Positions 1 through 64,000 of a stretch of 64,000 bases of DNA are shown here, piece by piece. A program made the translations under genes and the position numbers. How positions within the stretch are numbered: the first letter of the stretch is position 1; the number at the start of each line of letters is the position of its first letter. The notes below the pieces were generated by a model. It was not told the origin of the DNA, ran no database searches, and saw only the letters and a list, made by a program, of their open reading frames with translations. This DNA is from a sulfur-oxidizing endosymbiont of Gigantopelta aegis (lineage in GTDB: Bacteria; Pseudomonadota; Gammaproteobacteria; GRL18): contig NZ_JAEHGE010000003.1 of assembly GCF_016097415.1 (NCBI RefSeq), positions 14,491 to 78,490 of the forward strand. Direction: 5' to 3'.

Positions 1-611
1 ATCTCAACAATGGTATCAGAAACCACACAATAACTCCCCATAGAAACTAGTGGTGCATAGGCCTGTAATTCACTCAGTACATGTTCATGTGTATGGTTCG
101 AATCAAGACAAACAAGTATTCTGGTAAAATTTTTGCTATAGGCTATTACTTTATCAATAATTGTTTGTTCAATACTGGATCCTTCTATCAGATCGATATG
201 GGGAAACAAGGGGTGTGATTCTAATGCCTGACGATTATGTTTTCGAATATCAATATCAATACCTAAAACTTTTCGTTTAGGCTTAGATGGGTCAATCATT
301 AACGAGTTTTGTTGTGCTTCAGCGTATTCTAACAAGGCTAACACGGATGCATTAGAGACTAATGAACCACCATGTGCAATACCTGTCTCAATAATTAAAT
401 CGGGCTTCACTTGCCAAATAATTTCATGCAGCGCCATTACATCTTGGGGAAATTGAATAATAGGACGCCCAAGCGATTTAAAATTATAGGTGTAATGATG
501 ATCGGCTGAAGCAATATTCCATGCAAGAGACTGTTTTTTAAAATCTTCATCCTTAGATAAGCCACAGATATTATCTTTAACTTCTTTTTTAAAATCACTG
601 ACTGGATCCAT
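1..611 (-). CDS. CmcI-like SAM-dependent methyltransferase (partial, 3' end outside window)
   Basis: I translated this by hand from the ATG at 611; the frame stays open to the window edge (203 codons). The product begins MDPVSDFKKEV and contains QFPQDVMALHEIIWQVKPDL followed by IIETGIAHGGSLV, the nucleotide-binding loop typical of the cephalosporin hydroxylase/rhamnosyl O-methyltransferase family (CmcI). Further on, VLGIDIDIRKHNR and LVCLDSNHTHEHV fit the same Rossmann fold. These enzymes O-methylate sugars or hydroxylate small molecules. Here, as the distal gene of a nucleotide-sugar operon, sugar O-methylation is the likely role (inference). It follows the GNAT gene after 78 bases. Family call is fairly sure; substrate unknown. 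Confidence 0.75.
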   Translation of the reverse strand, partial: MDPVSDFKKEVKDNICGLSKDEDFKKQSLAWNIASADHHYTYNFKSLGRPIIQFPQDVMALHEIIWQVKPDLIIETGIAHGGSLVSNASVLALLEYAEAQQNSLMIDPSKPKRKVLGIDIDIRKHNRQALESHPLFPHIDLIEGSSIEQTIIDKVIAYSKNFTRILVCLDSNHTHEHVLSELQAYAPLVSMGSYCVVSDTIVE

Positions 612-689
612 AAAGACTACCTTTTAAGCTATTTATATTTATTAAAAATAATTTACTAATTTTTAAACGACGCAGATTTAACCAATTAT

Positions 690-1367
690 TTAACGATTGA
701 CATCATTTTCAGAGCGCATCATGACGATCTTTTGAAAATAATCATTACTCTGACTGGTATCGCCCTGTTTTCCCATCAACCACTTTGTCTCATCTCCATC
801 AATTTCTTTATGCAGTGGTAATTTTTCCTTAAACGTAAAACCTAAGGCTCTATTTAATTTTATTGCCATAGGATTTTTTGCAATGATATAACCATATATT
901 TCGTTAACTTCAAACATTTCAAACAACCATTTAATAAGTGCTAATGCCGCATATTCTATCAATTTTGGATGCCCTCCACGCTCACCACGCATTGCATTAT
1001 CTAATAAAACCGACTCATTACTCAGCTCTTTGAAACCATAATGCCCCAGTAATGTCCCCTCACTATAAATTAAAAACATCATTTGTGTGGCACTGGATAA
1101 AACGGTATTCTCCAGCCATTGTCTGGTTCTTTCGGATGTTGCATTAAATTGTGTTAAAAAAAATTCTTTATTTGAATTTCTCCAATCCGTTATTTTTTTT
1201 ATCATTGTTTCATTGAATAAATCTTTTTTATTCAATGCACGTAATAAGCCAATTTCATTGGCTTGATCATCATAAATTATAATTTCTAAGACCTCATCTC
1301 CCATTGAAATCTTTTTTATATAATCGGTCTCTTGTTTATCATTCAAGCAACTGTCCTCAGGCGTCAT
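690..1367 (-). CDS. GNAT-family N-acetyltransferase
   Basis: A 225-residue protein with a RimJ/RimL-like GNAT core. After a ~60-residue N-terminal extension come a substrate-side segment (WLENTVL), MMFLIYSEGTLLGHYGFKEL, the acetyl-CoA region with GERGGHP at about 127-133, and IIAKNPMAIKLNRALGFTF near the C-terminus. The GERGGHP loop and the N-x-x-A-I-x-L-x-x-x-L-G-F ending are close to sugar N-acetyltransferases of the PseH type. It overlaps the upstream AMP-ligase gene by 11 bases, so the two are probably translationally coupled. Likely role: N-acetylation of an amino sugar made by this operon (inference). Confidence 0.75.
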   Translation of the reverse strand: MTPEDSCLNDKQETDYIKKISMGDEVLEIIIYDDQANEIGLLRALNKKDLFNETMIKKITDWRNSNKEFFLTQFNATSERTRQWLENTVLSSATQMMFLIYSEGTLLGHYGFKELSNESVLLDNAMRGERGGHPKLIEYAALALIKWLFEMFEVNEIYGYIIAKNPMAIKLNRALGFTFKEKLPLHKEIDGDETKWLMGKQGDTSQSNDYFQKIVMMRSENDVNR

Positions 1368-2802
1368 AATATTCTTCTAAGTCTTTATAGCTTATCTTTC
1401 CTGACTTATTTTTAGGAATGCAGTTAATTGCTTTCATATAAAAAGCACTTTGATTCAACTGTGTTTTATTAACTGTATAATCTTTTACTTTTTCGAGTAG
1501 AGTGTTTATTTTCACGTTTGATAACTCATCATTACAAATAAATATATACATCTTATCATCCAAACCACTACAGGCAATATCTACAGGTGCAAACTGTGCT
1601 TTAAGTAATTGTTCCATTTCATCGAGATTCAAACGGTTGCCATATATTTTTATAAAACGTTTTTTCCTACCCACAACCCAATAATAGCCATCCTCATCAA
1701 CCTTAACCATATCACCGGTTAAAAGCTTACCCGCACATTCATCACTTTTGTTAAGATCAGCGCCTTGTTCAGCATATCCTAGCATCACATTCTGGCCTTC
1801 ATACATTAATTCGCCAGTCATATCAGTACTTTCTATAACGTCTCCATGTTCATCGAGAATAGAGAGTTTTCCACCAGGAATGGCAATTCCAATACTGCCA
1901 TATTTATCAAGCGACTGTTCATAAGGTAAATAAGACATTCGTGCCGTGGCTTCTGTTTGACCATACATGACATAAAATCGCTTACCTGTCTCTTTAGCAT
2001 AGCGGGCAATTTTTTCATGAAGTGCTGGCAATAATTTACCACCTGCCTGTGTCATCGTACGTAATGCGGGCAGTTGCAATTTATAAAATCGGAGTCTGTC
2101 CAGCATTTCATAAGTATAAGGAACGCCGCCAAATGAAGTGGCATTAAAGTCCTTTAGTTGCTGCCAAAAGTTTTTTTGTACTATTGTTTGTTGCGTTAAA
2201 ATTAAGGATGCACCCGCACATAAATGACTATTTATAATTGATAAGCCATAAGTATAATTCATTGGTAAAGTCGTAATTGAGCGTTCTGTTTCATCAATTT
2301 CAAGATAGCTCGTAATGGCTTGCATATTACTTTTTATATTGTCATAACTCTGCCTTACTAACTTAGGGCTACCGGTTGATCCCGATGTGGTCAATAACAA
2401 TGCCAGTTTTGAAAAAAGAGCATATGCCGCAGTGTGAGATGTTTTCAACAATGTATAATCACAATCACTGTATACAACTTGATAATCTTCAAAATCTGCT
2501 ACTCTCTCTGAGGGTAGCCAAAAATAATCCGGCTGATAGCTTGCCGTTAGCTTAGCAAAAAACTGACTGTCAATTTGTGCATCAAGCATCACTGGAACAA
2601 TATTATGATTGATAAAAGTCACATAACCCAATAATGAACCTACATTGTTAGTGCAAAGACAAAAAACCAGGCATCGAGCACTTATTTGTTCAGCTAGTTT
2701 TTCTGTTGCTACTTGTAAATCAGCATAACTTAGCTTATCCCCTGCTTCGTTAATAATTGCAACATTATCACTGTATTGTTTAAGATCCCACATGCTTAAC
2801 AC
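1357..2802 (-). CDS. AMP-dependent acyl-CoA/acyl-ACP ligase (ANL superfamily)
   Basis: 481 residues, a full-length adenylating enzyme. The P-loop TTSGSTGSPK is at about 138-147, the adenylate-binding motif YGQTEATARM in the second half, TGDMVKVDEDGYYWVVGR marks the hinge, and PKNKSGKISYKDL contains the C-terminal catalytic lysine. Such enzymes activate a carboxylic acid as acyl-AMP and load it onto CoA or an acyl carrier protein. An acyl carrier protein gene lies 3.4 kb upstream in the same operon, so charging that carrier with a short acyl group for sugar decoration is plausible. A second, broken ligase of the same kind sits at 38.0-41.7 kb. Confidence 0.85.
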   Translation of the reverse strand: MLSMWDLKQYSDNVAIINEAGDKLSYADLQVATEKLAEQISARCLVFCLCTNNVGSLLGYVTFINHNIVPVMLDAQIDSQFFAKLTASYQPDYFWLPSERVADFEDYQVVYSDCDYTLLKTSHTAAYALFSKLALLLTTSGSTGSPKLVRQSYDNIKSNMQAITSYLEIDETERSITTLPMNYTYGLSIINSHLCAGASLILTQQTIVQKNFWQQLKDFNATSFGGVPYTYEMLDRLRFYKLQLPALRTMTQAGGKLLPALHEKIARYAKETGKRFYVMYGQTEATARMSYLPYEQSLDKYGSIGIAIPGGKLSILDEHGDVIESTDMTGELMYEGQNVMLGYAEQGADLNKSDECAGKLLTGDMVKVDEDGYYWVVGRKKRFIKIYGNRLNLDEMEQLLKAQFAPVDIACSGLDDKMYIFICNDELSNVKINTLLEKVKDYTVNKTQLNQSAFYMKAINCIPKNKSGKISYKDLEEYYDA

Positions 2803-2820
2803 CTTTAAGGATTTTGTTAC

Positions 2821-3855
2821 TCATTGAGCAAAATCTGCTACTGTGATCAAAGTGTTTTCTTTGACATCCTGCACTAATATTTTACCGATTAACTGTTTCA
2901 TTTTTTCTGGTGGCAATCCCGTTCCAGGTCGTTTTACATCTAAGTCATCGGTCGTTAATTGAGTGCCTGCCGATAGATCTTTCGTTGCAATAATACTACG
3001 TCTCATTTTTGTTCTTTGTTCTATTTCTTCGCTTAAGACAATACGTTCCTCATCCCCTAGTGCTTGTTGAACTATACGGCAATGGTTGACCATTAAGCTC
3101 ATCTCATTAGGTTCCATAGCCATTTGATTATCCATTCCAATTCGTGTTTTATCAAGGGTGAAATGTTTTTCAATCATGCATGCCCCCAAGGCAGTTGCCG
3201 CTGTGGCAATTTCTGTTCCGATTGAATGATCGGAAAAACCAATGGGATAATCAGGAAATTCCTTACGTAAACCAATAATATTATTTAAGCGTATGGTTGA
3301 TACTTCCGGAGGATAAATAGAGATACAATGTAATAGGCATATCGCATTATTACCAGTTTGTTTAATGCTTGCGATAGCACTATGAATTTCTTCTAAATCC
3401 CCCATGCCGGTGGAAAGTACTATCGGCACTCCTGAACGAGCAATATAATCTAGAAAAAAATGATTATTCAAATCCATTGAAGCAACTTTAATATAGGGCA
3501 CTTGACAGCGCTCAACGAGAAAATCAACTTCAGCCTTTGAGTAAGGAGTGGATGCAAAAGCAATTTCTGTTACACTGCAAAAATCAGCAATTTCTGCTAA
3601 TTCGCTTTCTGAGAAAGAAAATTTATCAGCCATTCGCTTTGCAAAAGGTAATTCGTCATAATATATTTGTGAGTATAAGGAATCTGCTGACCATGATTGA
3701 AATTTAACACAATCACAGCCAGATTTTTTTGCTTCAACAATCATTGCTTTTGCCGTATCCATATGACCAAAATGACTGGTATTAACTTCGGCAACAATAT
3801 ATGGACGACCATAATCACTGATCATAGTTGAATCATTCAGTTTCAAACTTGCCAA
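2821..3855 (-). CDS. NeuB-family nonulosonic acid synthase
   Basis: 344 residues with the two-domain layout of sialic/legionaminic/pseudaminic acid synthases: a TIM barrel beginning at YIVAEVNTSHFGH and carrying VKFQSW, STGMGDLEEI, HCISIYPP, IGFSDHS and EKHFTLDK, then an antifreeze-like SAF domain from about residue 280 (RRSIIATKDLSAG, RPGTGLPPEKM). The family condenses phosphoenolpyruvate with a hexosamine-type aldose. It is distinct from the pseI gene at 49.2 kb, so the island may make a second nonulosonate; no matching cytidylyltransferase for it is visible in the window. Which sugar it uses cannot be told from sequence. Confidence 0.85.
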   Translation of the reverse strand: MASLKLNDSTMISDYGRPYIVAEVNTSHFGHMDTAKAMIVEAKKSGCDCVKFQSWSADSLYSQIYYDELPFAKRMADKFSFSESELAEIADFCSVTEIAFASTPYSKAEVDFLVERCQVPYIKVASMDLNNHFFLDYIARSGVPIVLSTGMGDLEEIHSAIASIKQTGNNAICLLHCISIYPPEVSTIRLNNIIGLRKEFPDYPIGFSDHSIGTEIATAATALGACMIEKHFTLDKTRIGMDNQMAMEPNEMSLMVNHCRIVQQALGDEERIVLSEEIEQRTKMRRSIIATKDLSAGTQLTTDDLDVKRPGTGLPPEKMKQLIGKILVQDVKENTLITVADFAQ

Positions 3856-3925
3856 AATCTATTCCTCTTTATGAATTGTGCTCTTAAACTCTATAACATC
3901 AAGTGATGAAGGACAATCATCGACA

Positions 3926-5725
3926 TTATTGATCAATCGGCTCTATGATCATTTCAGACTGAAACAATTCTCTATCCAGAAATGGGCTTTGATCTTCAAG
4001 GGGGCGTTGAACATATTGTCCCTCAGAATTACGTGCATGTGAGACATTAATGTAATCCTGATTTTCCAAGCCCATGATTTCACACAAAACTGGTCCGTCC
4101 ATAGCAATTACAAATTTAAGATTGCTTGCTAAATCTGCACTATTTAAAATTTTCACATACGAAATTTCAAATCCTGATGCAATCTTTTTAAAATCCGAAC
4201 ATTCTATGCCATTATCTGCATCCGTTCCTATGGTACGTGAACGGAATAATTTAACCTGTCTTTTTCGAATAACAGCATAAGCATTATTATTGATAACAAA
4301 TATTTTTGCTGGAATTTTAAGGTATTGAATCGTCTTTAATTCTTGTAAATTCATCATAATTGAACCATCACCAATAACCGCAATCACCGGCAAATGACTC
4401 GCATAATATGCCCCTATAATTGCAGGCAATGCAAAACCCATTGCTCCTTGAGAGACAGGGTGAATACAGCGCATTCCCTCTTTAAAGCAAATATTAGTGG
4501 GCAATATAAGCTCATTAAGCCCGGAATCTGTTAAAAAAACAGATTCCAGAGGTAATATTTCAGAAAAACTCGCTGCCAAGTGGTATAAATCCACTCGCTC
4601 TTCATCGAGATGCTTATTTATAATGTGAACGTCACTAATAGAAAAAAGTTGTTTCCAATGTAAACATTTTTTTATCCATTGCATCTGTGCTGATTCTGAC
4701 TTAATTGTTATAGTCATCAACTCATTTAATAAATGTTTAATATCCGCAATAATCAAGCGATCTATTTTAATCGACTTTTTACTATGCTCAACGCTGTCAA
4801 TATCAACAACAATGACTTTTGCTGAGCGTGCAAATTTACAATATTCAGTGCCTGTCGTCATTGAAGATAATCGACAGCCCAGTACCAGCAATAAATCTGA
4901 ATTCTGCAAGGCAAAATTGCCTGCACGGGTACAGCCCATAATGCCCACTGAACCAATTGAAAGTAAATTATCTGTGCCATAGCTATCCACTGCTGAAGCC
5001 GAATAAACCAGTGGGATTTGGTATTGTTCAATAAAACGGTGTAATTCATCTATCGCATCAGCTGAACGAATACTACTGCCAATTAATATAACCGGACGTT
5101 CTGCTTGTTGAATTGCTTGACGAAGATACTGAATATCTTCAGCTATAGGCTGAAAATAAACCGGTTCCGGAACAAAGGATTCTAATTCATCCGGCTCTAT
5201 GTGCATACTTTGCACATCCAGAGGTATATCTATCCAGACCGGCCCTTTTCTTCCCGTTTGAGCTAAATAAAGTGCTTTTTCAAGCGCATATTTAATTTTT
5301 TTGGGATCGCTGATCATGGTGGCATATTTTGTAATTGAAGTAACAATAGGGATAATATCAGCTTCCTGTTGCCCATAGGTTCTCAGCGCTATTCCGGTAT
5401 AATGTGTCGTTTCTTGCAACATATTCTGACCAGAGATAAACACACAAGGGATGCCATCCTGCCACGCAGAAAGAACGCCCGTAATGGTATTTGTTGCGGC
5501 ACAGCCTGTAGAAACAAGACAAACACTGGGCTGTTCTGAATAATCCGCATAAGCTACGCTGGCATAAGCTGCTGCCTGTTCATGATGTACTGATATACTA
5601 TGTGTAGCCTTATGTCTTGCCACAGCATCGGTTAGAAATAAAGCACCACGTCCCGTTACCATAAAGATATGTTTGCAACCTTCTGCATACAAACGTTCTA
5701 TAACATAATCGGCAACGCGCATCAT
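3926..5725 (-). CDS. Thiamine pyrophosphate-dependent enzyme, acetolactate synthase-like
   Basis: 599 residues with the three-domain architecture of the acetohydroxyacid synthase/benzoylformate decarboxylase superfamily. The N-terminal domain has the catalytic glutamate in SVHHEQAAAYA (about residue 49) and STGCAATN. The C-terminal domain carries the Mg/TPP motif GDGSIMMNLQELKTI ending in INNNAYAVI. Members decarboxylate 2-keto acids and transfer the resulting carbanion. Located between a NeuB-like synthase and acyl-handling genes, it could attach a two-carbon unit to a ketosugar (as the related YerE enzyme does for yersiniose) or supply an acyl precursor. That assignment is inference; the TPP-enzyme call is solid. 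Confidence 0.8.
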   Translation of the reverse strand: MMRVADYVIERLYAEGCKHIFMVTGRGALFLTDAVARHKATHSISVHHEQAAAYASVAYADYSEQPSVCLVSTGCAATNTITGVLSAWQDGIPCVFISGQNMLQETTHYTGIALRTYGQQEADIIPIVTSITKYATMISDPKKIKYALEKALYLAQTGRKGPVWIDIPLDVQSMHIEPDELESFVPEPVYFQPIAEDIQYLRQAIQQAERPVILIGSSIRSADAIDELHRFIEQYQIPLVYSASAVDSYGTDNLLSIGSVGIMGCTRAGNFALQNSDLLLVLGCRLSSMTTGTEYCKFARSAKVIVVDIDSVEHSKKSIKIDRLIIADIKHLLNELMTITIKSESAQMQWIKKCLHWKQLFSISDVHIINKHLDEERVDLYHLAASFSEILPLESVFLTDSGLNELILPTNICFKEGMRCIHPVSQGAMGFALPAIIGAYYASHLPVIAVIGDGSIMMNLQELKTIQYLKIPAKIFVINNNAYAVIRKRQVKLFRSRTIGTDADNGIECSDFKKIASGFEISYVKILNSADLASNLKFVIAMDGPVLCEIMGLENQDYINVSHARNSEGQYVQRPLEDQSPFLDRELFQSEMIIEPIDQ

Positions 5726-5740
5726 TGATTAATTTCCATT

Positions 5741-6229
5741 TTATTCTGATCGTGGCTTTTTGGGAATGTAGCTATTCAACACATCAGGAATGCCCACAAT
5801 AAAGTCTGCACTACAAGCTAGTTCGCCATCAACAAATGACTCACATTGTCCCATTGCCATACCGCGCCGAAAAGAGTTCAATATAGCGACCGATTCCAAT
5901 GTGTCTCCCGGAATTATTTTTCTCTTAAAACGCACTTTATCGACACTGATAAAATTGGTTTTTTTACCCTTGTATTCAGGCATACAGAGAAAAGACATAA
6001 TGAAAGTTTGTACCATACACTCAATTTGAATAAATCCCGGCACATTCGGATCACCCGCAAAATGTGCCGGAAAAAACCATTCATTATATGAAAAACATTT
6101 GATACCCCGAGCACTCTTACCGGGTACGGCCTCAAGAATACGATCAACAAATAATAACGGATGTCTGTTTTGCTGACAGGCCTGAATCCCCATCAGATCA
6201 AAGCTTAAGGGCTTAGTATCATTACTCAT
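5741..6229 (-). CDS. FabZ/FabA-like hotdog 3-hydroxyacyl-ACP dehydratase
   Basis: 162 residues with a single hotdog fold. HPLLFVDRILEAVPG matches the FabZ N-terminal strand, and FFPAHFAGDPNVPGFIQIE matches the active-site segment with the catalytic His and the acidic partner on the following helix. Fifteen bases separate it from the TPP gene and eleven from the acyl carrier protein gene upstream, so it is in the same transcription unit. It probably processes or thioester-binds an acyl chain on that carrier. The family also includes thioesterase-like members, so dehydration itself is unproven. Confidence 0.75.
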   Translation of the reverse strand: MSNDTKPLSFDLMGIQACQQNRHPLLFVDRILEAVPGKSARGIKCFSYNEWFFPAHFAGDPNVPGFIQIECMVQTFIMSFLCMPEYKGKKTNFISVDKVRFKRKIIPGDTLESVAILNSFRRGMAMGQCESFVDGELACSADFIVGIPDVLNSYIPKKPRSE

Positions 6230-6240
6230 GCTTTTATCCG

Positions 6241-6477
6241 TTAAATTTCCACAGCATATTTTTTTAAAATATTAATGCCTTCTTCATAACTAGAGAAATC
6301 AATTACATCATCAATATCCAGCTCAATTGCAAATGCATCTTCCAGACTTGCCATCAATTGCATATGACCGACACTATCCCAACCTTTAATGTCTTGATAT
6401 TTTAAGCCCGCCAGATCACTTTCATTAATATTAAATATTTTAGTAAAAACCTCATTATAAGTTTCTCTATTTGACAT
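6241..6477 (-). CDS. Acyl carrier protein
   Basis: 78 residues, acidic, with the phosphopantetheine-attachment serine in GWDSVGHMQLM (about residue 36) and the following helix LEDAFAIELDIDDVIDF. Length and helix pattern fit a dedicated carrier. Neighbours (ligase, hotdog dehydratase, LuxC-like reductase, LuxE-like synthetase) form an acyl-processing set, which argues for a specialised carrier rather than the housekeeping one of fatty-acid synthesis. A second carrier lies at 42.5 kb. Confidence 0.88.
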   Translation of the reverse strand: MSNRETYNEVFTKIFNINESDLAGLKYQDIKGWDSVGHMQLMASLEDAFAIELDIDDVIDFSSYEEGINILKKYAVEI

Positions 6478-6543
6478 ATTTTTTCCTTACATGGGATCAA
6501 TAAATCCCTTAATTCTCTCTAATATCTATAAATACTGCAATAC

Positions 6544-7680
6544 TTATGCCATGGATATGATTCTCGACATCTGCCGAATTAAATCATAGCCATCCCAAAC
6601 TAGGCCGAAATCTGTTGCCTTACCACAAGGAACAATGCGATCCACACCTAAAACACCTTTATTTAAAAAAAGCTCGACAATTTCATTTTTCTCCAGTCCA
6701 ATATATACCAAAGTCTGAAACTTTCTTGTAATAACGTCACAAAGTTTATCGAGTGACGTATCTGAATACTCAAAAAAACTACCACCCGCACAAACATGTT
6801 CTGGTAAATCATCCGGTAATGCACTTAATTGAATTCGACTAATACGATTATCCTGTGTTTGAATTATTTGAACATCCTGATAATCAATAGCAGCACTACA
6901 AGCAGTATAATATTTATTAATCGAACTAATTGCGGTAGTTTTATATTTTTTCTCATCAAGCATGACTTGCACATAATGCCAAAAAATAGCTTTTGCTTCT
7001 GCTATCTCTGTCTCACTACCCAACCAATATATCAAGCGAGGTGATGAGCACGCATTTTGATCAAATAAGTAGGTATCATTATAAAACCCTAAAGCAATTT
7101 TATGCTTATCGCTTATCTGTAAATAATCGCCTGCACTAATAACACAGAGTGAATAACGATCAGCAAAAGTAATATCATAGGCTCGTGCTGCTAAAGGGGA
7201 TTGACGGATTTCAGCAATGCTTTGATCCCCGCCCCAAATAATTCTGACATCACATAAGCCTGAAAAATAGTCATTTATTATTGCATTATGTTCATATTTA
7301 ATTATAGAAATACGCGCTTTTAAGTCAATAAATTTATCTTCATCTAAGACTTGGGCAATAGCATCACTGACAATACGGGTTTGAATAAAATCTTTAGAAG
7401 AAGACCTGACGATACAAGCATTGCCCGAAATCAGTCCCACAAATAAACTATAGGCAAAGTTTATCGGCACATTGGATGGTGCAATATGAAAGCTCAGGCC
7501 TCGGCCAAGCCATTGTGATGCATTATCTTCATAAGGTTTTTTTAGCTGTTTTATGTTTGCCCGTCGGCAAAAAAAACCGAAGCTAGTAATGTCAGGATAA
7601 GCACGACTATCTGGATGCTTCAATAACTTTTTTGATAAGCCATCAAAAAAATTGATGTGTGAGCCGTTCCATTCACCCAA
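6544..7680 (-). pseudogene. LuxC-like acyl-CoA reductase, 3' portion (gene split by IS3-family element)
   Basis: The reading frame gives 378 residues of a LuxC-type NADPH-dependent acyl reductase, including LGRGLSFHIAPSNVPINFAY, GLISGNACIVRSSSKDF and the nucleophile region QNACSSPRLIYW. The first seven residues (MGEWNGS) are not native: they come from the end of the insertion sequence at 7661-9032, because the identical bases occur at the end of the second copy at 36.37 kb in an unrelated gene. The true N-terminus is at 9033-9143. Reductases of this family turn activated acyl groups into aldehydes. The fragment lacks only about 37 N-terminal residues and has gained an ATG, so residual activity is possible, but the catalytic fold edge is lost. 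Confidence 0.8.
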
Positions 7681-7803
7681 GGTATTTTCACAACGGTAAT
7701 GATCCTGTTACAATATCTTCACGGCACAGGCTGAGGAGCCGATGGCCGTCAACGGTAATGGGCGGCATTTATGTCGCCTTTTACCCCTCTTCAATCAATC
7801 GAT

Positions 7804-8672
7804 TTAAGCTATTTCCTGCTGTATTTCATAATCGACTGGTGACAAATAATCATTAGCCGAATGAAGTCGCTCCCGATTATAAAATACCTCAATATATTCA
7901 AATATTGCCTGCTTTGCTTCTACTCTGGTTTTGAATCGACAATGGTGCGTCAATTCAGTTTTCAAACTATGAAAGAAGCTCTCTGATACAGCATTGTCCC
8001 AGCAATTTCCTTTGCGGCTCATAGACTGAATTATGTTATGATCCGACAATATTTTTCTATGACTATCAGAGGCATATTGGCTACCTCGGTCAGTATGCCA
8101 AAGCAATCCATCCATTGGTTTACGCTTCCATATGGCCATCAGTAAAGCATCATTGACTAGCTTGGCTTTGGCTTTCATTCGCTCATCCATCGACCAGCCA
8201 ACAATTTGCCTAGAGAATAAGTCAATGACAACCGCTAAATATAACCAGCCTTCCTTGGTGGCAATATAGGTAATATCACCCACATAGTAGCGATCAGGTT
8301 GAGAGACAGTAAACTCTCTTTCCAGTAAATTTGGAGATATACGCTTATTATGCTTGGAATTAGTCGTCGCTTTAAAGCGTCTCTTCGTTTTACAAAACAA
8401 ACCGGCTTTTTTCATTAATCGACCAATTCTCCGGCGGCTTATATGAACGCCTTTTTCAGCCAGTTTTCTTTTAAGACGACGGGTTCCATAAGTCTTGCGA
8501 CTGTCTTCAAACAGTTTTTTAGCTGCTCAGTAAGCGCTTCATTTTCTTTCTCTCTATCCGTTTTAGGAGAGCTAACCCAATCATAATAGCAACTACGGGA
8601 AACATCCATAAAACGGCACAGAATCGTTACCGGGTAATCTTTAGCCTGATCAGTTATCCATGCGTACTTCAC
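7804..8672 (-). pseudogene. IS3-family transposase OrfB (integrase core), frameshifted
   Basis: Two frames complete one another: 8672-8439 encodes the N-terminal helical part (TDQAKDYPVTILCRFMDVSR) and 8415-7804 encodes the DDE integrase core ([62 protein letters not shown]). The break is at the A6 tract (minus strand) at 8515-8520; one extra A restores [20 protein letters not shown]. Start is a GTG at 8672 overlapping the restored end of orfA. Copy 2 carries the same lesion. This is not the programmed orfA/orfB shift of IS3 elements, which occurs between the two genes. Confidence 0.8.
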
Positions 8673-8971
8673 AAAGTTTCCCTTGCAAAGTACGCTGTGG
8701 CCTTTTTAATAAATCACGCTCCTGAATCACTTTTGCCAATTCTTTTTTTCAGACGTTTTACTTCATCATAAATGTGTTCATCACTTCTATTGGCTACCGT
8801 CTTCACCGGTTTGGAATATTTACTGATCCAGGTATGTAGAGTATTTACATTAACACCTAGCTCCCTGGCAGTCTGAGAAACGGGTTGATCCGTCTCATTA
8901 GCTAATTTGACAGCTGATTCTTTAAATTCTGATGTATAGCTTTTATTCGGTTTTTTTGTTTGATCATTCAT
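8669..8971 (-). pseudogene. IS3-family transposase OrfA (helix-turn-helix), frameshifted near 3' end
   Basis: The N-terminal 75 or so residues are a typical IS3 OrfA helix-turn-helix (YTSEFKESAVKLANETDQPV, TARELGVNVNTLHTWISKYS). The uninterrupted frame stops at 8714, but removing one A from the seven-A tract (T7 on + at 8743-8749) restores the canonical leucine-zipper ending LKKELAKVIQERDLLKKATA and a stop at 8669, overlapping the orfB start. Hence a single-base insertion relative to a functional OrfA. Confidence 0.75.
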
Positions 8972-9032
8972 TTTAGGTCACACTTTTTATCTTTTAGTTA
9001 TTTTAAGTTGTGTGTCCGGTTAAGTATAGCCA

Positions 9033-9143
9033 CATTAAATCAATCAATCTTACATCAAAAGGCCTATAGGTTTTTAAACAAGGCATTGCCTCATACTGAT
9101 CACTACCAGCAAGTAATTGAATATCAGATAAATTCAGCGGCAT
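9033..9143 (-). pseudogene. LuxC-like acyl-CoA reductase, 5' fragment
   Basis: Read by hand: an ATG at 9143, overlapping the end of the luxE-like gene by 20 bases, opens a frame MPLNLSDIQLLAGSDQYEAM then CLKTYRPFDVRLIDL, which runs straight into the IS3-family element. This matches the start expected for a LuxC-type protein and joins logically to INFFDGLSKKLLKHPDSRAY on the other side of the element. Too short to be called by ORF length; recognised only by joining the halves. Confidence 0.72.
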
Positions 9144-10209
9144 GAGTATCACTGCATCCTCTTATTTCTGCATTTTTTATACGCCCTGTTATTGTGAAGT
9201 ATTTTCCCTTACGACCACACGAACAATCATCCTCACCCAGTAAAATCCCATTATCTTCGGTCAATAAAGAGTGTCCAGGATAGGACATCGGTAGTGCCGA
9301 CAAAACTTGAACAATACCTTCTTCCCCCACCTCAGCAGGCATAAAATCACTTTCTCTGCGTACAATCACATCACTGAAAATACTACTATGTAAATAACCA
9401 AATTCACATTCCATAGACAGAGTACCCGTCTGCTCAACCATGCCATAGTAATCATAGACTTTTTCAATAGCGCACACCTTATTAAGTGAGTCTTTAAACA
9501 CTTGGGGAGAAACCGCATTGTCTATTAGTTTTTTCCATCCGCCCCCATGCAGCAAAATAGCTTGGGATAGATCCGGACAATAAGTGCTATTTTTTAAGGA
9601 TTGATAAAAATACTGCCAGATCATAAAAGTAAAACCAAATATCAGAATTTTTTTGCCGGCATATTGAGTAAAAAAGTCATCCAGAATAGCAAAATCCAAT
9701 ACCATATTGTCATCAAGCGCATAGGTCACATCACGTCCAAACATGGAAAAACCCAATATACCCGCACCTCTCGCCGAAAAAAGTGCACGGTCTTTAACCA
9801 CCGATGCACTGTCAATGATAAGCATGGGAAGGCGCACACTACCCAGAAAGGATTGAATGATTTTTGCCAGAACTTTTGTTTGATAACGCGAGGTTTCCCG
9901 ATCTAAATATATTTTTGATACTTGCTGGCCTGAAGTACCTGAAGAGGTCATTGTTTTTATGATAGCTTTTTGATTCACACTTTTTAAATCATATTGTTTA
10001 AACAATCGAACTGGTAAAAATGGCAATTCAGATAAGCTGGATATGGTTTCAGGTTGAACACACATTGCATCGAGTATTTTTTTATAAGCTGCACAATGCT
10101 GGTAATGGTAAGCTGTTAAATATTTAAGCTGTGCCCCTAGAACATTGGATTTTTCCTGCTGTGCAAGTGAAAAAGGTGGTATTGACAGCATATCGTCAAT
10201 ATTTTTCAT
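9124..10209 (-). CDS. LuxE-like acyl-protein synthetase
   Basis: 361 residues of the LuxE/acyl-protein synthetase family, a branch of the adenylating superfamily. TMTSSGTSGQQVSKIYLD (about 96-113) is the ATP-binding loop and DYYGMVEQTGTLSMECE the adenylate-binding motif. LPMSYPGHSLLTEDNG and the Cys pair in DDCSCGRKGKYF near the C-terminus are also family features. In bioluminescence LuxE partners LuxC to activate and reduce fatty acids; here the two are adjacent in a sugar-biosynthesis operon, as in several flagellin-glycosylation islands. Overlaps the aminotransferase gene by four bases. With luxC split, the pathway step may be dead. Confidence 0.82.
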   Translation of the reverse strand: MKNIDDMLSIPPFSLAQQEKSNVLGAQLKYLTAYHYQHCAAYKKILDAMCVQPETISSLSELPFLPVRLFKQYDLKSVNQKAIIKTMTSSGTSGQQVSKIYLDRETSRYQTKVLAKIIQSFLGSVRLPMLIIDSASVVKDRALFSARGAGILGFSMFGRDVTYALDDNMVLDFAILDDFFTQYAGKKILIFGFTFMIWQYFYQSLKNSTYCPDLSQAILLHGGGWKKLIDNAVSPQVFKDSLNKVCAIEKVYDYYGMVEQTGTLSMECEFGYLHSSIFSDVIVRRESDFMPAEVGEEGIVQVLSALPMSYPGHSLLTEDNGILLGEDDCSCGRKGKYFTITGRIKNAEIRGCSDTHAAEFI

Positions 10210-11372
10210 TGCTCGATAAACCTGTTGTTTTCTGCCATGTTTTTGACACCTATTTTAACGCAGCCTTTAACACAGTCCTTAACAACATTTGCAACACGCT
10301 CTAAATCTTCATTTGTCATATCATGATAGCTGGGTAAATTAATTGCCCGTTGAGGAATTGACCAAGCATTGGTATTTGTTTTTACCGCTTCAAACATGGG
10401 CATTGCCGATAGTGGCCAGAAAAAAACACGGGCATCAATATTTTCTTCAGAAAATAAACGCAGTAATAATTCCCGTGTTATGCCCATATTTTTAGCAAAG
10501 ACAATGGTTGGCATCCAGGCACCATTAACAATATTATCCGGCTCGGGATTTATTTTAATGCCATCAATAGCACTAAATTGTTGTCGGTAATAAGCCAATA
10601 TGTCACGTTTTCTACTGATTAATTCATCAATACGCTCTAACTGAGCACAGCCAATCGCTGCTTGTATATTGGACATCTTAAATTTAAACCCTACAGTGTC
10701 AGCCCAAAATTGTTTAGTCTGTGTGGGTGAACGGCCATGAGAACTCAGCGTTAAGACTCGCTCATAAAGCGCATCATCATTGGTAACAAAAATACCACCT
10801 TCACCTGTTGTAAGTGTCTTTGTACCATGAAAAGAAAAAGCCCCGAACTTGCCCATTGAACCCGCTCGTTTACCATGATAAATTGAACCAATTGCTTCGG
10901 CTGCATCTTCAACAATAGGGAGATTATACCGCTTACCCAAGGCCAGTAAGGCTTGCATTTCACATAAATTACCATAGAGGTGGACTGCAATGATAGCCTT
11001 GGTTCGTGGTGTAATAGCCGCCGCAATCAACTGTTCATTGAGACACCAAGTATCCTCTCTGATATCAATAAATACCGGCTTAGCACCCAAATGGACGATG
11101 GGTGATGCGCTTGCAATCCAATTGCTATCTGCCAGAATCACTTCATCACCAGCACCGATGTCTAAGGCTGATAAGCCCATGTGCAAAGCACCAGTACAAC
11201 TGGATGTGGCGATAGCATATTTCACCCCCAGATGCGCTTTAAATTCTGCTTCAAAGCGATCCAAATAATCATAGCATTGAGCGCCCCAACCATTTTTTGC
11301 TGCATCGGTTGCATAAGCAACTTCTTGTTCGCCAATAGAAGGCTTAGTATAATAAATACGTTGCTTTGTCAT
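10206..11372 (-). CDS. DegT/DnrJ/EryC1 PLP-dependent sugar aminotransferase
   Basis: 388 residues. IATSSCTGALHMGLSALDIG binds the cofactor phosphate, VEDAAEAIGSIYHGKRAG holds the Asp contacting the pyridine nitrogen, and FSFHGTKTLTTGEGG supplies the Schiff-base lysine. The presence of that lysine separates it from the RfbH dehydrases, which have His there. The family transaminates 4-keto or 3-keto nucleotide sugars. In the operon it follows rfbF, rfbG, an epimerase and a C-methyltransferase with four-base overlaps, so it most likely aminates a CDP-linked branched deoxyhexose. The last 25 residues (KGCVKIGVKNMAENN) are an unusual tail. Confidence 0.85.
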   Translation of the reverse strand: MTKQRIYYTKPSIGEQEVAYATDAAKNGWGAQCYDYLDRFEAEFKAHLGVKYAIATSSCTGALHMGLSALDIGAGDEVILADSNWIASASPIVHLGAKPVFIDIREDTWCLNEQLIAAAITPRTKAIIAVHLYGNLCEMQALLALGKRYNLPIVEDAAEAIGSIYHGKRAGSMGKFGAFSFHGTKTLTTGEGGIFVTNDDALYERVLTLSSHGRSPTQTKQFWADTVGFKFKMSNIQAAIGCAQLERIDELISRKRDILAYYRQQFSAIDGIKINPEPDNIVNGAWMPTIVFAKNMGITRELLLRLFSEENIDARVFFWPLSAMPMFEAVKTNTNAWSIPQRAINLPSYHDMTNEDLERVANVVKDCVKGCVKIGVKNMAENNRFIEQ

Positions 11373-12595
11373 AGTAGCTCTAACTCTGGAATGGCCAAAA
11401 CAAATTGTTTACCGTCCCGTTTAATATAATCAAGTTGAGCTATAATTTCATTTTTTAAATTCCATGGGAAGATAACCACATAATCCACTTGATTATCTTT
11501 GAGGTATTGTTCATCCTTTATCGGTATCCGACTACCCGGCATATATTTTCCTTGCTTGGCAGGGTTTTTGTCCACAACAAAAGCAATCAAGTCAGCATGA
11601 ACACCTGAAAAATTCATCATTGTATTACCTTTTGCAGCTGCACCATAGGCTGCCACCTGCTTGCCCGCTCTTTTAGCTTGAATTAAAAAGTCCACAAAAT
11701 CGAGTTTTATTGTTTCAATTTTAGCTTGAAAGCCTGTATAAAAATCTAAACGATTAAGCCCCGCAATTGTCTCTTGGGTTAATAGCGCTTCGACATTTTC
11801 GCTAATTGCTTGTTTGCCCGTTTCACTGCTTTGTGCATAGACTCTCAGACTGCCACCATGAGTTGTTAACTCCTCAACATCAAAAACATTCAGACCATTT
11901 TTTTCTAAAATACTTTGCACTGAAATCAAGGATAAATAGGAATAATGCTCATGATAAATTGTATCAAATTGATTATATTTTACTAAATTTAATAAGTGTG
12001 GAAATTCAAATGTAACCACACCATCCTTTTTAAGCAAGACCGTAAAGCCTTTTATGAAATCATTAATATCCGGTACATGGGCAAGGACATTATTAGCAAC
12101 AAGTAAATCAGCCCGTTTATTTTGTGATACTAATTCTTTGGCCTGTTGCTCACCAAAAAATTCCTCAACAATCTCAAGGCCTTTTTCTCTGGCTGCTTCC
12201 GCTGTGCCATGAGTGGGTTCAATGCCATAGCAAGGAATGTTATTATGTTTAACAAATTGCAAAAGGTAACCATCATTAGCCGCAATTTCCACCACACAAC
12301 TCTGTTCGTGTAAGTGAAAACGGCGGATCATCATATCAACATAGTTGCGAGCATGTTGTAACCATGAGGATGAAAATGAGCTAAAATAGGCATAATCATC
12401 TGAGAACATTTCTGATGCACCCACAAAGTCTTCTGTTTGCACCAACCAGCAATGATGACAGACCAAGACTTTAAGCGGATACCACTTCTCAGGAGCCTTC
12501 ATCATAGCATCACTGAGATAGGAGTTTGAAGGGGGTGAACTGCCTAAATCAACAAAGCGATGTTCTAATTCAGTGTCACAATGTCTGCATTTCAT
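11369..12595 (-). CDS. Nucleotide-sugar C-methyltransferase (TylCIII-like three-domain)
   Basis: 408 residues with the three-part layout of deoxysugar C-methyltransferases: an N-terminal zinc-binding domain with CRHC (residues 3-6), LGSSPPSNSYL and VLVCHHCWLVQTEDF; a central SAM fold with VVEIAANDGYLLQF; and a C-terminal Rossmann-like domain with AAYGAAAKGNTMMNF and DKNPAKQGKYMPGSRIPI. These enzymes methylate C3 of 4-keto-6-deoxy nucleotide sugars. Four-base overlaps with both neighbours indicate tight coupling with the aminotransferase and epimerase. Expected product: a branched-chain CDP-deoxysugar (inference). Confidence 0.85.
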   Translation of the reverse strand: MKCRHCDTELEHRFVDLGSSPPSNSYLSDAMMKAPEKWYPLKVLVCHHCWLVQTEDFVGASEMFSDDYAYFSSFSSSWLQHARNYVDMMIRRFHLHEQSCVVEIAANDGYLLQFVKHNNIPCYGIEPTHGTAEAAREKGLEIVEEFFGEQQAKELVSQNKRADLLVANNVLAHVPDINDFIKGFTVLLKKDGVVTFEFPHLLNLVKYNQFDTIYHEHYSYLSLISVQSILEKNGLNVFDVEELTTHGGSLRVYAQSSETGKQAISENVEALLTQETIAGLNRLDFYTGFQAKIETIKLDFVDFLIQAKRAGKQVAAYGAAAKGNTMMNFSGVHADLIAFVVDKNPAKQGKYMPGSRIPIKDEQYLKDNQVDYVVIFPWNLKNEIIAQLDYIKRDGKQFVLAIPELELL

Positions 12596-13158
12596 AGCAC
12601 TTTCAGTCCTTCAAACGACTCATTCAGTAATGGATGGTCACTATCTTTCTGAGAAATTTCACTAATAGGCAATGGCCATGGAATAGCTAATTGTGGCTCC
12701 ATGACATTAAGCGCACCTTCTGCACCCGGCGCATACGCTTCGGTGTGTAGATAAAGTAATTGGCAATCATCACTCAGGGTTTGAAAGCCATGAGCAAATC
12801 CCGCTGGGATGTATAAACTCCGGGGAGTTTTTGCGCTTAATTTTTCACCATGCCATTGTAAAAAAGTGTCTGAATTTTTTCTTAAATCCACAATTACATC
12901 AAAGATTTCACCTTGTAGGCAAGTCACTATTTTTGTTTCCGATTGTGGTGGATATTGAAAGTGCATACCACGAATCGAGCCTTTTTTCCCGGTGTAGCTA
13001 ACATTCATTTGTGCAATGGCTTGCTCCAAGCCGATTGATTTGAATTCTTCAGCACAATAAAAACGGCTGAAATAACCGCGCTGATCGCTCATGGGCTGTT
13101 GCTCAATAAGATAAGCGCCCGCTAAAGATAGGGCATTAAATTTAAAGCGACTCGTCAT
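12592..13158 (-). CDS. RmlC-like NDP-4-keto-6-deoxyhexose epimerase
   Basis: 188 residues of a cupin epimerase. SIRGMHFQYPP carries the catalytic His, IFDVIVDLRKNSDTFLQWHG is the strand segment of dTDP-4-dehydrorhamnose 3,5-epimerases, and IPAGFAHGFQTLSDD plus LLYLHTEAYAPGAEGAL close the active site. Since the operon makes a CDP- rather than dTDP-linked keto sugar (rfbF/rfbG follow with a four-base overlap), it probably epimerises the CDP-4-keto-6-deoxy intermediate at C3 and/or C5. Confidence 0.82.
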   Translation of the reverse strand: MTSRFKFNALSLAGAYLIEQQPMSDQRGYFSRFYCAEEFKSIGLEQAIAQMNVSYTGKKGSIRGMHFQYPPQSETKIVTCLQGEIFDVIVDLRKNSDTFLQWHGEKLSAKTPRSLYIPAGFAHGFQTLSDDCQLLYLHTEAYAPGAEGALNVMEPQLAIPWPLPISEISQKDSDHPLLNESFEGLKVL

Positions 13159-14228
13159 TGTGACTGTAGTTCTTCCTGATAAGAATTAATTTGTTGTAGC
13201 GTAAATTGATGCATATTTTCTTGATTGTGCCAAGCCTTATACCAGCGTACACTCTCGGTCAAAGCACGTTCAAGATCCCAAAGCGGTTGCCATTTGAGTT
13301 GCGTTCTTGCCTTTGAACAATCCAGTTTCAAAAACCGTGCCTCATGTGGATGTGCTTCTTTGTCTAGTGCCCACTGTGCTGATGCGCCCCAATTTTCAGA
13401 CATTATATCGGCTAATCTGGATACCGGTTGAGCATCTTCATCCTTAGGGCCAAAATTCCAAGGTTCAGAAAATTGTTCTGGTGCTTGTAACAATTGCTGA
13501 CAAAGCAAGAGATAGCCCGCAAGTGGCTCTAAAACATGTTGCCATGGTCTAATTGCCAGGGGATTTCGCACGAATAGAATCCGCTTATCCATAAAGGCTC
13601 GCATGGCATCGGGAACAATGCGATCGGTTGCCCAATCACCGCCACCAATCACATTACCTGCTCGTGCTGTAGCCAATGCCACACCAGAGTGTTGAAAAAA
13701 AGATTGGCGATAAGCTGAACTGACTAATTCTGCACAGGCTTTACTACTGCTATAAGGGTCATACCCACCCATGGGCTCTATTTCCCGATAGCCCCAGTTC
13801 CATTCTTTATTTTCATAACATTTATCAGTAGTAATATTCAGTACAGCTTTCACACTGACAGTCTTTCTAATCGCTTCAAACAGATTAACCGTACCAATGA
13901 CATTGGTCGAATAAGTCGCCAATGGATCGTCATAGGACTCTCTTAGTAAGGATTGAGCCGCCATATGAATAACAATTTCAGGTTCAGCATTATGCATAGC
14001 ACGACTAAGACTAGCACCGTCTATAATGTCGCCATGAATATGTTTTTTTAATGCATGATTAATGCCAGCATCATTGAATAAAGCAGGGCTTGTCGGTGGC
14101 TCTAGGGCATAACCCGTCACCACAGCACCCAGCTGCTTTAACCATAGACTTAGCCAACTACCTTTAAAGCCCGTATGACCGGTCAAAAAGACCTTACGAC
14201 CCTGCCAAAAATTTGACTCAATCACCAC
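13155..14228 (-). CDS. rfbG: CDP-glucose 4,6-dehydratase
   Basis: 357 residues, extended SDR fold. GRKVFLTGHTGFKGSWLSLW at about 10-29 is the characteristic RfbG nucleotide-binding start, ITTDKCYENKEWNWGYRE the following substrate loop, and YDPYSSSKACAE holds the catalytic Tyr-x3-Lys. The enzyme makes CDP-4-keto-6-deoxyglucose from CDP-glucose. It overlaps rfbF by seven bases and the epimerase by four. Length is normal and the gene looks intact. Confidence 0.92.
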   Translation of the reverse strand: MVIESNFWQGRKVFLTGHTGFKGSWLSLWLKQLGAVVTGYALEPPTSPALFNDAGINHALKKHIHGDIIDGASLSRAMHNAEPEIVIHMAAQSLLRESYDDPLATYSTNVIGTVNLFEAIRKTVSVKAVLNITTDKCYENKEWNWGYREIEPMGGYDPYSSSKACAELVSSAYRQSFFQHSGVALATARAGNVIGGGDWATDRIVPDAMRAFMDKRILFVRNPLAIRPWQHVLEPLAGYLLLCQQLLQAPEQFSEPWNFGPKDEDAQPVSRLADIMSENWGASAQWALDKEAHPHEARFLKLDCSKARTQLKWQPLWDLERALTESVRWYKAWHNQENMHQFTLQQINSYQEELQSQ

Positions 14229-14989
14229 ACTTTCCAGGGTGCATTATTACTTTTCCATAATTCTTCTAGTTGCGATTTATCTCTAAGAGTATCCATTGCC
14301 TGCCAAAAACCATGGTGAGTAAATGCTGAGAGTTGCCCCTCTTTAGCAAGCGTATCCAATGGCTCATTCTCCCATACCGTCTCGTCACCATTAATGAGTT
14401 TAAAAACCTTGGGAGATAAGACAAAAAAACCGCCATTTATCCAACCGCCCTCACCTTTTGGTTTTTCTTCAAAATAAGTGACTTTATTTTCTGCCACATT
14501 GATTGCCCCAAAGCGTGCATCGGGTTGGATGATTGAGACTGTTGCCATGGTATTATTTTTTTTGTGAAACTTAATTAATTTTTTAATATTGATATTGGCA
14601 ACACCATCACCATAGGTAAAACAGAAATCATCATTGCCGATGTATTTTTTTATTCGTTTTAAGCGTCCACCAGTCATGGTTTCCTGTCCAGTGTCAACCA
14701 ATGTCACTTTCCAGGGTTCAGCCATATTATTATGGATTTCCATACTATTATCTTTAAAATCAATGGTCACATCTGACATGTGTAAAAAATAGTTAGCAAA
14801 GTATTCTTTTATTATATAGCCCTTATATCCCAGACAAATAATAAAATCATTTAAACCATAGTGGGAATAAGTTTTCATGATATGCCAGAGTATTGGCTTA
14901 CCGCCGATCTCAACCATTGGCTTAGGACGCAAATGTGTTTCTTCGCTGATTCGGGTGCCGTATCCGCCGGCTAAAATAACTACTTTCAT
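14222..14989 (-). CDS. rfbF: Glucose-1-phosphate cytidylyltransferase
   Basis: 255 residues, full length. The start KVVILAGGYGTRISEETHLR followed by PKPMVEIGGKPILWHIMKTY is the nucleotidyltransferase signature of RfbF; FTYGDGVANINI holds a metal-binding Asp and EEKPKGEGGWINGGFFVLSP the sugar-binding segment. It makes CDP-glucose from glucose-1-phosphate and CTP and is the first gene of the CDP-deoxysugar block. A sigma-54-like motif and short imperfect repeats lie just upstream (14988-15043). Confidence 0.93.
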   Translation of the reverse strand: MKVVILAGGYGTRISEETHLRPKPMVEIGGKPILWHIMKTYSHYGLNDFIICLGYKGYIIKEYFANYFLHMSDVTIDFKDNSMEIHNNMAEPWKVTLVDTGQETMTGGRLKRIKKYIGNDDFCFTYGDGVANINIKKLIKFHKKNNTMATVSIIQPDARFGAINVAENKVTYFEEKPKGEGGWINGGFFVLSPKVFKLINGDETVWENEPLDTLAKEGQLSAFTHHGFWQAMDTLRDKSQLEELWKSNNAPWKVW

Positions 14990-15043
14990 ATCAAGTCCTG
15001 AGTGTCATATCAAATACTAAGTGTTATAGCAAATCCTAAGCCA
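14988..15043. repeat. Three imperfect 19-bp direct repeats upstream of rfbF
   Basis: Units on the + strand start CATATCAAGTCCTGAGTGT, CATATCAAATACTAAGTGT and TATAGCAAATCCTAAGCCA, laid head to tail and running over the rfbF start codon. They could be an operator array or simply local duplication. Confidence 0.5.
15028..15043 (-). promoter_or_regulatory. Weak sigma-54-like promoter motif upstream of rfbF
   Basis: The minus strand reads TGGCTTAGGATTTGCT, with GG at -24 and GC at -12 spaced as in TGGCACG-N4-TTGCA, ending 39 bases before the rfbF ATG. Three of the consensus bases between GG and GC are missing and the motif falls within an imperfect repeat, so it may be fortuitous. Confidence 0.3.
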
Positions 15044-15045
15044 AT

Positions 15046-15705
15046 TTAGTTTTCAATTTTTCGAACATAGAGGGCATCACCCCAGCCTGCATTTGTCCAG
15101 GCAGTTTGCAAACGTATAAAGCCATGCCCCTCTAAAAATCGGTCTAATTCATCGATAAGAGGAATATCTTTATATAAGGTTTCTCGATTCACTTCCACAT
15201 AAATACCCATTAAGCTGGGAGATTTAATATATTCACCCAAACCTTCAAGAATGGCAAATTCTGCCCCCTGGGTATCAAGATTAATAAAATCAAAATCAGC
15301 AAATGGTAAGGGACTATCTGCTAGACTAATAAAGGAATCTAACCGAAAAGCATCCATTTCTATGGCATCGGTATAGACAATATTAGGGTAATAATCCTGA
15401 TGTTTATCAAATTCAAATACCGATGATGACTGGAAATTACTGGAGATATTTAACTTTATTTTTTCATTCTTATTCCATAAGGCATAAGGCACAATTGTTT
15501 GCTTCATATCTACCGTATTAATGGCTGCCTGAAGCTGTGGAATGATTTGAGGGTTAGCTTCAAACCAACAAACATCGGTGACACCATTTTCATGATAAGC
15601 AGTTGCCTCTTCGCCTATATGTGCTCCAATGTGATAAACCTTAGTGGCTTTTCTACCGTAGAGGCAACTCATGACTTCACTACATCGGGTAAAATTAATT
15701 AGCAT
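15046..15705 (-). CDS. FkbM-family SAM-dependent methyltransferase
   Basis: 219 residues. YHIGAHIGEEATAYHENGV is the FkbM SAM-binding loop, CWFEANPQIIPQLQ the ribose-binding acidic segment, and ADFDFINLDTQGAEFAILEG the family-defining D-x-Q-G-x-E segment near residue 145. The family O-methylates glycans and small molecules and is common in glycosylation islands next to glycosyltransferases, as here (GT2 28 bases upstream). No membrane segment or signal peptide seen. Substrate unknown. Confidence 0.82.
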   Translation of the reverse strand: MLINFTRCSEVMSCLYGRKATKVYHIGAHIGEEATAYHENGVTDVCWFEANPQIIPQLQAAINTVDMKQTIVPYALWNKNEKIKLNISSNFQSSSVFEFDKHQDYYPNIVYTDAIEMDAFRLDSFISLADSPLPFADFDFINLDTQGAEFAILEGLGEYIKSPSLMGIYVEVNRETLYKDIPLIDELDRFLEGHGFIRLQTAWTNAGWGDALYVRKIEN

Positions 15706-15733
15706 TTAATTTCTCAATCTTTTCTTTTTATGG

Positions 15734-16522
15734 TTAAAGATATTGTTTGGCAATTGTTAAGCCTTGTGATTCAAGCATCTCTGAACGCATAGCTTTTAAT
15801 TTTTCATTCGGTGCCGGCCAGCGTCGATAGACGTATAGATAATCAAGCACTAATTCAAAATCTTTTGCTGCATCGGTAGTGCTACGTCGATTTCCCTTAT
15901 TAATATAATCTTTATAAATAATCGCACCCAATAGGTTAATCGGTTTAAAATTTGTTTTTGAGGCAACTGCCAATAAAAATTCCCAGTCTTCAAATGAACG
16001 CATATGAGTATCCTGACTGACTTGTTTTATTGCCTCAGCAGGAAAGATGCAGGCCTGAGTATAAATGAAATTTTTCACATACATGTTAGGGAAATCATTG
16101 GCAATTACTGCATGTGAAATCGGTGGGTCAGGAAAGATAATATCTTTTTCTCTGTCTTCTTTTAAAAAATTAACATTTCCATAAATAACATCGTGAGGAT
16201 TCGATAATGCTGCATCGACAAATGCTTGATAATCACTATCCGGTAGCGCATCATCATCATCAAAAATCAAAATATGATGACCACTTGCCATTTTTATACC
16301 TAAGTTTCTACTCTCAGCCGGCCCGGGTTTTCCCCCTCGGATAACGTAGTAATCACAATTTCTTAGGTATTCACCGGCAATTTCAGAGGTTTTGGGATCA
16401 TTGATATCTGCAACCAGAATGATTTCATAACTACGTAATTGACAATTTTGAATGGATTTTAAACAACGAACTAATTCTCTGGGTCGTGCATGTGTTGGAA
16501 CAATGATACTCAGTTCAATCAT
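15734..16522 (-). CDS. GT2 family glycosyltransferase
   Basis: 262 residues with a GT-A fold: ELSIIVPTHARPRELVRCL at the start, a nucleotide-binding core ending in PAESRNLGIKMASGHHILIF, then the metal-binding FDDDDALPD. A C-terminal acceptor half follows (MRSFEDWEFLLAVASKTNF). No membrane helices. Placed directly after the GT41 gene in transcription order (18-base gap), it may extend a sugar first attached by that enzyme (inference). Confidence 0.82.
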   Translation of the reverse strand: MIELSIIVPTHARPRELVRCLKSIQNCQLRSYEIILVADINDPKTSEIAGEYLRNCDYYVIRGGKPGPAESRNLGIKMASGHHILIFDDDDALPDSDYQAFVDAALSNPHDVIYGNVNFLKEDREKDIIFPDPPISHAVIANDFPNMYVKNFIYTQACIFPAEAIKQVSQDTHMRSFEDWEFLLAVASKTNFKPINLLGAIIYKDYINKGNRRSTTDAAKDFELVLDYLYVYRRWPAPNEKLKAMRSEMLESQGLTIAKQYL

Positions 16523-16540
16523 ACCCTTTATTAGCTCCTA

Positions 16541-18361
16541 TTATTTCAGTTGTGACATCAATGATTTTAGTTGTGTTTCAAGATTCACTACAAAGCGTGG
16601 TGTATCAAATAGCACACCATCAACTTTGATCGCTTCAACCTGCTGCCTTAAACGACGGTAGTTGTCACTATCTTGTGCCAATTTAACCGCCATCTCTTCA
16701 TAGTCATGCAAGTTGTATGCAATTAATTCCGGTAGTTTTGCCGCAGTCAATAATGCTCCTGCCATGCGTGATGCAAAAGATTTTCCTGTGAGTGTCAGTA
16801 TTGGCAAACCCATCCATAAGACATCATTGGCTGTAGTCCCGGCATTAAAAGGAAATGTATCCAAAAACAAATCAGCCGTTGCAAAACGCGCCAGATAATC
16901 TTCCGGAGATACTCTTGGGGCAAAAATTAAGCGTTGTTCATCAATCCCATGTGATTTAAAAGCATTTTTTTAATTCATTTCTGACCAGGGATTATCTGCT
17001 AATAGCCAAAGTACGCTATTGGGCACTCTGCGCAAAATATTCATCCAGATGGCAAAAACCTCTGGTGTATATTTGTAATTATTATTGAATGAACAAAAAA
17101 CAAAGCTATCTTCCGGTAGGCCACATTGGGCACGGCTAGGAATAATGCCATTTTTTCTTTGACTATCGCAAACCTGATACACATCAGGCATGTAAATCAT
17201 TTTTTCTGAATAATATTTTCTATATTCTTCAGGAATTAAAAATTTATCGGCAATGACATAGTCGATGGAAGGTAGGCCAGTTGTTGCCGGCAAGCCCAAA
17301 TAGGTGATTTGAATGGGGGCAGGATGATAGGCCAGCATATTAGTGCGAGCCCCCAGGGTTTGTCCGTGCAAATCAACAAGAATGTCAATTTCACGTTCTC
17401 GAATTAAGCGTGCAGCGGCTTCATCACTAAGGTGCAAAATACTCTCAAAATGATCCATACCCTTAATGACACGTTGTCGAAGAGGTGAATCACCCTGATT
17501 AGTCCAGCAAAAACCATAAACTTCAAAGTTATCTCGATCATGCAATTCAAATAATTCGACCGTTAACATCGCCACTGGATGCAGACAAAAATCCGATGAA
17601 CAGTAGCCGATACGAATTTTTTTGTGCCCATACCCAGTTTGTTGGGCTAATTGAGGTACATCATTATTAATTTTTTTCTTAACATAATTACGTGCGGCAG
17701 CTAGTTGTGTTTCCGGATCATCTGAAAGGCTGATCATAGCCAGTGCTGATGTTGATTGCTTTAATAATTCGACACTCACGTCAGCAAATGCTTCATACAC
17801 AGGCCAGACGCAATGCTTGGCACGTAAAAAAACTAAATGGTGCAGGACATCGGGCTGATTAGGTTCTATTGTCAGACTTTTGGTCATATAACCTAAGGCT
17901 GTATGATAGCGCTTATCAGAGGTTTCTAATAAGCGTCCCAGATTGTTCAGTGCCAGTAAAAGCACCTCACGCTTATCAGCTTGATTCGGTAGGATATTAT
18001 CATCAAGCCAGCGCCATTCAATAATCGCTTCATCTATCATTCCAAGACGTTCGTAGGTCATGCCAAGATTAAAACGTGGTTGAACAAAATTATGATCGAG
18101 TTTAATGGCTTCGGTATAAGCGTCTTTAGCACCTTGCAGGTCGCCTACCTTGAAAAGAGCTGCCCCTAAATTAAACCAGGCAACGTGATTGTATACTGAG
18201 TCATTTCGTTTTAGCCAAGTCTGATATAACACAATAGAGAGTGTTAACTCGCCTTGTGCTTCTAAGTCTGCAGCATAAGAGAGTAGATGGGTATGATCGA
18301 GCGTTCCCTGCCATGCATTTTTTATTGCTAAGGTAAAATCACTTTCAATTGTCAATATCAA
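16541..18361 (-). pseudogene. TPR/GT41 (OGT/SPINDLY-like) protein glycosyltransferase with in-frame stop
   Basis: One frame of 607 codons interrupted by a TAA at codon 464 (16970-16972). The N-terminal third holds tetratricopeptide repeats (WFNLGAALFKVGDLQGAKDA, PRFNLGMTYERLGMIDEAI). The GT41 catalytic region begins at KIRIGYCSSDFCLHPVAMLT and continues with DILVDLHGQTLGARTNMLAY, PIQITYLGLPATTGLPSIDY and VFCSFNNNYKYTPEVF. After the stop the same frame continues RLIFAPRVSPEDYLARFATA and FPFNAGTTANDVLWMGLPIL, so no frameshift is involved; TTA to TAA would explain it. GT41 enzymes transfer sugar to Ser/Thr (or Asn) of cytoplasmic proteins. It lies 172 bases after the giant Ser/Thr-rich repeat gene. 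Truncation removes part of the UDP-sugar site. Confidence 0.82.
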
Positions 18362-18481
18362 TATCCTCTTATGAAGTTGGCAATTTAAACATTTAATTAA
18401 ATAAACTATAGCACATAAAAACAGTATTAAGGGAGCCTTAAAATAGGAAATTTTAAGCTAGAGGAGGGAGATATAACTGGG

Positions 18482-18523
18482 AATTCAGATCAAGCCTATT
18501 TTTAGCCATGGTCAATCTGAATT
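18482..18523. other. Inverted repeat between the giant gene and the GT41 gene
   Basis: Arms AATTCAGAT and ATCTGAATT (9 bp, perfect) enclose 24 bases just past the giant gene stop codon at 18534. There is no T-run after it on the minus strand, so an intrinsic terminator is doubtful; it may be a processing hairpin. Confidence 0.3.
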
Positions 18524-18533
18524 TAACTATTTT

Positions 18534-21500
18534 TTATACCGTACGTACTTCAAATCCAGCAGTTTGATCCGTTGTCATTGCATCGATTTGAGCATAAGTA
18601 ATGGCATATTCTTGATCACTGGTCAGTGACTGAATTTGGTCAGACGTCAACGCTTGAACCTGAGTAGTCGTTATAGACTGAATCTGGCTATCGCTCATAT
18701 TGGTAAATTGTGTGGTACCAAGACCTGATTGGATTTGATCAGAGGTCAGTGAAGCCACTTGCGTATAAGTCATGGCAGAAATTTGACCTGCGGTCATTGC
18801 TTGCATATCAACCGTTTCAATGGCCTGTACCTGTGTGGCACTTAATTCACGTAAGTCCTGCGTTTCCATTGCCTGAATTTGGTCAGTCGTCATTGCCGCC
18901 ACATTATCACTGCTCAGATATTGCATCTGTGCCGTGGTTAAAGCAACAATGTCTTCCGTACCAAAAGCCTGAATCTGATCAGTTGTCAATGAGCCTAATT
19001 GTGAACCGGTCAAGCTCGCGGTTTGATCCGTAGTCAGAGCAGCAATATTATCTGTCGATAAAGCAGAGAAATCACCCAGTTCAATGGCCTGAATTTGCGC
19101 CGTTGTTAGCGTACTGATTTGATCTGTGGTCATGGCATTGAACTGGTCACTGGTCAAAGCCTGTATCTGTGCATTGGTCAATGCAGTAGTCTGAGCTGAA
19201 CTCAGAGAAGTCACTGCATCAGTACTCAGATTACTGATCTGAGTTGAGTTTAAGACTTGTATGTCATTGGTCTCAATTGCCTGCAGTTGATCCGTGCTCA
19301 GTGCATTTAAATTGTCCGTTGTCAAAGCGCCAATTTGAGCTGTCGTCATGGCTTCAATTTCATCAGTGGCGAAGGTTTGAATTTGATCCGTAGTCAGAGC
19401 TTGTATCTGAGAGCTGGTCAAACTGACAACCTGAGAGACGCTCAATGCTGTCACACTATCGGTTGATAGCGCAGCAACGTTGTCAGTTGAAATTGATTGT
19501 AATTGAGTTCCCGTTAATTCAGAAACATTATCAGTCGTCAATGCATTGAGCTGATCACTGGATAATGAGGCCACCTGTGCATTGGTCAACGCAACCGTCT
19601 GATCCGATGTCAATGCATTAATACCATCCGTACTAATAGCACTTGTCTGCGTGGTACTCAACACTTGCAGATCTTCTGTTTCAATGGCCTGAATTTGATC
19701 ACTGGTTAAAGCATTGAGATTATCACTACTCAGACCCGACATTTGTCCGGTTGTCAGAGATGCAATTTCATCGGTAGCAAAGGTCTGAATTTGATCAGAT
19801 GTTAAAGCACCTAATTGTGCATTGGTTAAGCTAGGTATTTGATCCGATGTCAGCGCAGTAATACTATCCGTCGTTAAAGCGGCCAAATCTGCTGTTTCAA
19901 TCGCCTGAATTTGTCCAGAAGTCAGCTCCGCAACATTATCTGTTGTTAGAGCATTCAGTTGATCACTAGAAAGTGAGGTTATCTGCGCATTCGTTAAGGC
20001 CACAGTTTGATCGGAGGTTAAGGCATTGATACCATCGGTACTCAGCGCACTGGTTTGATCGGTATTGAGTGCTTGTAAGTCATCGGTTTCGATGGCCTGC
20101 ACCTGATCGCTAGTCAAAGCATTCAAATTATCGGTTGTTATACCGGACATTTGCGCAGTGGTCAGGGCGGCGATTTCATCCGTTGCAAAGGTTTGAATTT
20201 GATCCGTTGTTAAAGCACCCAATTGTGAATTCGTCAACGTACTAATTTGATCTGAAGTTAAGGCTGTGGTGTTATCGGTCGATAAGGCAGCCAAGTCAGC
20301 TATTTCAATTGCTTGCACCTGATCAGTGGTGAGTTGTGACACATTATCTGTGGTCAATGCATTCAGTTGATCACTGGATAGTGAAGCAATCTGCGCTCCA
20401 CTCAATGATACGGTTTGGTCTGAACTCAGAGCAGCAATGCCATCAGTATTTAAGGCCGCTATTTGATCCGTATTGAAGGCTTGCAAATCAACGACTTCAA
20501 TCGCCTGTACCTGATCGGTGGTTAAGGCATTAATATTATCCGTACTCATGGCCGGTATTTGATTGGTACTTAAGGCCACAATATCATCCGTGGCAAACGT
20601 CTGAATCTGGTCGGAAGTCAACGCACCAACCTGATCAGTCGTCAAGCTTGCCGTTTGATCAGATGTCAGTGCCGCCGTATTATCAGTCGATAAGGCTGTA
20701 ATATCAGCCACTTCAATAGCCTGAATTTGATCGGATGTGAGTGCTGCAATATTGTCCGTGGTCATGGCATTAAATTGATCACTGGACAAGGTTGCAATCT
20801 GAGATGCATTTAGTGCAACACTTTGATCCGAGGTCAGTGCTGAAATACTATCTGTATTTAATGAAATAACCTGATCACTATTCAGAGTTTGTAAATCTTC
20901 TGTTTCAATCGATCTAAACTGGTCGGTTGTTAAGGCATTCAAATTATCGGTCGTCATTGCCGTCATTTGATCAGTTGTTAAGGCTGCTATTTCATCTGTC
21001 GCAAAAGTTTGTATTTGATCAGTCGTTAGCCCCCCTATTTGCGAATTAGTCAAACTCGCGGTTTGATCCGAGGTCAATGCAGTCGTGTTATCCGTCGATA
21101 GTGCCGATAAATCTGCCACTTCTATCGCCTGAATCTGATCAGAACTTAAAGAAGCTATATTATCAGTCGTCATGGCATTGAATTGATCACTGCTTAATGC
21201 CGTAATCTGAGTTCCGGTTAGTGCACTACTTTGATCGGAGGTCAGTGCTGCAATGCTATCGGTATTTATTGAAATGATCTGGTCACTATTGAGCGCTTGT
21301 AAATCATTGGTTTCAATCGAACTAAACTGATCCGTTGTTAAGGCATTCAGATTATCCGTTGTCATTGCCGTCATTTGATCAGACGTCATGGCTACAATTT
21401 CATCTGTCGCAAAGGTTTGTATCTGATCCGTTGTCAAAACACCAATCTGTGAGTTAGTTAAGCTTGAAATTTGATCTGACGTTAAGGCTGTCGTGTTATC

Positions 21501-24500
21501 CGTTGACAAAGCAGCCAGATCGGCATCTTCAATTGCTTGAATTTGATCAGATGATAATACCGATAAATTATCAGTCGTCATGGCATTCAGTTGATCACTG
21601 GATAAGGATGTAATCTGTGCCCCAGTAAAGGCAGTAGCCTGATCCGAAGACAATACATTGATATTATCCGTTGTTATTGCCCCAACTTGATCGGTATTTA
21701 AAGCCGCAAGATCAGCCGTTTCAATCGCCTGGATTTGATCACTGATTAAATTAGCGACATTATCAGTGGTAATGCCCGGCATTTGATCTGTCGTCAAGGC
21801 AGCAATTTCATCAGTAGCAAAGGTTAACATCTGATCAGAGCTCAACGCACTCAATTGCTCAGTCGTCAAACTGGATATTTGATCGGAGGTTAAAGCCGTT
21901 GTGTTATCCGTTGTTAAAGCAGCTAAATCTGCAGTATCAATGGCTTGAATTTGTCCTGAGGTTAGCACCGCTAAATTATCCGTACTAATCACGTTGATTT
22001 GATCGCTGGATAACGATGTGATTTGTGGCGCTGTCAAAGCAATTGTTTGATCAGACGATAAACTATTAATATGAGTTCGAGTAAAGGAAGAAATTTGATC
22101 GGTACTCATCGAACTAATTTCATCGGTACCAAAAGCCGCAATTTGATTAGTAAACAAGCCCTGAATACTATCCGTTGACATCACTCCTACCTGCTCTACT
22201 GATAAGGCAGCAATTTCATCTGTTGATAGAGCACGGATCTGATCCGATGTTAATACCTGGAATTGTGTTGTAGTCAGACTCGCAATTTGATCTGAGCCCA
22301 TTGCTTCTATTTTAATATCCGAGAGGCTTGCCAAGTCTGACACTTCAATCGCTTGTATTTGAGCACTGGTGAGGACACCCATGTTATCTGTCGATAAACT
22401 ATTGAGCTGATCACTGGATAGAGCAGCAACTTGTTTCGTCGTCAGTGCCTGAACCTGGTCAGAGCTTAATTCACCAATATTATCCGGGGTGATAGCTGCA
22501 ATTTGGGTAGTATCAAGAGTACGGAGATCATCTGTTTCCAATGCCTGAATCTGACCTACAGCCAAGGCAGTTAATTGAGCGCCCGTCATCGCTTCCACTT
22601 GTGATGACGTGAGTGCTGCAATATTATCGGTAGTAATCGCTCTAATCTGATCAGTATCCAAACTAGCCACTTGTGTAGAACTTAGACCCTGAACCTGATC
22701 CGATGTTAATGCTTCAATATTTTTGGTGGTCAAAGCACCCAGTTGATCAGAGTTAAGTACACGCAGATCTTTTGTTTCAATGGCAACAACTTGATCAGTA
22801 GTCAATGCTGCAATATTATCAGTCGTCATAGAGCGCATTTGTATCAAACTCAGGGCAACAATATCACTGCTAGAAAATGCTCTAACCTGATTAGTCGTCA
22901 TTGCCGTGAGTTGATCACCGGTTAAATTAGCGGTTTGATCCGAGGTCAGGGCAGCAATATTATCGGTGGTTATATTTGACATAACACTGCTATTAATGCG
23001 CTGTATTTGCTCACCCGACAATAAGGCCATATTATCGGTTGTTAAAGCATTTATTTGACTGCTGGACATCGTGCTAAATTGAATAGCGGCAAAAGCCTGA
23101 ACAGAATCCGATGTTAAAGCGCCCACTTGAGCAGTAGTCAAAGCATTTAGTTGCTCACTGGTTAGCGCAAAAGCTTGCTCGTCGGTCAGTGCAGCAATAC
23201 TATCTGTTGACAGCGATGCAATACTATCGGTAGGAATCGTTCTATATTGATCCCCTGTAAAGGCAACTAAATTATCGGTTGTTAAGGCATTAAATTGATC
23301 GGTTGATAATGCCTGAATTTGCAGAACACTCATGCCGCGAGTTTGGTCGGAAGATAGAACGGAAATACTACCCGTGCTTAATGCGCCAATCTGATCGGTA
23401 CTCAATACACGTAAATCATTGGTCTCCATTGCAATCATTTGATCGCTAGATAATGCCGCAATATTATCAGTAGATACAGCCTGAATCTGATCAGTTGTTA
23501 ACGCAATAACATTACCCGTCGTTAAAGAAAGAGTTTGATCAGATGTTAGTGAACTTATTTGATCGGTCGTTAAGCTAATAGTTTGATCAGTTGTTAAGGC
23601 TGAAATTTGATCAGTCGATAGATTTGCGAACTTAGTCGTCTCTATCGCTTGTATTCTTATATCTGTTATCAGAGAAAAATTATCAGTCGTCAGGGCATTT
23701 AACTGATCAGTTGTTAATGTAACAAATTGAGTACTCGTAAGAGACTGACTTTGATCAGACGTTAGTGAAGCAATACTATTTGTGCTTAATGCTGTAGTTT
23801 GATCAGAAGTCAAAGCTCGCAGATCCTGAGTTTCCATTGCAATAATTTGATCACTTGTCAGAGCTGCTATACTATCTGTTGATAAAAGAGATACTTGTCC
23901 CGTTTTCAAAGCAACAATATCAGCGGTTGAAAAGACTTGAATTTGATCTGAATTCAAAGCTGATATCTGATCACCTTTAAGAGAAACAACTTGATCGGAT
24001 GTCAAAGCTGCAATTTGGTCCGTTGATAAGTTTGATAAATTACTCGCCTCAATAAATCTAATTTGACCTGTTGTCAATGCCACGACGCTATCTGTTGCCA
24101 ATGCATTTAATTGATCGCTTGACATTTGTTGGACTTGTGCACCAGTTAATTTTGAAGCTTGGTCCGTAGTCATTACAGCCACATTATCAGTACTTAATGC
24201 AGCAAATTGATCAGAATTCATCGCACGTAAGTCATTAACTTCCACTGCAATCATCTGATCAGTTGTCAGTGCTGCAATACTATCTGTTGATAAAACCGAC
24301 ATTTGCCCCGTTTTTAGCGCAACGATATCAGCAGTTGAAAAAGATTGAATTTGATCGGATGTTAGAGCTGCAACTTGATCTCCTTTTAGTGCTGCTGTTT
24401 GAGTCGATGTGAGTGCGGCAATTTGATCAGTCGACAAGCCTATTAGATTCGAAGTTTCAATAAACCGAACTTGACCGGTTGTTAAGGCGGCAATATTATC

Positions 24501-26813
24501 CGTAGTAAAAATATTAAGTTGATCACTGGATATTTGCTGCATTTGCAAACCCGTTAAAGCAGAAGCCTGATCGGTTGTCATCACACCAATACTTTCAGAG
24601 CTTAATGCAGCAATTTGATCTGAATTCAGCGCACGTAAATCATCAACTTCCATTGCAAGCATTTGATCAGTGGTTAGTGCTGCAATACTATCTGTGGATA
24701 AGACTGCCATTTGACCTGTTTTTAGTGCAACGATATCAGCAGTTGAAAAAGCTTGAACTTGCTCGGATGTTAGAGCAGCAACCTGGTCTCCTTTTAGTGA
24801 AGCTGTTTGTGTTGATGTTAATGCAGCAATTTGATCAGTCAGTAAACCCGATAAATTAGAGGCCTCTACTAATCTTATTTGCCCTGTCGTTAAAGCGGCA
24901 ATATTATCTGTAGTAAAAGTATTGAGTTGATCACTGGACATTTGCTGAATTTGTGTACCCGTTAATTGGGAAGCTTGATCCGTGGTCATCACACCAATAT
25001 TATCTGCACTTAATGCTGCAAACTGATCAGAAGTCAGCGAACGTAAATCATCAACTTCCATTGCAATCATTTGATCGGTTGTCAGCGCAGCAATACTATC
25101 TGTCGATAAGACTGCCATTTGCCCTGTTTTTAGTGCAACAATATCGGCGGTTGAAAAGGCTTGAATTTGATCGGATGTTAAAGCCGCAACTTGGTCTCCT
25201 TTTAGTGCAGCTGTTTGAGTCGATGTGAGTGCAGCAATTTGATCTGTCAATAAGCCCGATAAATTTGATGTTTCTATTAATCTGATTTGTCCTGTCGTTA
25301 AAGCCGCAATATTATCTGTAGTAAAAGTATTAAGTTGATCACTGGACATTTGTTGGATTTGTGCGCCCGTTAATTGGGAAGCTTGATCCGTGGTCATCAC
25401 ACCAATATTATCTGCACTTAATGCTGCAATTTGATCCGAACTCATCGCACGCAAATCTTCAACTTCCATTGCAATCATTTGATCAGTTGTCAGCGCAGCG
25501 ATATTATCCGTGGACATCACCGTAATCTGCCCTGTTTTCAAAGCAACAATATCATTGGTTGAAAAAGCTTGGAATTGCTCAGAATTTAAGGAGGCTATTT
25601 GAGAACCAGTCAAAGCTGCAACTTGAGTCGATGTAAGAGCGGCTATTTGCTGAGTTGATAAATTAGCAATGTCATCAGTTTCAATAAGTCTCACTTGGCC
25701 TGTTGATAGCACCGCAATATTATCTGTAGACAAAGCATTAAATTGCTCACTGGACAGTTGTTGCATTTGTGCGCCAGTCAATGCTTTTGCTTGATCTGTC
25801 GTCATTGCATTTATATTAACAGTAGTTAATGCAGTAACCTGTGCTCCTGTCATTGCACGTAAATCTTCAGTTTCCATTGCTTTAAACTGATCAGTTGTTA
25901 ACGCAGCAATGCTATCTGTTGACATCAGTGCCATCTGTCCAGATTTTAATGCCACAATATCATTGGTTGAAAATGCTTGTATTTGTTCAGAAGTTAAAGC
26001 TGATATTTGATCACCTTTAAGACTACTCACTTGTTCAGATGTCAAAGCAGCAATTTGCTTAGTCGACAAACTGGTAATATCATCCGTTTCAATAAATCTT
26101 ACTTGGCCCGTTGTAAGAGCAGCCATATTATCTGTTGACAATGCATTTAATTGAGCACTTGTCAATTGCTGCATCTGAGCACCCGTAAGCGATCTCGCTT
26201 GAGAGCTTGTCATGGCGCTTATGTTTTCAAGACTTATGGATGCGGTCTGCTCAGAAGTTAACGCACGTAAGTCTTCTGATTCCATAGCAACCATTTGACT
26301 AGTCGTTAATGCGGCAATGCTATCCGTTGATAATAAGCGGACTTGTCCTGTCTTTAGAGCAACAATATCATCAGTTGCAAAAGCCTGTACCTGATTACTT
26401 GTTAATGCTCCAATTTGAGACCCCGTTAAATTAGCAGTCTGTATTGAGGTAAAAGCAGCAACCTGGAATGCTGAAAATGCAACTAAATCATTGGTTTCAA
26501 TTGAGCGAACTTGGTTTGTTCGTAATACCGAAATACTCGCAGTAGATAAAGCATTTAATTGGTCACTCGATAGAGCTGTTATCTGGCCATTTGTCAAAGC
26601 TCTTAATTGGTCGGATTGTAATGAAGCTATATTATAGGTTGAAACCGCCTCAAGCTGAGTAGAGCTTAGTACGACAAGGTCTCTCGTTTCAATAACACGA
26701 AATTGTGTAGCACTAAGTGCATCAATTTGATCGGTTGACATACCTGCAAAATCTGTAGTCGTCAGCGCCACAATCTGTGCAGTCGTCAGTGCACTAATAT
26801 CAGCTGGTGTCAA
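18534..26813 (-). repeat. Nested DNA repeat: 24-bp octad units in a 408-bp higher-order period
   Basis: At DNA level the octads give a 24-bp period and the 17-octad unit a 408-bp period. For example the + strand text ACTGCCATTTG occurs at 24703 and again at 25111, exactly 408 apart. Copies between about 24.2 and 25.6 kb are the most similar to each other; copies near both ends are more diverged while keeping the protein pattern, so the array is old with some recent homogenisation in that stretch. Confidence 0.85.
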
Positions 26814-26828
26814 ACTATCGATAGCCAT
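18534..26828 (-). CDS. Giant octapeptide-repeat protein (2,764 residues)
   Basis: I do not recognise a named family. After a five-residue start the whole protein is built of about 344 consecutive 8-residue units with consensus L-[TS]-[TS]-x-Q-[IVL]-x-A, for example LTSDQIQA. Units fall into a higher-order repeat of 17 octads (136 residues) marked by I-E-x-x-D-L octads at positions 5 and 14 and F-[AS]-T-x-[DE]-I at position 10; about 20 such super-units fit. Ser/Thr make up at least a quarter; I found no Trp or Cys and little basic residue content. No signal peptide, membrane helix, sorting motif or separate C-terminal domain is visible (ends AGFEVRTV). Start ATG 26828 has a GGAG ribosome site 7-8 bases upstream. 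The frame is unbroken over 8.3 kb despite decay around it, implying selection. Surface fibre or adhesin is a guess. Confidence 0.85.
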   Translation of the reverse strand: MAIDSLTPADISALTTAQIVALTTTDFAGMSTDQIDALSATQFRVIETRDLVVLSSTQLEAVSTYNIASLQSDQLRALTNGQITALSSDQLNALSTASISVLRTNQVRSIETNDLVAFSAFQVAAFTSIQTANLTGSQIGALTSNQVQAFATDDIVALKTGQVRLLSTDSIAALTTSQMVAMESEDLRALTSEQTASISLENISAMTSSQARSLTGAQMQQLTSAQLNALSTDNMAALTTGQVRFIETDDITSLSTKQIAALTSEQVSSLKGDQISALTSEQIQAFSTNDIVALKSGQMALMSTDSIAALTTDQFKAMETEDLRAMTGAQVTALTTVNINAMTTDQAKALTGAQMQQLSSEQFNALSTDNIAVLSTGQVRLIETDDIANLSTQQIAALTSTQVAALTGSQIASLNSEQFQAFSTNDIVALKTGQITVMSTDNIAALTTDQMIAMEVEDLRAMSSDQIAALSADNIGVMTTDQASQLTGAQIQQMSSDQLNTFTTDNIAALTTGQIRLIETSNLSGLLTDQIAALTSTQTAALKGDQVAALTSDQIQAFSTADIVALKTGQMAVLSTDSIAALTTDQMIAMEVDDLRSLTSDQFAALSADNIGVMTTDQASQLTGTQIQQMSSDQLNTFTTDNIAALTTGQIRLVEASNLSGLLTDQIAALTSTQTASLKGDQVAALTSEQVQAFSTADIVALKTGQMAVLSTDSIAALTTDQMLAMEVDDLRALNSDQIAALSSESIGVMTTDQASALTGLQMQQISSDQLNIFTTDNIAALTTGQVRFIETSNLIGLSTDQIAALTSTQTAALKGDQVAALTSDQIQSFSTADIVALKTGQMSVLSTDSIAALTTDQMIAVEVNDLRAMNSDQFAALSTDNVAVMTTDQASKLTGAQVQQMSSDQLNALATDSVVALTTGQIRFIEASNLSNLSTDQIAALTSDQVVSLKGDQISALNSDQIQVFSTADIVALKTGQVSLLSTDSIAALTSDQIIAMETQDLRALTSDQTTALSTNSIASLTSDQSQSLTSTQFVTLTTDQLNALTTDNFSLITDIRIQAIETTKFANLSTDQISALTTDQTISLTTDQISSLTSDQTLSLTTGNVIALTTDQIQAVSTDNIAALSSDQMIAMETNDLRVLSTDQIGALSTGSISVLSSDQTRGMSVLQIQALSTDQFNALTTDNLVAFTGDQYRTIPTDSIASLSTDSIAALTDEQAFALTSEQLNALTTAQVGALTSDSVQAFAAIQFSTMSSSQINALTTDNMALLSGEQIQRINSSVMSNITTDNIAALTSDQTANLTGDQLTAMTTNQVRAFSSSDIVALSLIQMRSMTTDNIAALTTDQVVAIETKDLRVLNSDQLGALTTKNIEALTSDQVQGLSSTQVASLDTDQIRAITTDNIAALTSSQVEAMTGAQLTALAVGQIQALETDDLRTLDTTQIAAITPDNIGELSSDQVQALTTKQVAALSSDQLNSLSTDNMGVLTSAQIQAIEVSDLASLSDIKIEAMGSDQIASLTTTQFQVLTSDQIRALSTDEIAALSVEQVGVMSTDSIQGLFTNQIAAFGTDEISSMSTDQISSFTRTHINSLSSDQTIALTAPQITSLSSDQINVISTDNLAVLTSGQIQAIDTADLAALTTDNTTALTSDQISSLTTEQLSALSSDQMLTFATDEIAALTTDQMPGITTDNVANLISDQIQAIETADLAALNTDQVGAITTDNINVLSSDQATAFTGAQITSLSSDQLNAMTTDNLSVLSSDQIQAIEDADLAALSTDNTTALTSDQISSLTNSQIGVLTTDQIQTFATDEIVAMTSDQMTAMTTDNLNALTTDQFSSIETNDLQALNSDQIISINTDSIAALTSDQSSALTGTQITALSSDQFNAMTTDNIASLSSDQIQAIEVADLSALSTDNTTALTSDQTASLTNSQIGGLTTDQIQTFATDEIAALTTDQMTAMTTDNLNALTTDQFRSIETEDLQTLNSDQVISLNTDSISALTSDQSVALNASQIATLSSDQFNAMTTDNIAALTSDQIQAIEVADITALSTDNTAALTSDQTASLTTDQVGALTSDQIQTFATDDIVALSTNQIPAMSTDNINALTTDQVQAIEVVDLQAFNTDQIAALNTDGIAALSSDQTVSLSGAQIASLSSDQLNALTTDNVSQLTTDQVQAIEIADLAALSTDNTTALTSDQISTLTNSQLGALTTDQIQTFATDEIAALTTAQMSGITTDNLNALTSDQVQAIETDDLQALNTDQTSALSTDGINALTSDQTVALTNAQITSLSSDQLNALTTDNVAELTSGQIQAIETADLAALTTDSITALTSDQIPSLTNAQLGALTSDQIQTFATDEIASLTTGQMSGLSSDNLNALTSDQIQAIETEDLQVLSTTQTSAISTDGINALTSDQTVALTNAQVASLSSDQLNALTTDNVSELTGTQLQSISTDNVAALSTDSVTALSVSQVVSLTSSQIQALTTDQIQTFATDEIEAMTTAQIGALTTDNLNALSTDQLQAIETNDIQVLNSTQISNLSTDAVTSLSSAQTTALTNAQIQALTSDQFNAMTTDQISTLTTAQIQAIELGDFSALSTDNIAALTTDQTASLTGSQLGSLTTDQIQAFGTEDIVALTTAQMQYLSSDNVAAMTTDQIQAMETQDLRELSATQVQAIETVDMQAMTAGQISAMTYTQVASLTSDQIQSGLGTTQFTNMSDSQIQSITTTQVQALTSDQIQSLTSDQEYAITYAQIDAMTTDQTAGFEVRTV

Positions 26829-27018
26829 TCTTAATCTCCAAACTTTTTTCTTTTACAATTTTTAGTAACATTTATCAGTCATGATTGCATGAAAAATATA
26901 ACATTAATGCCACACAAGACGATATAAAGAAGAAATTTTATTAATATAAAATTCATATAAAACAAATAGATATAAGCATAAATTACAGACGTCTTAATAA
27001 TAGCGTACATTAAAAGCA

Positions 27019-27034
27019 TGCAATACTAATGCCA
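27019..27034 (-). promoter_or_regulatory. Sigma-54-like promoter upstream of the giant repeat gene
   Basis: The minus strand reads TGGCATTAGTATTGCA: TGGCA and TTGCA elements with GG and GC at the correct 24/12 spacing. It lies about 190 bases before the ATG at 26828, leaving a long leader. The intergenic stretch 26829-27250 otherwise shows only AT-rich sequence with no gene. Two flagellar operons in this window have similar motifs, so co-regulation is possible. Confidence 0.5.
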
Positions 27035-27250
27035 ACTTTAAGAAAATTTACATCTAAATTTAGTCTAAATAGGAAACAAATTACTGTTTTTTCATTTAGC
27101 AGATATGCTGGATTAAAATCCTACATTTACCGCTTCAATTTATATAGCGGTTCGATTAGCACTTTCTTTAGAAATTATTACAAATTCCTCAATTATCATC
27201 TGACAACACACATTGAAATCACCAATTTCTTTTAAATGCTCAACTCTGAC

Positions 27251-27327
27251 AACATTCAACATTCAACATTCAACATTCAACATTCAACATTCAACATTCA
27301 ACATTCAACATTCAACATTCAACATTC
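27251..27327. repeat. Heptanucleotide tandem repeat (AACATTC) x11
   Basis: Eleven perfect copies of AACATTC, 77 bases, between the remnant of gmd and the leader of the giant gene. A unit length not divisible by three and perfect copies are typical of slippage-prone tracts. It is not inside a convincing gene; it lies about 215 bases upstream of the sigma-54-like motif for the giant gene. Confidence 0.92.
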
Positions 27328-27344
27328 ATATAAATTATTACACC

Positions 27345-27813
27345 TTAAATTGATATTTTATGTTCATTACATTCAGCTTCAATCATCATCTTTACTATAT
27401 CAGGCATTGAATATAACGCTTTCCAACCGAGAATTCTCTCTGCTTTAGATGGGTTCGCAACTGAGATATCAATATCAGATGGACGGTAAAAATCACTCTG
27501 AGTTATTACATGCTCTTCACATTTTAAATTTAAACTTTTAAAAACTTCGGCAACAAATTCATGCAAAGCATAAGTTTTTCCCGTTGCAACAACAAAATCT
27601 TCAGCTTTTTCCTGTTGTAGCATCAGCCACATAGCAGCTACATACTCTGGGGCCCATCCCCAGTCCCTTTTTATCGCCGTATTACCTAAGATTAATTTCT
27701 CATTACTACCCCGAACAATTCGACAAGCTGTATTGATAATTTTTCGGGTAACAAAACGTTCAGGTCTTAATGGTGACTCATGATTAAACAACAAACCTGA
27801 ACACGCATAAATA
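27345..27813 (-). pseudogene. gmd: GDP-mannose 4,6-dehydratase, C-terminal half (split by IS66)
   Basis: From IYACSGLLFNHESPLRPERF onward this is the C-terminal half of Gmd: VTRKIINTACRI, RDWGWAPEYVAAMW and FYRPSDIDISVANPSKAERI are all family segments. The first two or three residues of the open frame come from the IS66 end at 27814. The other half lies at 30207-30667. About 17 residues of the normal protein between the halves (after SPYAVA, including the helix following the catalytic Lys) are absent, so insertion was accompanied by loss of roughly 50 bases. The stop at 27345 is followed by the heptamer repeat. Confidence 0.85.
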
Positions 27814-27843
27814 GTATACGTCAAAACTTCCCACGTTGACGTA

Positions 27844-29373
27844 TCATTCCACTTTATTTAAAGGCTGAATTTTTTCAGTCAAATTCCATGGCAACAATTG
27901 CTCTAAAGCCTCATCATCATAATGCCTGCCCAGCTTAGGTAACTCAGTCAGAATGTGTGTTAAAAAGGCAAAGGGCTCTAGGTTGTTTGCTTTCGCTGTT
28001 TGCACGATTGAATATAAAATAGCACTGGCCTCAGCACCACGAGGATTTTGGTTCATGACCCAGTTTTTGCGCCCAATCACAAAGGGTTTGATCCGCCGCT
28101 CTGCCATATTATTATCAATCTGGAGGTTGCCCTCTTCAAGATAGACAGTCAGATACTTCCATTGATTGATCACATAACGAATAGCGACACCCAACTTACT
28201 GTCTTTTGTTGTTTTAGTCACTTTATCATCACACCACTTTTTAAAGTCATCCAGTAGTGGTTTGCTTTTTTCCTGACGGATCAGGTAACGTTGTTCAGCA
28301 TTGAGCGGTTTGATTTGTTTTTCAATCGCATACAATTTAGCAATTTTACTGATCGCCATTTGTACCATGCCAGGCTTTTTCTGACTGTTCTTGGGTAATG
28401 CTTTTAAGGCATCATGGAACTTGCGACGAGCATGTGCCATGCAGCCTAATAAAGTGACTTCACTGTTCTCATTTTCGAATATATGATAACCGGGAAAGCC
28501 ATCCGTTTGCAGGTAACCTGAAAACCCCGTTAAAAAGGTTTTGGCATGTTGGCCTGCACGAGTAGGCTGATACTCATACAAAACAATGGGACACTTGGAA
28601 TGATAGCCGCCACTTTGATAGAGCCACATATAAGATTTAGGGCAATTCTCACGTCCATCATGGATCACTCGCATCGTTGTTTCATCGGCCTGGATGATTT
28701 TCTGCCTAATGAGATAATACAACAACCGATTATAAAAGGGTTTGAGTAATTCAGCTGATTTAAGCACCCAGTTGGACATACTGGCTCTGGAAAGTGTTAT
28801 CTTATAGCGTTTAAATATCGCTTCCTGTCGATAGAGAGGCAAGCTGTCTAGGAATTTAGAAACAATGATATAGGCCAGCAGGCTGGGTGATGCAAAACTT
28901 CTAGGAATGGGCTGTGCAGGCTTAGGAGCAGTTTTAACGCCTTCCTCACAAGCACGACAGGCATATTTAACCTGAACATGTTCTACAACATATACCTGAG
29001 CAGGAACAATTTCCAGTTGCTCTGAGGTCTCTTCACCAATTTCATGCAAGTGATGACCGCAGTCACAGACTTGTTCTGCTTCAGATAACTCATGACGAAC
29101 AACTTTACGAGGTAGGTCTTTAGGTAAAGGCTTACGACCGGGCTTTTTACGCTCATAAGTAATGGTTTCACGGACTTCCGGTGCTTCTTCGGCGAACGTT
29201 TCTGCCTCATTAAAGAAGTCGGGGTGGGCTTCTTTTTCACTGGAAGTACCAAACCGTTTGTGTTGCAACAGACGAAATTGTTCCTCATACCAGTCCACTT
29301 TTGACTGGAGTTCAAGCACCCTGTTTTTGAGCGTTGGTATCTCTTCTGGTAGTATTTTGTCTGTTGAACTCAT
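27844..29373 (-). CDS. tnpC: IS66 transposase TnpC
   Basis: 509 residues, uninterrupted. It starts with a coiled-coil stretch (LPEEIPTLKNRVLELQSKVD), then KRFGTSSEK, a Cys-rich zinc segment (CDCGHHLHE, YACRACEEG), the DDE core from FLDSLPLYRQEAIFKRYKI with IQADETTMRVIH, GYLQTDGFPGYH and MAHARRKFHDAL, and ends with NMAERRIKPFVIGRKNW. It is the only full-length transposase gene of either IS66 copy. Confidence 0.92.
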   Translation of the reverse strand: MSSTDKILPEEIPTLKNRVLELQSKVDWYEEQFRLLQHKRFGTSSEKEAHPDFFNEAETFAEEAPEVRETITYERKKPGRKPLPKDLPRKVVRHELSEAEQVCDCGHHLHEIGEETSEQLEIVPAQVYVVEHVQVKYACRACEEGVKTAPKPAQPIPRSFASPSLLAYIIVSKFLDSLPLYRQEAIFKRYKITLSRASMSNWVLKSAELLKPFYNRLLYYLIRQKIIQADETTMRVIHDGRENCPKSYMWLYQSGGYHSKCPIVLYEYQPTRAGQHAKTFLTGFSGYLQTDGFPGYHIFENENSEVTLLGCMAHARRKFHDALKALPKNSQKKPGMVQMAISKIAKLYAIEKQIKPLNAEQRYLIRQEKSKPLLDDFKKWCDDKVTKTTKDSKLGVAIRYVINQWKYLTVYLEEGNLQIDNNMAERRIKPFVIGRKNWVMNQNPRGAEASAILYSIVQTAKANNLEPFAFLTHILTELPKLGRHYDDEALEQLLPWNLTEKIQPLNKVE

Positions 29374-29447
29374 GCGTTATATTATACTAAAAATGAGCGT
29401 TAAATGCTTGTATTTATTCTGTTTAATGCGCATCTAAAGGGACTTTT

Positions 29448-29803
29448 TTAGTTGTTTTCCAGACCATGAATTTCAGGGTGAGCATGGTGTTGTGTGCAAG
29501 ATAAACCATCCAGTAACCACTGTAATTCTCTCAGTGTTAACGAAAGAGTGGGTTGTTCTTTTTCCATCGGCCACTGGAATTTCCCTTTTCAAGTGTACGA
29601 TAGTAAAGCCAGAAACCATTACGCTCCCAGTACAGTATTTTAAGTTTATCTCGCTGACGATTACAAAAAACAAAGACACTGCCATCAAAGGGATTGTGTT
29701 CCAATTGCTCTGAGACAATCAGTGATAGCCCATTGGTTGCTTTTCTCATATCGGTAACACCAGAAACCAGATAAACCTGATTGACTGTGATGCCCGTTAT
29801 CAT
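29448..29803 (-). pseudogene. tnpB: IS66 accessory protein TnpB, frameshifted
   Basis: The first 70 residues are normal TnpB (VYLVSGVTDMRKATNGLSLI, FVFCNRQRDKLKILYWERNG). At about 29577-29583 one A is missing from GGAAATTCC; restoring it gives KFQWPMEKEQPTLSLTLREL and a stop at 29448. As it stands the frame ends early at 29537. The protein is needed for IS66 transposition but has no known catalytic activity. Confidence 0.8.
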
Positions 29804-30135
29804 GAAACAGTCCTGAGCAAATCCAGAATGGACTTGAGCTGATTCAGGTTCGTATCAGAATTGATTTCCAAACTGAAACCATTGGTATGGCTTACTTTAA
29901 TTGCATTGCTTGTGGGGGAATTGGCCAGTAAATTAATGGGAATGAGTTGATTGTTGGTGTTGACCTGTTTTGATGAGCTAACATAACCCAACTTCTTTCG
30001 ATAATAGCTAAAAATATGAGAGGGTATCTTATGTTGTTGACAATAAACTGCCTGGCTTAAGTTACTGGCTTGGCAGGCCTCTATGTGTTGCTTCATCGAA
30101 GCATCTTTTGAATGGTTGCTCATTTGTATCTCCAA
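29800..30135 (-). CDS. tnpA: IS66 accessory protein TnpA
   Basis: 111 residues with the IS66 TnpA pattern: HIEACQASNLSQAVYCQQHK followed by FSYYRKKLGY, then a linker and a C-terminal INLLANSPTSNAIKV to LKSILDLLRTV segment. It overlaps tnpB by four bases in the usual IS66 arrangement. The 48 or so bases between its start and the IS end at 30206 are the left-hand untranslated end. Confidence 0.82.
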   Translation of the reverse strand: MEIQMSNHSKDASMKQHIEACQASNLSQAVYCQQHKIPSHIFSYYRKKLGYVSSSKQVNTNNQLIPINLLANSPTSNAIKVSHTNGFSLEINSDTNLNQLKSILDLLRTVS

Positions 30136-30206
30136 ATTACGAATTGAAGATCATAGTTTGAGCTAACTGAAGCTTATTGTGAACGTGGGTTTTAATTGAC
30201 GTTTAC

Positions 30207-30667
30207 GCAACAGCATAGGGACTTCTGGGTTGAAAAAGTGTTGTTTCTGATGCAGCTTCCCCTTCTGTATTGCCAAAACATTCACTGGAGCTCGCATTGT
30301 AAAGTCGCATGGGCAATTTTAAAAAACGCATTGCTTCAAGCAAGTTTAGTACTGCAATACTGATACTATCAAATGTTTCAACGGGTTGTTCAAAAGAAAG
30401 GCCTACAGAACTTTGTCCAGCCAAGTTATAAATTTCATCAGGTTTAATATCACTCAAAACCTGCAACACACTACGAAATTCATTCAGAGACATTGATTTA
30501 AGTTGAATTAAATCCTTAATTCCTAAGTTGTTCAGGTTAAAAAAAGAAGATGTGGATGCATCTCTTGAAGTACCGATAACACTATAATCTTTATCTAAAA
30601 GATACTTAGCCAGATAAGCTCCATCTTGACCTGACACACCAATAATTAAAGCTTTTTTTCTATTCAT
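30207..30667 (-). pseudogene. gmd: GDP-mannose 4,6-dehydratase, N-terminal half (split by IS66)
   Basis: The frame begins MNRKKALIIGVSGQDGAYLA, the NADP-binding start of Gmd, and reaches YNASSSECFGNTEGEAASET and QPRSPYAVA with the catalytic Tyr before ending at the TAA contributed by the IS66 terminus at 30203-30205. Intact Gmd converts GDP-mannose to GDP-4-keto-6-deoxymannose for fucose- or rhamnose-type sugars. The 230 bases upstream (30668-30898) show nothing I can name. Confidence 0.87.
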
Positions 30668-30898
30668 TTTTAATATTGAATACCTCTACAGTGAACATCG
30701 TAGCTATATAAGCTGCCTATCTTATAATAACCTTCACAAATATTACTATACCCATGACACTTGAACATTCAGGCTTCGTTATTTTATCAATCATGGAGTA
30801 CTTTACTATCCGCAAGCTCCAACGTACCCCAATAATATCAAGTCTATCATTAATAAGTTGTCAGAAAACACCTAAATAGTTGTCAAATCTTAATCAAT

Positions 30899-31963
30899 TT
30901 ATATCGATAGTATTTTTATTTTCCCTTTATCAATACCAAGTTCATAATGTAAATAATTTTCAATATTATTTTCACGACCTAAGACAGCAACTAGAATACA
31001 ATCAAAAACATATTCATTCAAATCACCTGGTTCAATAACATGGTATTTAGAAATTATATTATTTGCATTTTTGTCCACAATAACAACCTCAGAAGTAAAT
31101 TTATCTGCAATTAATTCTGCAAAGACACTGTCCCCATAAATAACTATATTATTATATTTTAATTTTATTTCGTCAATTTGGTTCATTGCTTTATTTAAAA
31201 ACACAGAAAATAAATAGTTATTATCTTTTTTTAAACTTTCAAAACGAGCGTATGAATTTAAGTTGTATATCTCATAGGGATTTTCCAAATACTTGGACTG
31301 GACAAACATATCTTCAATCTTTGCTCTCACGGGATTCATTTCTGCCATTCCACCCGCAATAAAATTAGCAATAGCAAAATCTAAAAATTTGAAGTGGTAA
31401 TGATGATGGTAGCATTTTAAAACAAAATCATAATCTGAAACAATTTTAAACTCCAAGCTAAACTTATATTTTTTCATTATATGAGTTTTTGTAAAAAGAG
31501 ATTGATGACATAACATACTACTCTGTAAAGCAGATAAGTCTTTTGGGGGACGATACTCTCTATGATTTCCATCAATATAATAAATGCCACCTGAAATAAG
31601 CTCCGCTTCTTGATCAAAATGAGCGGCAACCTCAGACAAAGTTGTTTTTTTACAAAAGCTATCACCTGCGTTCATAAAGTTTATCCATTCACCTGATGCT
31701 TTATCAATTGCCTTGTTCATTGCATCATAGACACCAGAGTCTGGTTCACTTTGCCAATAATCAATGGATTGCTCATATTCTTGAACAATATTCAATGTAT
31801 TATCCGTGCTTCCACCATCAATAATAATATATTCTATGTTTTTATAATCCTGTTCAAGTACACTTTGAATAGTTGAACGAATCAACTTTGCTGCATTATA
31901 AGTCACGGTTACAACTGTCACTAATGGAAGGCATTTAGACTGATCAGTCGGATTTATTGGCAT
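30899..31963 (-). CDS. GT2 glycosyltransferase with C-terminal Rossmann-like extension
   Basis: 354 residues. Residues ~12-215 are a GT-A domain: PLVTVVTVTYNAAKLIRSTI, EYIIIDGGSTDNTLNIVQEY, SEPDSGVYDAMNKAIDKASG and FMNAGDSFCKK, the pattern of WcaA/colanic-type GT2 enzymes. From about residue 265 a second small domain follows (NNIVIYGDSVFAELIADKFT, VVIVDKNANNI, VFDCILVAVLGRENNI) resembling the nucleotide-binding fold found in sugar-acetyltransferase N-termini. Codons are noticeably more AT-rich than in the flagellar genes, suggesting transfer. Confidence 0.8.
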   Translation of the reverse strand: MPINPTDQSKCLPLVTVVTVTYNAAKLIRSTIQSVLEQDYKNIEYIIIDGGSTDNTLNIVQEYEQSIDYWQSEPDSGVYDAMNKAIDKASGEWINFMNAGDSFCKKTTLSEVAAHFDQEAELISGGIYYIDGNHREYRPPKDLSALQSSMLCHQSLFTKTHIMKKYKFSLEFKIVSDYDFVLKCYHHHYHFKFLDFAIANFIAGGMAEMNPVRAKIEDMFVQSKYLENPYEIYNLNSYARFESLKKDNNYLFSVFLNKAMNQIDEIKLKYNNIVIYGDSVFAELIADKFTSEVVIVDKNANNIISKYHVIEPGDLNEYVFDCILVAVLGRENNIENYLHYELGIDKGKIKILSI

Positions 31964-32228
31964 TTTTAATTAAACATCCTGTACATGAATAAATTTCATT
32001 GTCATATTTTTCAAAAATACAAATGAATATAGTTAATATATAACGATTCATATTTACCCAACCAACTTAAAAATATAGCAAGGCATTTACAAGTATCACG
32101 AGTATAAGATAGGGAAAATATATGAATCTTTACAGTTTCACTTGAATCTTTTATACTAAATTTTTATGCTATCACAGAACCTTCAGTGATAGTATTCGAT
32201 TGTAAAACTTCTGGATTAAGCACTACTT

Positions 32229-33965
32229 ATGGAAATTGATATCAGTGTCATTATACCCGTATATAATACTGAATTGTACTTAGAGAGATGTCTTGCCTCA
32301 ATACTCAGCCAAAATTTAAACAATATTGAAATTGAAGTTATCATTATTAATGATGGTTCCACGGACTCCAGCGCTACTATTATAGACGATTTTAAAAGAA
32401 GTGATCCCAGAGTTATTATCTATAATCAAAAAAATCATGGTGCATGGGCAGCTCGCAATAAAGGGATTACTCTTGCCAAAGGCGAGTATTTAGTATTTGT
32501 TGATAGCGATGATGACATCAGCCCTAATATGCTTAAAGACTTATATTGTCAAGCCAGTGAACAATCTTCAGATATTGTCGTATCAATGTATAAACGAATA
32601 TCCGACACAGGTAAGGTTTCAAGCATATCCAGAACCTGTGTTTCTAAGAATAAAGAAGCAATATTCCAGGATATATTAACATCCAATATATTACCTACTG
32701 TATGGTCTAAACTCATCCGACGAAGTATTTTTATTGAAAACAACATTTATTTTCCTGAACTTGATTATTTTGAAGACATTATCGTTGCCATTAAGTTATT
32801 TTATTTCGCCCAATCCATTAGTATAGTCAACATTCCCTATTACAATTGGCATATAAGAGATGGTTCAGCTACCCGTCAATCCTCTTTAGAACATATTTCC
32901 GATAAATTCTTAATGCTTGATAGCATAAAAAACTTTCTAATTGAACAAAAAATATATATAAAATATAAAGCAGAATATTTATGCCAATGTGCAAAACGTA
33001 TTATCTCTGAAATCAATGTTGTCAACCTGTTCGCCGATGACCGAAGCAATGACATGCTGGGTATCATTTTTAATGAAATGGAGACGAGGCAATTAATGGA
33101 TAAAGAGAATCTCCAACTATTGAATCAATATGATAATGAATTATATAAAAACCTAAAATACAACATTATTGATAAAACATCCTATATAAATCTTAGTAGG
33201 GAAGCACTGGAAAAAAAATTTGAAACATGCTCAATATTACTCCTGAAAAGTGAAATGGAACTTGAAGCACTTCAAACATTCAAAGGCTTTCGATTTCTAA
33301 GTGAATCTGAAAAAGCACCTCTACAAAAGCTTAAAAATAAGTTTAATAATAAACGCTGTTTTATACTTGGTAATGGTCCATCTCTCAATCAATGTGATTT
33401 GATGTTGCTAAAAAATGAATTCACATTTGCCAGCAATGGTATCATAGCCAACATAAGCAGTGATGGATTTACCCCCTACTTTTATGTTGCTGATGATGAA
33501 TTCATTATCAATAGTTTATCGGGACATATAAAATGTTCATCTATCCCCTATAAATTTCTTCCTAGCATTTATATTGATAAAATGGAAAAAAATGACAAGC
33601 TCATTTATTTTACTGAAGACTTCGGTTTCAAGCAAAAAAATCATCCCGATTATGCTCACCCTAGATTTTCAAAAAATTGTACTGATAGTCTTTATTCTGG
33701 TGCCTCAGTTAACCATCTTTGTCTCCAGTTAGCTTTTTATCTTGGCTTCCATGAAATTTATTTAATTGGTATGGATTTTACTTTTGATATGGCCAACCTG
33801 AGTATCAATCAAATTATTAGAAATGACTCTATAGACGATATAATCAATGATTTTTCTTTGGCTAAAGAAACATTTGAAAATTCCGGTAAAAGAATATACA
33901 ACGCAAGCAAGGGCGGTAATATTAATTTATTCAATAGGGTTGATTTTGATACCCTATTTTTCTAA
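32229..33965 (+). CDS. GT2 glycosyltransferase fused to DUF115/Maf-like glycosyltransferase domain
   Basis: 578 residues, one of few plus-strand genes. The first half is a GT2 domain (DISVIIPVYNTELYLERCLA, IEVIIINDGSTDSSATIIDD, GAWAARNKGITLAKGEYLVF, DSDDDISPNM). The second half, from about residue 375, reads KRCFILGNGPSLNQCDLMLL, FTFASNGIIANI and FYLGFHEIYLIGMDFTFDM, typical of the DUF115/MptE-like fold found in the Maf motility-associated nonulosonate transferases. Maf proteins transfer pseudaminic or legionaminic acid to flagellin, so this could be a transferase for the CMP-pseudaminate made downstream (inference). Divergent from the 30.9 kb GT2; 265 AT-rich bases between them presumably hold both promoters. 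Confidence 0.75.
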   Translation: MEIDISVIIPVYNTELYLERCLASILSQNLNNIEIEVIIINDGSTDSSATIIDDFKRSDPRVIIYNQKNHGAWAARNKGITLAKGEYLVFVDSDDDISPNMLKDLYCQASEQSSDIVVSMYKRISDTGKVSSISRTCVSKNKEAIFQDILTSNILPTVWSKLIRRSIFIENNIYFPELDYFEDIIVAIKLFYFAQSISIVNIPYYNWHIRDGSATRQSSLEHISDKFLMLDSIKNFLIEQKIYIKYKAEYLCQCAKRIISEINVVNLFADDRSNDMLGIIFNEMETRQLMDKENLQLLNQYDNELYKNLKYNIIDKTSYINLSREALEKKFETCSILLLKSEMELEALQTFKGFRFLSESEKAPLQKLKNKFNNKRCFILGNGPSLNQCDLMLLKNEFTFASNGIIANISSDGFTPYFYVADDEFIINSLSGHIKCSSIPYKFLPSIYIDKMEKNDKLIYFTEDFGFKQKNHPDYAHPRFSKNCTDSLYSGASVNHLCLQLAFYLGFHEIYLIGMDFTFDMANLSINQIIRNDSIDDIINDFSLAKETFENSGKRIYNASKGGNINLFNRVDFDTLFF

Positions 33966-34009
33966 ACAAAAGTTTTCCTAACTTAAGGGTTTATTTAAAG
34001 TGACTATTT

Positions 34010-35506
34010 ATGTTGTTTAACAATAAAATTAATTTCGAAAAATGTACTTCAGTTTATTTAACACCTTTTTCACCTGAATCTGAGTCATTTAAAAAATATT
34101 TGGAAAATAATTTTGATGTCAATATTAAAGGGTTTTTCGATCATAATCAGAATGCGAAAGATATTTTTCAAACCTGTGACATAAACAATCATAAATTTGA
34201 CAAGATTATTATCATATCAAGCAATCATCATGAGGCAATCTATCAGTCACTCATACACTATGGATTATCTAGAAAAAGAATTCATATTGTTTGTTTCAAT
34301 AATAACTTCAGATTCATAACAAGCTTTGAATTAAAGATAAAGAAATTTTTAAATAATATTTTACCAAAAATTCACCATTATATTCAAAATCGCTATAAAA
34401 TATTATTTGAAGACAAACATCATTATCTTTTATTATCTCCTGATTTTATAGACATTAATATCAAAGCACTTTATAGCTATATCAATAAACAAAATAGTAA
34501 AACAGCAATCATTGCTTCAAATAACAAACAGCAACTACAATTATTAAAAAAAACAGGCTTTAAAGTTGTCTATTATCCATCACTTTCATTTATTTATCAT
34601 AGCCTTAAAGCTAAAACAAAAATTTTGGATCACACTCCCTTAGATAAATCATTAATCTATTCTTTAATCCATTCTCTAAGCGTTCAATTATGGCATGGTA
34701 TTCCATTAAAACGCATTGGAAAAAGAATCAACTACAAAAAAACGCATTACGATTTATTAGTATCCACATCTGATTTTGTAAGCAACTATGCTTTCTCTCA
34801 TATTTTTAAATACCAACATATTATTAATTCAGGATACCCTAGGAATGATGTGCTTGTTAATGAAAAAACGGATAAAATGACTTTGGCTTTAGTCAATAAA
34901 AGCATTTATAAATTCATACAAGCAAGCACTTTAAAAATTATTGTCTATATGCCTACCTGGCGAGAAAACAGCTTTAACTCCAATCCAATTAATCTCGATG
35001 ATTTGAATCAGTTTGCACAGGATAATGACTTATTTATCTTAATTAAAATGCACCCATTTATACGAGAAAATTCTTTTTTTGATAGTATTGAACAAGACAA
35101 ATATATTTTTCAAGATGGCTATCAATTTAATATTAGCTTTTATCCCAGTACGGATGATATTTACCCGTTTCTTTCCCATTCTGACCTACTCATAACCGAC
35201 TATTCATCTATCTACTTTGATTACCTATTAGTCAATAAGCCCATTATATTTTTTATTTATGACAAAGATGAATATCTTAAATACCGAGGGGATTTTATGT
35301 TAGAGTTTGAAAAATACACTCCCGGTTTAAAGCCTGAAAACATGTCTGAACTTAAATGTAATATTTTAGAAGCCCTTGAGAACGACGAGTTTGTTATTGA
35401 ACGAAATAAATTAAAAAATAAACTCTTCGATAAAAATTCAATCGGTCATAGTTCAGAAATTATTTTCAATAAGATAGAGCAACTCATTAATGACAATACT
35501 AATTAA
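34010..35506 (+). CDS. CDP-glycerol glycerophosphotransferase (TagB/TagF-like)
   Basis: 498 residues. The catalytic GT-B-like half has [79 protein letters not shown] and [20 protein letters not shown], the full set of this family including the two conserved histidines. The N-terminal ~190 residues are a divergent Rossmann-like domain. It transfers glycerol-phosphate from CDP-glycerol onto a glycan. Ends tail-to-tail with the broken homologue on the minus strand (8-base overlap). Its CDP-glycerol source in this window (tagD) is frameshifted. Confidence 0.85.
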
Positions 35507-36372
35507 CTGCACTGAATTCAGTACATTCGTCATTTAATAATTCTGATGAAATTCGTTCCGAGGACCCAGCATCTTGAAAGGTGTAAAAACAATCACACAC
35601 TGTCTTTCGTTGCTCATGATATTGGTCGTTTCCCTGAATGATCTGTTTTAATTCTGTAATTAATTGTTCCTGATCGATCACTTTTTCACCAGGTGCCATG
35701 AGTTCATAATCATACACAAATCCACCCATATTATTGCTATAGCGTTCAAAATCATAACAAAAAAAGATTATAGGTCGATCAAGTAATAAAAAATCAAAAT
35801 AAACTGAAGAGTAATCCGTGATAAGAATATCGGTGTATTTTAGCAGTGGATAAATATCGCCCTGCGCAGAATGAAACAATATGTTCTGATAGCCATTTTC
35901 AGGTGAAAAACGCTCATAAAATTGTGTCACAAAAGGATGCAATTTTACGATAAGGTGTGCATTCATCTGTTTTAACTCTTTATCCATCTGAATAAAATCC
36001 AGTGGAATAATTGACTCAGTTGACACCACAATATCTGAGGTATCTTCACGATGCGTTGGCATATAGACAATGACTTTTTCTGATGTATTAAAGCACTGCT
36101 TCACAAACTGATACAAGTTATCATCGCAGAGTAAACGATCATTTATTGAATGCTCTTTAAGCAGTAAATCATTGCGAGGATAGCCTAAGTCATAATATTG
36201 GTTTGCTACAATAACATCGGCAAGTGAAGTTTCATTGACAAAAGTAGAAGTGCTTACCATATATTTATAGGTAATATTGCTCAGTCTATTCATGCGTTTC
36301 AATGGCACACCATGCCACATCTGCAGTGTCTTTTGTTTAGAGTTTAAAAGGGCTTTGCCCTCTGGAACGATA
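35499..36372 (-). pseudogene. CDP-glycerol glycerophosphotransferase, C-terminal half (split by IS3 remnant)
   Basis: Carries the catalytic half of the same family as the gene at 34.0 kb: [80 protein letters not shown] and [14 protein letters not shown]. The open frame continues upstream into IS-derived residues (NTLGEWNG). Its N-terminal half is at 36910-37570. A product starting from the internal IS frame would lack the N-terminal domain. Confidence 0.85.
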
Positions 36373-36909
36373 GAGCCGTTCCATTCACCCAAGGTATTTT
36401 CACATATATTGGCTACCTCGGTCAGTATGCCAAAGCAATCCATCCATTGGTTTACGCTTCCATATGGCCATCAGTAAAGCATCATTGACTAGCTTGGCTT
36501 TCATTCGCTCATCCATCGACCAGCCAACAATTTGCCTAGAGAATAAGTCAATGACAACCGCTAAATATAACCAGCCTTCCTTGGTGGCAATATAGGTAAT
36601 ATCACCCACATAGTAGCGATCAGGTTGAGAGACAGTAAACTCTCTTTCCAGTAAATTTGGAGATATACGCTTATTATGCTTGGAATTAGTCGTCGCTTTA
36701 AAGCGTCTCTTCGTTTTACAAAACAAACCGGCTTTTTTCATTAATCGACCAATTCTCCGGCGGCTTATATGAACGCCTTTTTCAGCCAGTTTTCTTTTAA
36801 GACGACGGGTTCCATAAGTCTTGCGACTGTCTTCAAACAGTTTTTTAGCTGCTCAGTAAGCGCTTCATTTTCTTTCTCTCTATCCGTTTTAGGAGAGCTA
36901 ACCTAGCCA
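36373..36909 (-). mobile_element. IS3-family insertion sequence, copy 2 (internally deleted remnant, 537 bp)
   Basis: Sequence is identical, as far as I can compare by eye, to parts of copy 1 at 7661-9032. It keeps the low-coordinate end (36373-36402), an inner block equal to copy 1 positions ~8088-8579, and the high-coordinate end TAGCCACATTA. It lacks ~397 and ~446 bases at two internal joins and one GGCTTT unit. It sits in the same orientation as copy 1 and splits a glycerophosphotransferase gene. The central part of orfB is present with the same A6 frameshift as copy 1. Confidence 0.85.
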
Positions 36910-37570
36910 CATTATAACAATGGCTCGATATAATTGCCTTGATCCTGAATCACAATTTTCGCAAAAGCAAGAGTCCATATTGCCCGCAAACTAAAAAAGA
37001 GGAAAAACCTTTAGGCCGACATTCTTTAAACTTTTAAGCTGTTGTACATTATCAGTCAGTAAGATAGTTTGATTATCCACTGTCGCATGATAAAGAAAAA
37101 GCATCTTTGTATTAGCACCGACAAAGCCTTTAGCAACAAAAACTACCTTCCTTCCAGAAAGATTGAGAATGTAGTTCAATCGAGTCAAAAACTTTAAAAG
37201 TAACATACTGATTTGCTGTGGAATAACCTGAAATTTATATCTAAGAATTTCATTTCGTGCTAAAAAATGGTAGCGGTTATCCTTAATATCAATTTTATAG
37301 AGCTTATTCAGTGAAATATGGTGCTTATGGTCATCATATATTTTATCAAAATGATTTTGAGAGAGTATTAATATGAAGTCAAAACTTGTATCAGCAATAT
37401 CTTTCAATTTGTGTATATCTTCACCTTCTTTTACTTTATCAATATAACCTAGAAAAGTTGAAGTAGGAAAATGATCACACATTTTTTTTTTTAAACATGG
37501 TTGTTTGAGGAGAATGGGGAGCAATATAAATTTTTTTATGACTAAAATCAGGAATGAATAACTCGGTCAC
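36910..37570 (-). pseudogene. CDP-glycerol glycerophosphotransferase, N-terminal half (two frameshifts)
   Basis: The natural start is probably the GTG at 37570, overlapping the tagD stop: TELFIPDFSHKKIYIAPHSP then TTMFKKK. An A11 tract (T11 on +, 37482-37492) throws the frame off; with ten As it runs into MCDHFPTSTFLGYIDKVKEG and the long frame 37524-36991. A second slip at the A6 on + (36993-36998) hides the continuation SLRAIWTLAFAKIVIQDQGN before the IS remnant. Together with 35499-36372 this makes one dead gene with three lesions. Confidence 0.75.
37482..37492. repeat. Poly-A/T tract of 11 in the 5' part of a glycerophosphotransferase gene
   Basis: Eleven consecutive T on the + strand (A on the coding strand). 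The tract sits exactly where the reading frame breaks; ten As would keep the gene open. This is the geometry of a slippage-type phase-variable tract, although the gene is also broken further downstream. Confidence 0.8.
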
Positions 37571-37988
37571 TATAGTTCTACTTTATTTTTAACCAGAAAA
37601 TCGTCCAACAATTCTTTAATTTCGGTAGTTGAAATATTTTCGGTTCTGGAGAGATAAACACATCGCAATAAGGACATAGGAAATCAAATTTTCCTTCCCA
37701 ATCATTGCCCATAGCAAAAATGTCAATGTCATATTGTTGTATGTCATCCATTTTTTGTTCCCAGTTTTCTTCGGCGATAACGCGATCAACACATTTGATG
37801 TTTTCAACAATTTCAAAGCGTTGCTCAAAAGGAATTAAAGGTGTTTTTCCTTTTATTTTATTAAATTCATCCGTCGAAACAGCCACAATAAGTTCATCAC
37901 CCAACTCTTTAAGTCTTTGTAATAATTTTAAATGACCGATATGAAACATATCAAACGTACCATAAGTGATAATCGTCTTAACTGACAT
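37570..37988 (-). pseudogene. tagD: Glycerol-3-phosphate cytidylyltransferase, frameshifted near C-terminus
   Basis: The first ~110 residues are classical TagD: IITYGTFDMFHIGHLKLLQR with the HxGH motif, LIVAVSTDEFNKIKGKTPLI, and IDIFAMGNDWEGKFDFL. Near 37660 one G seems lost from GATGTGTTTATC; restoring it gives DVVYLSRTENISTTEIKELL, the conserved RTE-x-IST-T segment that binds substrate, and a stop at 37570. As read, the frame instead ends at 37578 with an unrelated tail, so the enzyme probably cannot make CDP-glycerol. Confidence 0.8.
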
Positions 37989-38005
37989 GATTCACCCTCA
38001 TTTTT

Positions 38006-38470
38006 TTAAAGCGTTGACCAATCTGTAATTTTTTCAACAAAGGCTATTCTTGTCGGCACTTTATAACGTTCTAAGCGCTGGAAACATATCTTTCTAATGA
38101 TATTTTTTAATGTTTTTTATCAATGTTGTCAGTTTTAATAATATCAGCATTCACTGATTGTGTCCGGTAATTGAGTTTGCCTTAGCATAAACCAAGCAAT
38201 CATCAACCCCTCAATCTCTAAAAGCACCGACTCAACTTCTGCAGGCAATACTTTTTCGCCACCCACATTGATAACTTCTTGAGTACGACCGATAATTTTC
38301 ATAAAACCATCATCACAGAGTAACACGCTATCACCGGTACAGAACCAACCATCTGAATTAAAATTTTCCATGCTGGCATTAAGGTAACCTAGAATTTGAG
38401 TTTTACTTTTTAACCAGAGTTCACCCTCAATAATTTTATAGTCTAAATTTAAATCATCTATTTTTATATC
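38006..38470 (-). pseudogene. AMP-dependent acyl ligase, C-terminal part (split by IS66, frameshifted)
   Basis: DIKIDDLNLDYKIIEGELWL continues the frame broken on the other side of the IS66, followed by FNSDGWFCTGDSVLLCDDGF, MKIIGRTQEVINVGGEKVLP and AEVESVLLEIEG, the hinge and C-terminal domain of an ANL enzyme. After that the frame slips near 38205 and again near 38160; restored, it reads DDCLVYAKANSITG, VNADIIKTDNIDKK and YKVPTRIAFVEKITDWSTL, ending at 38006. So three or more lesions in one gene. Confidence 0.78.
38463..38470. repeat. IS66 target-site duplication, left copy
   Basis: TTTATATC immediately before the IS66 end at 38471; the identical 8 bases follow the other end at 40851-40858. 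Eight bases is the normal duplication length for IS66. Confidence 0.92.
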
Positions 38471-38554
38471 GTAAGCGCTTAACCATCTAGCGTTATTCAA
38501 AAAATATCTCCCCTGCCTCATAATCAATCCATCGATTAATTATGAGACATATCA

Positions 38555-38884
38555 ATGAAACCAGAAACCCAAGCCAACTCAAAACAATTTTGGCAAGACC
38601 ACGTTAATCAATGGAATGAAAACAGTATCAGCCAGGCATCCTATTGTCAGGAACATGGGCTATCCATCAAACGTTTTGGCTATTACAAGCGTAAGTTGCT
38701 GGGTGCAACAACGCAAACCAGTGCGATGACAAAGGGGAATGGTTTTATTCAACTATCCTCCCCGAAACACTATTCAGCCCGCACCTCAGCATTAATTGTA
38801 GAATTACCCAATCAGCTACGCATTGAAGGAGTGACTGCCGATAATGTACAGCTGGTAAAACAATTAGCAGGACTGTTCCAATGA
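38555..38884 (+). CDS. tnpA: IS66 accessory protein TnpA
   Basis: 109 residues: NSKQFWQDHVNQWNENSISQ, ASYCQEHGLSIKRFGYYKRK, then ALIVELPNQLRIEGVTADNV and a hydrophobic C-terminus ending LVKQLAGLFQ. This is the usual TnpA layout, and it overlaps tnpB by four bases. The only intact gene of this IS66 copy. Confidence 0.82.
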   Translation: MKPETQANSKQFWQDHVNQWNENSISQASYCQEHGLSIKRFGYYKRKLLGATTQTSAMTKGNGFIQLSSPKHYSARTSALIVELPNQLRIEGVTADNVQLVKQLAGLFQ

Positions 38885-39247
38885 AGTCAGCCATACGTCC
38901 ATCACTCAGCCTGCCACAGGTGTATCTCTATCTGAAGCCTGTTGATTTTCGTAAAAGTTTTATTGGCCTCAGTGCCATTGTTGAATGTGAATTAGGTCAT
39001 AATCCTTTTGCAGGCCATCTGTATGCCTTTACCAATCGTCAGCGTAATAAAATTAAATGCCTCTTCTGGGATAATACCGGTTTTGTACTCTATTACAAAA
39101 GTCTCTCAGAAGAAAAGTTCAATGGCCAAAGGGTGAAGATGACCTGATGAATATCACCGGACAACAAAAATCAACTGGCTATTAGACGGCTATGATATCA
39201 GTGTCATGAAACCGCATAAGAAATTGCATTATGAGTCTGTATTTTAA
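38881..39247 (+). pseudogene. tnpB: IS66 accessory protein TnpB, doubly frameshifted
   Basis: The frame starts with VYLYLKPVDFRKSFIGLSAI and FTNRQRNKIKCLFWDNTGFV, normal TnpB. Near 39117-39124 an A is missing (TTCAATGG), and near 39163-39172 the A-run in CAACAAAAATC is off by two. Correcting both gives KWPKGEDDLMNITGQQINWL and LLDGYDISVMKPHKKLHYES with a stop at 39245-39247. Confidence 0.75.
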
Positions 39248-39281
39248 GTACTTTTAGTCTATTTTTTGTTATAATAAAGCC

Positions 39282-40842
39282 ATGCAAAACAAGGCTGAAT
39301 CCACAAAAACGACTCTATATTTTCCGCTTTTTCACACGCGGACAAGAATGAATTGTTGAGTGTCATTGAACAGAAAAACCACCGTATAAAAATACTGGAA
39401 GAAGCCCTTCGTCTGGCTCGTAGTAAACGCTTTGCACCCAGCAGTGAAAAAAGTGATGGTCAGGAACGCTTATTTGATGAAGCTGAGCAGGCGGCTGACG
39501 ATGAGGGGCTCCCTGAACCTAAAACCACTTCGCCTAAGAAGAAAGAAAAACAGGCAGGAAGCCTTTCTCAAAGACTATTCCAAGAGTCCCTGTCTTCATC
39601 GATCTGACAGATGAAGAAAAAGCCGGTGCCATTGAGGTTTTTTACACTAAAGTCAGAGAAGAGCTGGATATCATTCCAGCTAAAGTCCAAATACTGGAAT
39701 ACTTCCAGGAAAAAGCCGTCTTTGCAGGCACCAATGACACAGACAGTCGTTCAATGAAAGCTGCGGTCATGCCAAAACATCCATTACCTAAATCAATGGG
39801 CAGTATTCACCTGATGGCACACATCATTATCTCAAAATATGCCGATGGTTTGCCTCTGTATCGAATGGAAGGCATATTATCACGCTATGGCGGCGATATA
39901 ACCCGAGCCACCATGGCCAATTGGGCTATTAAACTGGCTCATCAGTTCCAGCCGCTCATCAACCTCATGCGAGAACATCAACTGTCGGGTGACATCATCC
40001 AAATGGATGAAACGGTGCTCAAAGTATTAAAAGAGCCGGGACTCAGTGCTCATTCGAACAAATACATGTGGGTCAGTCGTGGCGGGCCACCTGGACAACC
40101 CAGTGTGCTGTTTGAATACGATCCTTCTCGTAAGAAGGAAGTACCACTGCGCCTGCTTGATGGCTTTAGCGGCTATCTGCAAACCGATGGCTATGCCGGT
40201 TACAATGCCGTGTGTGCACAAAATAATGCCACATCGGTCGGCTGCTGGGATCACACTCGCCGTAAATTCAAAGATTCTCAGACGGCACAACCAAAGAAAA
40301 AGAGCAATCAAAAGCCTACAAAAGCCGATGTGGCACTGGCCCATATCAATAAGCTGTATTTAATTGAGCGTGAGATAAAAGAAGCCAGTGTTAATGAAAA
40401 ATTTAAGGTTCGTCAGAAACAGAGCCTGCCGCTTCTTGAGAAAATAAGAACATGGGTCGATAACACCCTGGGCAAAGTGCCGAACGACAGCTTGACAGGA
40501 AAAGCACTCACCTATATTAATAATCAATGGCCTAAGCTGACTGTTTATTGTGAAGATGGTCGGTTGAATATCAGTAATGTGCTGGCAGAAAATGCTATCC
40601 GTCCATTCTGCGTGGGTAGAAAGGCCTGGTTATTTTCAGATACGCCAAAGGGTGCACATGCCAGTGCAGTTCATTATAGTTTTATTGAAACCGCTAAGGC
40701 CAATGATATTGAGCCATATACGTATATGGTCTATGTATTAACCCAATTACCTTATGCGGATACGGTTGAAAAGCTGGAAGCATTGCTTCCCTGGAATTTT
40801 AAAAAATCAGAATTGGAAAAGGTAAAGAACGCTGTTCGTTAA
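39282..40842 (+). pseudogene. tnpC: IS66 transposase TnpC, frameshifted
   Basis: The ATG at 39282 starts MQNKAESTK; an A is apparently missing from the A5 at 39305-39309, after which the frame reads NDSIFSAFSHADKNELLSVI and RLARSKRFAPSSEKSDGQ. A second slip at about 39551-39560 separates this from RKPFSKTIPRVPVFIDLTDE and the long DDE half (39754-40842: IIQMDETVLKVLK, GYLQTDGYAGYN, WDHTRRKFKD, NVLAENAIRPFCVGRKAW). No full-length transposase can be made without frameshifting. Confidence 0.82.
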
Positions 40843-40850
40843 GCGCTTAC

Positions 40851-40858
40851 TTTATATC
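40851..40858. repeat. IS66 target-site duplication, right copy
   Basis: TTTATATC directly after the IS66 end at 40850, matching 38463-38470. Confidence 0.92.
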
Positions 40859-41749
40859 TAAGCTCGTTGATGATCGACTGCTGACTTGTGCAATGCCCGT
40901 TTCACTGGTACCAAAGGTTTGTAATAATTTCACCTTCGGAAAATTTATTTTTAATCGTTTTAAAACACTTTCCGGCATTGTTTCTGTGCCATAGGTGATC
41001 ATTCTCAAACTGGAGAGGTCATAATGTTGGCTAACATTATCCAATAACATTAAATTTAAAAAGGTCGGTGATGCAGGTAATACAGTAACTTTTTGTTGCT
41101 CAATAATCCCCGCAATGGAAACGGTTTTTCTATCTTCAGGAATAACAGCCTTTGCTCCCATGGTCAGAATATTTAATATCGTATTAATGCCACCAATATG
41201 ATCGAACATTAAAAAAACCAGTATTGAAATCGCCTTTGGTTTTTTTTGCACGTTTTTAGCTTTATAACTGTCCAATAGCATACTCAAATCATGAAGCATT
41301 GCCTTGGGTTTTCCCGTGCTACCACTACTGAACAATATCAGGCCACTATGCTCCCTCTCAATCAGAGTTTGGCATAGTTTATTTTGTTCCGACACGGGCT
41401 CACAAGGTGTTATCTTTAAGGTAATATTCTCTCTTTCTGCTCCTTCTAACGAAAGTATAAATTGCACCTCTGAGACCGATAGCTTGTCTTTTAGTTCTTG
41501 CTCATTATTTACAATAATAGGTACTATGATTAATTTTTTTAAGTAACAAGCGATAAATAAAGCGATACTATGAAAAGAGGAATCACTTATAATAGCAATG
41601 CTCGTCGCATGGTTAATTGTTTTATCCAACAGAGAAATATAAGCTTCAATCTGCTCTAATAATTGTTGATAGCGATATTCTCCGGTACTATCAACAATGG
41701 CGACAGCGTTTTTATTCTGAGTAAAGTTTTCGATCAACCAGTGCGTCAC
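40851..41749 (-). pseudogene. AMP-dependent acyl ligase, N-terminal part (split by IS66)
   Basis: THWLIENFTQNKNAVAIVDS opens an adenylating enzyme with the P-loop LILFSSGSTGKPKAMLHD (about residues 137-154), MFDHIGGINTILNILTMGAK and LQTFGTSETGIAQVSSR. The frame ends at the IS66 border in TSLDIK; the C-terminal part resumes with the duplicated DIK at 38470. Upstream partner genes SDR (four-base overlap) and acyl carrier protein imply it loaded an acyl group on that carrier for an unknown modification within the pseudaminate operon. Confidence 0.85.
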
Positions 41750-42465
41750 CGCATTACCCCGCCTAAATAAATGATTTGTCCGGTAATGAACTGACTTTTT
41801 TCAGCAATGAAAAAATCAATGACATTTTTTATATCATCGACCGTACCAAATCGCTTGATAACTTGGCTCTCCAATAAATTATCAATTTTTTCCTGAGGTA
41901 CCATTTTAATGAGATCCGTCTGAACCGGTGTAGGCGCAATGGCATTCACTCGAATGCCCAGAGGGCCTAATTCTTTAGCAGAAATTTTTGTCAAACTTTC
42001 TATTGCGGCCTTACTGGCCGCATAAATGGCTTCACCTTCTAAATTGAGTGGCACAGCAACGGTTGAATAATTAATGATATTACCACTTTTTTTGCGCATC
42101 ATTTGCTTGGCTACTTCACGGGTCAGTAAAAAGGTTGCAAAAAAATTGCTATCAAATACTTGTTTAGCCTTAGATAAGGTGGTGGTCAATAGATGATTCA
42201 TTGAGGCCATGCCGGCATTATTCAATAACACATCAATGACCCCTTGTTGCTGTTTGATTCCTTTAACCATTTTGATAATGGCTTCTTCATCCGATACATC
42301 TAATGAGTAATGCGCGTAGTCTTCATGTTCAATAGTTGCCCTGCTACGGCTGCAACCAATGACTCGAAAGCCTTCCTGCAAATATCGCTGAGCCAAGGAT
42401 AAGCCTATGCCCTTACTTGTCCCCGTAATCAACATTAATTTTTTTTCTGAGCCGTCGTTTAACAT
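41746..42465 (-). CDS. Short-chain dehydrogenase/reductase (FabG-like)
   Basis: 239 residues, classical SDR. KLMLITGTSKGIGLSLAQRY is the NAD(P)-binding loop, DVLLNNAGMASM the NNAG motif, YSTVAVPLNLEGEAIYAASK the catalytic Ser-Tyr-Lys segment, and INYSTVAV / GPLGIRVNAIAPTPVQTDL complete the core. Between an acyl carrier protein and an AMP ligase it is most likely a 3-oxoacyl-carrier reductase making a 3-hydroxyacyl group (inference). Intact, two bases after the carrier gene. Confidence 0.85.
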   Translation of the reverse strand: MLNDGSEKKLMLITGTSKGIGLSLAQRYLQEGFRVIGCSRSRATIEHEDYAHYSLDVSDEEAIIKMVKGIKQQQGVIDVLLNNAGMASMNHLLTTTLSKAKQVFDSNFFATFLLTREVAKQMMRKKSGNIINYSTVAVPLNLEGEAIYAASKAAIESLTKISAKELGPLGIRVNAIAPTPVQTDLIKMVPQEKIDNLLESQVIKRFGTVDDIKNVIDFFIAEKSQFITGQIIYLGGVMR

Positions 42466-42467
42466 GC

Positions 42468-42761
42468 CTAAGATTCTGCTAACAAATTTTCAATGTAGTT
42501 GATCAAGGATTTTACAGAACGAAACGGGGATGTTTTCTGACTCATGGCCCGATCATCTGCCAAGGTGATACTTTGTGCTAATTCCTCTTGAATTTGATCT
42601 TCTATTTCAGCAATTAACATAACAATACCGAGACTGTCTAGCACACCAACACCACCAAATAAGCGTAAATCTTCATTTGGGTTCAACAACGCCTGGTTTT
42701 CTTCCAGCTCACCCATATTATGAATTGCGCTGAGTACAATCTGCTTTATCTTGTCAGCCAT
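42468..42761 (-). CDS. Acyl carrier protein-like protein
   Basis: 97 residues with the attachment serine in GGVGVLDSLGIVMLIAEIED (about residue 42). It is a little longer than housekeeping carriers, with an extra ALLNPNEDLRLF region before the serine and a SITLADDRAMSQ loop after helix II. One base separates it from pseH. With the SDR and the broken ligase downstream it forms a small acyl module inserted in the pseudaminic acid operon. Confidence 0.82.
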   Translation of the reverse strand: MADKIKQIVLSAIHNMGELEENQALLNPNEDLRLFGGVGVLDSLGIVMLIAEIEDQIQEELAQSITLADDRAMSQKTSPFRSVKSLINYIENLLAES

Positions 42762-42762
42762 T

Positions 42763-43251
42763 TTAAACCTTGCTTTTCATCTGATATTTATCCAGTTCCA
42801 ATACTTGTACCGTCCCCCTGACATGTTCATAAGTGTCAATTTTCTGATACCCTATACGTTTATGCATAATTAATGCCGCTTTATTCATTTTGAACACTTC
42901 ACACTTTAATTTCTGTAATTTCATTGTATCAAAGGCAAATGTAATGGCTTCATGCTCGATTTTGAACCAAAGCTTCAACTTCTCATAGTCTGCAAATTGA
43001 TCGGAAAAATAAAAACCCCAAAATGCTTCCTTATATTCAATAATGTCATAATAATTCACCACACCCGCCGCTTTACCGTCATGAAGATAGACCATCCACT
43101 GCTTTGTTATATCTGTTTTTATTCTTTCCCACCATCGATAATGTTCCTCAGGTGAAATAATCGTATCATTGAATGAAAAATGACGCACTTCACTTTGATT
43201 ACGCCAAACAAGAATGGTATCCAAATAGTGTTCAGTCAAGGGAATTAACAT
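42763..43251 (-). CDS. pseH: PseH-type amino-sugar N-acetyltransferase
   Basis: 162 residues, GNAT fold. ILVWRNQSEVRHFSFNDTII, HYRWWERIKTD, VVNYYDIIEYKEAFWGFYF and KCEVFKMNKAALIMHKRIGY match the PseH family, which acetylates the 4-amino group of UDP-4-amino-4,6-dideoxy-AltNAc in the third step of pseudaminic acid synthesis. One base from pseF and one from the carrier gene. Because an acyl module follows immediately, a non-acetyl acyl donor is conceivable, but the sequence alone does not show it. Confidence 0.85.
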   Translation of the reverse strand: MLIPLTEHYLDTILVWRNQSEVRHFSFNDTIISPEEHYRWWERIKTDITKQWMVYLHDGKAAGVVNYYDIIEYKEAFWGFYFSDQFADYEKLKLWFKIEHEAITFAFDTMKLQKLKCEVFKMNKAALIMHKRIGYQKIDTYEHVRGTVQVLELDKYQMKSKV

Positions 43252-43252
43252 C

Positions 43253-43933
43253 TTAGCCTTTGTCCTGAATCGCTTGATACATTAATTCAGCACGATACCA
43301 GTCTTCTAGTGTATCAATATCCTGGACTCGATAGCGTGGTAAAATGGTCGCGATGGTGTCGTGTTTGCCGGTCAAAAAAGCATCGGCTGTGCCTAAATAA
43401 AATTGTCCGGCATCATGGTAGGCCTCGATTAAATCTTGTGAACGTTTTGGCATCATTTCGGGCTGAAAAGGGATAGGACGACCATCTTCAAGTAGTTTGA
43501 CGGCACGTTGAATCGGAAAGGCGAAAGATGTCACAGAATAAGTATAGCTTTTATTATTTTCAATCAGATGTTGATAGCCTTGCTGCAAAATGGCATCGGT
43601 AATAAAAGGCGCTGTCGCATAGAGGCAGCAAACATAGTCAATATTCCAACCTTGTGCCTGACACCACTGGATAGCATGATTGACTACGGGTGTGGTGCCC
43701 GTATAGTCATCAGATAAGTTTTCAGGACGCACAAAGGGTGTGCTGGCACCATATTGGCGTGACACTTCAGCAATTTCCTCATCATCGGTAGAAACAATCA
43801 CCTGCTCAAATAAGCCGGATGCTAGTGCCGCTTCAATAGAATAGGCAATAATGGGTTTTCCTAAAAAGGGCTTAATATTTTTTTTAGGAATTCGCTTACT
43901 ACCACCGCGTGCTGGAATAATAGCAATATTCAT
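43253..43933 (-). CDS. pseF: Pseudaminic acid cytidylyltransferase
   Basis: 226 residues. IAIIPARGGSKRIPKKNIKP is the CMP-sialate synthetase N-terminal motif; STDDEEIAEVSRQYGASTPF, RPENLSDDYTGTTPVVNHAI, CLYATAPFI and YHDAGQFYLGTADAFL match PseF. It activates pseudaminic acid as CMP-Pse, the donor for flagellin glycosylation. Intact; 39 bases after pseC. Confidence 0.93.
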   Translation of the reverse strand: MNIAIIPARGGSKRIPKKNIKPFLGKPIIAYSIEAALASGLFEQVIVSTDDEEIAEVSRQYGASTPFVRPENLSDDYTGTTPVVNHAIQWCQAQGWNIDYVCCLYATAPFITDAILQQGYQHLIENNKSYTYSVTSFAFPIQRAVKLLEDGRPIPFQPEMMPKRSQDLIEAYHDAGQFYLGTADAFLTGKHDTIATILPRYRVQDIDTLEDWYRAELMYQAIQDKG

Positions 43934-43972
43934 TGTTCACTCTTTAATAAAGGATTTTTATAAACCATTATT

Positions 43973-45145
43973 TTATAAGCCATCGTTGACATGTAAAATT
44001 TTAGTCAGATTATCGACAATAAAATCAAGTTGTTCGACACTCATCTCGGCAAAAAGTGGTAGCGTTAGAGCTGTAGCATAATATGCTTCACTGGCAGGGA
44101 AATCACCCTCTTTAAACCCCTTCTCTTGATAAAAGGGCTGCGTATGGATGGGAATATAATGCACATGCACACCCACACCCGCTTGCCGCAATAAATCAAA
44201 TATTTGCTTTCGCCCCACATTTAAATGCTCAAGCTGTAAACAAATCACATATAGATGCCAGCTGGATTGGGTATCAGGATGTTGCCAGGGGATGGTCAAC
44301 GCCAATCCTTGTAACTTTTCATTATAGTGTTTAGCCAAAGCACGGCGTTGACTTACAAAATCATCTAAACGCTGTAATTGTGATAAACCTAATGCCGCTT
44401 GAATATCGGTGATACGGTAATTAAAACCTAGGTCGAGTTGCTGATAATACCAACTACCATGGCTTGCACCTTTCATCTGTTCAGGATTTCGAGTGATGCC
44501 ATGCGAACGTAATTGCTCGATACTATCAGCCAAATCCTGACGATTGGTCAAGAGCATGCCACCTTCACCCGAAGTAATCATTTTTGCCGGATGAAAGCTC
44601 ATAATGCTTATATCAGAATAATGACAAGAACCAATTTTAGTCTTCTGATACTCCCCTCCTAAAGCATGAGCGGCATCCTCAATGATCGAAAAACCATATT
44701 GTTGAGACAATGATTTAATGGCTTGCATATCACAGGACTGACCAGAAAAATGCACTGGAATTAATACTTTAGGTAAGGTGTTATTTTGCTCAGCTAATTT
44801 CAGTTTATCTTTGAGCTGAGTCATACTGATATTATAAGTTTGAGGATCGATATCAATAAAATCGATTTTTGCACCACAATAAAGCGCACAATTAGCGGAA
44901 GCGACAAAAGAATTGGGAGAAGTCCATACGCTATCACCCTCGCCCACGTCTAAAGCTAGACAGGCAAGATGTAAGGCAGCTGTACCATGACTGACGGCAA
45001 TGGTATAGTCAGCGCCGCAGTACTCGGCAATGGCTTGTTCAAATTGCACAACAACCGGCCCCTGAGTAATAAAATCTGAACGCAATACCTTAGCAACTGC
45101 TTCAATATCCTGTTCAGAAATGGATTGCTTGGCGTAGGGGATCAT
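43973..45145 (-). CDS. pseC: UDP-4-amino-4,6-dideoxy-N-acetyl-altrosamine transaminase
   Basis: 390 residues of the DegT family. IPYAKQSISEQDIEAVAKVL is the typical PseC start, AVSHGTAALHLACLALDVGE the phosphate-binding segment, IIEDAAHALGGEYQKTKIGS the cofactor Asp region, and MSFHPAKMITSGEGG the Schiff-base lysine. Also PseC-like: HVHYIPIHTQPFYQEKGF. It aminates C4 of the PseB product using glutamate. Thirty bases after pseB. Confidence 0.93.
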   Translation of the reverse strand: MIPYAKQSISEQDIEAVAKVLRSDFITQGPVVVQFEQAIAEYCGADYTIAVSHGTAALHLACLALDVGEGDSVWTSPNSFVASANCALYCGAKIDFIDIDPQTYNISMTQLKDKLKLAEQNNTLPKVLIPVHFSGQSCDMQAIKSLSQQYGFSIIEDAAHALGGEYQKTKIGSCHYSDISIMSFHPAKMITSGEGGMLLTNRQDLADSIEQLRSHGITRNPEQMKGASHGSWYYQQLDLGFNYRITDIQAALGLSQLQRLDDFVSQRRALAKHYNEKLQGLALTIPWQHPDTQSSWHLYVICLQLEHLNVGRKQIFDLLRQAGVGVHVHYIPIHTQPFYQEKGFKEGDFPASEAYYATALTLPLFAEMSVEQLDFIVDNLTKILHVNDGL

Positions 45146-45175
45146 GCTTATAGGCTCATATTTATAAATTGGTGC

Positions 45176-46252
<1,077 letters not shown>

Positions 46253-46263
46253 GGCCATTATTT

Positions 46264-46914
46264 TTAAAGTGATTGTTTTAATTTAGCTTTTTTAAGCCGT
46301 TGTTCTTCATGGTAACGTGCTTGCTCTTCAGTATTAACCTGTTCATAAATATTCTCAACTGACAAAGTGACATTAATTGAACCAAATTTAATTTCATCAC
46401 CAAGAAAATAATAATTTGATTGCCAGTTGTTGTCTCGTTCAAAGACAATGACTTCACATTTATTTTGCTTAACCAACACATATTCTTTTAATGATGGAAT
46501 ATCAAAATAGGATAATCTTTTTTCTGACTTATCATATTTTTCCGTTGAATCTGACAAGACTTCAAAGATAATTTCAGGTTTGGTCTGATAATAATCATTT
46601 TCTTTCTCGTCTTTTTCATCCTCCTGATTAAAAGCACCGACAACCATAACATCAGGATAGAAATATCGAGTACTTTTTCTGCTCACTTTTACTTTCATAT
46701 CAGAAGTAAATGTATGGTAGGATGACTTGTTTTGTTTTAGCTTATTTTTTAACTCATAAAAAAGATTGCCTGTAATGAGATCATGCTTTGTACTTGCCCC
46801 CACCATCGCATAAACAGCACCATCAATATATTCATGCTTCACATCACTGAGCAACTCACCTTCTATGTAGTCATCTTCAGTGAGTTGTTGCTCAAATTCT
46901 CTTGCAAAAGACAT
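46264..46914 (-). CDS. Uma2-family putative restriction-endonuclease-fold protein
   Basis: 216 residues. LTEDDYIEGELLSDVKHEYI, DGAVYAMVGASTKHDLITGN, RYFYPDVMVVGAFN and KPEIIFEVLSDSTEKYDKSE then KRLSYFDIPSLKEYVLVKQN show the Uma2 pattern with the PD-(D/E)xK-like acidic residues. A charged coiled tail (QVNTEEQARYHEEQRLKKAK) ends the protein. The family is abundant in cyanobacteria and large sulfur bacteria; its biological role is not established. Unrelated in function to the pse genes around it, so probably a passenger. Confidence 0.85.
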   Translation of the reverse strand: MSFAREFEQQLTEDDYIEGELLSDVKHEYIDGAVYAMVGASTKHDLITGNLFYELKNKLKQNKSSYHTFTSDMKVKVSRKSTRYFYPDVMVVGAFNQEDEKDEKENDYYQTKPEIIFEVLSDSTEKYDKSEKRLSYFDIPSLKEYVLVKQNKCEVIVFERDNNWQSNYYFLGDEIKFGSINVTLSVENIYEQVNTEEQARYHEEQRLKKAKLKQSL

Positions 46915-47074
46915 TTGTTTGTTCCTTAAATAGTTATTCCTTAACTAAATTTTGCTCATAAATGACTATCCTCGACCACTAAAAATAACATATACTAAAC
47001 ATTATATCTACACTTAAAAACACATTTATAATCAGTCACTTATATAACAAAAATAGGCTAAAAACATTAAACAT

Positions 47075-48211
47075 TTGATTTTATACAAAAATGTTCATTA
47101 TTTTGCATCTTTCCCCAGCATCGCTTTAATTGAACAGAAAGATTCATCTTCCCCACAGCTACTTTTAATGTTTCGCCGTGCCCGGGATAGTCGTTGGCTA
47201 ATAGATGCAGATGATGAAGCATCGATACAAATAAAACAACAAGTAGACCATATTGATAGCCGTTCTCAGCTCACCAAAAGGCTGTTTGACCTCAATTTAC
47301 AGCCCCTCTCAGAGGCTGAACCCTTGAGTATTAATCCTGAGGCTGCTGATCAGGATGCTTGTTTGTTAGTTTTATCGAATAAAGACATTTTATTATCCTC
47401 TTTTTCCTGGTATCCCATTCATTCACGCCTCAGCCAGCCGTTAAAAAAACAAGGCGTGTCTCTCTATGGCCATCCGGACATCACTGGTTGCTATTATGTC
47501 TTATGGGGTGGTTTTACCCGTTTATCCAGTGATCAAGGACAAAGCTGGTCCAAACATCAGTATTTACCCCCCTTGCCCGGTGCCAGGGATGCAATACCCG
47601 ACAAGCGCCCCTACTATGGTGGCGCAATACGAGGCCAGGCCATTGAAGTGAACGGGGAAATATTATTACCAACGTATGGACGTTTAGAGAAAGATAAGAT
47701 TTCCAGCTCCCACCTCTATGTGTCCAAAGATAAAGGCAGAAGCTGGTCCTATCGTGCCATAATCGCCCAGGATCAACAACAAGTATTAGACCTTAATGAA
47801 CCTTCATTACTCTCCCTCGGTGGTGATCGTATCATGGCCTTTATCCGCAACACCCGGGGTAATGATCATCTGGTGACAGCCATTTCTGATGATTGTGGTC
47901 ACCACTGGGCACAGTGGCAGGAAAGAGACGTCATTGGTCATCCCACTCACCCCTTAAAACTTTCTGATGGGCGAATCTTTATCTGTTATGGCTTTCGTCA
48001 TGAGCCTTATGGGATTCGTGGCCATTTAATGGATGGGCAAGGCGAAAAATTATTGGGCGATGAAATCATCATTCGCGACGATGGCTTTTGTGCTGATGTC
48101 GGTTATCCCTGGGCCATAGAAATGCCTGATGGCAAAGTGCTAGTCGCTTATTATTTTACCCAAGACGATGGCATACGCCACATCGCAGCCAGCCTTATTG
48201 AGCTGCCGTGA
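47075..48211 (+). CDS. BNR/Asp-box sialidase-fold protein within the pseudaminic acid cluster
   Basis: 378 residues forming a probable six-bladed propeller. Three Asp boxes are visible: SSDQGQSW (151-158), SKDKGRSW (217-224) and SDDCGHHW (271-278). An early arginine pair MFRRARDSR (32-40) and later arginines in FIRNTRG and GFRHEPYG could supply an arginine cluster. DLNEPSLLSLGG holds a possible acidic nucleophile region. No signal peptide is seen, so a cytoplasmic or non-classically exported location is expected. The start is probably the TTG at 47075; no in-frame ATG lies nearby. Plus strand, overlapping the 3' end of pseG tail-to-tail by 17 bases. Exo-glycosidase acting on pseudaminic acid is a tempting inference. 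Confidence 0.75.
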   Translation: MILYKNVHYFASFPSIALIEQKDSSSPQLLLMFRRARDSRWLIDADDEASIQIKQQVDHIDSRSQLTKRLFDLNLQPLSEAEPLSINPEAADQDACLLVLSNKDILLSSFSWYPIHSRLSQPLKKQGVSLYGHPDITGCYYVLWGGFTRLSSDQGQSWSKHQYLPPLPGARDAIPDKRPYYGGAIRGQAIEVNGEILLPTYGRLEKDKISSSHLYVSKDKGRSWSYRAIIAQDQQQVLDLNEPSLLSLGGDRIMAFIRNTRGNDHLVTAISDDCGHHWAQWQERDVIGHPTHPLKLSDGRIFICYGFRHEPYGIRGHLMDGQGEKLLGDEIIIRDDGFCADVGYPWAIEMPDGKVLVAYYFTQDDGIRHIAASLIELP

Positions 48212-49229
48212 TTTTTTTAGACAGCAATAAGGCAATACGTTCAGCACCTTGCCCATCAATCAAAGTCCGAGCTTTTTGGCTCGCCCGCTCAAGCTGTGGT
48301 AAATCACTTAACATCGCTTGTGCCTTAGTCAAAATCAGCTCCGGTTGATTCTGTTTCCGACAATCGACCATCTCACACCAATCAGCCTGACTGAGTTTTC
48401 GCATTGATAATAATTGATTATCAGCCACGACAGCAAACACAGCCGGAACACCACAATAAGCCAGTTCAAAGGCCGTCGAACCAGCGGCAGAGATGGCGAA
48501 TATTGCCGAACAAAACAGCACCGCCATATTTTTTACATCATGATAATGGCACAATCCGCGTTGCTGACAAAACTCCGCAATTTTCTGCTGTTCAGCACAG
48601 CCTTTACCTGTCACTACCACCACCTTATAGCTCATCAAAATACTGTTTATATTTAACATTGCATTCAACAAGGGTAATGTTAAAGCCGTCACATCAGAGC
48701 CGCCCAAAGTAATGACAATTGACTCTCTTTGCTCAAAGGCTAAGGGGGATTCGCGGGTAAATATTGCGCGTAATAAGCTATATTCCAGTCCCAATAATAA
48801 GCACGCATCCGCTGCCATGTGCTTATAGTCTAGCGCGCTTGCATGGAGGGAAGGATTAATAATGACATCTGCATATAACTGTCCCCGATTACATTCATCA
48901 TCTAAAATGACTAATACAGTATTTTCTAATTGCGACAATGAAAAAAACAACTCACTATAGTAATCATAATGATCAATAATAATAACATCATACGCTTTTG
49001 CCAAAGCTAGAAATTCATCTTCATCAGCAATCATCATGAGCTGATGCCCTGAGATGGCAGCGGCTGAATGTAAATATCGACAAGCAAAAGTACACTCTAT
49101 TTGCAATGACAAGAGCGCATCAGCCAGTGATTTACTGCGCATTACATGACCCAAGCCAAATTGAGCACCTGAATCAAGCCGAAATAAAGCCTTTTTATTC
49201 AGCTGCACAACGTCATTCATCAGAGCCAT
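48195..49229 (-). CDS. pseG: UDP-2,4-diacetamido-2,4,6-trideoxy-beta-L-altrose hydrolase
   Basis: 344 residues with the GT28-like fold of PseG. FRLDSGAQFGLGHVMRSKSL is the N-terminal signature, YDVIIIDHYDYYSELFFSL and VLVILDDECNRGQLYADVII follow, then VITLGGSDVTALTLPLLNAM and the UDP-binding SAAGSTAFELAYCGVPAVF. It releases UDP to give the free altrose derivative used by PseI. It overlaps pseI by 17 bases. Confidence 0.92.
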   Translation of the reverse strand: MALMNDVVQLNKKALFRLDSGAQFGLGHVMRSKSLADALLSLQIECTFACRYLHSAAAISGHQLMMIADEDEFLALAKAYDVIIIDHYDYYSELFFSLSQLENTVLVILDDECNRGQLYADVIINPSLHASALDYKHMAADACLLLGLEYSLLRAIFTRESPLAFEQRESIVITLGGSDVTALTLPLLNAMLNINSILMSYKVVVVTGKGCAEQQKIAEFCQQRGLCHYHDVKNMAVLFCSAIFAISAAGSTAFELAYCGVPAVFAVVADNQLLSMRKLSQADWCEMVDCRKQNQPELILTKAQAMLSDLPQLERASQKARTLIDGQGAERIALLLSKKITAAQ

Positions 49230-50283
49230 CTAATAAATCAAAGCGCATTGCATCTCCCAGCGCTATTGCTTGTTTTGCTGTTTTCCCCATAATGGCATCA
49301 AAGTGCTTAGGGGCTAAACCAAAACCGGGGCGTATCACTCGAACATTATCACGGCTAATGATTTCACCTACTGCAATTGCTCGACTACAATAAATCGAAC
49401 GACGATATTTTTTTGACTCTTGTTCATTTTCAGAACCGCCATATTGCACCTGCCCCATTGCACGATTAATAATGACCGAGTCATGAACCAGTTTTTCTAA
49501 TTCATCAGGCTCTAACGAAAAAGCGGCATCAATGCCCCCTGCAGTGCGATCTAAAACAAAGTGTTTTTCTACCAAAACCGCACCCAATGCCACACCCGCT
49601 AAAGACACGCTGATACCCGAACAATGATCCGATAAACCAATTAAACATTGGAAGCGTTGTCGCATATCAGCGATTGTGGCCAGATTTGAATCCGAAGCAT
49701 CCGCAGGGTAATTACTGGTACATTTTAATAAAACAATTTGCTCATTACCCGTTGCTCGAATCGTCATGAGCAATTCTTCTATTTCTATTACCGAGGCCAT
49801 GCCGGTTGAAACAATAATTGGCTTTCCAGTTTGTGCTACTTTTTTAATCAACGGTAAATCATTGTTTTCAAACGAGGCAATTTTATAACACGGCACATTC
49901 AACGTTTCCAGAAAATCAACGGCTGACTCATCAAAGGGCGAGCTAAACGCAATCATCCCCAGTGATCTGGCTTTTTCAAACAAGCCTTGATGCCATTCCC
50001 ATGGCGTTGCAGCCTTTGCATAAAGACTATAAAGACTTTCGCCCTGCCAAAGACTCGCTTCATCATTGATGACAAAATCCTTGTTTTGTAAATCAAGCGT
50101 CATAGTTTCGGAAGTATAGGTTTGCAGTTTAATCGCATGAACACCAGCAACAGCAGCGGCTTCAAGCATTTTTTCTGCCAGAGAATAGTCTTGTTGATGA
50201 TTGCCCGATAACTCGGCAACAATAAAGGGAGAACAGCCTTCACCGATTTCAGTTTGAGCAATGTTAATGTTTGGCATGATCAT
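49213..50283 (-). CDS. pseI: Pseudaminic acid synthase
   Basis: 356 residues, NeuB family, PseI subgroup. PFIVAELSGNHQQDYSLAEK, AIKLQTYTSETMTLDLQNKD, YSLYAKAATPWEWHQGLFEK, STGMASVIEIEELLMTIRAT, LLKCTSNYPADASDSNLATI and GLSDHCSGISVSLAGVALGA are characteristic, with a C-terminal SAF domain (RRSIYCSRAIAVGEIISRDN, RPGFGLAPKHFDAIMGK). It condenses PEP with the PseG product. It lies 52 bases after flgL, physically linking the sugar pathway to the flagellar operon. Confidence 0.94.
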   Translation of the reverse strand: MIMPNINIAQTEIGEGCSPFIVAELSGNHQQDYSLAEKMLEAAAVAGVHAIKLQTYTSETMTLDLQNKDFVINDEASLWQGESLYSLYAKAATPWEWHQGLFEKARSLGMIAFSSPFDESAVDFLETLNVPCYKIASFENNDLPLIKKVAQTGKPIIVSTGMASVIEIEELLMTIRATGNEQIVLLKCTSNYPADASDSNLATIADMRQRFQCLIGLSDHCSGISVSLAGVALGAVLVEKHFVLDRTAGGIDAAFSLEPDELEKLVHDSVIINRAMGQVQYGGSENEQESKKYRRSIYCSRAIAVGEIISRDNVRVIRPGFGLAPKHFDAIMGKTAKQAIALGDAMRFDLLDGSDE

Positions 50284-50335
50284 TCGGGATTGCTTTATCT
50301 AATCTTAGAAGATGAGTCAATATGTTTAGTAATAA

Positions 50336-51280
50336 TTATATGAAATTAAACAGTGAAAGTCCCTGAATTTTAGTAAAAGTTTGCTGTGACGCCTGCAGTC
50401 CAATTTGTTCTCGTTCTAAACGACTAATAGCTTCGGTATAATCCAGATCCTGAGTTTCAGATAAAGTGGTTGCCAATTGCACCAGATAATCTTCATTGAC
50501 ATTTTCCTGACTTTCTGTTGCATTAAGTCTTGCTCCAATACCTGATTGCTTATCTGCTATCTGACCTAAGGCTTTATCGATATTCCCAATGGTGCGTGAC
50601 ATTGACTCACGAAAAGTTTCAGGTGCAGTACCTTGGCTGGTTCTTAACAGCGTTTCAAGTTCTTTGACAACGGCAAAAACACTCATTGGAGCTGTACTGG
50701 CTGGGTTTGCATTATCAGAACCACGCACATTCATAAAAACATCAAAACCATTATCACCACTGGCAATTTGTCTGGTCGCACTCACCTGGAGAAATTGCTG
50801 CCCCTGATCGCCATTATAATTAACTACCCCACCAATATTTTCAAAAGGTACATCTCTACTATTAAAGCCACCAAAAAGAAATTCACCATTACCATTAGTG
50901 GTATTAGCAAATGCGGTAATAGCTTCAAAATGCTCCTGAATTTCCAGACCAATAATGGCTTTTTGTGAAGCATCATAGGTATCGCTATTAGCCTGAATAG
51001 AGAGTTCTCTTACCCGTTGTAAGGTATCAACCACCCCATTCAAAGCGGTTTCTTCTATTTGCAAAGAGCTTTTAAGGGTATTAATATTTTTTTGAAATTG
51101 CTCAGTTCGTGATTTTGCCTGATTAAGGCCTAAGACTCTGGCGGCTCCAGCAGGATCATCTGATGGACTAACGATTCGCTTGCCCGATGATAGCTGCAAC
51201 ATGGTTTTATTCAATTTATAATTTTGGGTGTTCATGGATGTCACACCCTGAGAATAAGCCGTACTAGTAGCAACACGCAT
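50336..51280 (-). CDS. flgL: Flagellar hook-associated protein 3 (hook-filament junction)
   Basis: 314 residues. Conserved terminal helices: MRVATSTAYSQGVTSMNTQN and LNKTMLQLSSGKRIVSPSDD at the start, LSETQDLDYTEAISRLEREQ and IGLQASQQTFTKIQGLSLFN at the end, with the variable D2 region between. Flagellin-like fold, assembled at the hook tip. Size matches other gammaproteobacterial FlgL. Distal gene of the flg operon. Confidence 0.92.
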   Translation of the reverse strand: MRVATSTAYSQGVTSMNTQNYKLNKTMLQLSSGKRIVSPSDDPAGAARVLGLNQAKSRTEQFQKNINTLKSSLQIEETALNGVVDTLQRVRELSIQANSDTYDASQKAIIGLEIQEHFEAITAFANTTNGNGEFLFGGFNSRDVPFENIGGVVNYNGDQGQQFLQVSATRQIASGDNGFDVFMNVRGSDNANPASTAPMSVFAVVKELETLLRTSQGTAPETFRESMSRTIGNIDKALGQIADKQSGIGARLNATESQENVNEDYLVQLATTLSETQDLDYTEAISRLEREQIGLQASQQTFTKIQGLSLFNFI

Positions 51281-51311
51281 GATTATTTACCTCGAACTTT
51301 CATAAATAGAT

Positions 51312-53379
51312 TCAAACCGCATTAATTAAAGTTTGAAACATGTCATTTGCTGTCGAAATAACTCGCGCTGATGCCTGATAGGCCTGCTGATATTTAAGTA
51401 AATCAGCTGCCTCTTCATCTAAATTAACACCTGAGTAACTTTCACGATCAGCTTTAGCTTGTTCATTGAGTGTTAATTGTGCTAACAAATCAACCTCTGA
51501 TGACTATGTTTGTACCCACATCAGAGACTATCATGGCATAACCGGCCTGAAAATCGGTTGAGGCGTTCTCCAATGTTTTCTCTGTTTGCAATTTGGCCAG
51601 TAAAAGACCATTACGATTATCATCATAAGGGGCTGTATTACGTAGAATCTCAAACGAATCACCCACTGCCGGTGTACCTGACAGAGTAAAACTTATATCA
51701 CCAAATTGTGGATAAGTTGTGCCATCTAAAGTGAAACTAACACCACCGGCATCACTATTGGGATCAAAATCAATACTAAAATCTGGGAAAAGAGTCCCTG
51801 GCGGTGCAGGACGAAGTGCAACGACATCAAAGCCAGGGTTTCCAGCCAAATTTGAATTGCTATAACTCAACACAATTTGAAAATCATTAATCGTACTGCC
51901 GGTCATTGGAATTGAACTGAGCTCTCCTAGCTTGGGCAATGAAATTGAACCTGACCCTGCATTAATTGCACCACCAAAAGAATCCGTTCTTTCACCTGAA
52001 ATAATAGGACCTGCCAGAGCAAGATCTAAAACATTATTGACCGCTAAATCAATATTAGATGAAGCTTCAAAAGTCGGCCTGAGAATATAACTATCATTAA
52101 CCGCTAATACAGGTAAAGGTATTTCTTGAATCCGAAACCCTTGCGGTGTCGTACCTGTAGTATAGGGAGGTCCCGCCGGATCAATAATGGCATTTAAGTT
52201 TGCAATACTGGTACTCGAAAAAACAGTATTATCACTTAAGCGAGTTAAATCATAATTTGTACCATCATAATCAAGCTTATAATCACTGGTGGTTAAAACC
52301 CTTGAGTCAGTAATGTTGAATAATACCGCACTACCTGTATTATTAGTATTAGGCAACGCTGAAATTGGACCACTTAAATCAGTGAAAAAATCACCACCCA
52401 TTTTAAAGCCTGAGCCAGTATTTTGTAATGTCATTCCCAATGTATTCTGGGCATTCATCTCTTCAGACAAAGCTAAAGAAATACGCCCTAATGAACGTCG
52501 ACTTGGTTCAAGCACTGAATTCTTAAAATCCAAAGTACCTTGTAACTCGCCCCCGGTAATAGAGCTAGTAACATCCGTTACACCAGCACCTTGTTTTAAG
52601 ATAACATCTAAATCTTGAGCATTATAAAGATTCTTTCTTGTTAATAAAGTTGCAGAAGTACTACCAATCACCAAGGCTTGTCCTGAACCAATAAAAATAT
52701 TAGCCGCACCATCATCTTGATAAATCACTTTAACATCAATTTTTTCGGCAATTGTCTTAATCATAACCTCACGTTGATCCATCAAATCATTAGGCAGACT
52801 ACCTTGACCCGCACCAGTTTTTTGTACAATATTGACATTAATATTAGCAATTGAACGTGCTAAATCGGAGACTTCCTGAGTTACGTCATTCAAGTCCTGA
52901 TTGACTTGATTGTTTAATTGAATAAATCGATCATCCAACAATTTAAAACGCTCTGTCATGGTCTTTGCTTCTGTTAAAAGCACTTGTCTGGATGGTGTGG
53001 AAGAAGGATTATCATTGGCTTCCTGCAAGGCACTAAAAAAACCTTCCAATGTTGGCGTTAAACCTGAATCAGGATTAGCCAGAATATTATCAATTTGTTT
53101 AGAGAGTCGATTAAAAGAATCATATTGACCAAATTGACTGTTTGAAATACGTATTTGCTCTTCTAAAAATTCATTGGCCAAACGTACCGTGTTTTGAACA
53201 CTAACACCGGTGCCCACATAGCCATTGCCAGTAAATTGTGGCAATCGAGCCGCTTGCTCGGAGCGTTGGCGTGAATAACCATCCGTATTAACATTAGATA
53301 TATTTTGGCTGGCAGTGGCAAGCTGGCGCTGTGCCGTCAGTAGTCCCGAAGTGCCAATTCCCATAGTGCTACCAGCCAT
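51312..53379 (-). CDS. flgK: Flagellar hook-associated protein 1, C-terminus displaced by a frameshift
   Basis: The main frame (51490-53379, 629 residues) has the FlgK start MGIGTSGLLTAQRQLATASQ and NISNVNTDGYSRQRSEQAAR, then the long variable middle. It stops right after SDVGTNIVIRG. The conserved C-terminal helix is intact but in the next frame: DLLAQLTLNEQAKADRESYS, GVNLDEEAADLLKYQQAYQA, SARVISTANDMFQTLINAV, stop at 51312. The slip is at about 51500-51515, where there is no long homopolymer. Without this helix FlgK should not assemble at the hook, so either the reading is a sequence error or the flagellum is impaired. Confidence 0.85.
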
Positions 53380-53429
53380 TACAATTCTCCACCGTTCTTA
53401 TTCATGAGGCTTTAGCGTCCATCCGCTCA

Positions 53430-54497
53430 TTATTTTGATGCTAACTTAAGCTGATTTAGACGTTGATTTTGAACTGGTTCACTGTTTAGAACCCTCAAAA
53501 CCTTATTTGCATAATTAGGATCAGTTGCATATCCCGCATTATGAATGCCTTTTACGTATGCTTTATCATGCAAAGATTGTTCCGTTTCATTCAAATTATT
53601 ATTATTTTTATTTGAATACTCACTATAACGTGAATTATTTTTTATAAAACGGACATAATCAGTGAAACTTTGCTCATAAGAGCCATAAGCTCTGAAATTA
53701 CTTTTTTGTTGTACTCTCTTGCCTCGTACAAACTCATCTGATACTTTTTCTACTTTGTCACCCGACCAACGTTGGTCAGCCTTGATATTAAAAAGATTAA
53801 AGCTACTTTTTTTATCATCGGAAATAATATATTTTCCCCAACCCGTTTCTAAAGCCGCCTGAGAAATAATCACTTCTGTTGACACACCTAATTGCTGAGC
53901 TGCTTTTTCAGCTAATGGCCATAAGATTTCTACAAACTGTTCTGGCGATGAAAATTTCACCTCAGATGTGGCGGTAGGAATGGCCGCAGAAATCTCACTC
54001 GCCTGAGAAACATTAGGCGTTTGCGGCAATATATCTGGATTTGACTTTGCAAGTTTAACGGCATAAGGATCTATAAAATGACGCCTGACCGGCATAGTAT
54101 AAGAAGCCTCCTGCTCGAGTGCTATTTTTTTACCATTCTGTGATGATTGCTGGCTTGCCTGATATTGCATTTGTTCAACAATCGTTTTGGCAAAGCCAAT
54201 GCCCTGGCCTTTTGATAATTCCATACCTAATTGCTGATCATACATATCTCGATAACTATCCATTGCCTGACTTTTAAAAATGGGATCTTCCATACCGGTT
54301 TTACGCAAGTTTTTGATCATCATACTGATCATCACCGCTTCAAATTGTCTAGCCACCTCAGGTAAAGCACTTTTTGCATCTTTTCTTGCTGATACCTTGA
54401 GGTTTTGCAAACCATTCAGATCGGTATAAATATCAGTTTTACTTTCCATACTATTTAAACTCATGAGCTGATACCTATATGATAATGAGTTCTGCAT
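53430..54497 (-). CDS. flgJ: Flagellar rod assembly protein with glucosaminidase domain
   Basis: 355 residues in two domains. The N-terminal rod-binding part has [20 protein letters not shown] and [20 protein letters not shown]. The C-terminal muramidase-type domain has [20 protein letters not shown] with the catalytic Glu, [20 protein letters not shown] and [20 protein letters not shown]. It cuts peptidoglycan to let the rod through. The ATG at 54497 overlaps flgI by 23 bases; an in-frame ATG at 54464 (MSLNSMESK), just after the flgI stop, is at least as likely to be the true start. Confidence 0.92.
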
Positions 54498-55572
54498 TAA
54501 GTGATCCTGCGGCTTTCAAGGCTTCTAAAATTGCCACCAATTCGGCAGGACTGGCACCAATATTATTTACCGCTCTGACCACTTCATCTAAAGTTACCCC
54601 CAAATTAAACACAAAAGCACCACTATTCGTTGCGGCCACATCAACATCAGATTTAGGCACAACAACGGTTTGTCCATTTGAAAATGCCGGTGGTTGACTA
54701 ATGGTTGGATCATTAGTAATCGTTACTGTTAAATTACCATGAGAAACAGCCGCTGGTTGCACAATTACATTTTGCCCAATCACCACCGTGCCAGTTCTGG
54801 CATTCACTACAATTTTTGCCGCCGCAGTCCCTGGGTTAAACGTTAGATTTTCCAGCATCGACAAATAGGATACTTTTTGTGATAAATCAGTTGGCGCACT
54901 GACTTTAACCGAAGAGGCATCAACAGCCTTAGCAGTACCTAAGCCCATAGTGTCATTAATAGTTTCAGCTAGGCGATATGCCGTCGTAAAATCGGGGCGA
55001 AATAGATTTAAAGTAATACTATTACCTGTAACAAACGAAGTGATCACCTCACGCTCTACCGTCGCACCATTTGGAATCCGTCCTCCCGTAGGAATATTGA
55101 TAGTGACTGATGAACCATCCTTTCCGCTCGCATTCAAGCCCATTACCACTAAGTTACCTTGTGCGACGGCATAAATCTGACCATCAGCCCCCTTTAAAGG
55201 AGCCATTAATAAAGTACCACCACGAAGATTTTTAGAATTACCGATAGAAGAAACATTAACGTCAATTTTTTGACCGGGTTTAGTAAATGGAGGAAGTTCG
55301 GCACTCAAAGTAACAGCGGCGACATTTTTAATGGGTAGATTAGCACCCGGCGGTAAAGTAATCCCTAGTTGCTCCAACATATTGCGCATACTATCATCAG
55401 TAAATGCCGCGCTGGAATCGCCGGAGCCATCCAATCCCACCACCAGACCATAGCCCACTAATTGATTTGAACGTATACCTGCTACCGTAGAGATATCCTT
55501 GATACGTTCTGCAAAAACAGGATTTAAAGCAAAGCAAAAAATAACAAAAGAAATACAAAAAGAGCGCCACAT
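54475..55572 (-). CDS. flgI: Flagellar P-ring protein
   Basis: 365 residues. A signal peptide [20 protein letters not shown] is followed by likely cleavage at VFA-ER. The mature protein starts [20 protein letters not shown] and contains [60 protein letters not shown] and [20 protein letters not shown], all highly conserved in FlgI. It forms the periplasmic ring around the rod. Confidence 0.95.
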
Positions 55573-55687
55573 ATCACACCATCCTACGTATAAAATACGT
55601 CAAAAAAACCACGTTTTATTTCTATAGATTAATTAGTGCAAGATAAATGCCAGAACAGCATGGGCTTCTTTAAACATGTGTTGAAAC

Positions 55688-55784
55688 GTAGGATGTCGGT
55701 GAGGCACGAACCGCATCATATCTCCTCATGATTTGTTCCTCATGGGCCAAAATTGATGCGGTTCGTGCCTCACCGGCATCCTAC
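55688..55784. repeat. Long imperfect palindrome between flgH and flgI
   Basis: Arms of 31 bases (55688-55718 and 55754-55784), starting GTAGGATG and ending GCATCA, match in 30 of 31 positions with a 35-base spacer. The GC-rich arms contrast with the AT-rich surroundings. It sits in the 240-base gap between two core flagellar genes; nothing else is visible there. It looks like a dispersed palindromic (REP or MITE-like) element rather than a terminator, as no T-run follows. Confidence 0.85.
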
Positions 55785-55812
55785 ACGTACCCGATAAGTT
55801 CGGGAAGGAATA

Positions 55813-56544
55813 TTAGAAAGGCCAAACATCACTAAGGAAGAAGCGGCTTCCCCAGCCCGCAGAATTTGAATCATGGGTCAAACCAACACCACTATAGATA
55901 ATTTGTGCATTGGCAACTTTTGAAGAAGAGATTTTATTATCCAAACCAACATCTCTGCTACGAATAACACCCGCTAGTTGAATGTATTCATCCCCTTGGT
56001 TGATAGTCACTAATTTTTCACCCTGCACTCTGAGGTTACCATTACTTAATACTTCAACAACTGTGACACCAATATTACCCGTCAGGCTATTTTTTTGCTC
56101 ACTTTTACCTTTGGATTTAAAGTCATTAGTGGAAGAAATACTAGTATTGAGTGCTCTTAGCAATTCATTGGCCAAGCCAAAACCAGCATCAGAGGTCGCA
56201 TTGCCGGTCGTGGCATCCGTTGTAACTGCTTTACCAAACACAGTAGGATTTGATAAACCAACTGTTGTGCCCTTTTTATCTTCCGTTTTAGTTTCTTTCT
56301 TACCCGTGGTTTTTTCATCAAAAACAACGGTTAGAATATCACCCACTCTATGGGCTTTCACTGTTTCAAATAAATTCAAATTATCTGATGTTAAATAAAT
56401 AGAACCGGTATTTTGAGGTTGAGTGATCACGGCTTTAGGCCGTGTTGGTGCATATTTTGGATCATGTTCCAAGCGTTGAGCAGCACAACCAGTCAAAAGA
56501 GTCATGACCAATACCAACAAAACAAGATGATTTTTTATTATCAT
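55813..56544 (-). CDS. flgH: Flagellar L-ring lipoprotein
   Basis: 243 residues. Lipoprotein signal MIIKNHLVLLVLVMTLLTGC with the lipidated Cys at 20. The mature part has GSIYLTSDNLNLFETVKAHR, VGDILTVVFDEKTTGKKETK, VEVLSNGNLRVQGEKLVTIN and QGDEYIQLAGVIRSRDVG, conserved in FlgH. Forms the outer-membrane ring. The palindrome at 55688-55784 lies between it and flgI. Confidence 0.94.
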   Translation of the reverse strand: MIIKNHLVLLVLVMTLLTGCAAQRLEHDPKYAPTRPKAVITQPQNTGSIYLTSDNLNLFETVKAHRVGDILTVVFDEKTTGKKETKTEDKKGTTVGLSNPTVFGKAVTTDATTGNATSDAGFGLANELLRALNTSISSTNDFKSKGKSEQKNSLTGNIGVTVVEVLSNGNLRVQGEKLVTINQGDEYIQLAGVIRSRDVGLDNKISSSKVANAQIIYSGVGLTHDSNSAGWGSRFFLSDVWPF

Positions 56545-56576
56545 TTTAAGCCTTAAAATACAATTTCAAATAGATA

Positions 56577-57362
56577 TTAAACATTTTGCGTAATATATTG
56601 CAGCATCTGATCAGCGGTTGATAAAGACTTAGAATTCATTTCAAAGGTTCTTTGTGTTTCAATTAAATTAACCAATTCTTCAACCGTATTAACATTTGAA
56701 CTTTCTAAAGACCCTTGCAATAAACCACCCCGACTATCCGTTGCAGGAACACCCGTGATGGGTGCACCACTAGCAACCGATTCTAAATAGTGATTATCAC
56801 CAATAGCCATTAGGCCTGATGGATTGATAAATGAGGCTGTTTCTATTGTGCCGACATTTGTCGGTGCTGTATTGCCAGGTTCTAGTGCAGAAACAGTACC
56901 ATCAATACCAATGGTGACGGATAAGGTCTCTGCTGGTAGCGTAATCGCAGGCTCTAACAACATACCATCTGAGGTGACAATACGTCCTTGTTCATCAATT
57001 TGAAATGAACCATCACGGGTATAGGCAATGTCACCATTAGGTCTTAATACCTGAAAAAAACCTTCCCCCTGGATAGCAAGGTCTAAGGAGTTTTGCGTTT
57101 GAATAATATTGCCTTGCATGTGAATTTTTTGCGTAGCAGCAACCCGAACACCAGTACCCAGCATCATACCTGAGGGTAATGTTGTATCTTGAGTGGCCTG
57201 TGCACCCGGCTGGCGAATATTTTGATAAATTAAATCTTCAAAAACAGCCCTATCTTTTTTAAAGCCCGTCGTACTCGCATTGGCTAAGTTGTTTGACACC
57301 ACTTGTAAACGTACTTGCTGTGCATCTAAACCTGTTTTTGCAACCCATAATGCTGGATTCAT
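56577..57362 (-). CDS. flgG: Flagellar distal rod protein
   Basis: 261 residues of the rod/hook family. ALWVAKTGLDAQQVRLQVVS and NNLANASTTGFKKDRAVFED at the N-terminus, the FlgG-typical rod-length insertion ENIRQPGAQATQD-like stretch (IYQNIRQPGAQATQDTTLPS), and SNVNTVEELVNLIETQRTFE with a final DQMLQYITQNV helix. Intact; 28 bases after flgF. Confidence 0.95.
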   Translation of the reverse strand: MNPALWVAKTGLDAQQVRLQVVSNNLANASTTGFKKDRAVFEDLIYQNIRQPGAQATQDTTLPSGMMLGTGVRVAATQKIHMQGNIIQTQNSLDLAIQGEGFFQVLRPNGDIAYTRDGSFQIDEQGRIVTSDGMLLEPAITLPAETLSVTIGIDGTVSALEPGNTAPTNVGTIETASFINPSGLMAIGDNHYLESVASGAPITGVPATDSRGGLLQGSLESSNVNTVEELVNLIETQRTFEMNSKSLSTADQMLQYITQNV

Positions 57363-57390
57363 TGTATTCTCCTTAAAGAGCGATATAACA

Positions 57391-58131
57391 TTAGGAAAGT
57401 CTTAATAATTGTGTGGAAGCCTGATCCATTTCTTCAGCTTTTTTCAGTAGTTTGACCTGCATTTCATACTGTCTCGCCAGACTGATCATATCAACCATTT
57501 CTGACATGGCATTGACATTGGAGCTTTCTAATACACCGGCAATTAATCGTACTTCACCATCAGCCTCTGCTGGCTCAGCATTTTTTTGTACCATTAAACC
57601 TGATTCATTTTTAACTAAATTAGCCACATCTGGATTGACCATTTTCAAACGTCCAATCACCGCTGTAGCATTATTTTCAGCACCTTCAGGTACAATAGAA
57701 ATCGTGCCGTCAGCCATAATATCAATTTTTTTTGCCGGTGGAATCACAACGGGGCCACCATCACCTAACACAGGATGACCGGCTCCAGTCGTTAGCATGC
57801 CAGTTTCATTTATTTTAAAATTACCAGCGCGGGTATAAGTTTCATTACCATTTTTATCAAGCACGGCAAAAAAACCCTCACCCGTTATGGCCACATCCAA
57901 ATTATTGCCTGTGCTAATCATACTACCTGATTTAAAATCAGTACCCGGATTTTGTGTCATTGAATAAACCCGTGTTGGTAGACCCGGCCCAAAAACAGGC
58001 TGACTGCGTGCCGCTGCAAAATCAGCACGAAATCCGGCAGTACTGGCATTGGCAAGATTGTTCATATGCAGTTGTTGATTCAGCATATTCTCTTTTGCCC
58101 CTGACATGGCTACAAATATAAAATTATCCAT
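57391..58131 (-). CDS. flgF: Flagellar proximal rod protein
   Basis: 246 residues. FIFVAMSGAKENMLNQQLHM and NNLANASTAGFRADFAAARS at the start, ARAGNFKINETGM-like core (ETYTRAGNFKINETGMLTTG), and SSNVNAMSEMVDMISLARQY near the end. It follows a 205-base gap after flgE holding a hairpin and a sigma-54-like promoter, so it may begin a separate transcript (flgFGHIJKL). Confidence 0.94.
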   Translation of the reverse strand: MDNFIFVAMSGAKENMLNQQLHMNNLANASTAGFRADFAAARSQPVFGPGLPTRVYSMTQNPGTDFKSGSMISTGNNLDVAITGEGFFAVLDKNGNETYTRAGNFKINETGMLTTGAGHPVLGDGGPVVIPPAKKIDIMADGTISIVPEGAENNATAVIGRLKMVNPDVANLVKNESGLMVQKNAEPAEADGEVRLIAGVLESSNVNAMSEMVDMISLARQYEMQVKLLKKAEEMDQASTQLLRLS

Positions 58132-58196
58132 CGTTTACAGCACCCTATTTCATCATGACTTTTTTTTGACACTTATTCATTAGCTATTATTTATAA

Positions 58197-58212
58197 TGCA
58201 TGATTCAGGCCA
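58197..58212 (-). promoter_or_regulatory. flgF: Sigma-54-like promoter upstream of flgF
   Basis: Minus strand TGGCCTGAATCATGCA: GG and GC at the 24/12 spacing, four bases between the two half elements. It ends 65 bases before the flgF ATG and lies downstream of a hairpin with a T-run, fitting a new start of transcription. Confidence 0.5.
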
Positions 58213-58232
58213 ACCAACAACAATAATCAGGC

Positions 58233-58304
58233 AAAAAAAAACGAATAATTCAACTCTACTGCGCTGCTACTATCTGTAACATCAAGTAAAGAAAAATTAT
58301 TCGT
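58233..58304 (-). terminator. Hairpin plus T-run between flgE and flgF
   Basis: Arms ACGAATAATT (58241-58250) and AATTATTCGT (58295-58304) pair perfectly; on the minus strand the second arm runs into a stretch of nine T. The loop is 44 bases, long for an intrinsic terminator, so read-through is likely. Confidence 0.45.
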
Positions 58305-58336
58305 CAAAAAAATTATACTGAGAGAGAAATGAAAAT

Positions 58337-59722
58337 TTACAACTGAATAACCGTTTGAGTAATGGTATCAGCGGTAGTAATTGTCTTGGCATTTGCCTGG
58401 AAATTACGCTGTGCCGTAATGAGATTAATAAGCTGTGCTGTCAAATCCACATTGGAATCTTCCAAAGCCCCTGAATTAATCAATCCCGCATTACCATTGC
58501 CAGGCGCATTAATAATGCCCTGTCCAGAAGAAAAGGATTCCCCCCAATAATTATCACCTAATTGAGAAAGACCCTGAGTATTCGTAAAGGTTGTTAAAAA
58601 AACTTGTCCTAAGTTGTTTGATTGGCCATTAGTAAATCGTGCCGAAATAATACCCGACTGATCCACACCAATACCTGATAACTGTCCTGTGGTATAACCG
58701 TCCTGGGTCAAGTTCGTCACGCCAAAGTTAGCACCGTATTGCGTTAAACCATTGAGGTCAACTGAGATAGGCTGGGTCTGCAATGCCCCACCTGTCGGTG
58801 TCATAACAGGATTGGTCAAATCGCTACTGGCTAAATCCACAGTAAATGAAAAAGTACCGCTCGTACCACTTAATGAAGACGAATCAAGTGTACCATTGTT
58901 TAAAAAAGTAATACTTTCTAAGGGACTAATCGTCACATCAAGCGCAGGTACAGATACAGCACCATTATAGAGCATTTGTGGCTGGGTTGGCGAACCAGCC
59001 TGAGTCGCACCGGCATCAATATTTTGAAAAATATTACCATTGGCATCCACTTGTTTAATACCCACATCCCAAGTATTCGTCGCTGTTTTTCTAAAAAATA
59101 GCGACGTTAGCATTGGATTACCCAAGGAATCATAGGAAGTAAACGATGTCGTATGATTATAACTTTGTGGATCGACCGTACCTGCTGAATTCATAGAAAA
59201 AACATTAGCTGGCACACCACCACCTGAGTCAATATTAGCGATAAGCGTACTTGCAGTCGTTGGGTTAGGGGCAATATTGGTAGAAATAATCTGCAAATCG
59301 ACAATTGAGCCCGTATTGATATTATTCGTCACCGGATCAACACCATAACCTTTTAAACTTGAGCCACTATTATCAACAATCACGCCATTTTTATCTGTTT
59401 TAAATTGACCATTACGGGTATAAATTCGATTACCTGAGACGTCATCCATGGAAAAAAAACCTTCCCCGGTAATCCCTAAATCTAAATTATTTTCAGTGAA
59501 AATAATATTGCCCTGAGTAAACTGCTGAGATGCAGCTGCCAATCTGACACCACTACCAATCGCAGTACTGACTGAACCAAATTTACTGGTGGCATAAACA
59601 TCGGCAAATTCTGCCCGCGATTGTTTGAAACCAATAGTGCTCACGTTAGCAATATTATTGCCGGTAATTTTTAAATCTGCCTGAGCTGCATTTAAACCAC
59701 TTAAACCAATACGAAACGGCAT
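58337..59722 (-). CDS. flgE: Flagellar hook protein
   Basis: 461 residues. PFRIGLSGLNAAQADLKITG and NNIANVSTIGFKQSRAEFAD start the protein, NLDLGITGEGFFSMDDVSGN and RIYTRNGQFKTDKNGVIVDN follow, and EDSNVDLTAQLINLITAQRN ends it before a final helix NAKTITTADTITQTVIQL. The middle region with hook D2-like sheets is of normal size. Polymerises into the hook. Confidence 0.94.
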   Translation of the reverse strand: MPFRIGLSGLNAAQADLKITGNNIANVSTIGFKQSRAEFADVYATSKFGSVSTAIGSGVRLAAASQQFTQGNIIFTENNLDLGITGEGFFSMDDVSGNRIYTRNGQFKTDKNGVIVDNSGSSLKGYGVDPVTNNINTGSIVDLQIISTNIAPNPTTASTLIANIDSGGGVPANVFSMNSAGTVDPQSYNHTTSFTSYDSLGNPMLTSLFFRKTATNTWDVGIKQVDANGNIFQNIDAGATQAGSPTQPQMLYNGAVSVPALDVTISPLESITFLNNGTLDSSSLSGTSGTFSFTVDLASSDLTNPVMTPTGGALQTQPISVDLNGLTQYGANFGVTNLTQDGYTTGQLSGIGVDQSGIISARFTNGQSNNLGQVFLTTFTNTQGLSQLGDNYWGESFSSGQGIINAPGNGNAGLINSGALEDSNVDLTAQLINLITAQRNFQANAKTITTADTITQTVIQL

Positions 59723-59758
59723 GATAAACCTCCTGCCTTTATTATTTAGAAAGCATTT

Positions 59759-60436
59759 CTATCTAATTTCTTTAACTGCTGAAAAATCAATACTGCCCAA
59801 ACCGGCAAGATTCAATTTCATACCCTGTCCATTCTGTCCTATTGTCACACTATCCACTTTAGCACTCACCAATACTTCTTGAGCCACTTGCTCACTGCCA
59901 ACATCTGCTGTTGCTCTGACACGATAGCCTCCCGGTGGCAAAGAATTGCCGTTTTGATCCGTGCCATCCCAAGTAAAAGCAATTTCACCAGCGGCTTGAG
60001 TGCCCATTGGAATAGTTTTTACCACTTGTCCGGCAGCATCGGTGATTTCAAGTGATAGATTTGTCGTCGAAGAGCTTAGATCTATTTGACCTTTCACTAT
60101 CTGACCTGTTTCCAATTGTGCAATGCCACCGGGAGCTAATACACTCCGACCTACGAGACTAGAAGCTTGTAAGGCAGAAGATGACATCATGTTCTGACTG
60201 AAACTATCAAATGATTTTTGTAATTCTTCTGCGCCAGCTGCTGTTTCAAATTGTGCCAACTGACTTAAGAACTCACCATTTTCCTGTGGTTCCAAAGGAT
60301 CCTGGTTTTTAAGCTGTGCTATGAGCAGTTGCATAAATTGATCTTCTTTTGACGGCTCAACTTTTGGCTCATTGACTCGACTTAAACCCAGATTATCATA
60401 AAGTTTTACATCGCTATTAATTGCTGGCATTTTCAT
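59759..60436 (-). CDS. flgD: Flagellar hook capping/scaffold protein
   Basis: 225 residues. SKEDQFMQLLIAQLKNQDPL then EPQENGEFLSQLAQFETAAG is the defining FlgD N-terminal segment. The C-terminal half has the FlgD Ig-like/tudor portion: LEITDAAGQVVKTIPMGTQA and FTWDGTDQNGNSLPPGGYRV. Needed for hook polymerisation. Between flgE and flgC as in other gammaproteobacteria. Confidence 0.93.
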   Translation of the reverse strand: MKMPAINSDVKLYDNLGLSRVNEPKVEPSKEDQFMQLLIAQLKNQDPLEPQENGEFLSQLAQFETAAGAEELQKSFDSFSQNMMSSSALQASSLVGRSVLAPGGIAQLETGQIVKGQIDLSSSTTNLSLEITDAAGQVVKTIPMGTQAAGEIAFTWDGTDQNGNSLPPGGYRVRATADVGSEQVAQEVLVSAKVDSVTIGQNGQGMKLNLAGLGSIDFSAVKEIR

Positions 60437-60501
60437 TCCCCTTGCCCTGACAAGCTAGGCCGTCATTCAGTATGTAAAGTATTGCTTCAAGCATCATATT
60501 C

Positions 60502-60915
60502 TTACTTGCCTAAATTAATCGTTTTCATTAATAATTGTTTAGTCGTATTCAGTACTTCAACATTGGTTTGATAAGACCGTGAAGCATCAATCATATTTGC
60601 CATCGCTTCAATCGGATTGACATTGGGCATATACACATAACCCTCATCATTTGCATTGGGATGGTTAGGTTGATATTGCGCTTTTAAGGGCTCTTCACTT
60701 TCAACAATACGATCAACCTTCACTTTGGCAATCGCAGGGTTATTGGAATATTGATCCACGACGGTTTTAAATATAGCCTGACGCGATTTATAGGTGCCTT
60801 CGACACTACTGGCGGCACTATTCACATTGGCCAGATTGCTGGCCACTAAATTCATGCGCACAGTTTGTGCAGTCATGGCCGAACCGGAAATTTCAAACGT
60901 ATTAAAAAGTCCCAT
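60502..60915 (-). CDS. flgC: Flagellar proximal rod protein
   Basis: 137 residues, usual length. LFNTFEISGSAMTAQTVRMN and LVASNLANVNSAASSVEGTY at the start, GYVYMPNVNPIEAMANMIDA then SRSYQTNVEVLNTTKQLLMK at the end. Twenty-three bases after flgB. Confidence 0.94.
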   Translation of the reverse strand: MGLFNTFEISGSAMTAQTVRMNLVASNLANVNSAASSVEGTYKSRQAIFKTVVDQYSNNPAIAKVKVDRIVESEEPLKAQYQPNHPNANDEGYVYMPNVNPIEAMANMIDASRSYQTNVEVLNTTKQLLMKTINLGK

Positions 60916-60938
60916 AATATTTTCCTGATTTATCCAGC

Positions 60939-61355
60939 CTATTGGCCTTTAATTGCTTTTGTTAAGCCCTGAAACTTACCACTCAAAAAACGTAAGCTGG
61001 CATTATAATGTATCGCATTTTTAGTAAATTCTGTTTTCTCTATCGCTGCATCAACGGTATTGCCATCCAACGAGGGCTGAGTGGGATTGCGGTATAAAAT
61101 ATCATTTGAAAATGCCCCCCCTTGAGTTATTTGTATATGCTTACTATTGGTTGTTGCCATTTTCAGGGTTGATTTTTTAAACTCAGAACCCGTTCCCATG
61201 GCATTCGCCATTGCCCCTTTAAAATCAATATCCTTGGCTTTGTAACCCGGGGTGTCTGCATTGGCCAAATTGGATGCAATGATCTCTGAACGTTTGGAGC
61301 GCAAAATAAGCGCATCATCAAAAGCACCTAAATAATTATCAAAGCTGATTGGCAT
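60939..61355 (-). CDS. flgB: Flagellar proximal rod protein
   Basis: 138 residues. ALILRSKRSEIIASNLANAD followed by TPGYKAKDIDFKGAM and a C-terminal GNTVDAAIEKTEFTKNAIHY helix show FlgB. First gene of the rod/hook operon; preceded by a good sigma-54-like promoter at 61399-61414. Confidence 0.94.
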   Translation of the reverse strand: MPISFDNYLGAFDDALILRSKRSEIIASNLANADTPGYKAKDIDFKGAMANAMGTGSEFKKSTLKMATTNSKHIQITQGGAFSNDILYRNPTQPSLDGNTVDAAIEKTEFTKNAIHYNASLRFLSGKFQGLTKAIKGQ

Positions 61356-61398
61356 TGTCCTGTCCTACTGACTATTTTTTTCCTGATAGCCTAGCCGT

Positions 61399-61414
61399 TG
61401 CAAATGACATACCA
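61399..61414 (-). promoter_or_regulatory. flgB: Sigma-54-like promoter upstream of flgB
   Basis: Minus strand TGGTATGTCATTTGCA: TGG-A--G and TTGCA elements at 24/12 spacing, 43 bases before the flgB ATG. Sigma-54 control of rod/hook operons is established in Pseudomonas and Vibrio, which supports the call. The remainder of the 61356-61596 gap shows no gene. Confidence 0.6.
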
Positions 61415-61596
61415 GTTTTAATTATTTATTAATTTTCAATAAGTTAACTTTTATAGGACTATTTTAAAGCGCTATTTTAAAGAGAACAACGGCAAGCAAT
61501 GTCCACCTGACGGCAAAGCGGTAATTGACAATTTTTTTCATTTCTTTATGCTCTTCTCTGAGCCCAATTTTTACTCGTCACTAAACGGAAAAATTT

Positions 61597-63597
61597 ATGC
61601 ACAATCGCTGGAATGAACAAGACGCAAGCAAACAAACTGATGGTATCCATCCTGATCTAGCCCTACGGGTTTACAGCTCCAGACTATTGGGGCAGGACAA
61701 AACATTGGTGCTTCATGGTGGTGGCAATACTTCTGTTAAAATTGAGCAAACAAATATTCTCGGTGACAAAGAAAACATTCTCTATGTCAAAGGCAGCGGC
61801 TGGGATTTAGAAAGCATTGAAGCCCAAGGCTATGCTCCAGTACAAATGTCGCATTTATTAAAACTCGCCCAGCTCAAAGAACTCACTGATGCACAAATGG
61901 TCAATGAATTAAAAACCCATTTGACCAATGCCAGCGCTCCGGGACCTTCAGTTGAAACCATCCTGCATGCTTTACTACCCTACAAGTATGTTGATCATAC
62001 CCATGCTGATGCCGTAGTGAGCATCACCAATACCAAAAACGGCTTAGAACGCATTAAAAAACTCTATGGCAATAAAGTGGTCATCATCCCTTATGTCATG
62101 CCTGGCTTTGACTTATCCCGACTCTGTGCAGAAAATTTCCCCAAAGAAGTGACCAAGGACACCATTGGCATGGTTCTTATGAATCATGGTATTTTTTCTT
62201 TTGGTGACACCGCTAAACAATCTTATGAGCGTATGATCGATCTCGTTGCTATGGCGGAGGATTATCTCAGTAGCCAGCAAGCTCTGGATGTGAGCAGTCA
62301 TTATGCAGAAACTTCATTAAATGATGATGACTTAGCCCCCATAGACATTGCCACGCTACGCAAAAATCTCTCCACAGAACTACAGCAGCCTATTGTTATT
62401 CATCAACAACGCACGCAACAAACACTGGCTTTTGCCAATCACCCCAAAATACAACAGATCAGCCAGCAAGGGCCTGCTACGCCTGACCATGTAATTCGCA
62501 CCAAACAACTCCCCATGCTTGGGCTGGACTATCAATCCTATACCTCCGCTTATAAAGAATATTTTACCCAGGCAGCAAAAACACCTCATGACGGGCAGAC
62601 AAAAACCATGCTTGACCCGCTACCTCGAATTATTCTCGATGCCAAAGGCGGTATGCTGACACTGGGGAAAAACATCAAAGAAGCCAATATTGTGGCTGAT
62701 ATCTATGAACACACTATTGATATTATTTTACGATCCACACAATTAGGTGGTTTTCAGGCACTGCCCGCTCAAGATATTTTTGATGTGGAATATTGGGAAC
62801 TGGAACAGGCAAAGCTTAAAAAAGCAGGTACTTCTCCCCTATTTTCAGGTGAAGTTGCCCTCGTCACCGGGGCGCTTACCGGCATCGGCAAAGCCTGTGT
62901 GGATTCACTTTTGGCTCGCGGAGCCTGTGTCGTTGCACTGGATATTCAAGCAGACATTGAAACGGCCTATCAAGGCCCTGACTATCTTGGAATTACCTGC
63001 GATGTCACCGATGAAGTAGCCTTAGAACAAGCGCTTGAGCGTACTGTCCGTGCCTTTGGCGGCTTGGATATGCTCATTCTCAATGCCGGTATTTTCCCCG
63101 GTGGCTGTCGTATTGAAGATCTAAAACTCGCTGAATGGCGTAAAGTGATGAATGTAAATCTGGATGCCAATTTATCGCTACTGTCTAAGGTGCATCCCTT
63201 ATTAAAATTGGCACCCAATGGTGGCCGCATCGTTGCTATGGGTTCTAAAAATGTGCCTGCTCCCGGCCCGGGAGCCGCCGCCTATTCATCTGCCAAAGCG
63301 GCATTAAATCAACTCGCTCGTGTAGCCGCTTTAGAATGGGGACAGGATAATATTCGCATCAATACCTTACACCCCAATGCCGTCTTTGACACTGCCATCT
63401 GGACACCTGAAGTCCTCGCCGCCCGCGCAGAGCATTATGGTATGAGCGTTGAAGCTTATAAAACCAATAACTTATTAGGCACAGAAATCACTTCTCATGA
63501 TGTCGCCGAACTGGCAGCAGAAATGTGCGGCCCTTTATTTGCCAAAACCACCGCCGCCCAGCTCCCTATTGATGGCGGTAATGATAGAGTCATCTAA
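61597..63597 (+). CDS. Bifunctional class II aldolase/short-chain dehydrogenase (RhaD/RhaE-like)
   Basis: 666 residues. The N-terminal class II aldolase domain (about 15-360) has LVLHGGGNTSVKIEQTNILG, VKGSGWDLESIEAQGYAPVQ, the metal ligands in YVDHTHADAVVSITN and MNHGIFSFGDTAKQSYERMI. The C-terminal SDR domain starts at GEVALVTGALTGIGKACVDS and holds LNAGIFPGG, and YSSAKAALNQLARVAALEWG with the catalytic Tyr-x3-Lys. In rhamnose users such fusions cleave rhamnulose-1-phosphate and oxidise lactaldehyde, but related fusions occur without rhamnose genes, as here. Divergent from flgB. Confidence 0.88.
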   Translation: MHNRWNEQDASKQTDGIHPDLALRVYSSRLLGQDKTLVLHGGGNTSVKIEQTNILGDKENILYVKGSGWDLESIEAQGYAPVQMSHLLKLAQLKELTDAQMVNELKTHLTNASAPGPSVETILHALLPYKYVDHTHADAVVSITNTKNGLERIKKLYGNKVVIIPYVMPGFDLSRLCAENFPKEVTKDTIGMVLMNHGIFSFGDTAKQSYERMIDLVAMAEDYLSSQQALDVSSHYAETSLNDDDLAPIDIATLRKNLSTELQQPIVIHQQRTQQTLAFANHPKIQQISQQGPATPDHVIRTKQLPMLGLDYQSYTSAYKEYFTQAAKTPHDGQTKTMLDPLPRIILDAKGGMLTLGKNIKEANIVADIYEHTIDIILRSTQLGGFQALPAQDIFDVEYWELEQAKLKKAGTSPLFSGEVALVTGALTGIGKACVDSLLARGACVVALDIQADIETAYQGPDYLGITCDVTDEVALEQALERTVRAFGGLDMLILNAGIFPGGCRIEDLKLAEWRKVMNVNLDANLSLLSKVHPLLKLAPNGGRIVAMGSKNVPAPGPGAAAYSSAKAALNQLARVAALEWGQDNIRINTLHPNAVFDTAIWTPEVLAARAEHYGMSVEAYKTNNLLGTEITSHDVAELAAEMCGPLFAKTTAAQLPIDGGNDRVI

Positions 63598-63636
63598 CTC
63601 ATGAAGAGTCATCTAACTCATGAAGAGTCATCTAAC
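63586..63636. repeat. 19-bp direct repeat over the end of the aldolase/SDR gene
   Basis: AGAGTCATCTAACTCATGA occurs at 63586-63604 and 63605-63623, with a third partial copy to 63636. The first copy contains the stop codon of the gene, so slippage here would only lengthen the 3' end. Perfect copies imply a recent event. Confidence 0.85.
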
Positions 63637-63646
63637 CTATAAAACG

Positions 63647-63751
63647 GTAGGGTGGGCACGGCTTTATCTGCCCACGCTGAAAGCAGGATAAAACTTAGAC
63701 CCAGAGCTAATATCGAGACAGCGTGGGCAGATAAAGCCATGCCCACCCTAC
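63647..63751. repeat. Long imperfect palindrome downstream of the aldolase/SDR gene
   Basis: Arms of 33 bases (63647-63679 and 63719-63751) beginning GTAGGGTGGGCA and ending CCCACGCTG match in 32 of 33 positions around a 39-base spacer. Different sequence from the palindrome at 55.7 kb but with the same architecture and the same GTAGG start. Probably a dispersed palindromic element; it could also act as a transcript-end hairpin. Confidence 0.85.
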
Positions 63752-63848
63752 GATTTCGAGTAATTACCTGTCATCTAAACGTGCATTATAAAGACGGCCT
63801 CGGTATAATTAATTATCTTAAATCAACAGCATAATGGAAATAATATTC

Positions 63849-64000
63849 ATGAAGTATTTTCCCGCAAAAAAAATATTCTTTGCCAGTATCAGTCTATCCT
63901 TATCACCACTAATAATGGCTGATGCCACGGTTATTTACGAACAAATCAGCAATACCCAAAAATCAGTTAATACCATGCAGCTTAAAGACGGTAAAATCCG
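63849..64000 (+). CDS. Secreted protein of unknown function (partial, runs off window)
   Basis: The ATG at 63849 (an in-frame ATG also lies at 63834) opens MKYFPAKKIFFASISLSLSP then LIMADATVIYEQIS, a clear signal peptide with probable cleavage at IMA-DA. The 50 visible codons continue NTQKSVNTMQLKDGKIR. Not enough sequence to assign a family. Separated from the aldolase gene by the palindrome. Confidence 0.6.
   Translation, partial: MKYFPAKKIFFASISLSLSPLIMADATVIYEQISNTQKSVNTMQLKDGKI

Follow-up and report, generated by a model that had tools for sequence, protein, structure and literature searches.

Within the 64,000-nucleotide stretch of DNA analysed here (the window) lies a gene whose product consists almost entirely of eight-residue repeats. 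The locus raises the question why these octads are ordered a second time in groups of 17, and what role a protein of this kind may have in the cell.

Architecture of the octad-repeat protein

The open reading frame claimed at 18534–26828 is real. It is intact, starts with ATG and encodes 2,764 amino acids; the strand, on which the original prediction was silent, is minus. A GGAG at 26836–26839 (minus strand), seven bases 5' of the ATG, is a likely ribosome-binding site. About 420 bp upstream of the gene lies a perfect heptanucleotide tandem repeat of 11.3 copies (27250–27328; 100 % matches in TRF), and none was reported at the orthologous loci. The protein is acidic, cysteine-free and strongly biased towards Ser and Thr (318 D+E, 56 K+R, 759 S+T, no Cys). 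On reading the N-terminus no signal peptide is apparent. The C-terminus ends in FEVRTV, and translation, octad grid and comparison with relatives reveal no separate C-terminal domain.

Residues 6–2701 form 337 consecutive octads on a single grid, and seven more can be read past a one-residue register shift in the C-terminal end (residues 2702–2764 plus stop; 18534–18725, minus strand), which gives the predicted number of 344. The motif proposed for them, L-[TS]-[TS]-x-Q-[IVL]-x-A, was too strict as written, since among the first 336 octads, over which motifs were counted, only 46 fit it exactly. Almost all of them (332 of 336) carry a hydrophobic-type residue at positions 1 and 6.

A self-alignment, in which the absence of a 136-residue period had been named as the refutation of the second-level repeat, gives 60.5 % identity at an offset of 136 residues, 55.5 % at 272, 51.4 % at 408 and 46.6 % at 544. 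The mean is 33.0 % over all octad-multiple offsets below 600 (136-multiples included) and 6.6 % over other offsets. The slot pattern also recurs as described, with two I-E octads 8 and 9 octads apart and an F octad four before one of them. The period was called strict, which applies to long runs of 136-residue units but not to two register jumps in the middle of the protein. Units start at 6, 142 and so on to 1094, then after +80 residues at 1174, on to 1310, after another +80 at 1390 and from there every 136 residues to 2478. Both jumps amount to 10 octads in the unit scan, and windowed identity at offset 136 drops to 30 % at residues 1089–1360. Block A consists of six 17-octad units (residues 142–957; 23958–26405), followed by the middle region with the jumps 1094 to 1174 and 1310 to 1390 (residues 958–1661; 21846–23957) and by the six 17-octad units of Block B (residues 1662–2477; 19398–21845), all on the minus strand. 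Two orthologues of the same genus share this architecture. One has 2,764 amino acids and the other 2,221, which is 544 residues (4 × 136) fewer if a one-residue difference ahead of the first octad is disregarded.

No named family had been recognised; this does not hold, as Pfam PF20080, the "ALTTAQ repeat", matches at 1703.1 bits in 81 stretches (cut-off 26.4 bits). All 87 PF20080 matches listed for the same genome at E ≤ 0.001 fall inside the giant gene. The family is named but uncharacterised, and a literature search with its name and accession found neither a function nor a paper. The octad repeat is common to model and protein; however, the model is a 38-residue window and unable to describe the 17-octad level. 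In plasmid records, PF20080 proteins carry product names such as 'heme utilization protein', 'ICE nucleation protein' and 'large exoprotein involved in heme utilization or adhesion'; our analysis gives no support for heme use or ice nucleation.

Predicted fold and superhelical turn

The giant protein is predicted by AlphaFold2 to be a continuous alpha-solenoid with one short helix per octad. Residues 414–821 yield 51 helices of 5–6 residues in 51 octads (pLDDT 94.3, pTM 0.80), and a 176-residue piece yields 22 helices of 4–6 residues in 22 octads (pLDDT 94.6, pTM 0.85). The Thr/Ser pair of each octad probably N-caps its helix. Thus, the 136 residues, for which a whole fold, fibre turn or binding module had been suggested, would not form one globular unit in the model.

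Octad-type spectra were calculated for 18 proteins of the family or pieces of them, a 19th being too short, and each was compared in the band 3.23–3.57 octads with the maximum of 100 octad-order shuffles. The band exceeds this maximum in 16 of the 18, and in 15 of these 16 the in-band maximum lies at 3.36–3.41 octads. L052 has its in-band maximum at 3.23, barely above its null, and the spectra of L078 and L080 do not rise above the shuffles. The in-band peak is the highest of the whole spectrum in eight of the 18; in the other ten another peak is higher, often at 2.43–2.44, an alias of twice the 3.39 frequency. In strictly 17-periodic proteins several harmonics of 17 are almost as strong. When a cosine is fitted to self-identity, the best period lies at 3.36–3.41 in only eight of 18 cases and at 2.41–2.45 in eight others. 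Of 14 lineages or pieces, 11 have best self-match offsets close to whole turns, with an optimum turn of 3.39–3.40 octads; for random offsets under the same optimisation (2,000 trials), the 99th percentile is 9 and the maximum 11. The preferred duplication steps of 7, 10, 17, 27 and 34 octads are near-whole turns as well, and the 10-octad register jumps correspond to 2.95 turns.

From these periodicities, rather than from model coordinates, we infer a superhelical turn of about 3.39 octads (27 residues). Octad types oscillate at 3.36–3.41 octads, and therefore 17 octads would make five superhelical turns. The octad helices would wind into a "helix of helices" with about 3.39 of them per turn. 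Duplications of 17 (or 7, 10, 27, 34) octads would leave each octad type on its face, other lengths would disrupt the surface pattern, and the second-level period may be 17 because whole-turn duplications preserve the faces. In the alpha-helix, 18 residues likewise form near-whole turns, and heptads, hendecads and 18-mers are its tolerated repeats. If the rise is about 1 nm per turn, the giant protein would have about 100 turns and a length of about 0.1 micrometre.

Unequal crossing-over of a 408-bp unit of DNA in the recent past could alone have left the period behind, which would then have no structural meaning. TRF does detect a 408-bp array in the DNA. Furthermore, tandem homogenisation occurs: judged by DNA identity, the Block A units are homogenised within the species (72.3 % within the block versus 65.5 % to the orthologous units of L033). 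Block B units are closer to their orthologues (73.3 %) than to one another (67.5 %). However, 17 is the best offset not only in the window genus but also in Rhodovastum, Rhizobium CCGE531, Pseudomonas asturiensis and Rubrivivax L009. In L053, L081 and Shinella the best offset is another one, yet the oscillation at 3.36–3.41 octads exceeds the shuffles, and the steps of 7, 10, 17, 27 and 34 octads are those that a turn of 3.39 predicts. Crossing-over as the whole explanation is therefore quite improbable, and the 17-octad period is most likely a structural unit of whole superhelical turns.

Glycosyltransferase neighbour, possible export and surroundings

On the same strand, 172 bases downstream of the giant gene and with no terminator-like site in this gap, begins a gene for a TPR protein with a GT41 glycosyltransferase domain. 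Its frame is open at 16970–18361 (minus strand) up to a premature in-frame TAA at codon 464 of 606, and the remainder after the stop (16541–16870, minus strand) encodes the C-terminal part of the domain (profile positions 448–542). Pfam finds TPRs and Glyco_transf_41 with 186.9 bits (202–264 bits in four relatives), and in tblastn an intact orthologue of 607 amino acids spans both pieces in one frame. An assignment as HMW1C/NGT N-glycosyltransferase is not supported for three intact relatives of this gene, which score 27–42 bits with the model NF049992 (cut-off 1000).

The two genes are often neighbours. Within the genus, GT41 was found in exactly the three of 16 genomes with the repeat protein and in none of the other 13, some of which are incomplete. 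In draws of 198 from another family, a full-length GT41 (>600 bits, next 329) likewise occurs in exactly the three repeat-bearing genomes. Among 59 plasmid records with the repeat, GT41 lies within 5 kb in 24, and 35 have none listed at this distance, including 12 of the 13 from Shinella. In addition, it was not found by the loci of f215 (five genomes), G138, G350 and L009, some of which are close to contig ends.

Genes for type I secretion stand beside several relatives. ABC and HlyD genes adjoin the repeat gene in G253, G138, Cereibacter and Pseudoroseomonas, and ABC, HlyD and TolC genes in G742, G911, G808 and Pseudomonas asturiensis; by group, complete or partial sets accompany relatives in f116, f160, Cereibacter, Pseudomonas and Pseudoroseomonas. 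The f116 ABC transporters stay under the cut-off of the HlyB model (639 and 644 of 726 bits). Several type I-linked relatives have a C-terminal domain that is absent from the giant protein. Type I genes were found neither in the window nor next to its two orthologues in the genus, and none is annotated around the repeat gene in Rhodovastum, in three Rhizobium, two of which are nearly alike, or in one Shinella locus, for which gene tables are incomplete. The type I adaptor TIGR01843 has no match at E ≤ 1e-20 in the window genome (99.91 % complete) and is present in 12 of the 16 genus genomes, 11 over the cut-off.

We consider it rather probable that the locus encodes a giant ALTTAQ alpha-solenoid with five turns per 17 octads, which in relatives is glycosylated by GT41 and then exported as a surface or matrix glycoprotein, and that the system is impaired here. 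In relatives, the TPR-GT41 would O-glycosylate Ser/Thr of the repeat protein in the cytoplasm; the product, best read as a giant exported O-glycoprotein rod, would leave the cell, in several lineages by type I secretion, and may serve as a long adhesin, spacer or coat. Alternatively, the protein could stay in the cytoplasm as scaffold or spacer while the glycosyltransferase acts on another target. The N-terminus without apparent signal peptide, the genus without adjacent type I system, the many relatives without a listed GT41 nearby and one Shinella locus without either partner are compatible with this. Yet relatives in several families have type I genes next to them, the composition is Ser/Thr-rich, acidic and Cys-free, and co-occurrence with GT41 is strict in two sampled groups, which makes it unlikely.

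The surroundings suggest a further possibility. In the window genus the pair lies within a flagellar and surface-sugar region: in the window together with amino-sugar genes and flgL/flgK-like ORFs (read), and in G004 beside a flagellin gene and flaG-, fliD- and fliS-like ORFs (read, not scanned). In Rhodovastum it is 2–9 kb from annotated flhB, fliR, flhA, fliQ, fliE and fliI/yscN genes. The protein could thus be flagellar in these organisms (sheath, filament coat or export substrate), with GT41 acting like FlmG of Caulobacter, a cytoplasmic TPR-glycosyltransferase for flagellin O-glycosylation whose TPR part binds its substrate (PMC7591256). None of these three loci has adjacent type I genes, which would fit. 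But GT41 tracks the repeat protein and was not found in the 13 partly incomplete repeat-free genus genomes, the pair elsewhere lies beside type I secretion or metabolic genes, and a flagellar export signal was not identified; a flagellar role is accordingly doubtful, and the exported surface glycoprotein is preferred.

In this genome, such a glycoprotein system looks partly broken. Given the premature stop in GT41 and the type I adaptor not found, the cell probably does not produce or display the glycoprotein in the normal way, and relaxed selection on the giant gene after a recent loss is possible. Selection had been deduced from an intact frame beside decaying neighbours. The sequence is indeed conserved (dN 0.17; synonymous sites saturated, pS 0.74), but such a frame alone does not prove that selection acts on it today in this strain. 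Decay of the neighbours does exist, but it is confined to the TAA in the glycosyltransferase and to an upstream GDP-mannose dehydratase gene interrupted by an IS66 element, its N-terminal piece recognised by reading only.

Tentatively, and with somewhat less than even confidence, the ALTTAQ family may follow a second-order rule resembling that of coiled coils. One-octad helices would act as residues at about 3.39 per turn, duplications would fall on the approximants 7/2, 10/3, 17/5 and 27/8, and the faces would be read by a dedicated TPR-GT41 placing O-glycans along a rod of about 0.1 micrometre.

Comparison with known systems

Superhelical, helix-rich solenoids such as ARM/HEAT proteins, mesothelin and the phage CDHS-1 receptor-binding protein may resemble the predicted fold. 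In the fold comparison, the 176-residue piece matches 7qlr_C with Z 8.8 (rmsd 3.3 over 175 of 176 residues), in a range that may reflect a common arrangement, followed by mesothelin (Z 6.8) and ARM proteins (≤6.6), within the tool's stated background for helical repeats. An ARM repeat comprises about 42 residues, whereas the giant protein would have helices of 4–6 residues and about 27 residues per turn; in seven armadillo-like rows hand-picked from 50, the spans are 3.5–3.8 octads per ARM repeat, near 3.39 but not equal. In sequence, the PDB chain 9zem, "HeliScrew4", matches with E 3.3e-16 as single sequence and 7.3e-30 as profile; it is absent among the 50 matches listed per fold comparison. 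Its octads, mostly L-[ST]-P-[ED]-[QK]-[IVF]-A-A, align without gaps and are much the same, but they carry Pro-Glu where natural octads have Thr/Ser-Asp, and the chain has only 120 residues. The name suggests a screw of helices and, with the regularity, a designed or idealised protein. The giant protein would be a natural counterpart to this apparently designed fold, of use in protein engineering. For PF20080, the analysis supplies a fold prediction, a numerical rule for the two repeat levels and a partner enzyme open to testing; any ALTTAQ structure would allow the turn rule to be checked.

If the glycoprotein reading is true, these giant bacterial glycoproteins would form a class not described before, which has an enzyme of its own and, in some lineages, also a dedicated type I secretion system. 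Beside the HMW1A/HMW1C pairs, they would add a further architecture of very large proteins that receive their sugars in the cytoplasm and are exported afterwards. Serine-rich repeat proteins are another such architecture. Giant type I-secreted adhesins (RTX, LapA-like) are likewise acidic, Cys-free and thousands of residues long; however, no RTX nonapeptide family is among the Pfam matches of the giant protein at E ≤ 0.01, and its genus has no adjacent type I genes. FlmG shares the TPR-glycosyltransferase architecture, but its substrate is flagellin, whereas the GT41 here follows the repeat protein. A parallel in organisation is HMW1A/HMW1C, a large exoprotein with a dedicated GT41-family glycosyltransferase (PMC3983070). 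In that pair, secretion is of the two-partner type, the sugars are N-linked and an AAD domain takes the place of TPRs, in contrast to the TPR-GT41, the octad alpha-solenoid and the type I genes beside some relatives of the giant protein.

The octad array and its family

The open frame that had been reported as intact was confirmed: the minus-strand gene at 18534-26828 codes for an uninterrupted protein of 2,764 residues. A single eight-residue grid holds residues 6-2701, comprising 337 octads, and hydrophobic-type residues at octad positions 1 and 6 are found in 332 of the first 336. The grid as such is present as proposed, but the exact motif of the original prediction fits only 46 of these 336 octads. 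Self-identity of the protein amounts to 60.5 % at an offset of 136 residues, whereas octad multiples average 33.0 % and other offsets 6.6 %. A profile of the clearest units (17 octads, 136 residues) places their starts at residues 6, 142, 278 and so on to 1094, after a step of 80 residues at 1174 and 1310, after another step of 80 at 1390, and from there every 136 residues to 2478. Because of the jumps 1094 to 1174 and 1310 to 1390, the period of 17 octads, which had been described as strict, is real and long but shifts its register twice, by exactly 10 octads each time.

The six units of block A (residues 142-957) share 72.3 % DNA identity within the species versus 65.5 % to the orthologous units, whereas the six units of block B (residues 1662-2477) show 67.5 % within the block and 73.3 % to the orthologous units. 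Homogenisation thus acted on part of the array after the species diverged, as the relation is reversed between the blocks.

No named family had been recognised for this protein. However, it belongs to one, since the Pfam family PF20080 ("ALTTAQ repeat") matches it with 1703 bits. The Pfam matches CAAP1, HTH_25, Nucleoporin2 and AH_C were rejected: they overlap the repeat, no stretch passes alone and two are below the cut-off. Two further genomes of the genus, G008 and G004, carry the repeat protein. The orthologue of G008 has 2,764 aa and can be aligned without gaps (74.7 % identity), and that of G004 has 2,221 aa, a deficit with the length of four 136-residue units. Between the genome studied here and G008 synonymous sites are saturated (pS 0.74) at a dN of 0.17; the protein sequence has therefore been conserved.

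The repeat is uncommon. Among the relatives 3 of 57 genomes gave a match (E<=1e-8); in samples of the class and of the phylum the figures are 4 of 369 and 5 of 398 (both E<=1e-11), and the genome studied here is part of each count. Of 72,556 plasmid records 59 gave a match (E<=1e-10), mostly from Rhizobium (17), Shinella (13) and Cereibacter (11). In five genomes of the family f215, ALTTAQ open frames reach about 5,700 residues (L078, L079, L080, L110, L111, L114, L115). Weak matches far outside the Proteobacteria, on plasmids of Spiroplasma (CP117533.1, 27 % identity) and Staphylococcus pasteuri (NZ_CP017464.1, 22 %), are candidate relatives.

Predicted fold and the superhelical turn

AlphaFold2 predicts for three units (mean pLDDT 94.3, pTM 0.80) that every octad forms one helix of 5-6 residues, and for a piece of 22 octads (pLDDT 94.6, pTM 0.85) helices of 4-6 residues. 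Foldseek found no close match to either model in the PDB; the best were mesothelin chains with low TM-scores, and one designed protein ranked ahead of them only for the longer model. A second aligner placed the receptor-binding protein of the C. difficile phage CDHS-1 at the top (Z 8.8, 3.3 A over 175 residues), followed by mesothelin (Z 6.8) and armadillo proteins (Z 6.6 and below). These Z values may reflect nothing beyond a shared superhelical arrangement. In a viral structure library none of the best 50 matches listed had a TM-score above 0.33. As a rough gauge of the turn in the models, the spans aligned to seven armadillo-like chains, selected by hand from 50 rows, gave 3.5-3.8 octads per ARM repeat.

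In the sequence search against the PDB one chain of 120 residues, 9zem or "HeliScrew4", was outstanding (E 3.3e-16). Its octad is much like that of the giant protein, and to judge from its name and its regularity it seems to be a designed screw of helices. Since the family has a name and the octad fold is apparently represented by a solved protein, neither of them is new. Leucine-rich repeats, found with a PDB profile (best 5a5c, E 9e-11), were attributed to composition and dismissed; for 5a5c the E value rose to 0.21 in the single-sequence search.

For the second level of the repeat, octads served as single units, and Fourier spectra of octad types were calculated for 18 ALTTAQ proteins or pieces (L054, with 26 octads, was left out) and compared with the maximum of 100 shuffles of the octad order. 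Power in the band of 3.23-3.57 octads exceeded the shuffle maximum in 16 of the 18, and in 15 of these 16 the band maximum lies at 3.36-3.41 octads. In 8 of the 18 spectra no other peak is higher; elsewhere a higher one is located at 2.43-2.44, an alias of twice the 3.39 frequency, or at another position. The locus L052 exceeds the shuffles only at 3.23, and the band power of the f215 loci L078 and L080 is not above them. In L078 and L079 two octad types alternate, with a spectral peak at 2.01 octads. Strictly 17-periodic proteins show several harmonics of 17 almost equally strong, so that the proteins of L053, L081, Shinella, Cereibacter and Rhizobium daejeonense, whose best offset is not 17, are more telling. 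When a cosine was fitted to the self-identity, the optimum lay at 3.36-3.41 octads for 8 of the 18 and at 2.41-2.45 for another 8.

For the offsets, manual merging of three orthologues, of two near-identical Rhizobium proteins and of two pieces of one Pseudomonas gene reduced the 18 proteins or pieces to 14 rows. The best self-match offset is 17, 10, 27, 34 or 7 octads in 11 of these 14 lineages or pieces, which are not fully independent and consist of the same proteins as used for the spectra and the cosine fit. The turn length giving most near-whole turns among the 14 rows is again 3.39-3.40 octads; random offsets under the same optimisation reached 9 at the 99th percentile and 11 as maximum in 2,000. 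At 3.39 octads per turn, 7, 10, 17, 27 and 34 octads correspond to 2.06, 2.95, 5.01, 7.96 and 10.02 turns. The same rule is obeyed by the two 10-octad register jumps and by the size difference of 4 x 17 octads in G004. The periods of 7, 11 and 18 residues in an alpha-helix are the counterpart one level down. The 17-octad period is very probably explained by superhelical turns. The spacing of the I-E slots hinted at a sub-period of 8.5 octads, which was discarded, as the peaks at 8.5-8.6 agree with the third alias harmonic expected from the 17/3.4 pattern.

Genes accompanying the repeat protein

Directly downstream of the giant gene, on the same strand and after a gap of 172 bp without a terminator-like site, lies a gene for a glycosyltransferase with TPR and Glyco_transf_41 domains (GT41). 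Within the genus GT41 was found in 3 of 16 genomes, exactly those carrying the repeat protein. In the family f160 some GT41 match (E<=1e-30) exists in 16 of 198 genomes, with full-length proteins only in G742, G911 and G808 (692-1393 bits; next 329), exactly the three repeat carriers in a draw of 198. On plasmids, the best GT41 and the best repeat place are no more than 5 kb apart in at least 24 of 59 records from seven genera, where 0.06 records with both would be expected under independence; the count is a lower bound, taken from best places only and among the GT41 matches listed (18 of 78 records lie outside). Rhizobium rhizoryzae (8.3 kb) and Pseudoroseomonas (10.9 kb) exceed the 5-kb limit and are not counted. 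The enzyme was recognised as TPR-GT41 in Cereibacter, Rhodovastum and Pseudomonas asturiensis. The other 35 records have no GT41 within 5 kb among the matches listed, and none was found beside the repeat gene in G138, G350, five f215 genomes and the Rubrivivax locus L009, loci that are often truncated on one side by a contig end. Two related ORFs near repeat genes, L032:421-1329 (same genus) and L009:15258-16913, share about 29 % identity over 277 residues, and a reading of their start suggests a likeness to glycosyltransferases.

Type I secretion genes are a further companion in some relatives. ABC and HlyD genes adjoin the repeat gene in G253 and G138 (ABC proteins below the cut-off of the HlyB model), and ABC, HlyD and TolC genes in the three f160 carriers. 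Among plasmids the surroundings of 10 of the 59 records were examined, two of which carry no annotation. Here ABC and HlyD genes are annotated near the repeat in Cereibacter sphaeroides ATCC 17029 and Pseudoroseomonas, and together with TolC in Pseudomonas asturiensis. The window and the surroundings of its two genus orthologues yielded no type I genes, and none is annotated near the repeat in Rhodovastum, at three Rhizobium loci, two of which are nearly alike, or at one Shinella locus; in the f215 flanks examined neither these nor GT41 were found. Several type I-linked repeat proteins end in a separate D/N/G-rich domain, and in the Cereibacter protein and the one studied here octads extend to the C-terminal end.

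State of the locus and proposed role

In this genome the GT41 frame contains a TAA at codon 464 of 606, ahead of the C-terminal part of the GT41 domain; the copies of G004 and G008 are intact. An assembly error is a possible source of this stop. A GDP-mannose 4,6-dehydratase gene upstream of the giant gene is split by an IS66-family transposase gene (27844-29373) into two pieces, the C-terminal one at 27345-27824 (Pfam) and the N-terminal one at 30203-30667 (read from the sequence); G008 has an apparently whole dehydratase near its giant gene (L033:6488-7450, by reading). A second IS66 transposase (39754-40842) inside the surface-sugar region raises the number of insertions there to at least two. 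Furthermore, the type I adaptor TIGR01843, matched in 12 of 16 genus genomes (11 above the cut-off), was not found in this one, nor was an LssB-type transporter above the cut-off; G004 and G008 possess the latter (974 and 966 bits) away from the repeat gene. The GT41 stop, the split dehydratase and the missing adaptor suggest that the system was recently disabled here with the giant ORF still open, and on balance we consider it impaired in this strain.

A perfect heptanucleotide tandem repeat of 11.3 copies (27250-27328) precedes the giant gene by about 420 bp; none was reported at the two orthologous loci. Its position is reminiscent of the repeats by which expression of HMW adhesins is varied. 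Rfam had no match in the upstream region, and the promoter and terminator scans gave no more sites than shuffled sequences.

The ALTTAQ proteins are probably exported glycoproteins. A member would be a long, rigid, acidic rod, whose Ser/Thr-rich octads would be glycosylated by the neighbouring GT41 before export and which would then be displayed at the cell surface. The genes at 32229-61355 encode sugar-modification proteins (a DegT aminotransferase, a CTP_transf_3 transferase, a glycosyltransferase with an MptE-like part and a glycerophosphotransferase-like protein) next to ORFs resembling flgL/flgK and other flagellar hook and rod genes, of which only the N-termini were read. A flagellum-associated role could be deduced from these flgL/flgK-like ORFs and the amino-sugar genes, from a flagellin gene with flaG-, fliD- and fliS-like ORFs (by reading) near the pair in G004, and from flagellar export genes near the pair in Rhodovastum, and is considered unlikely. 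Neither the turn rule behind the second-level period nor the ALTTAQ-GT41(-type I) module was found in the openly licensed papers searched, and among the matches listed from this literature none dealt with the family or its GT41 pairing.

Two known systems illustrate parts of this reading. FlmG of Caulobacter is a TPR-glycosyltransferase which binds its substrate via the TPR part and glycosylates it in the cytoplasm (PMC7591256). HMW1A and HMW1C represent a giant adhesin and its dedicated GT41-family enzyme (PMC3983070).
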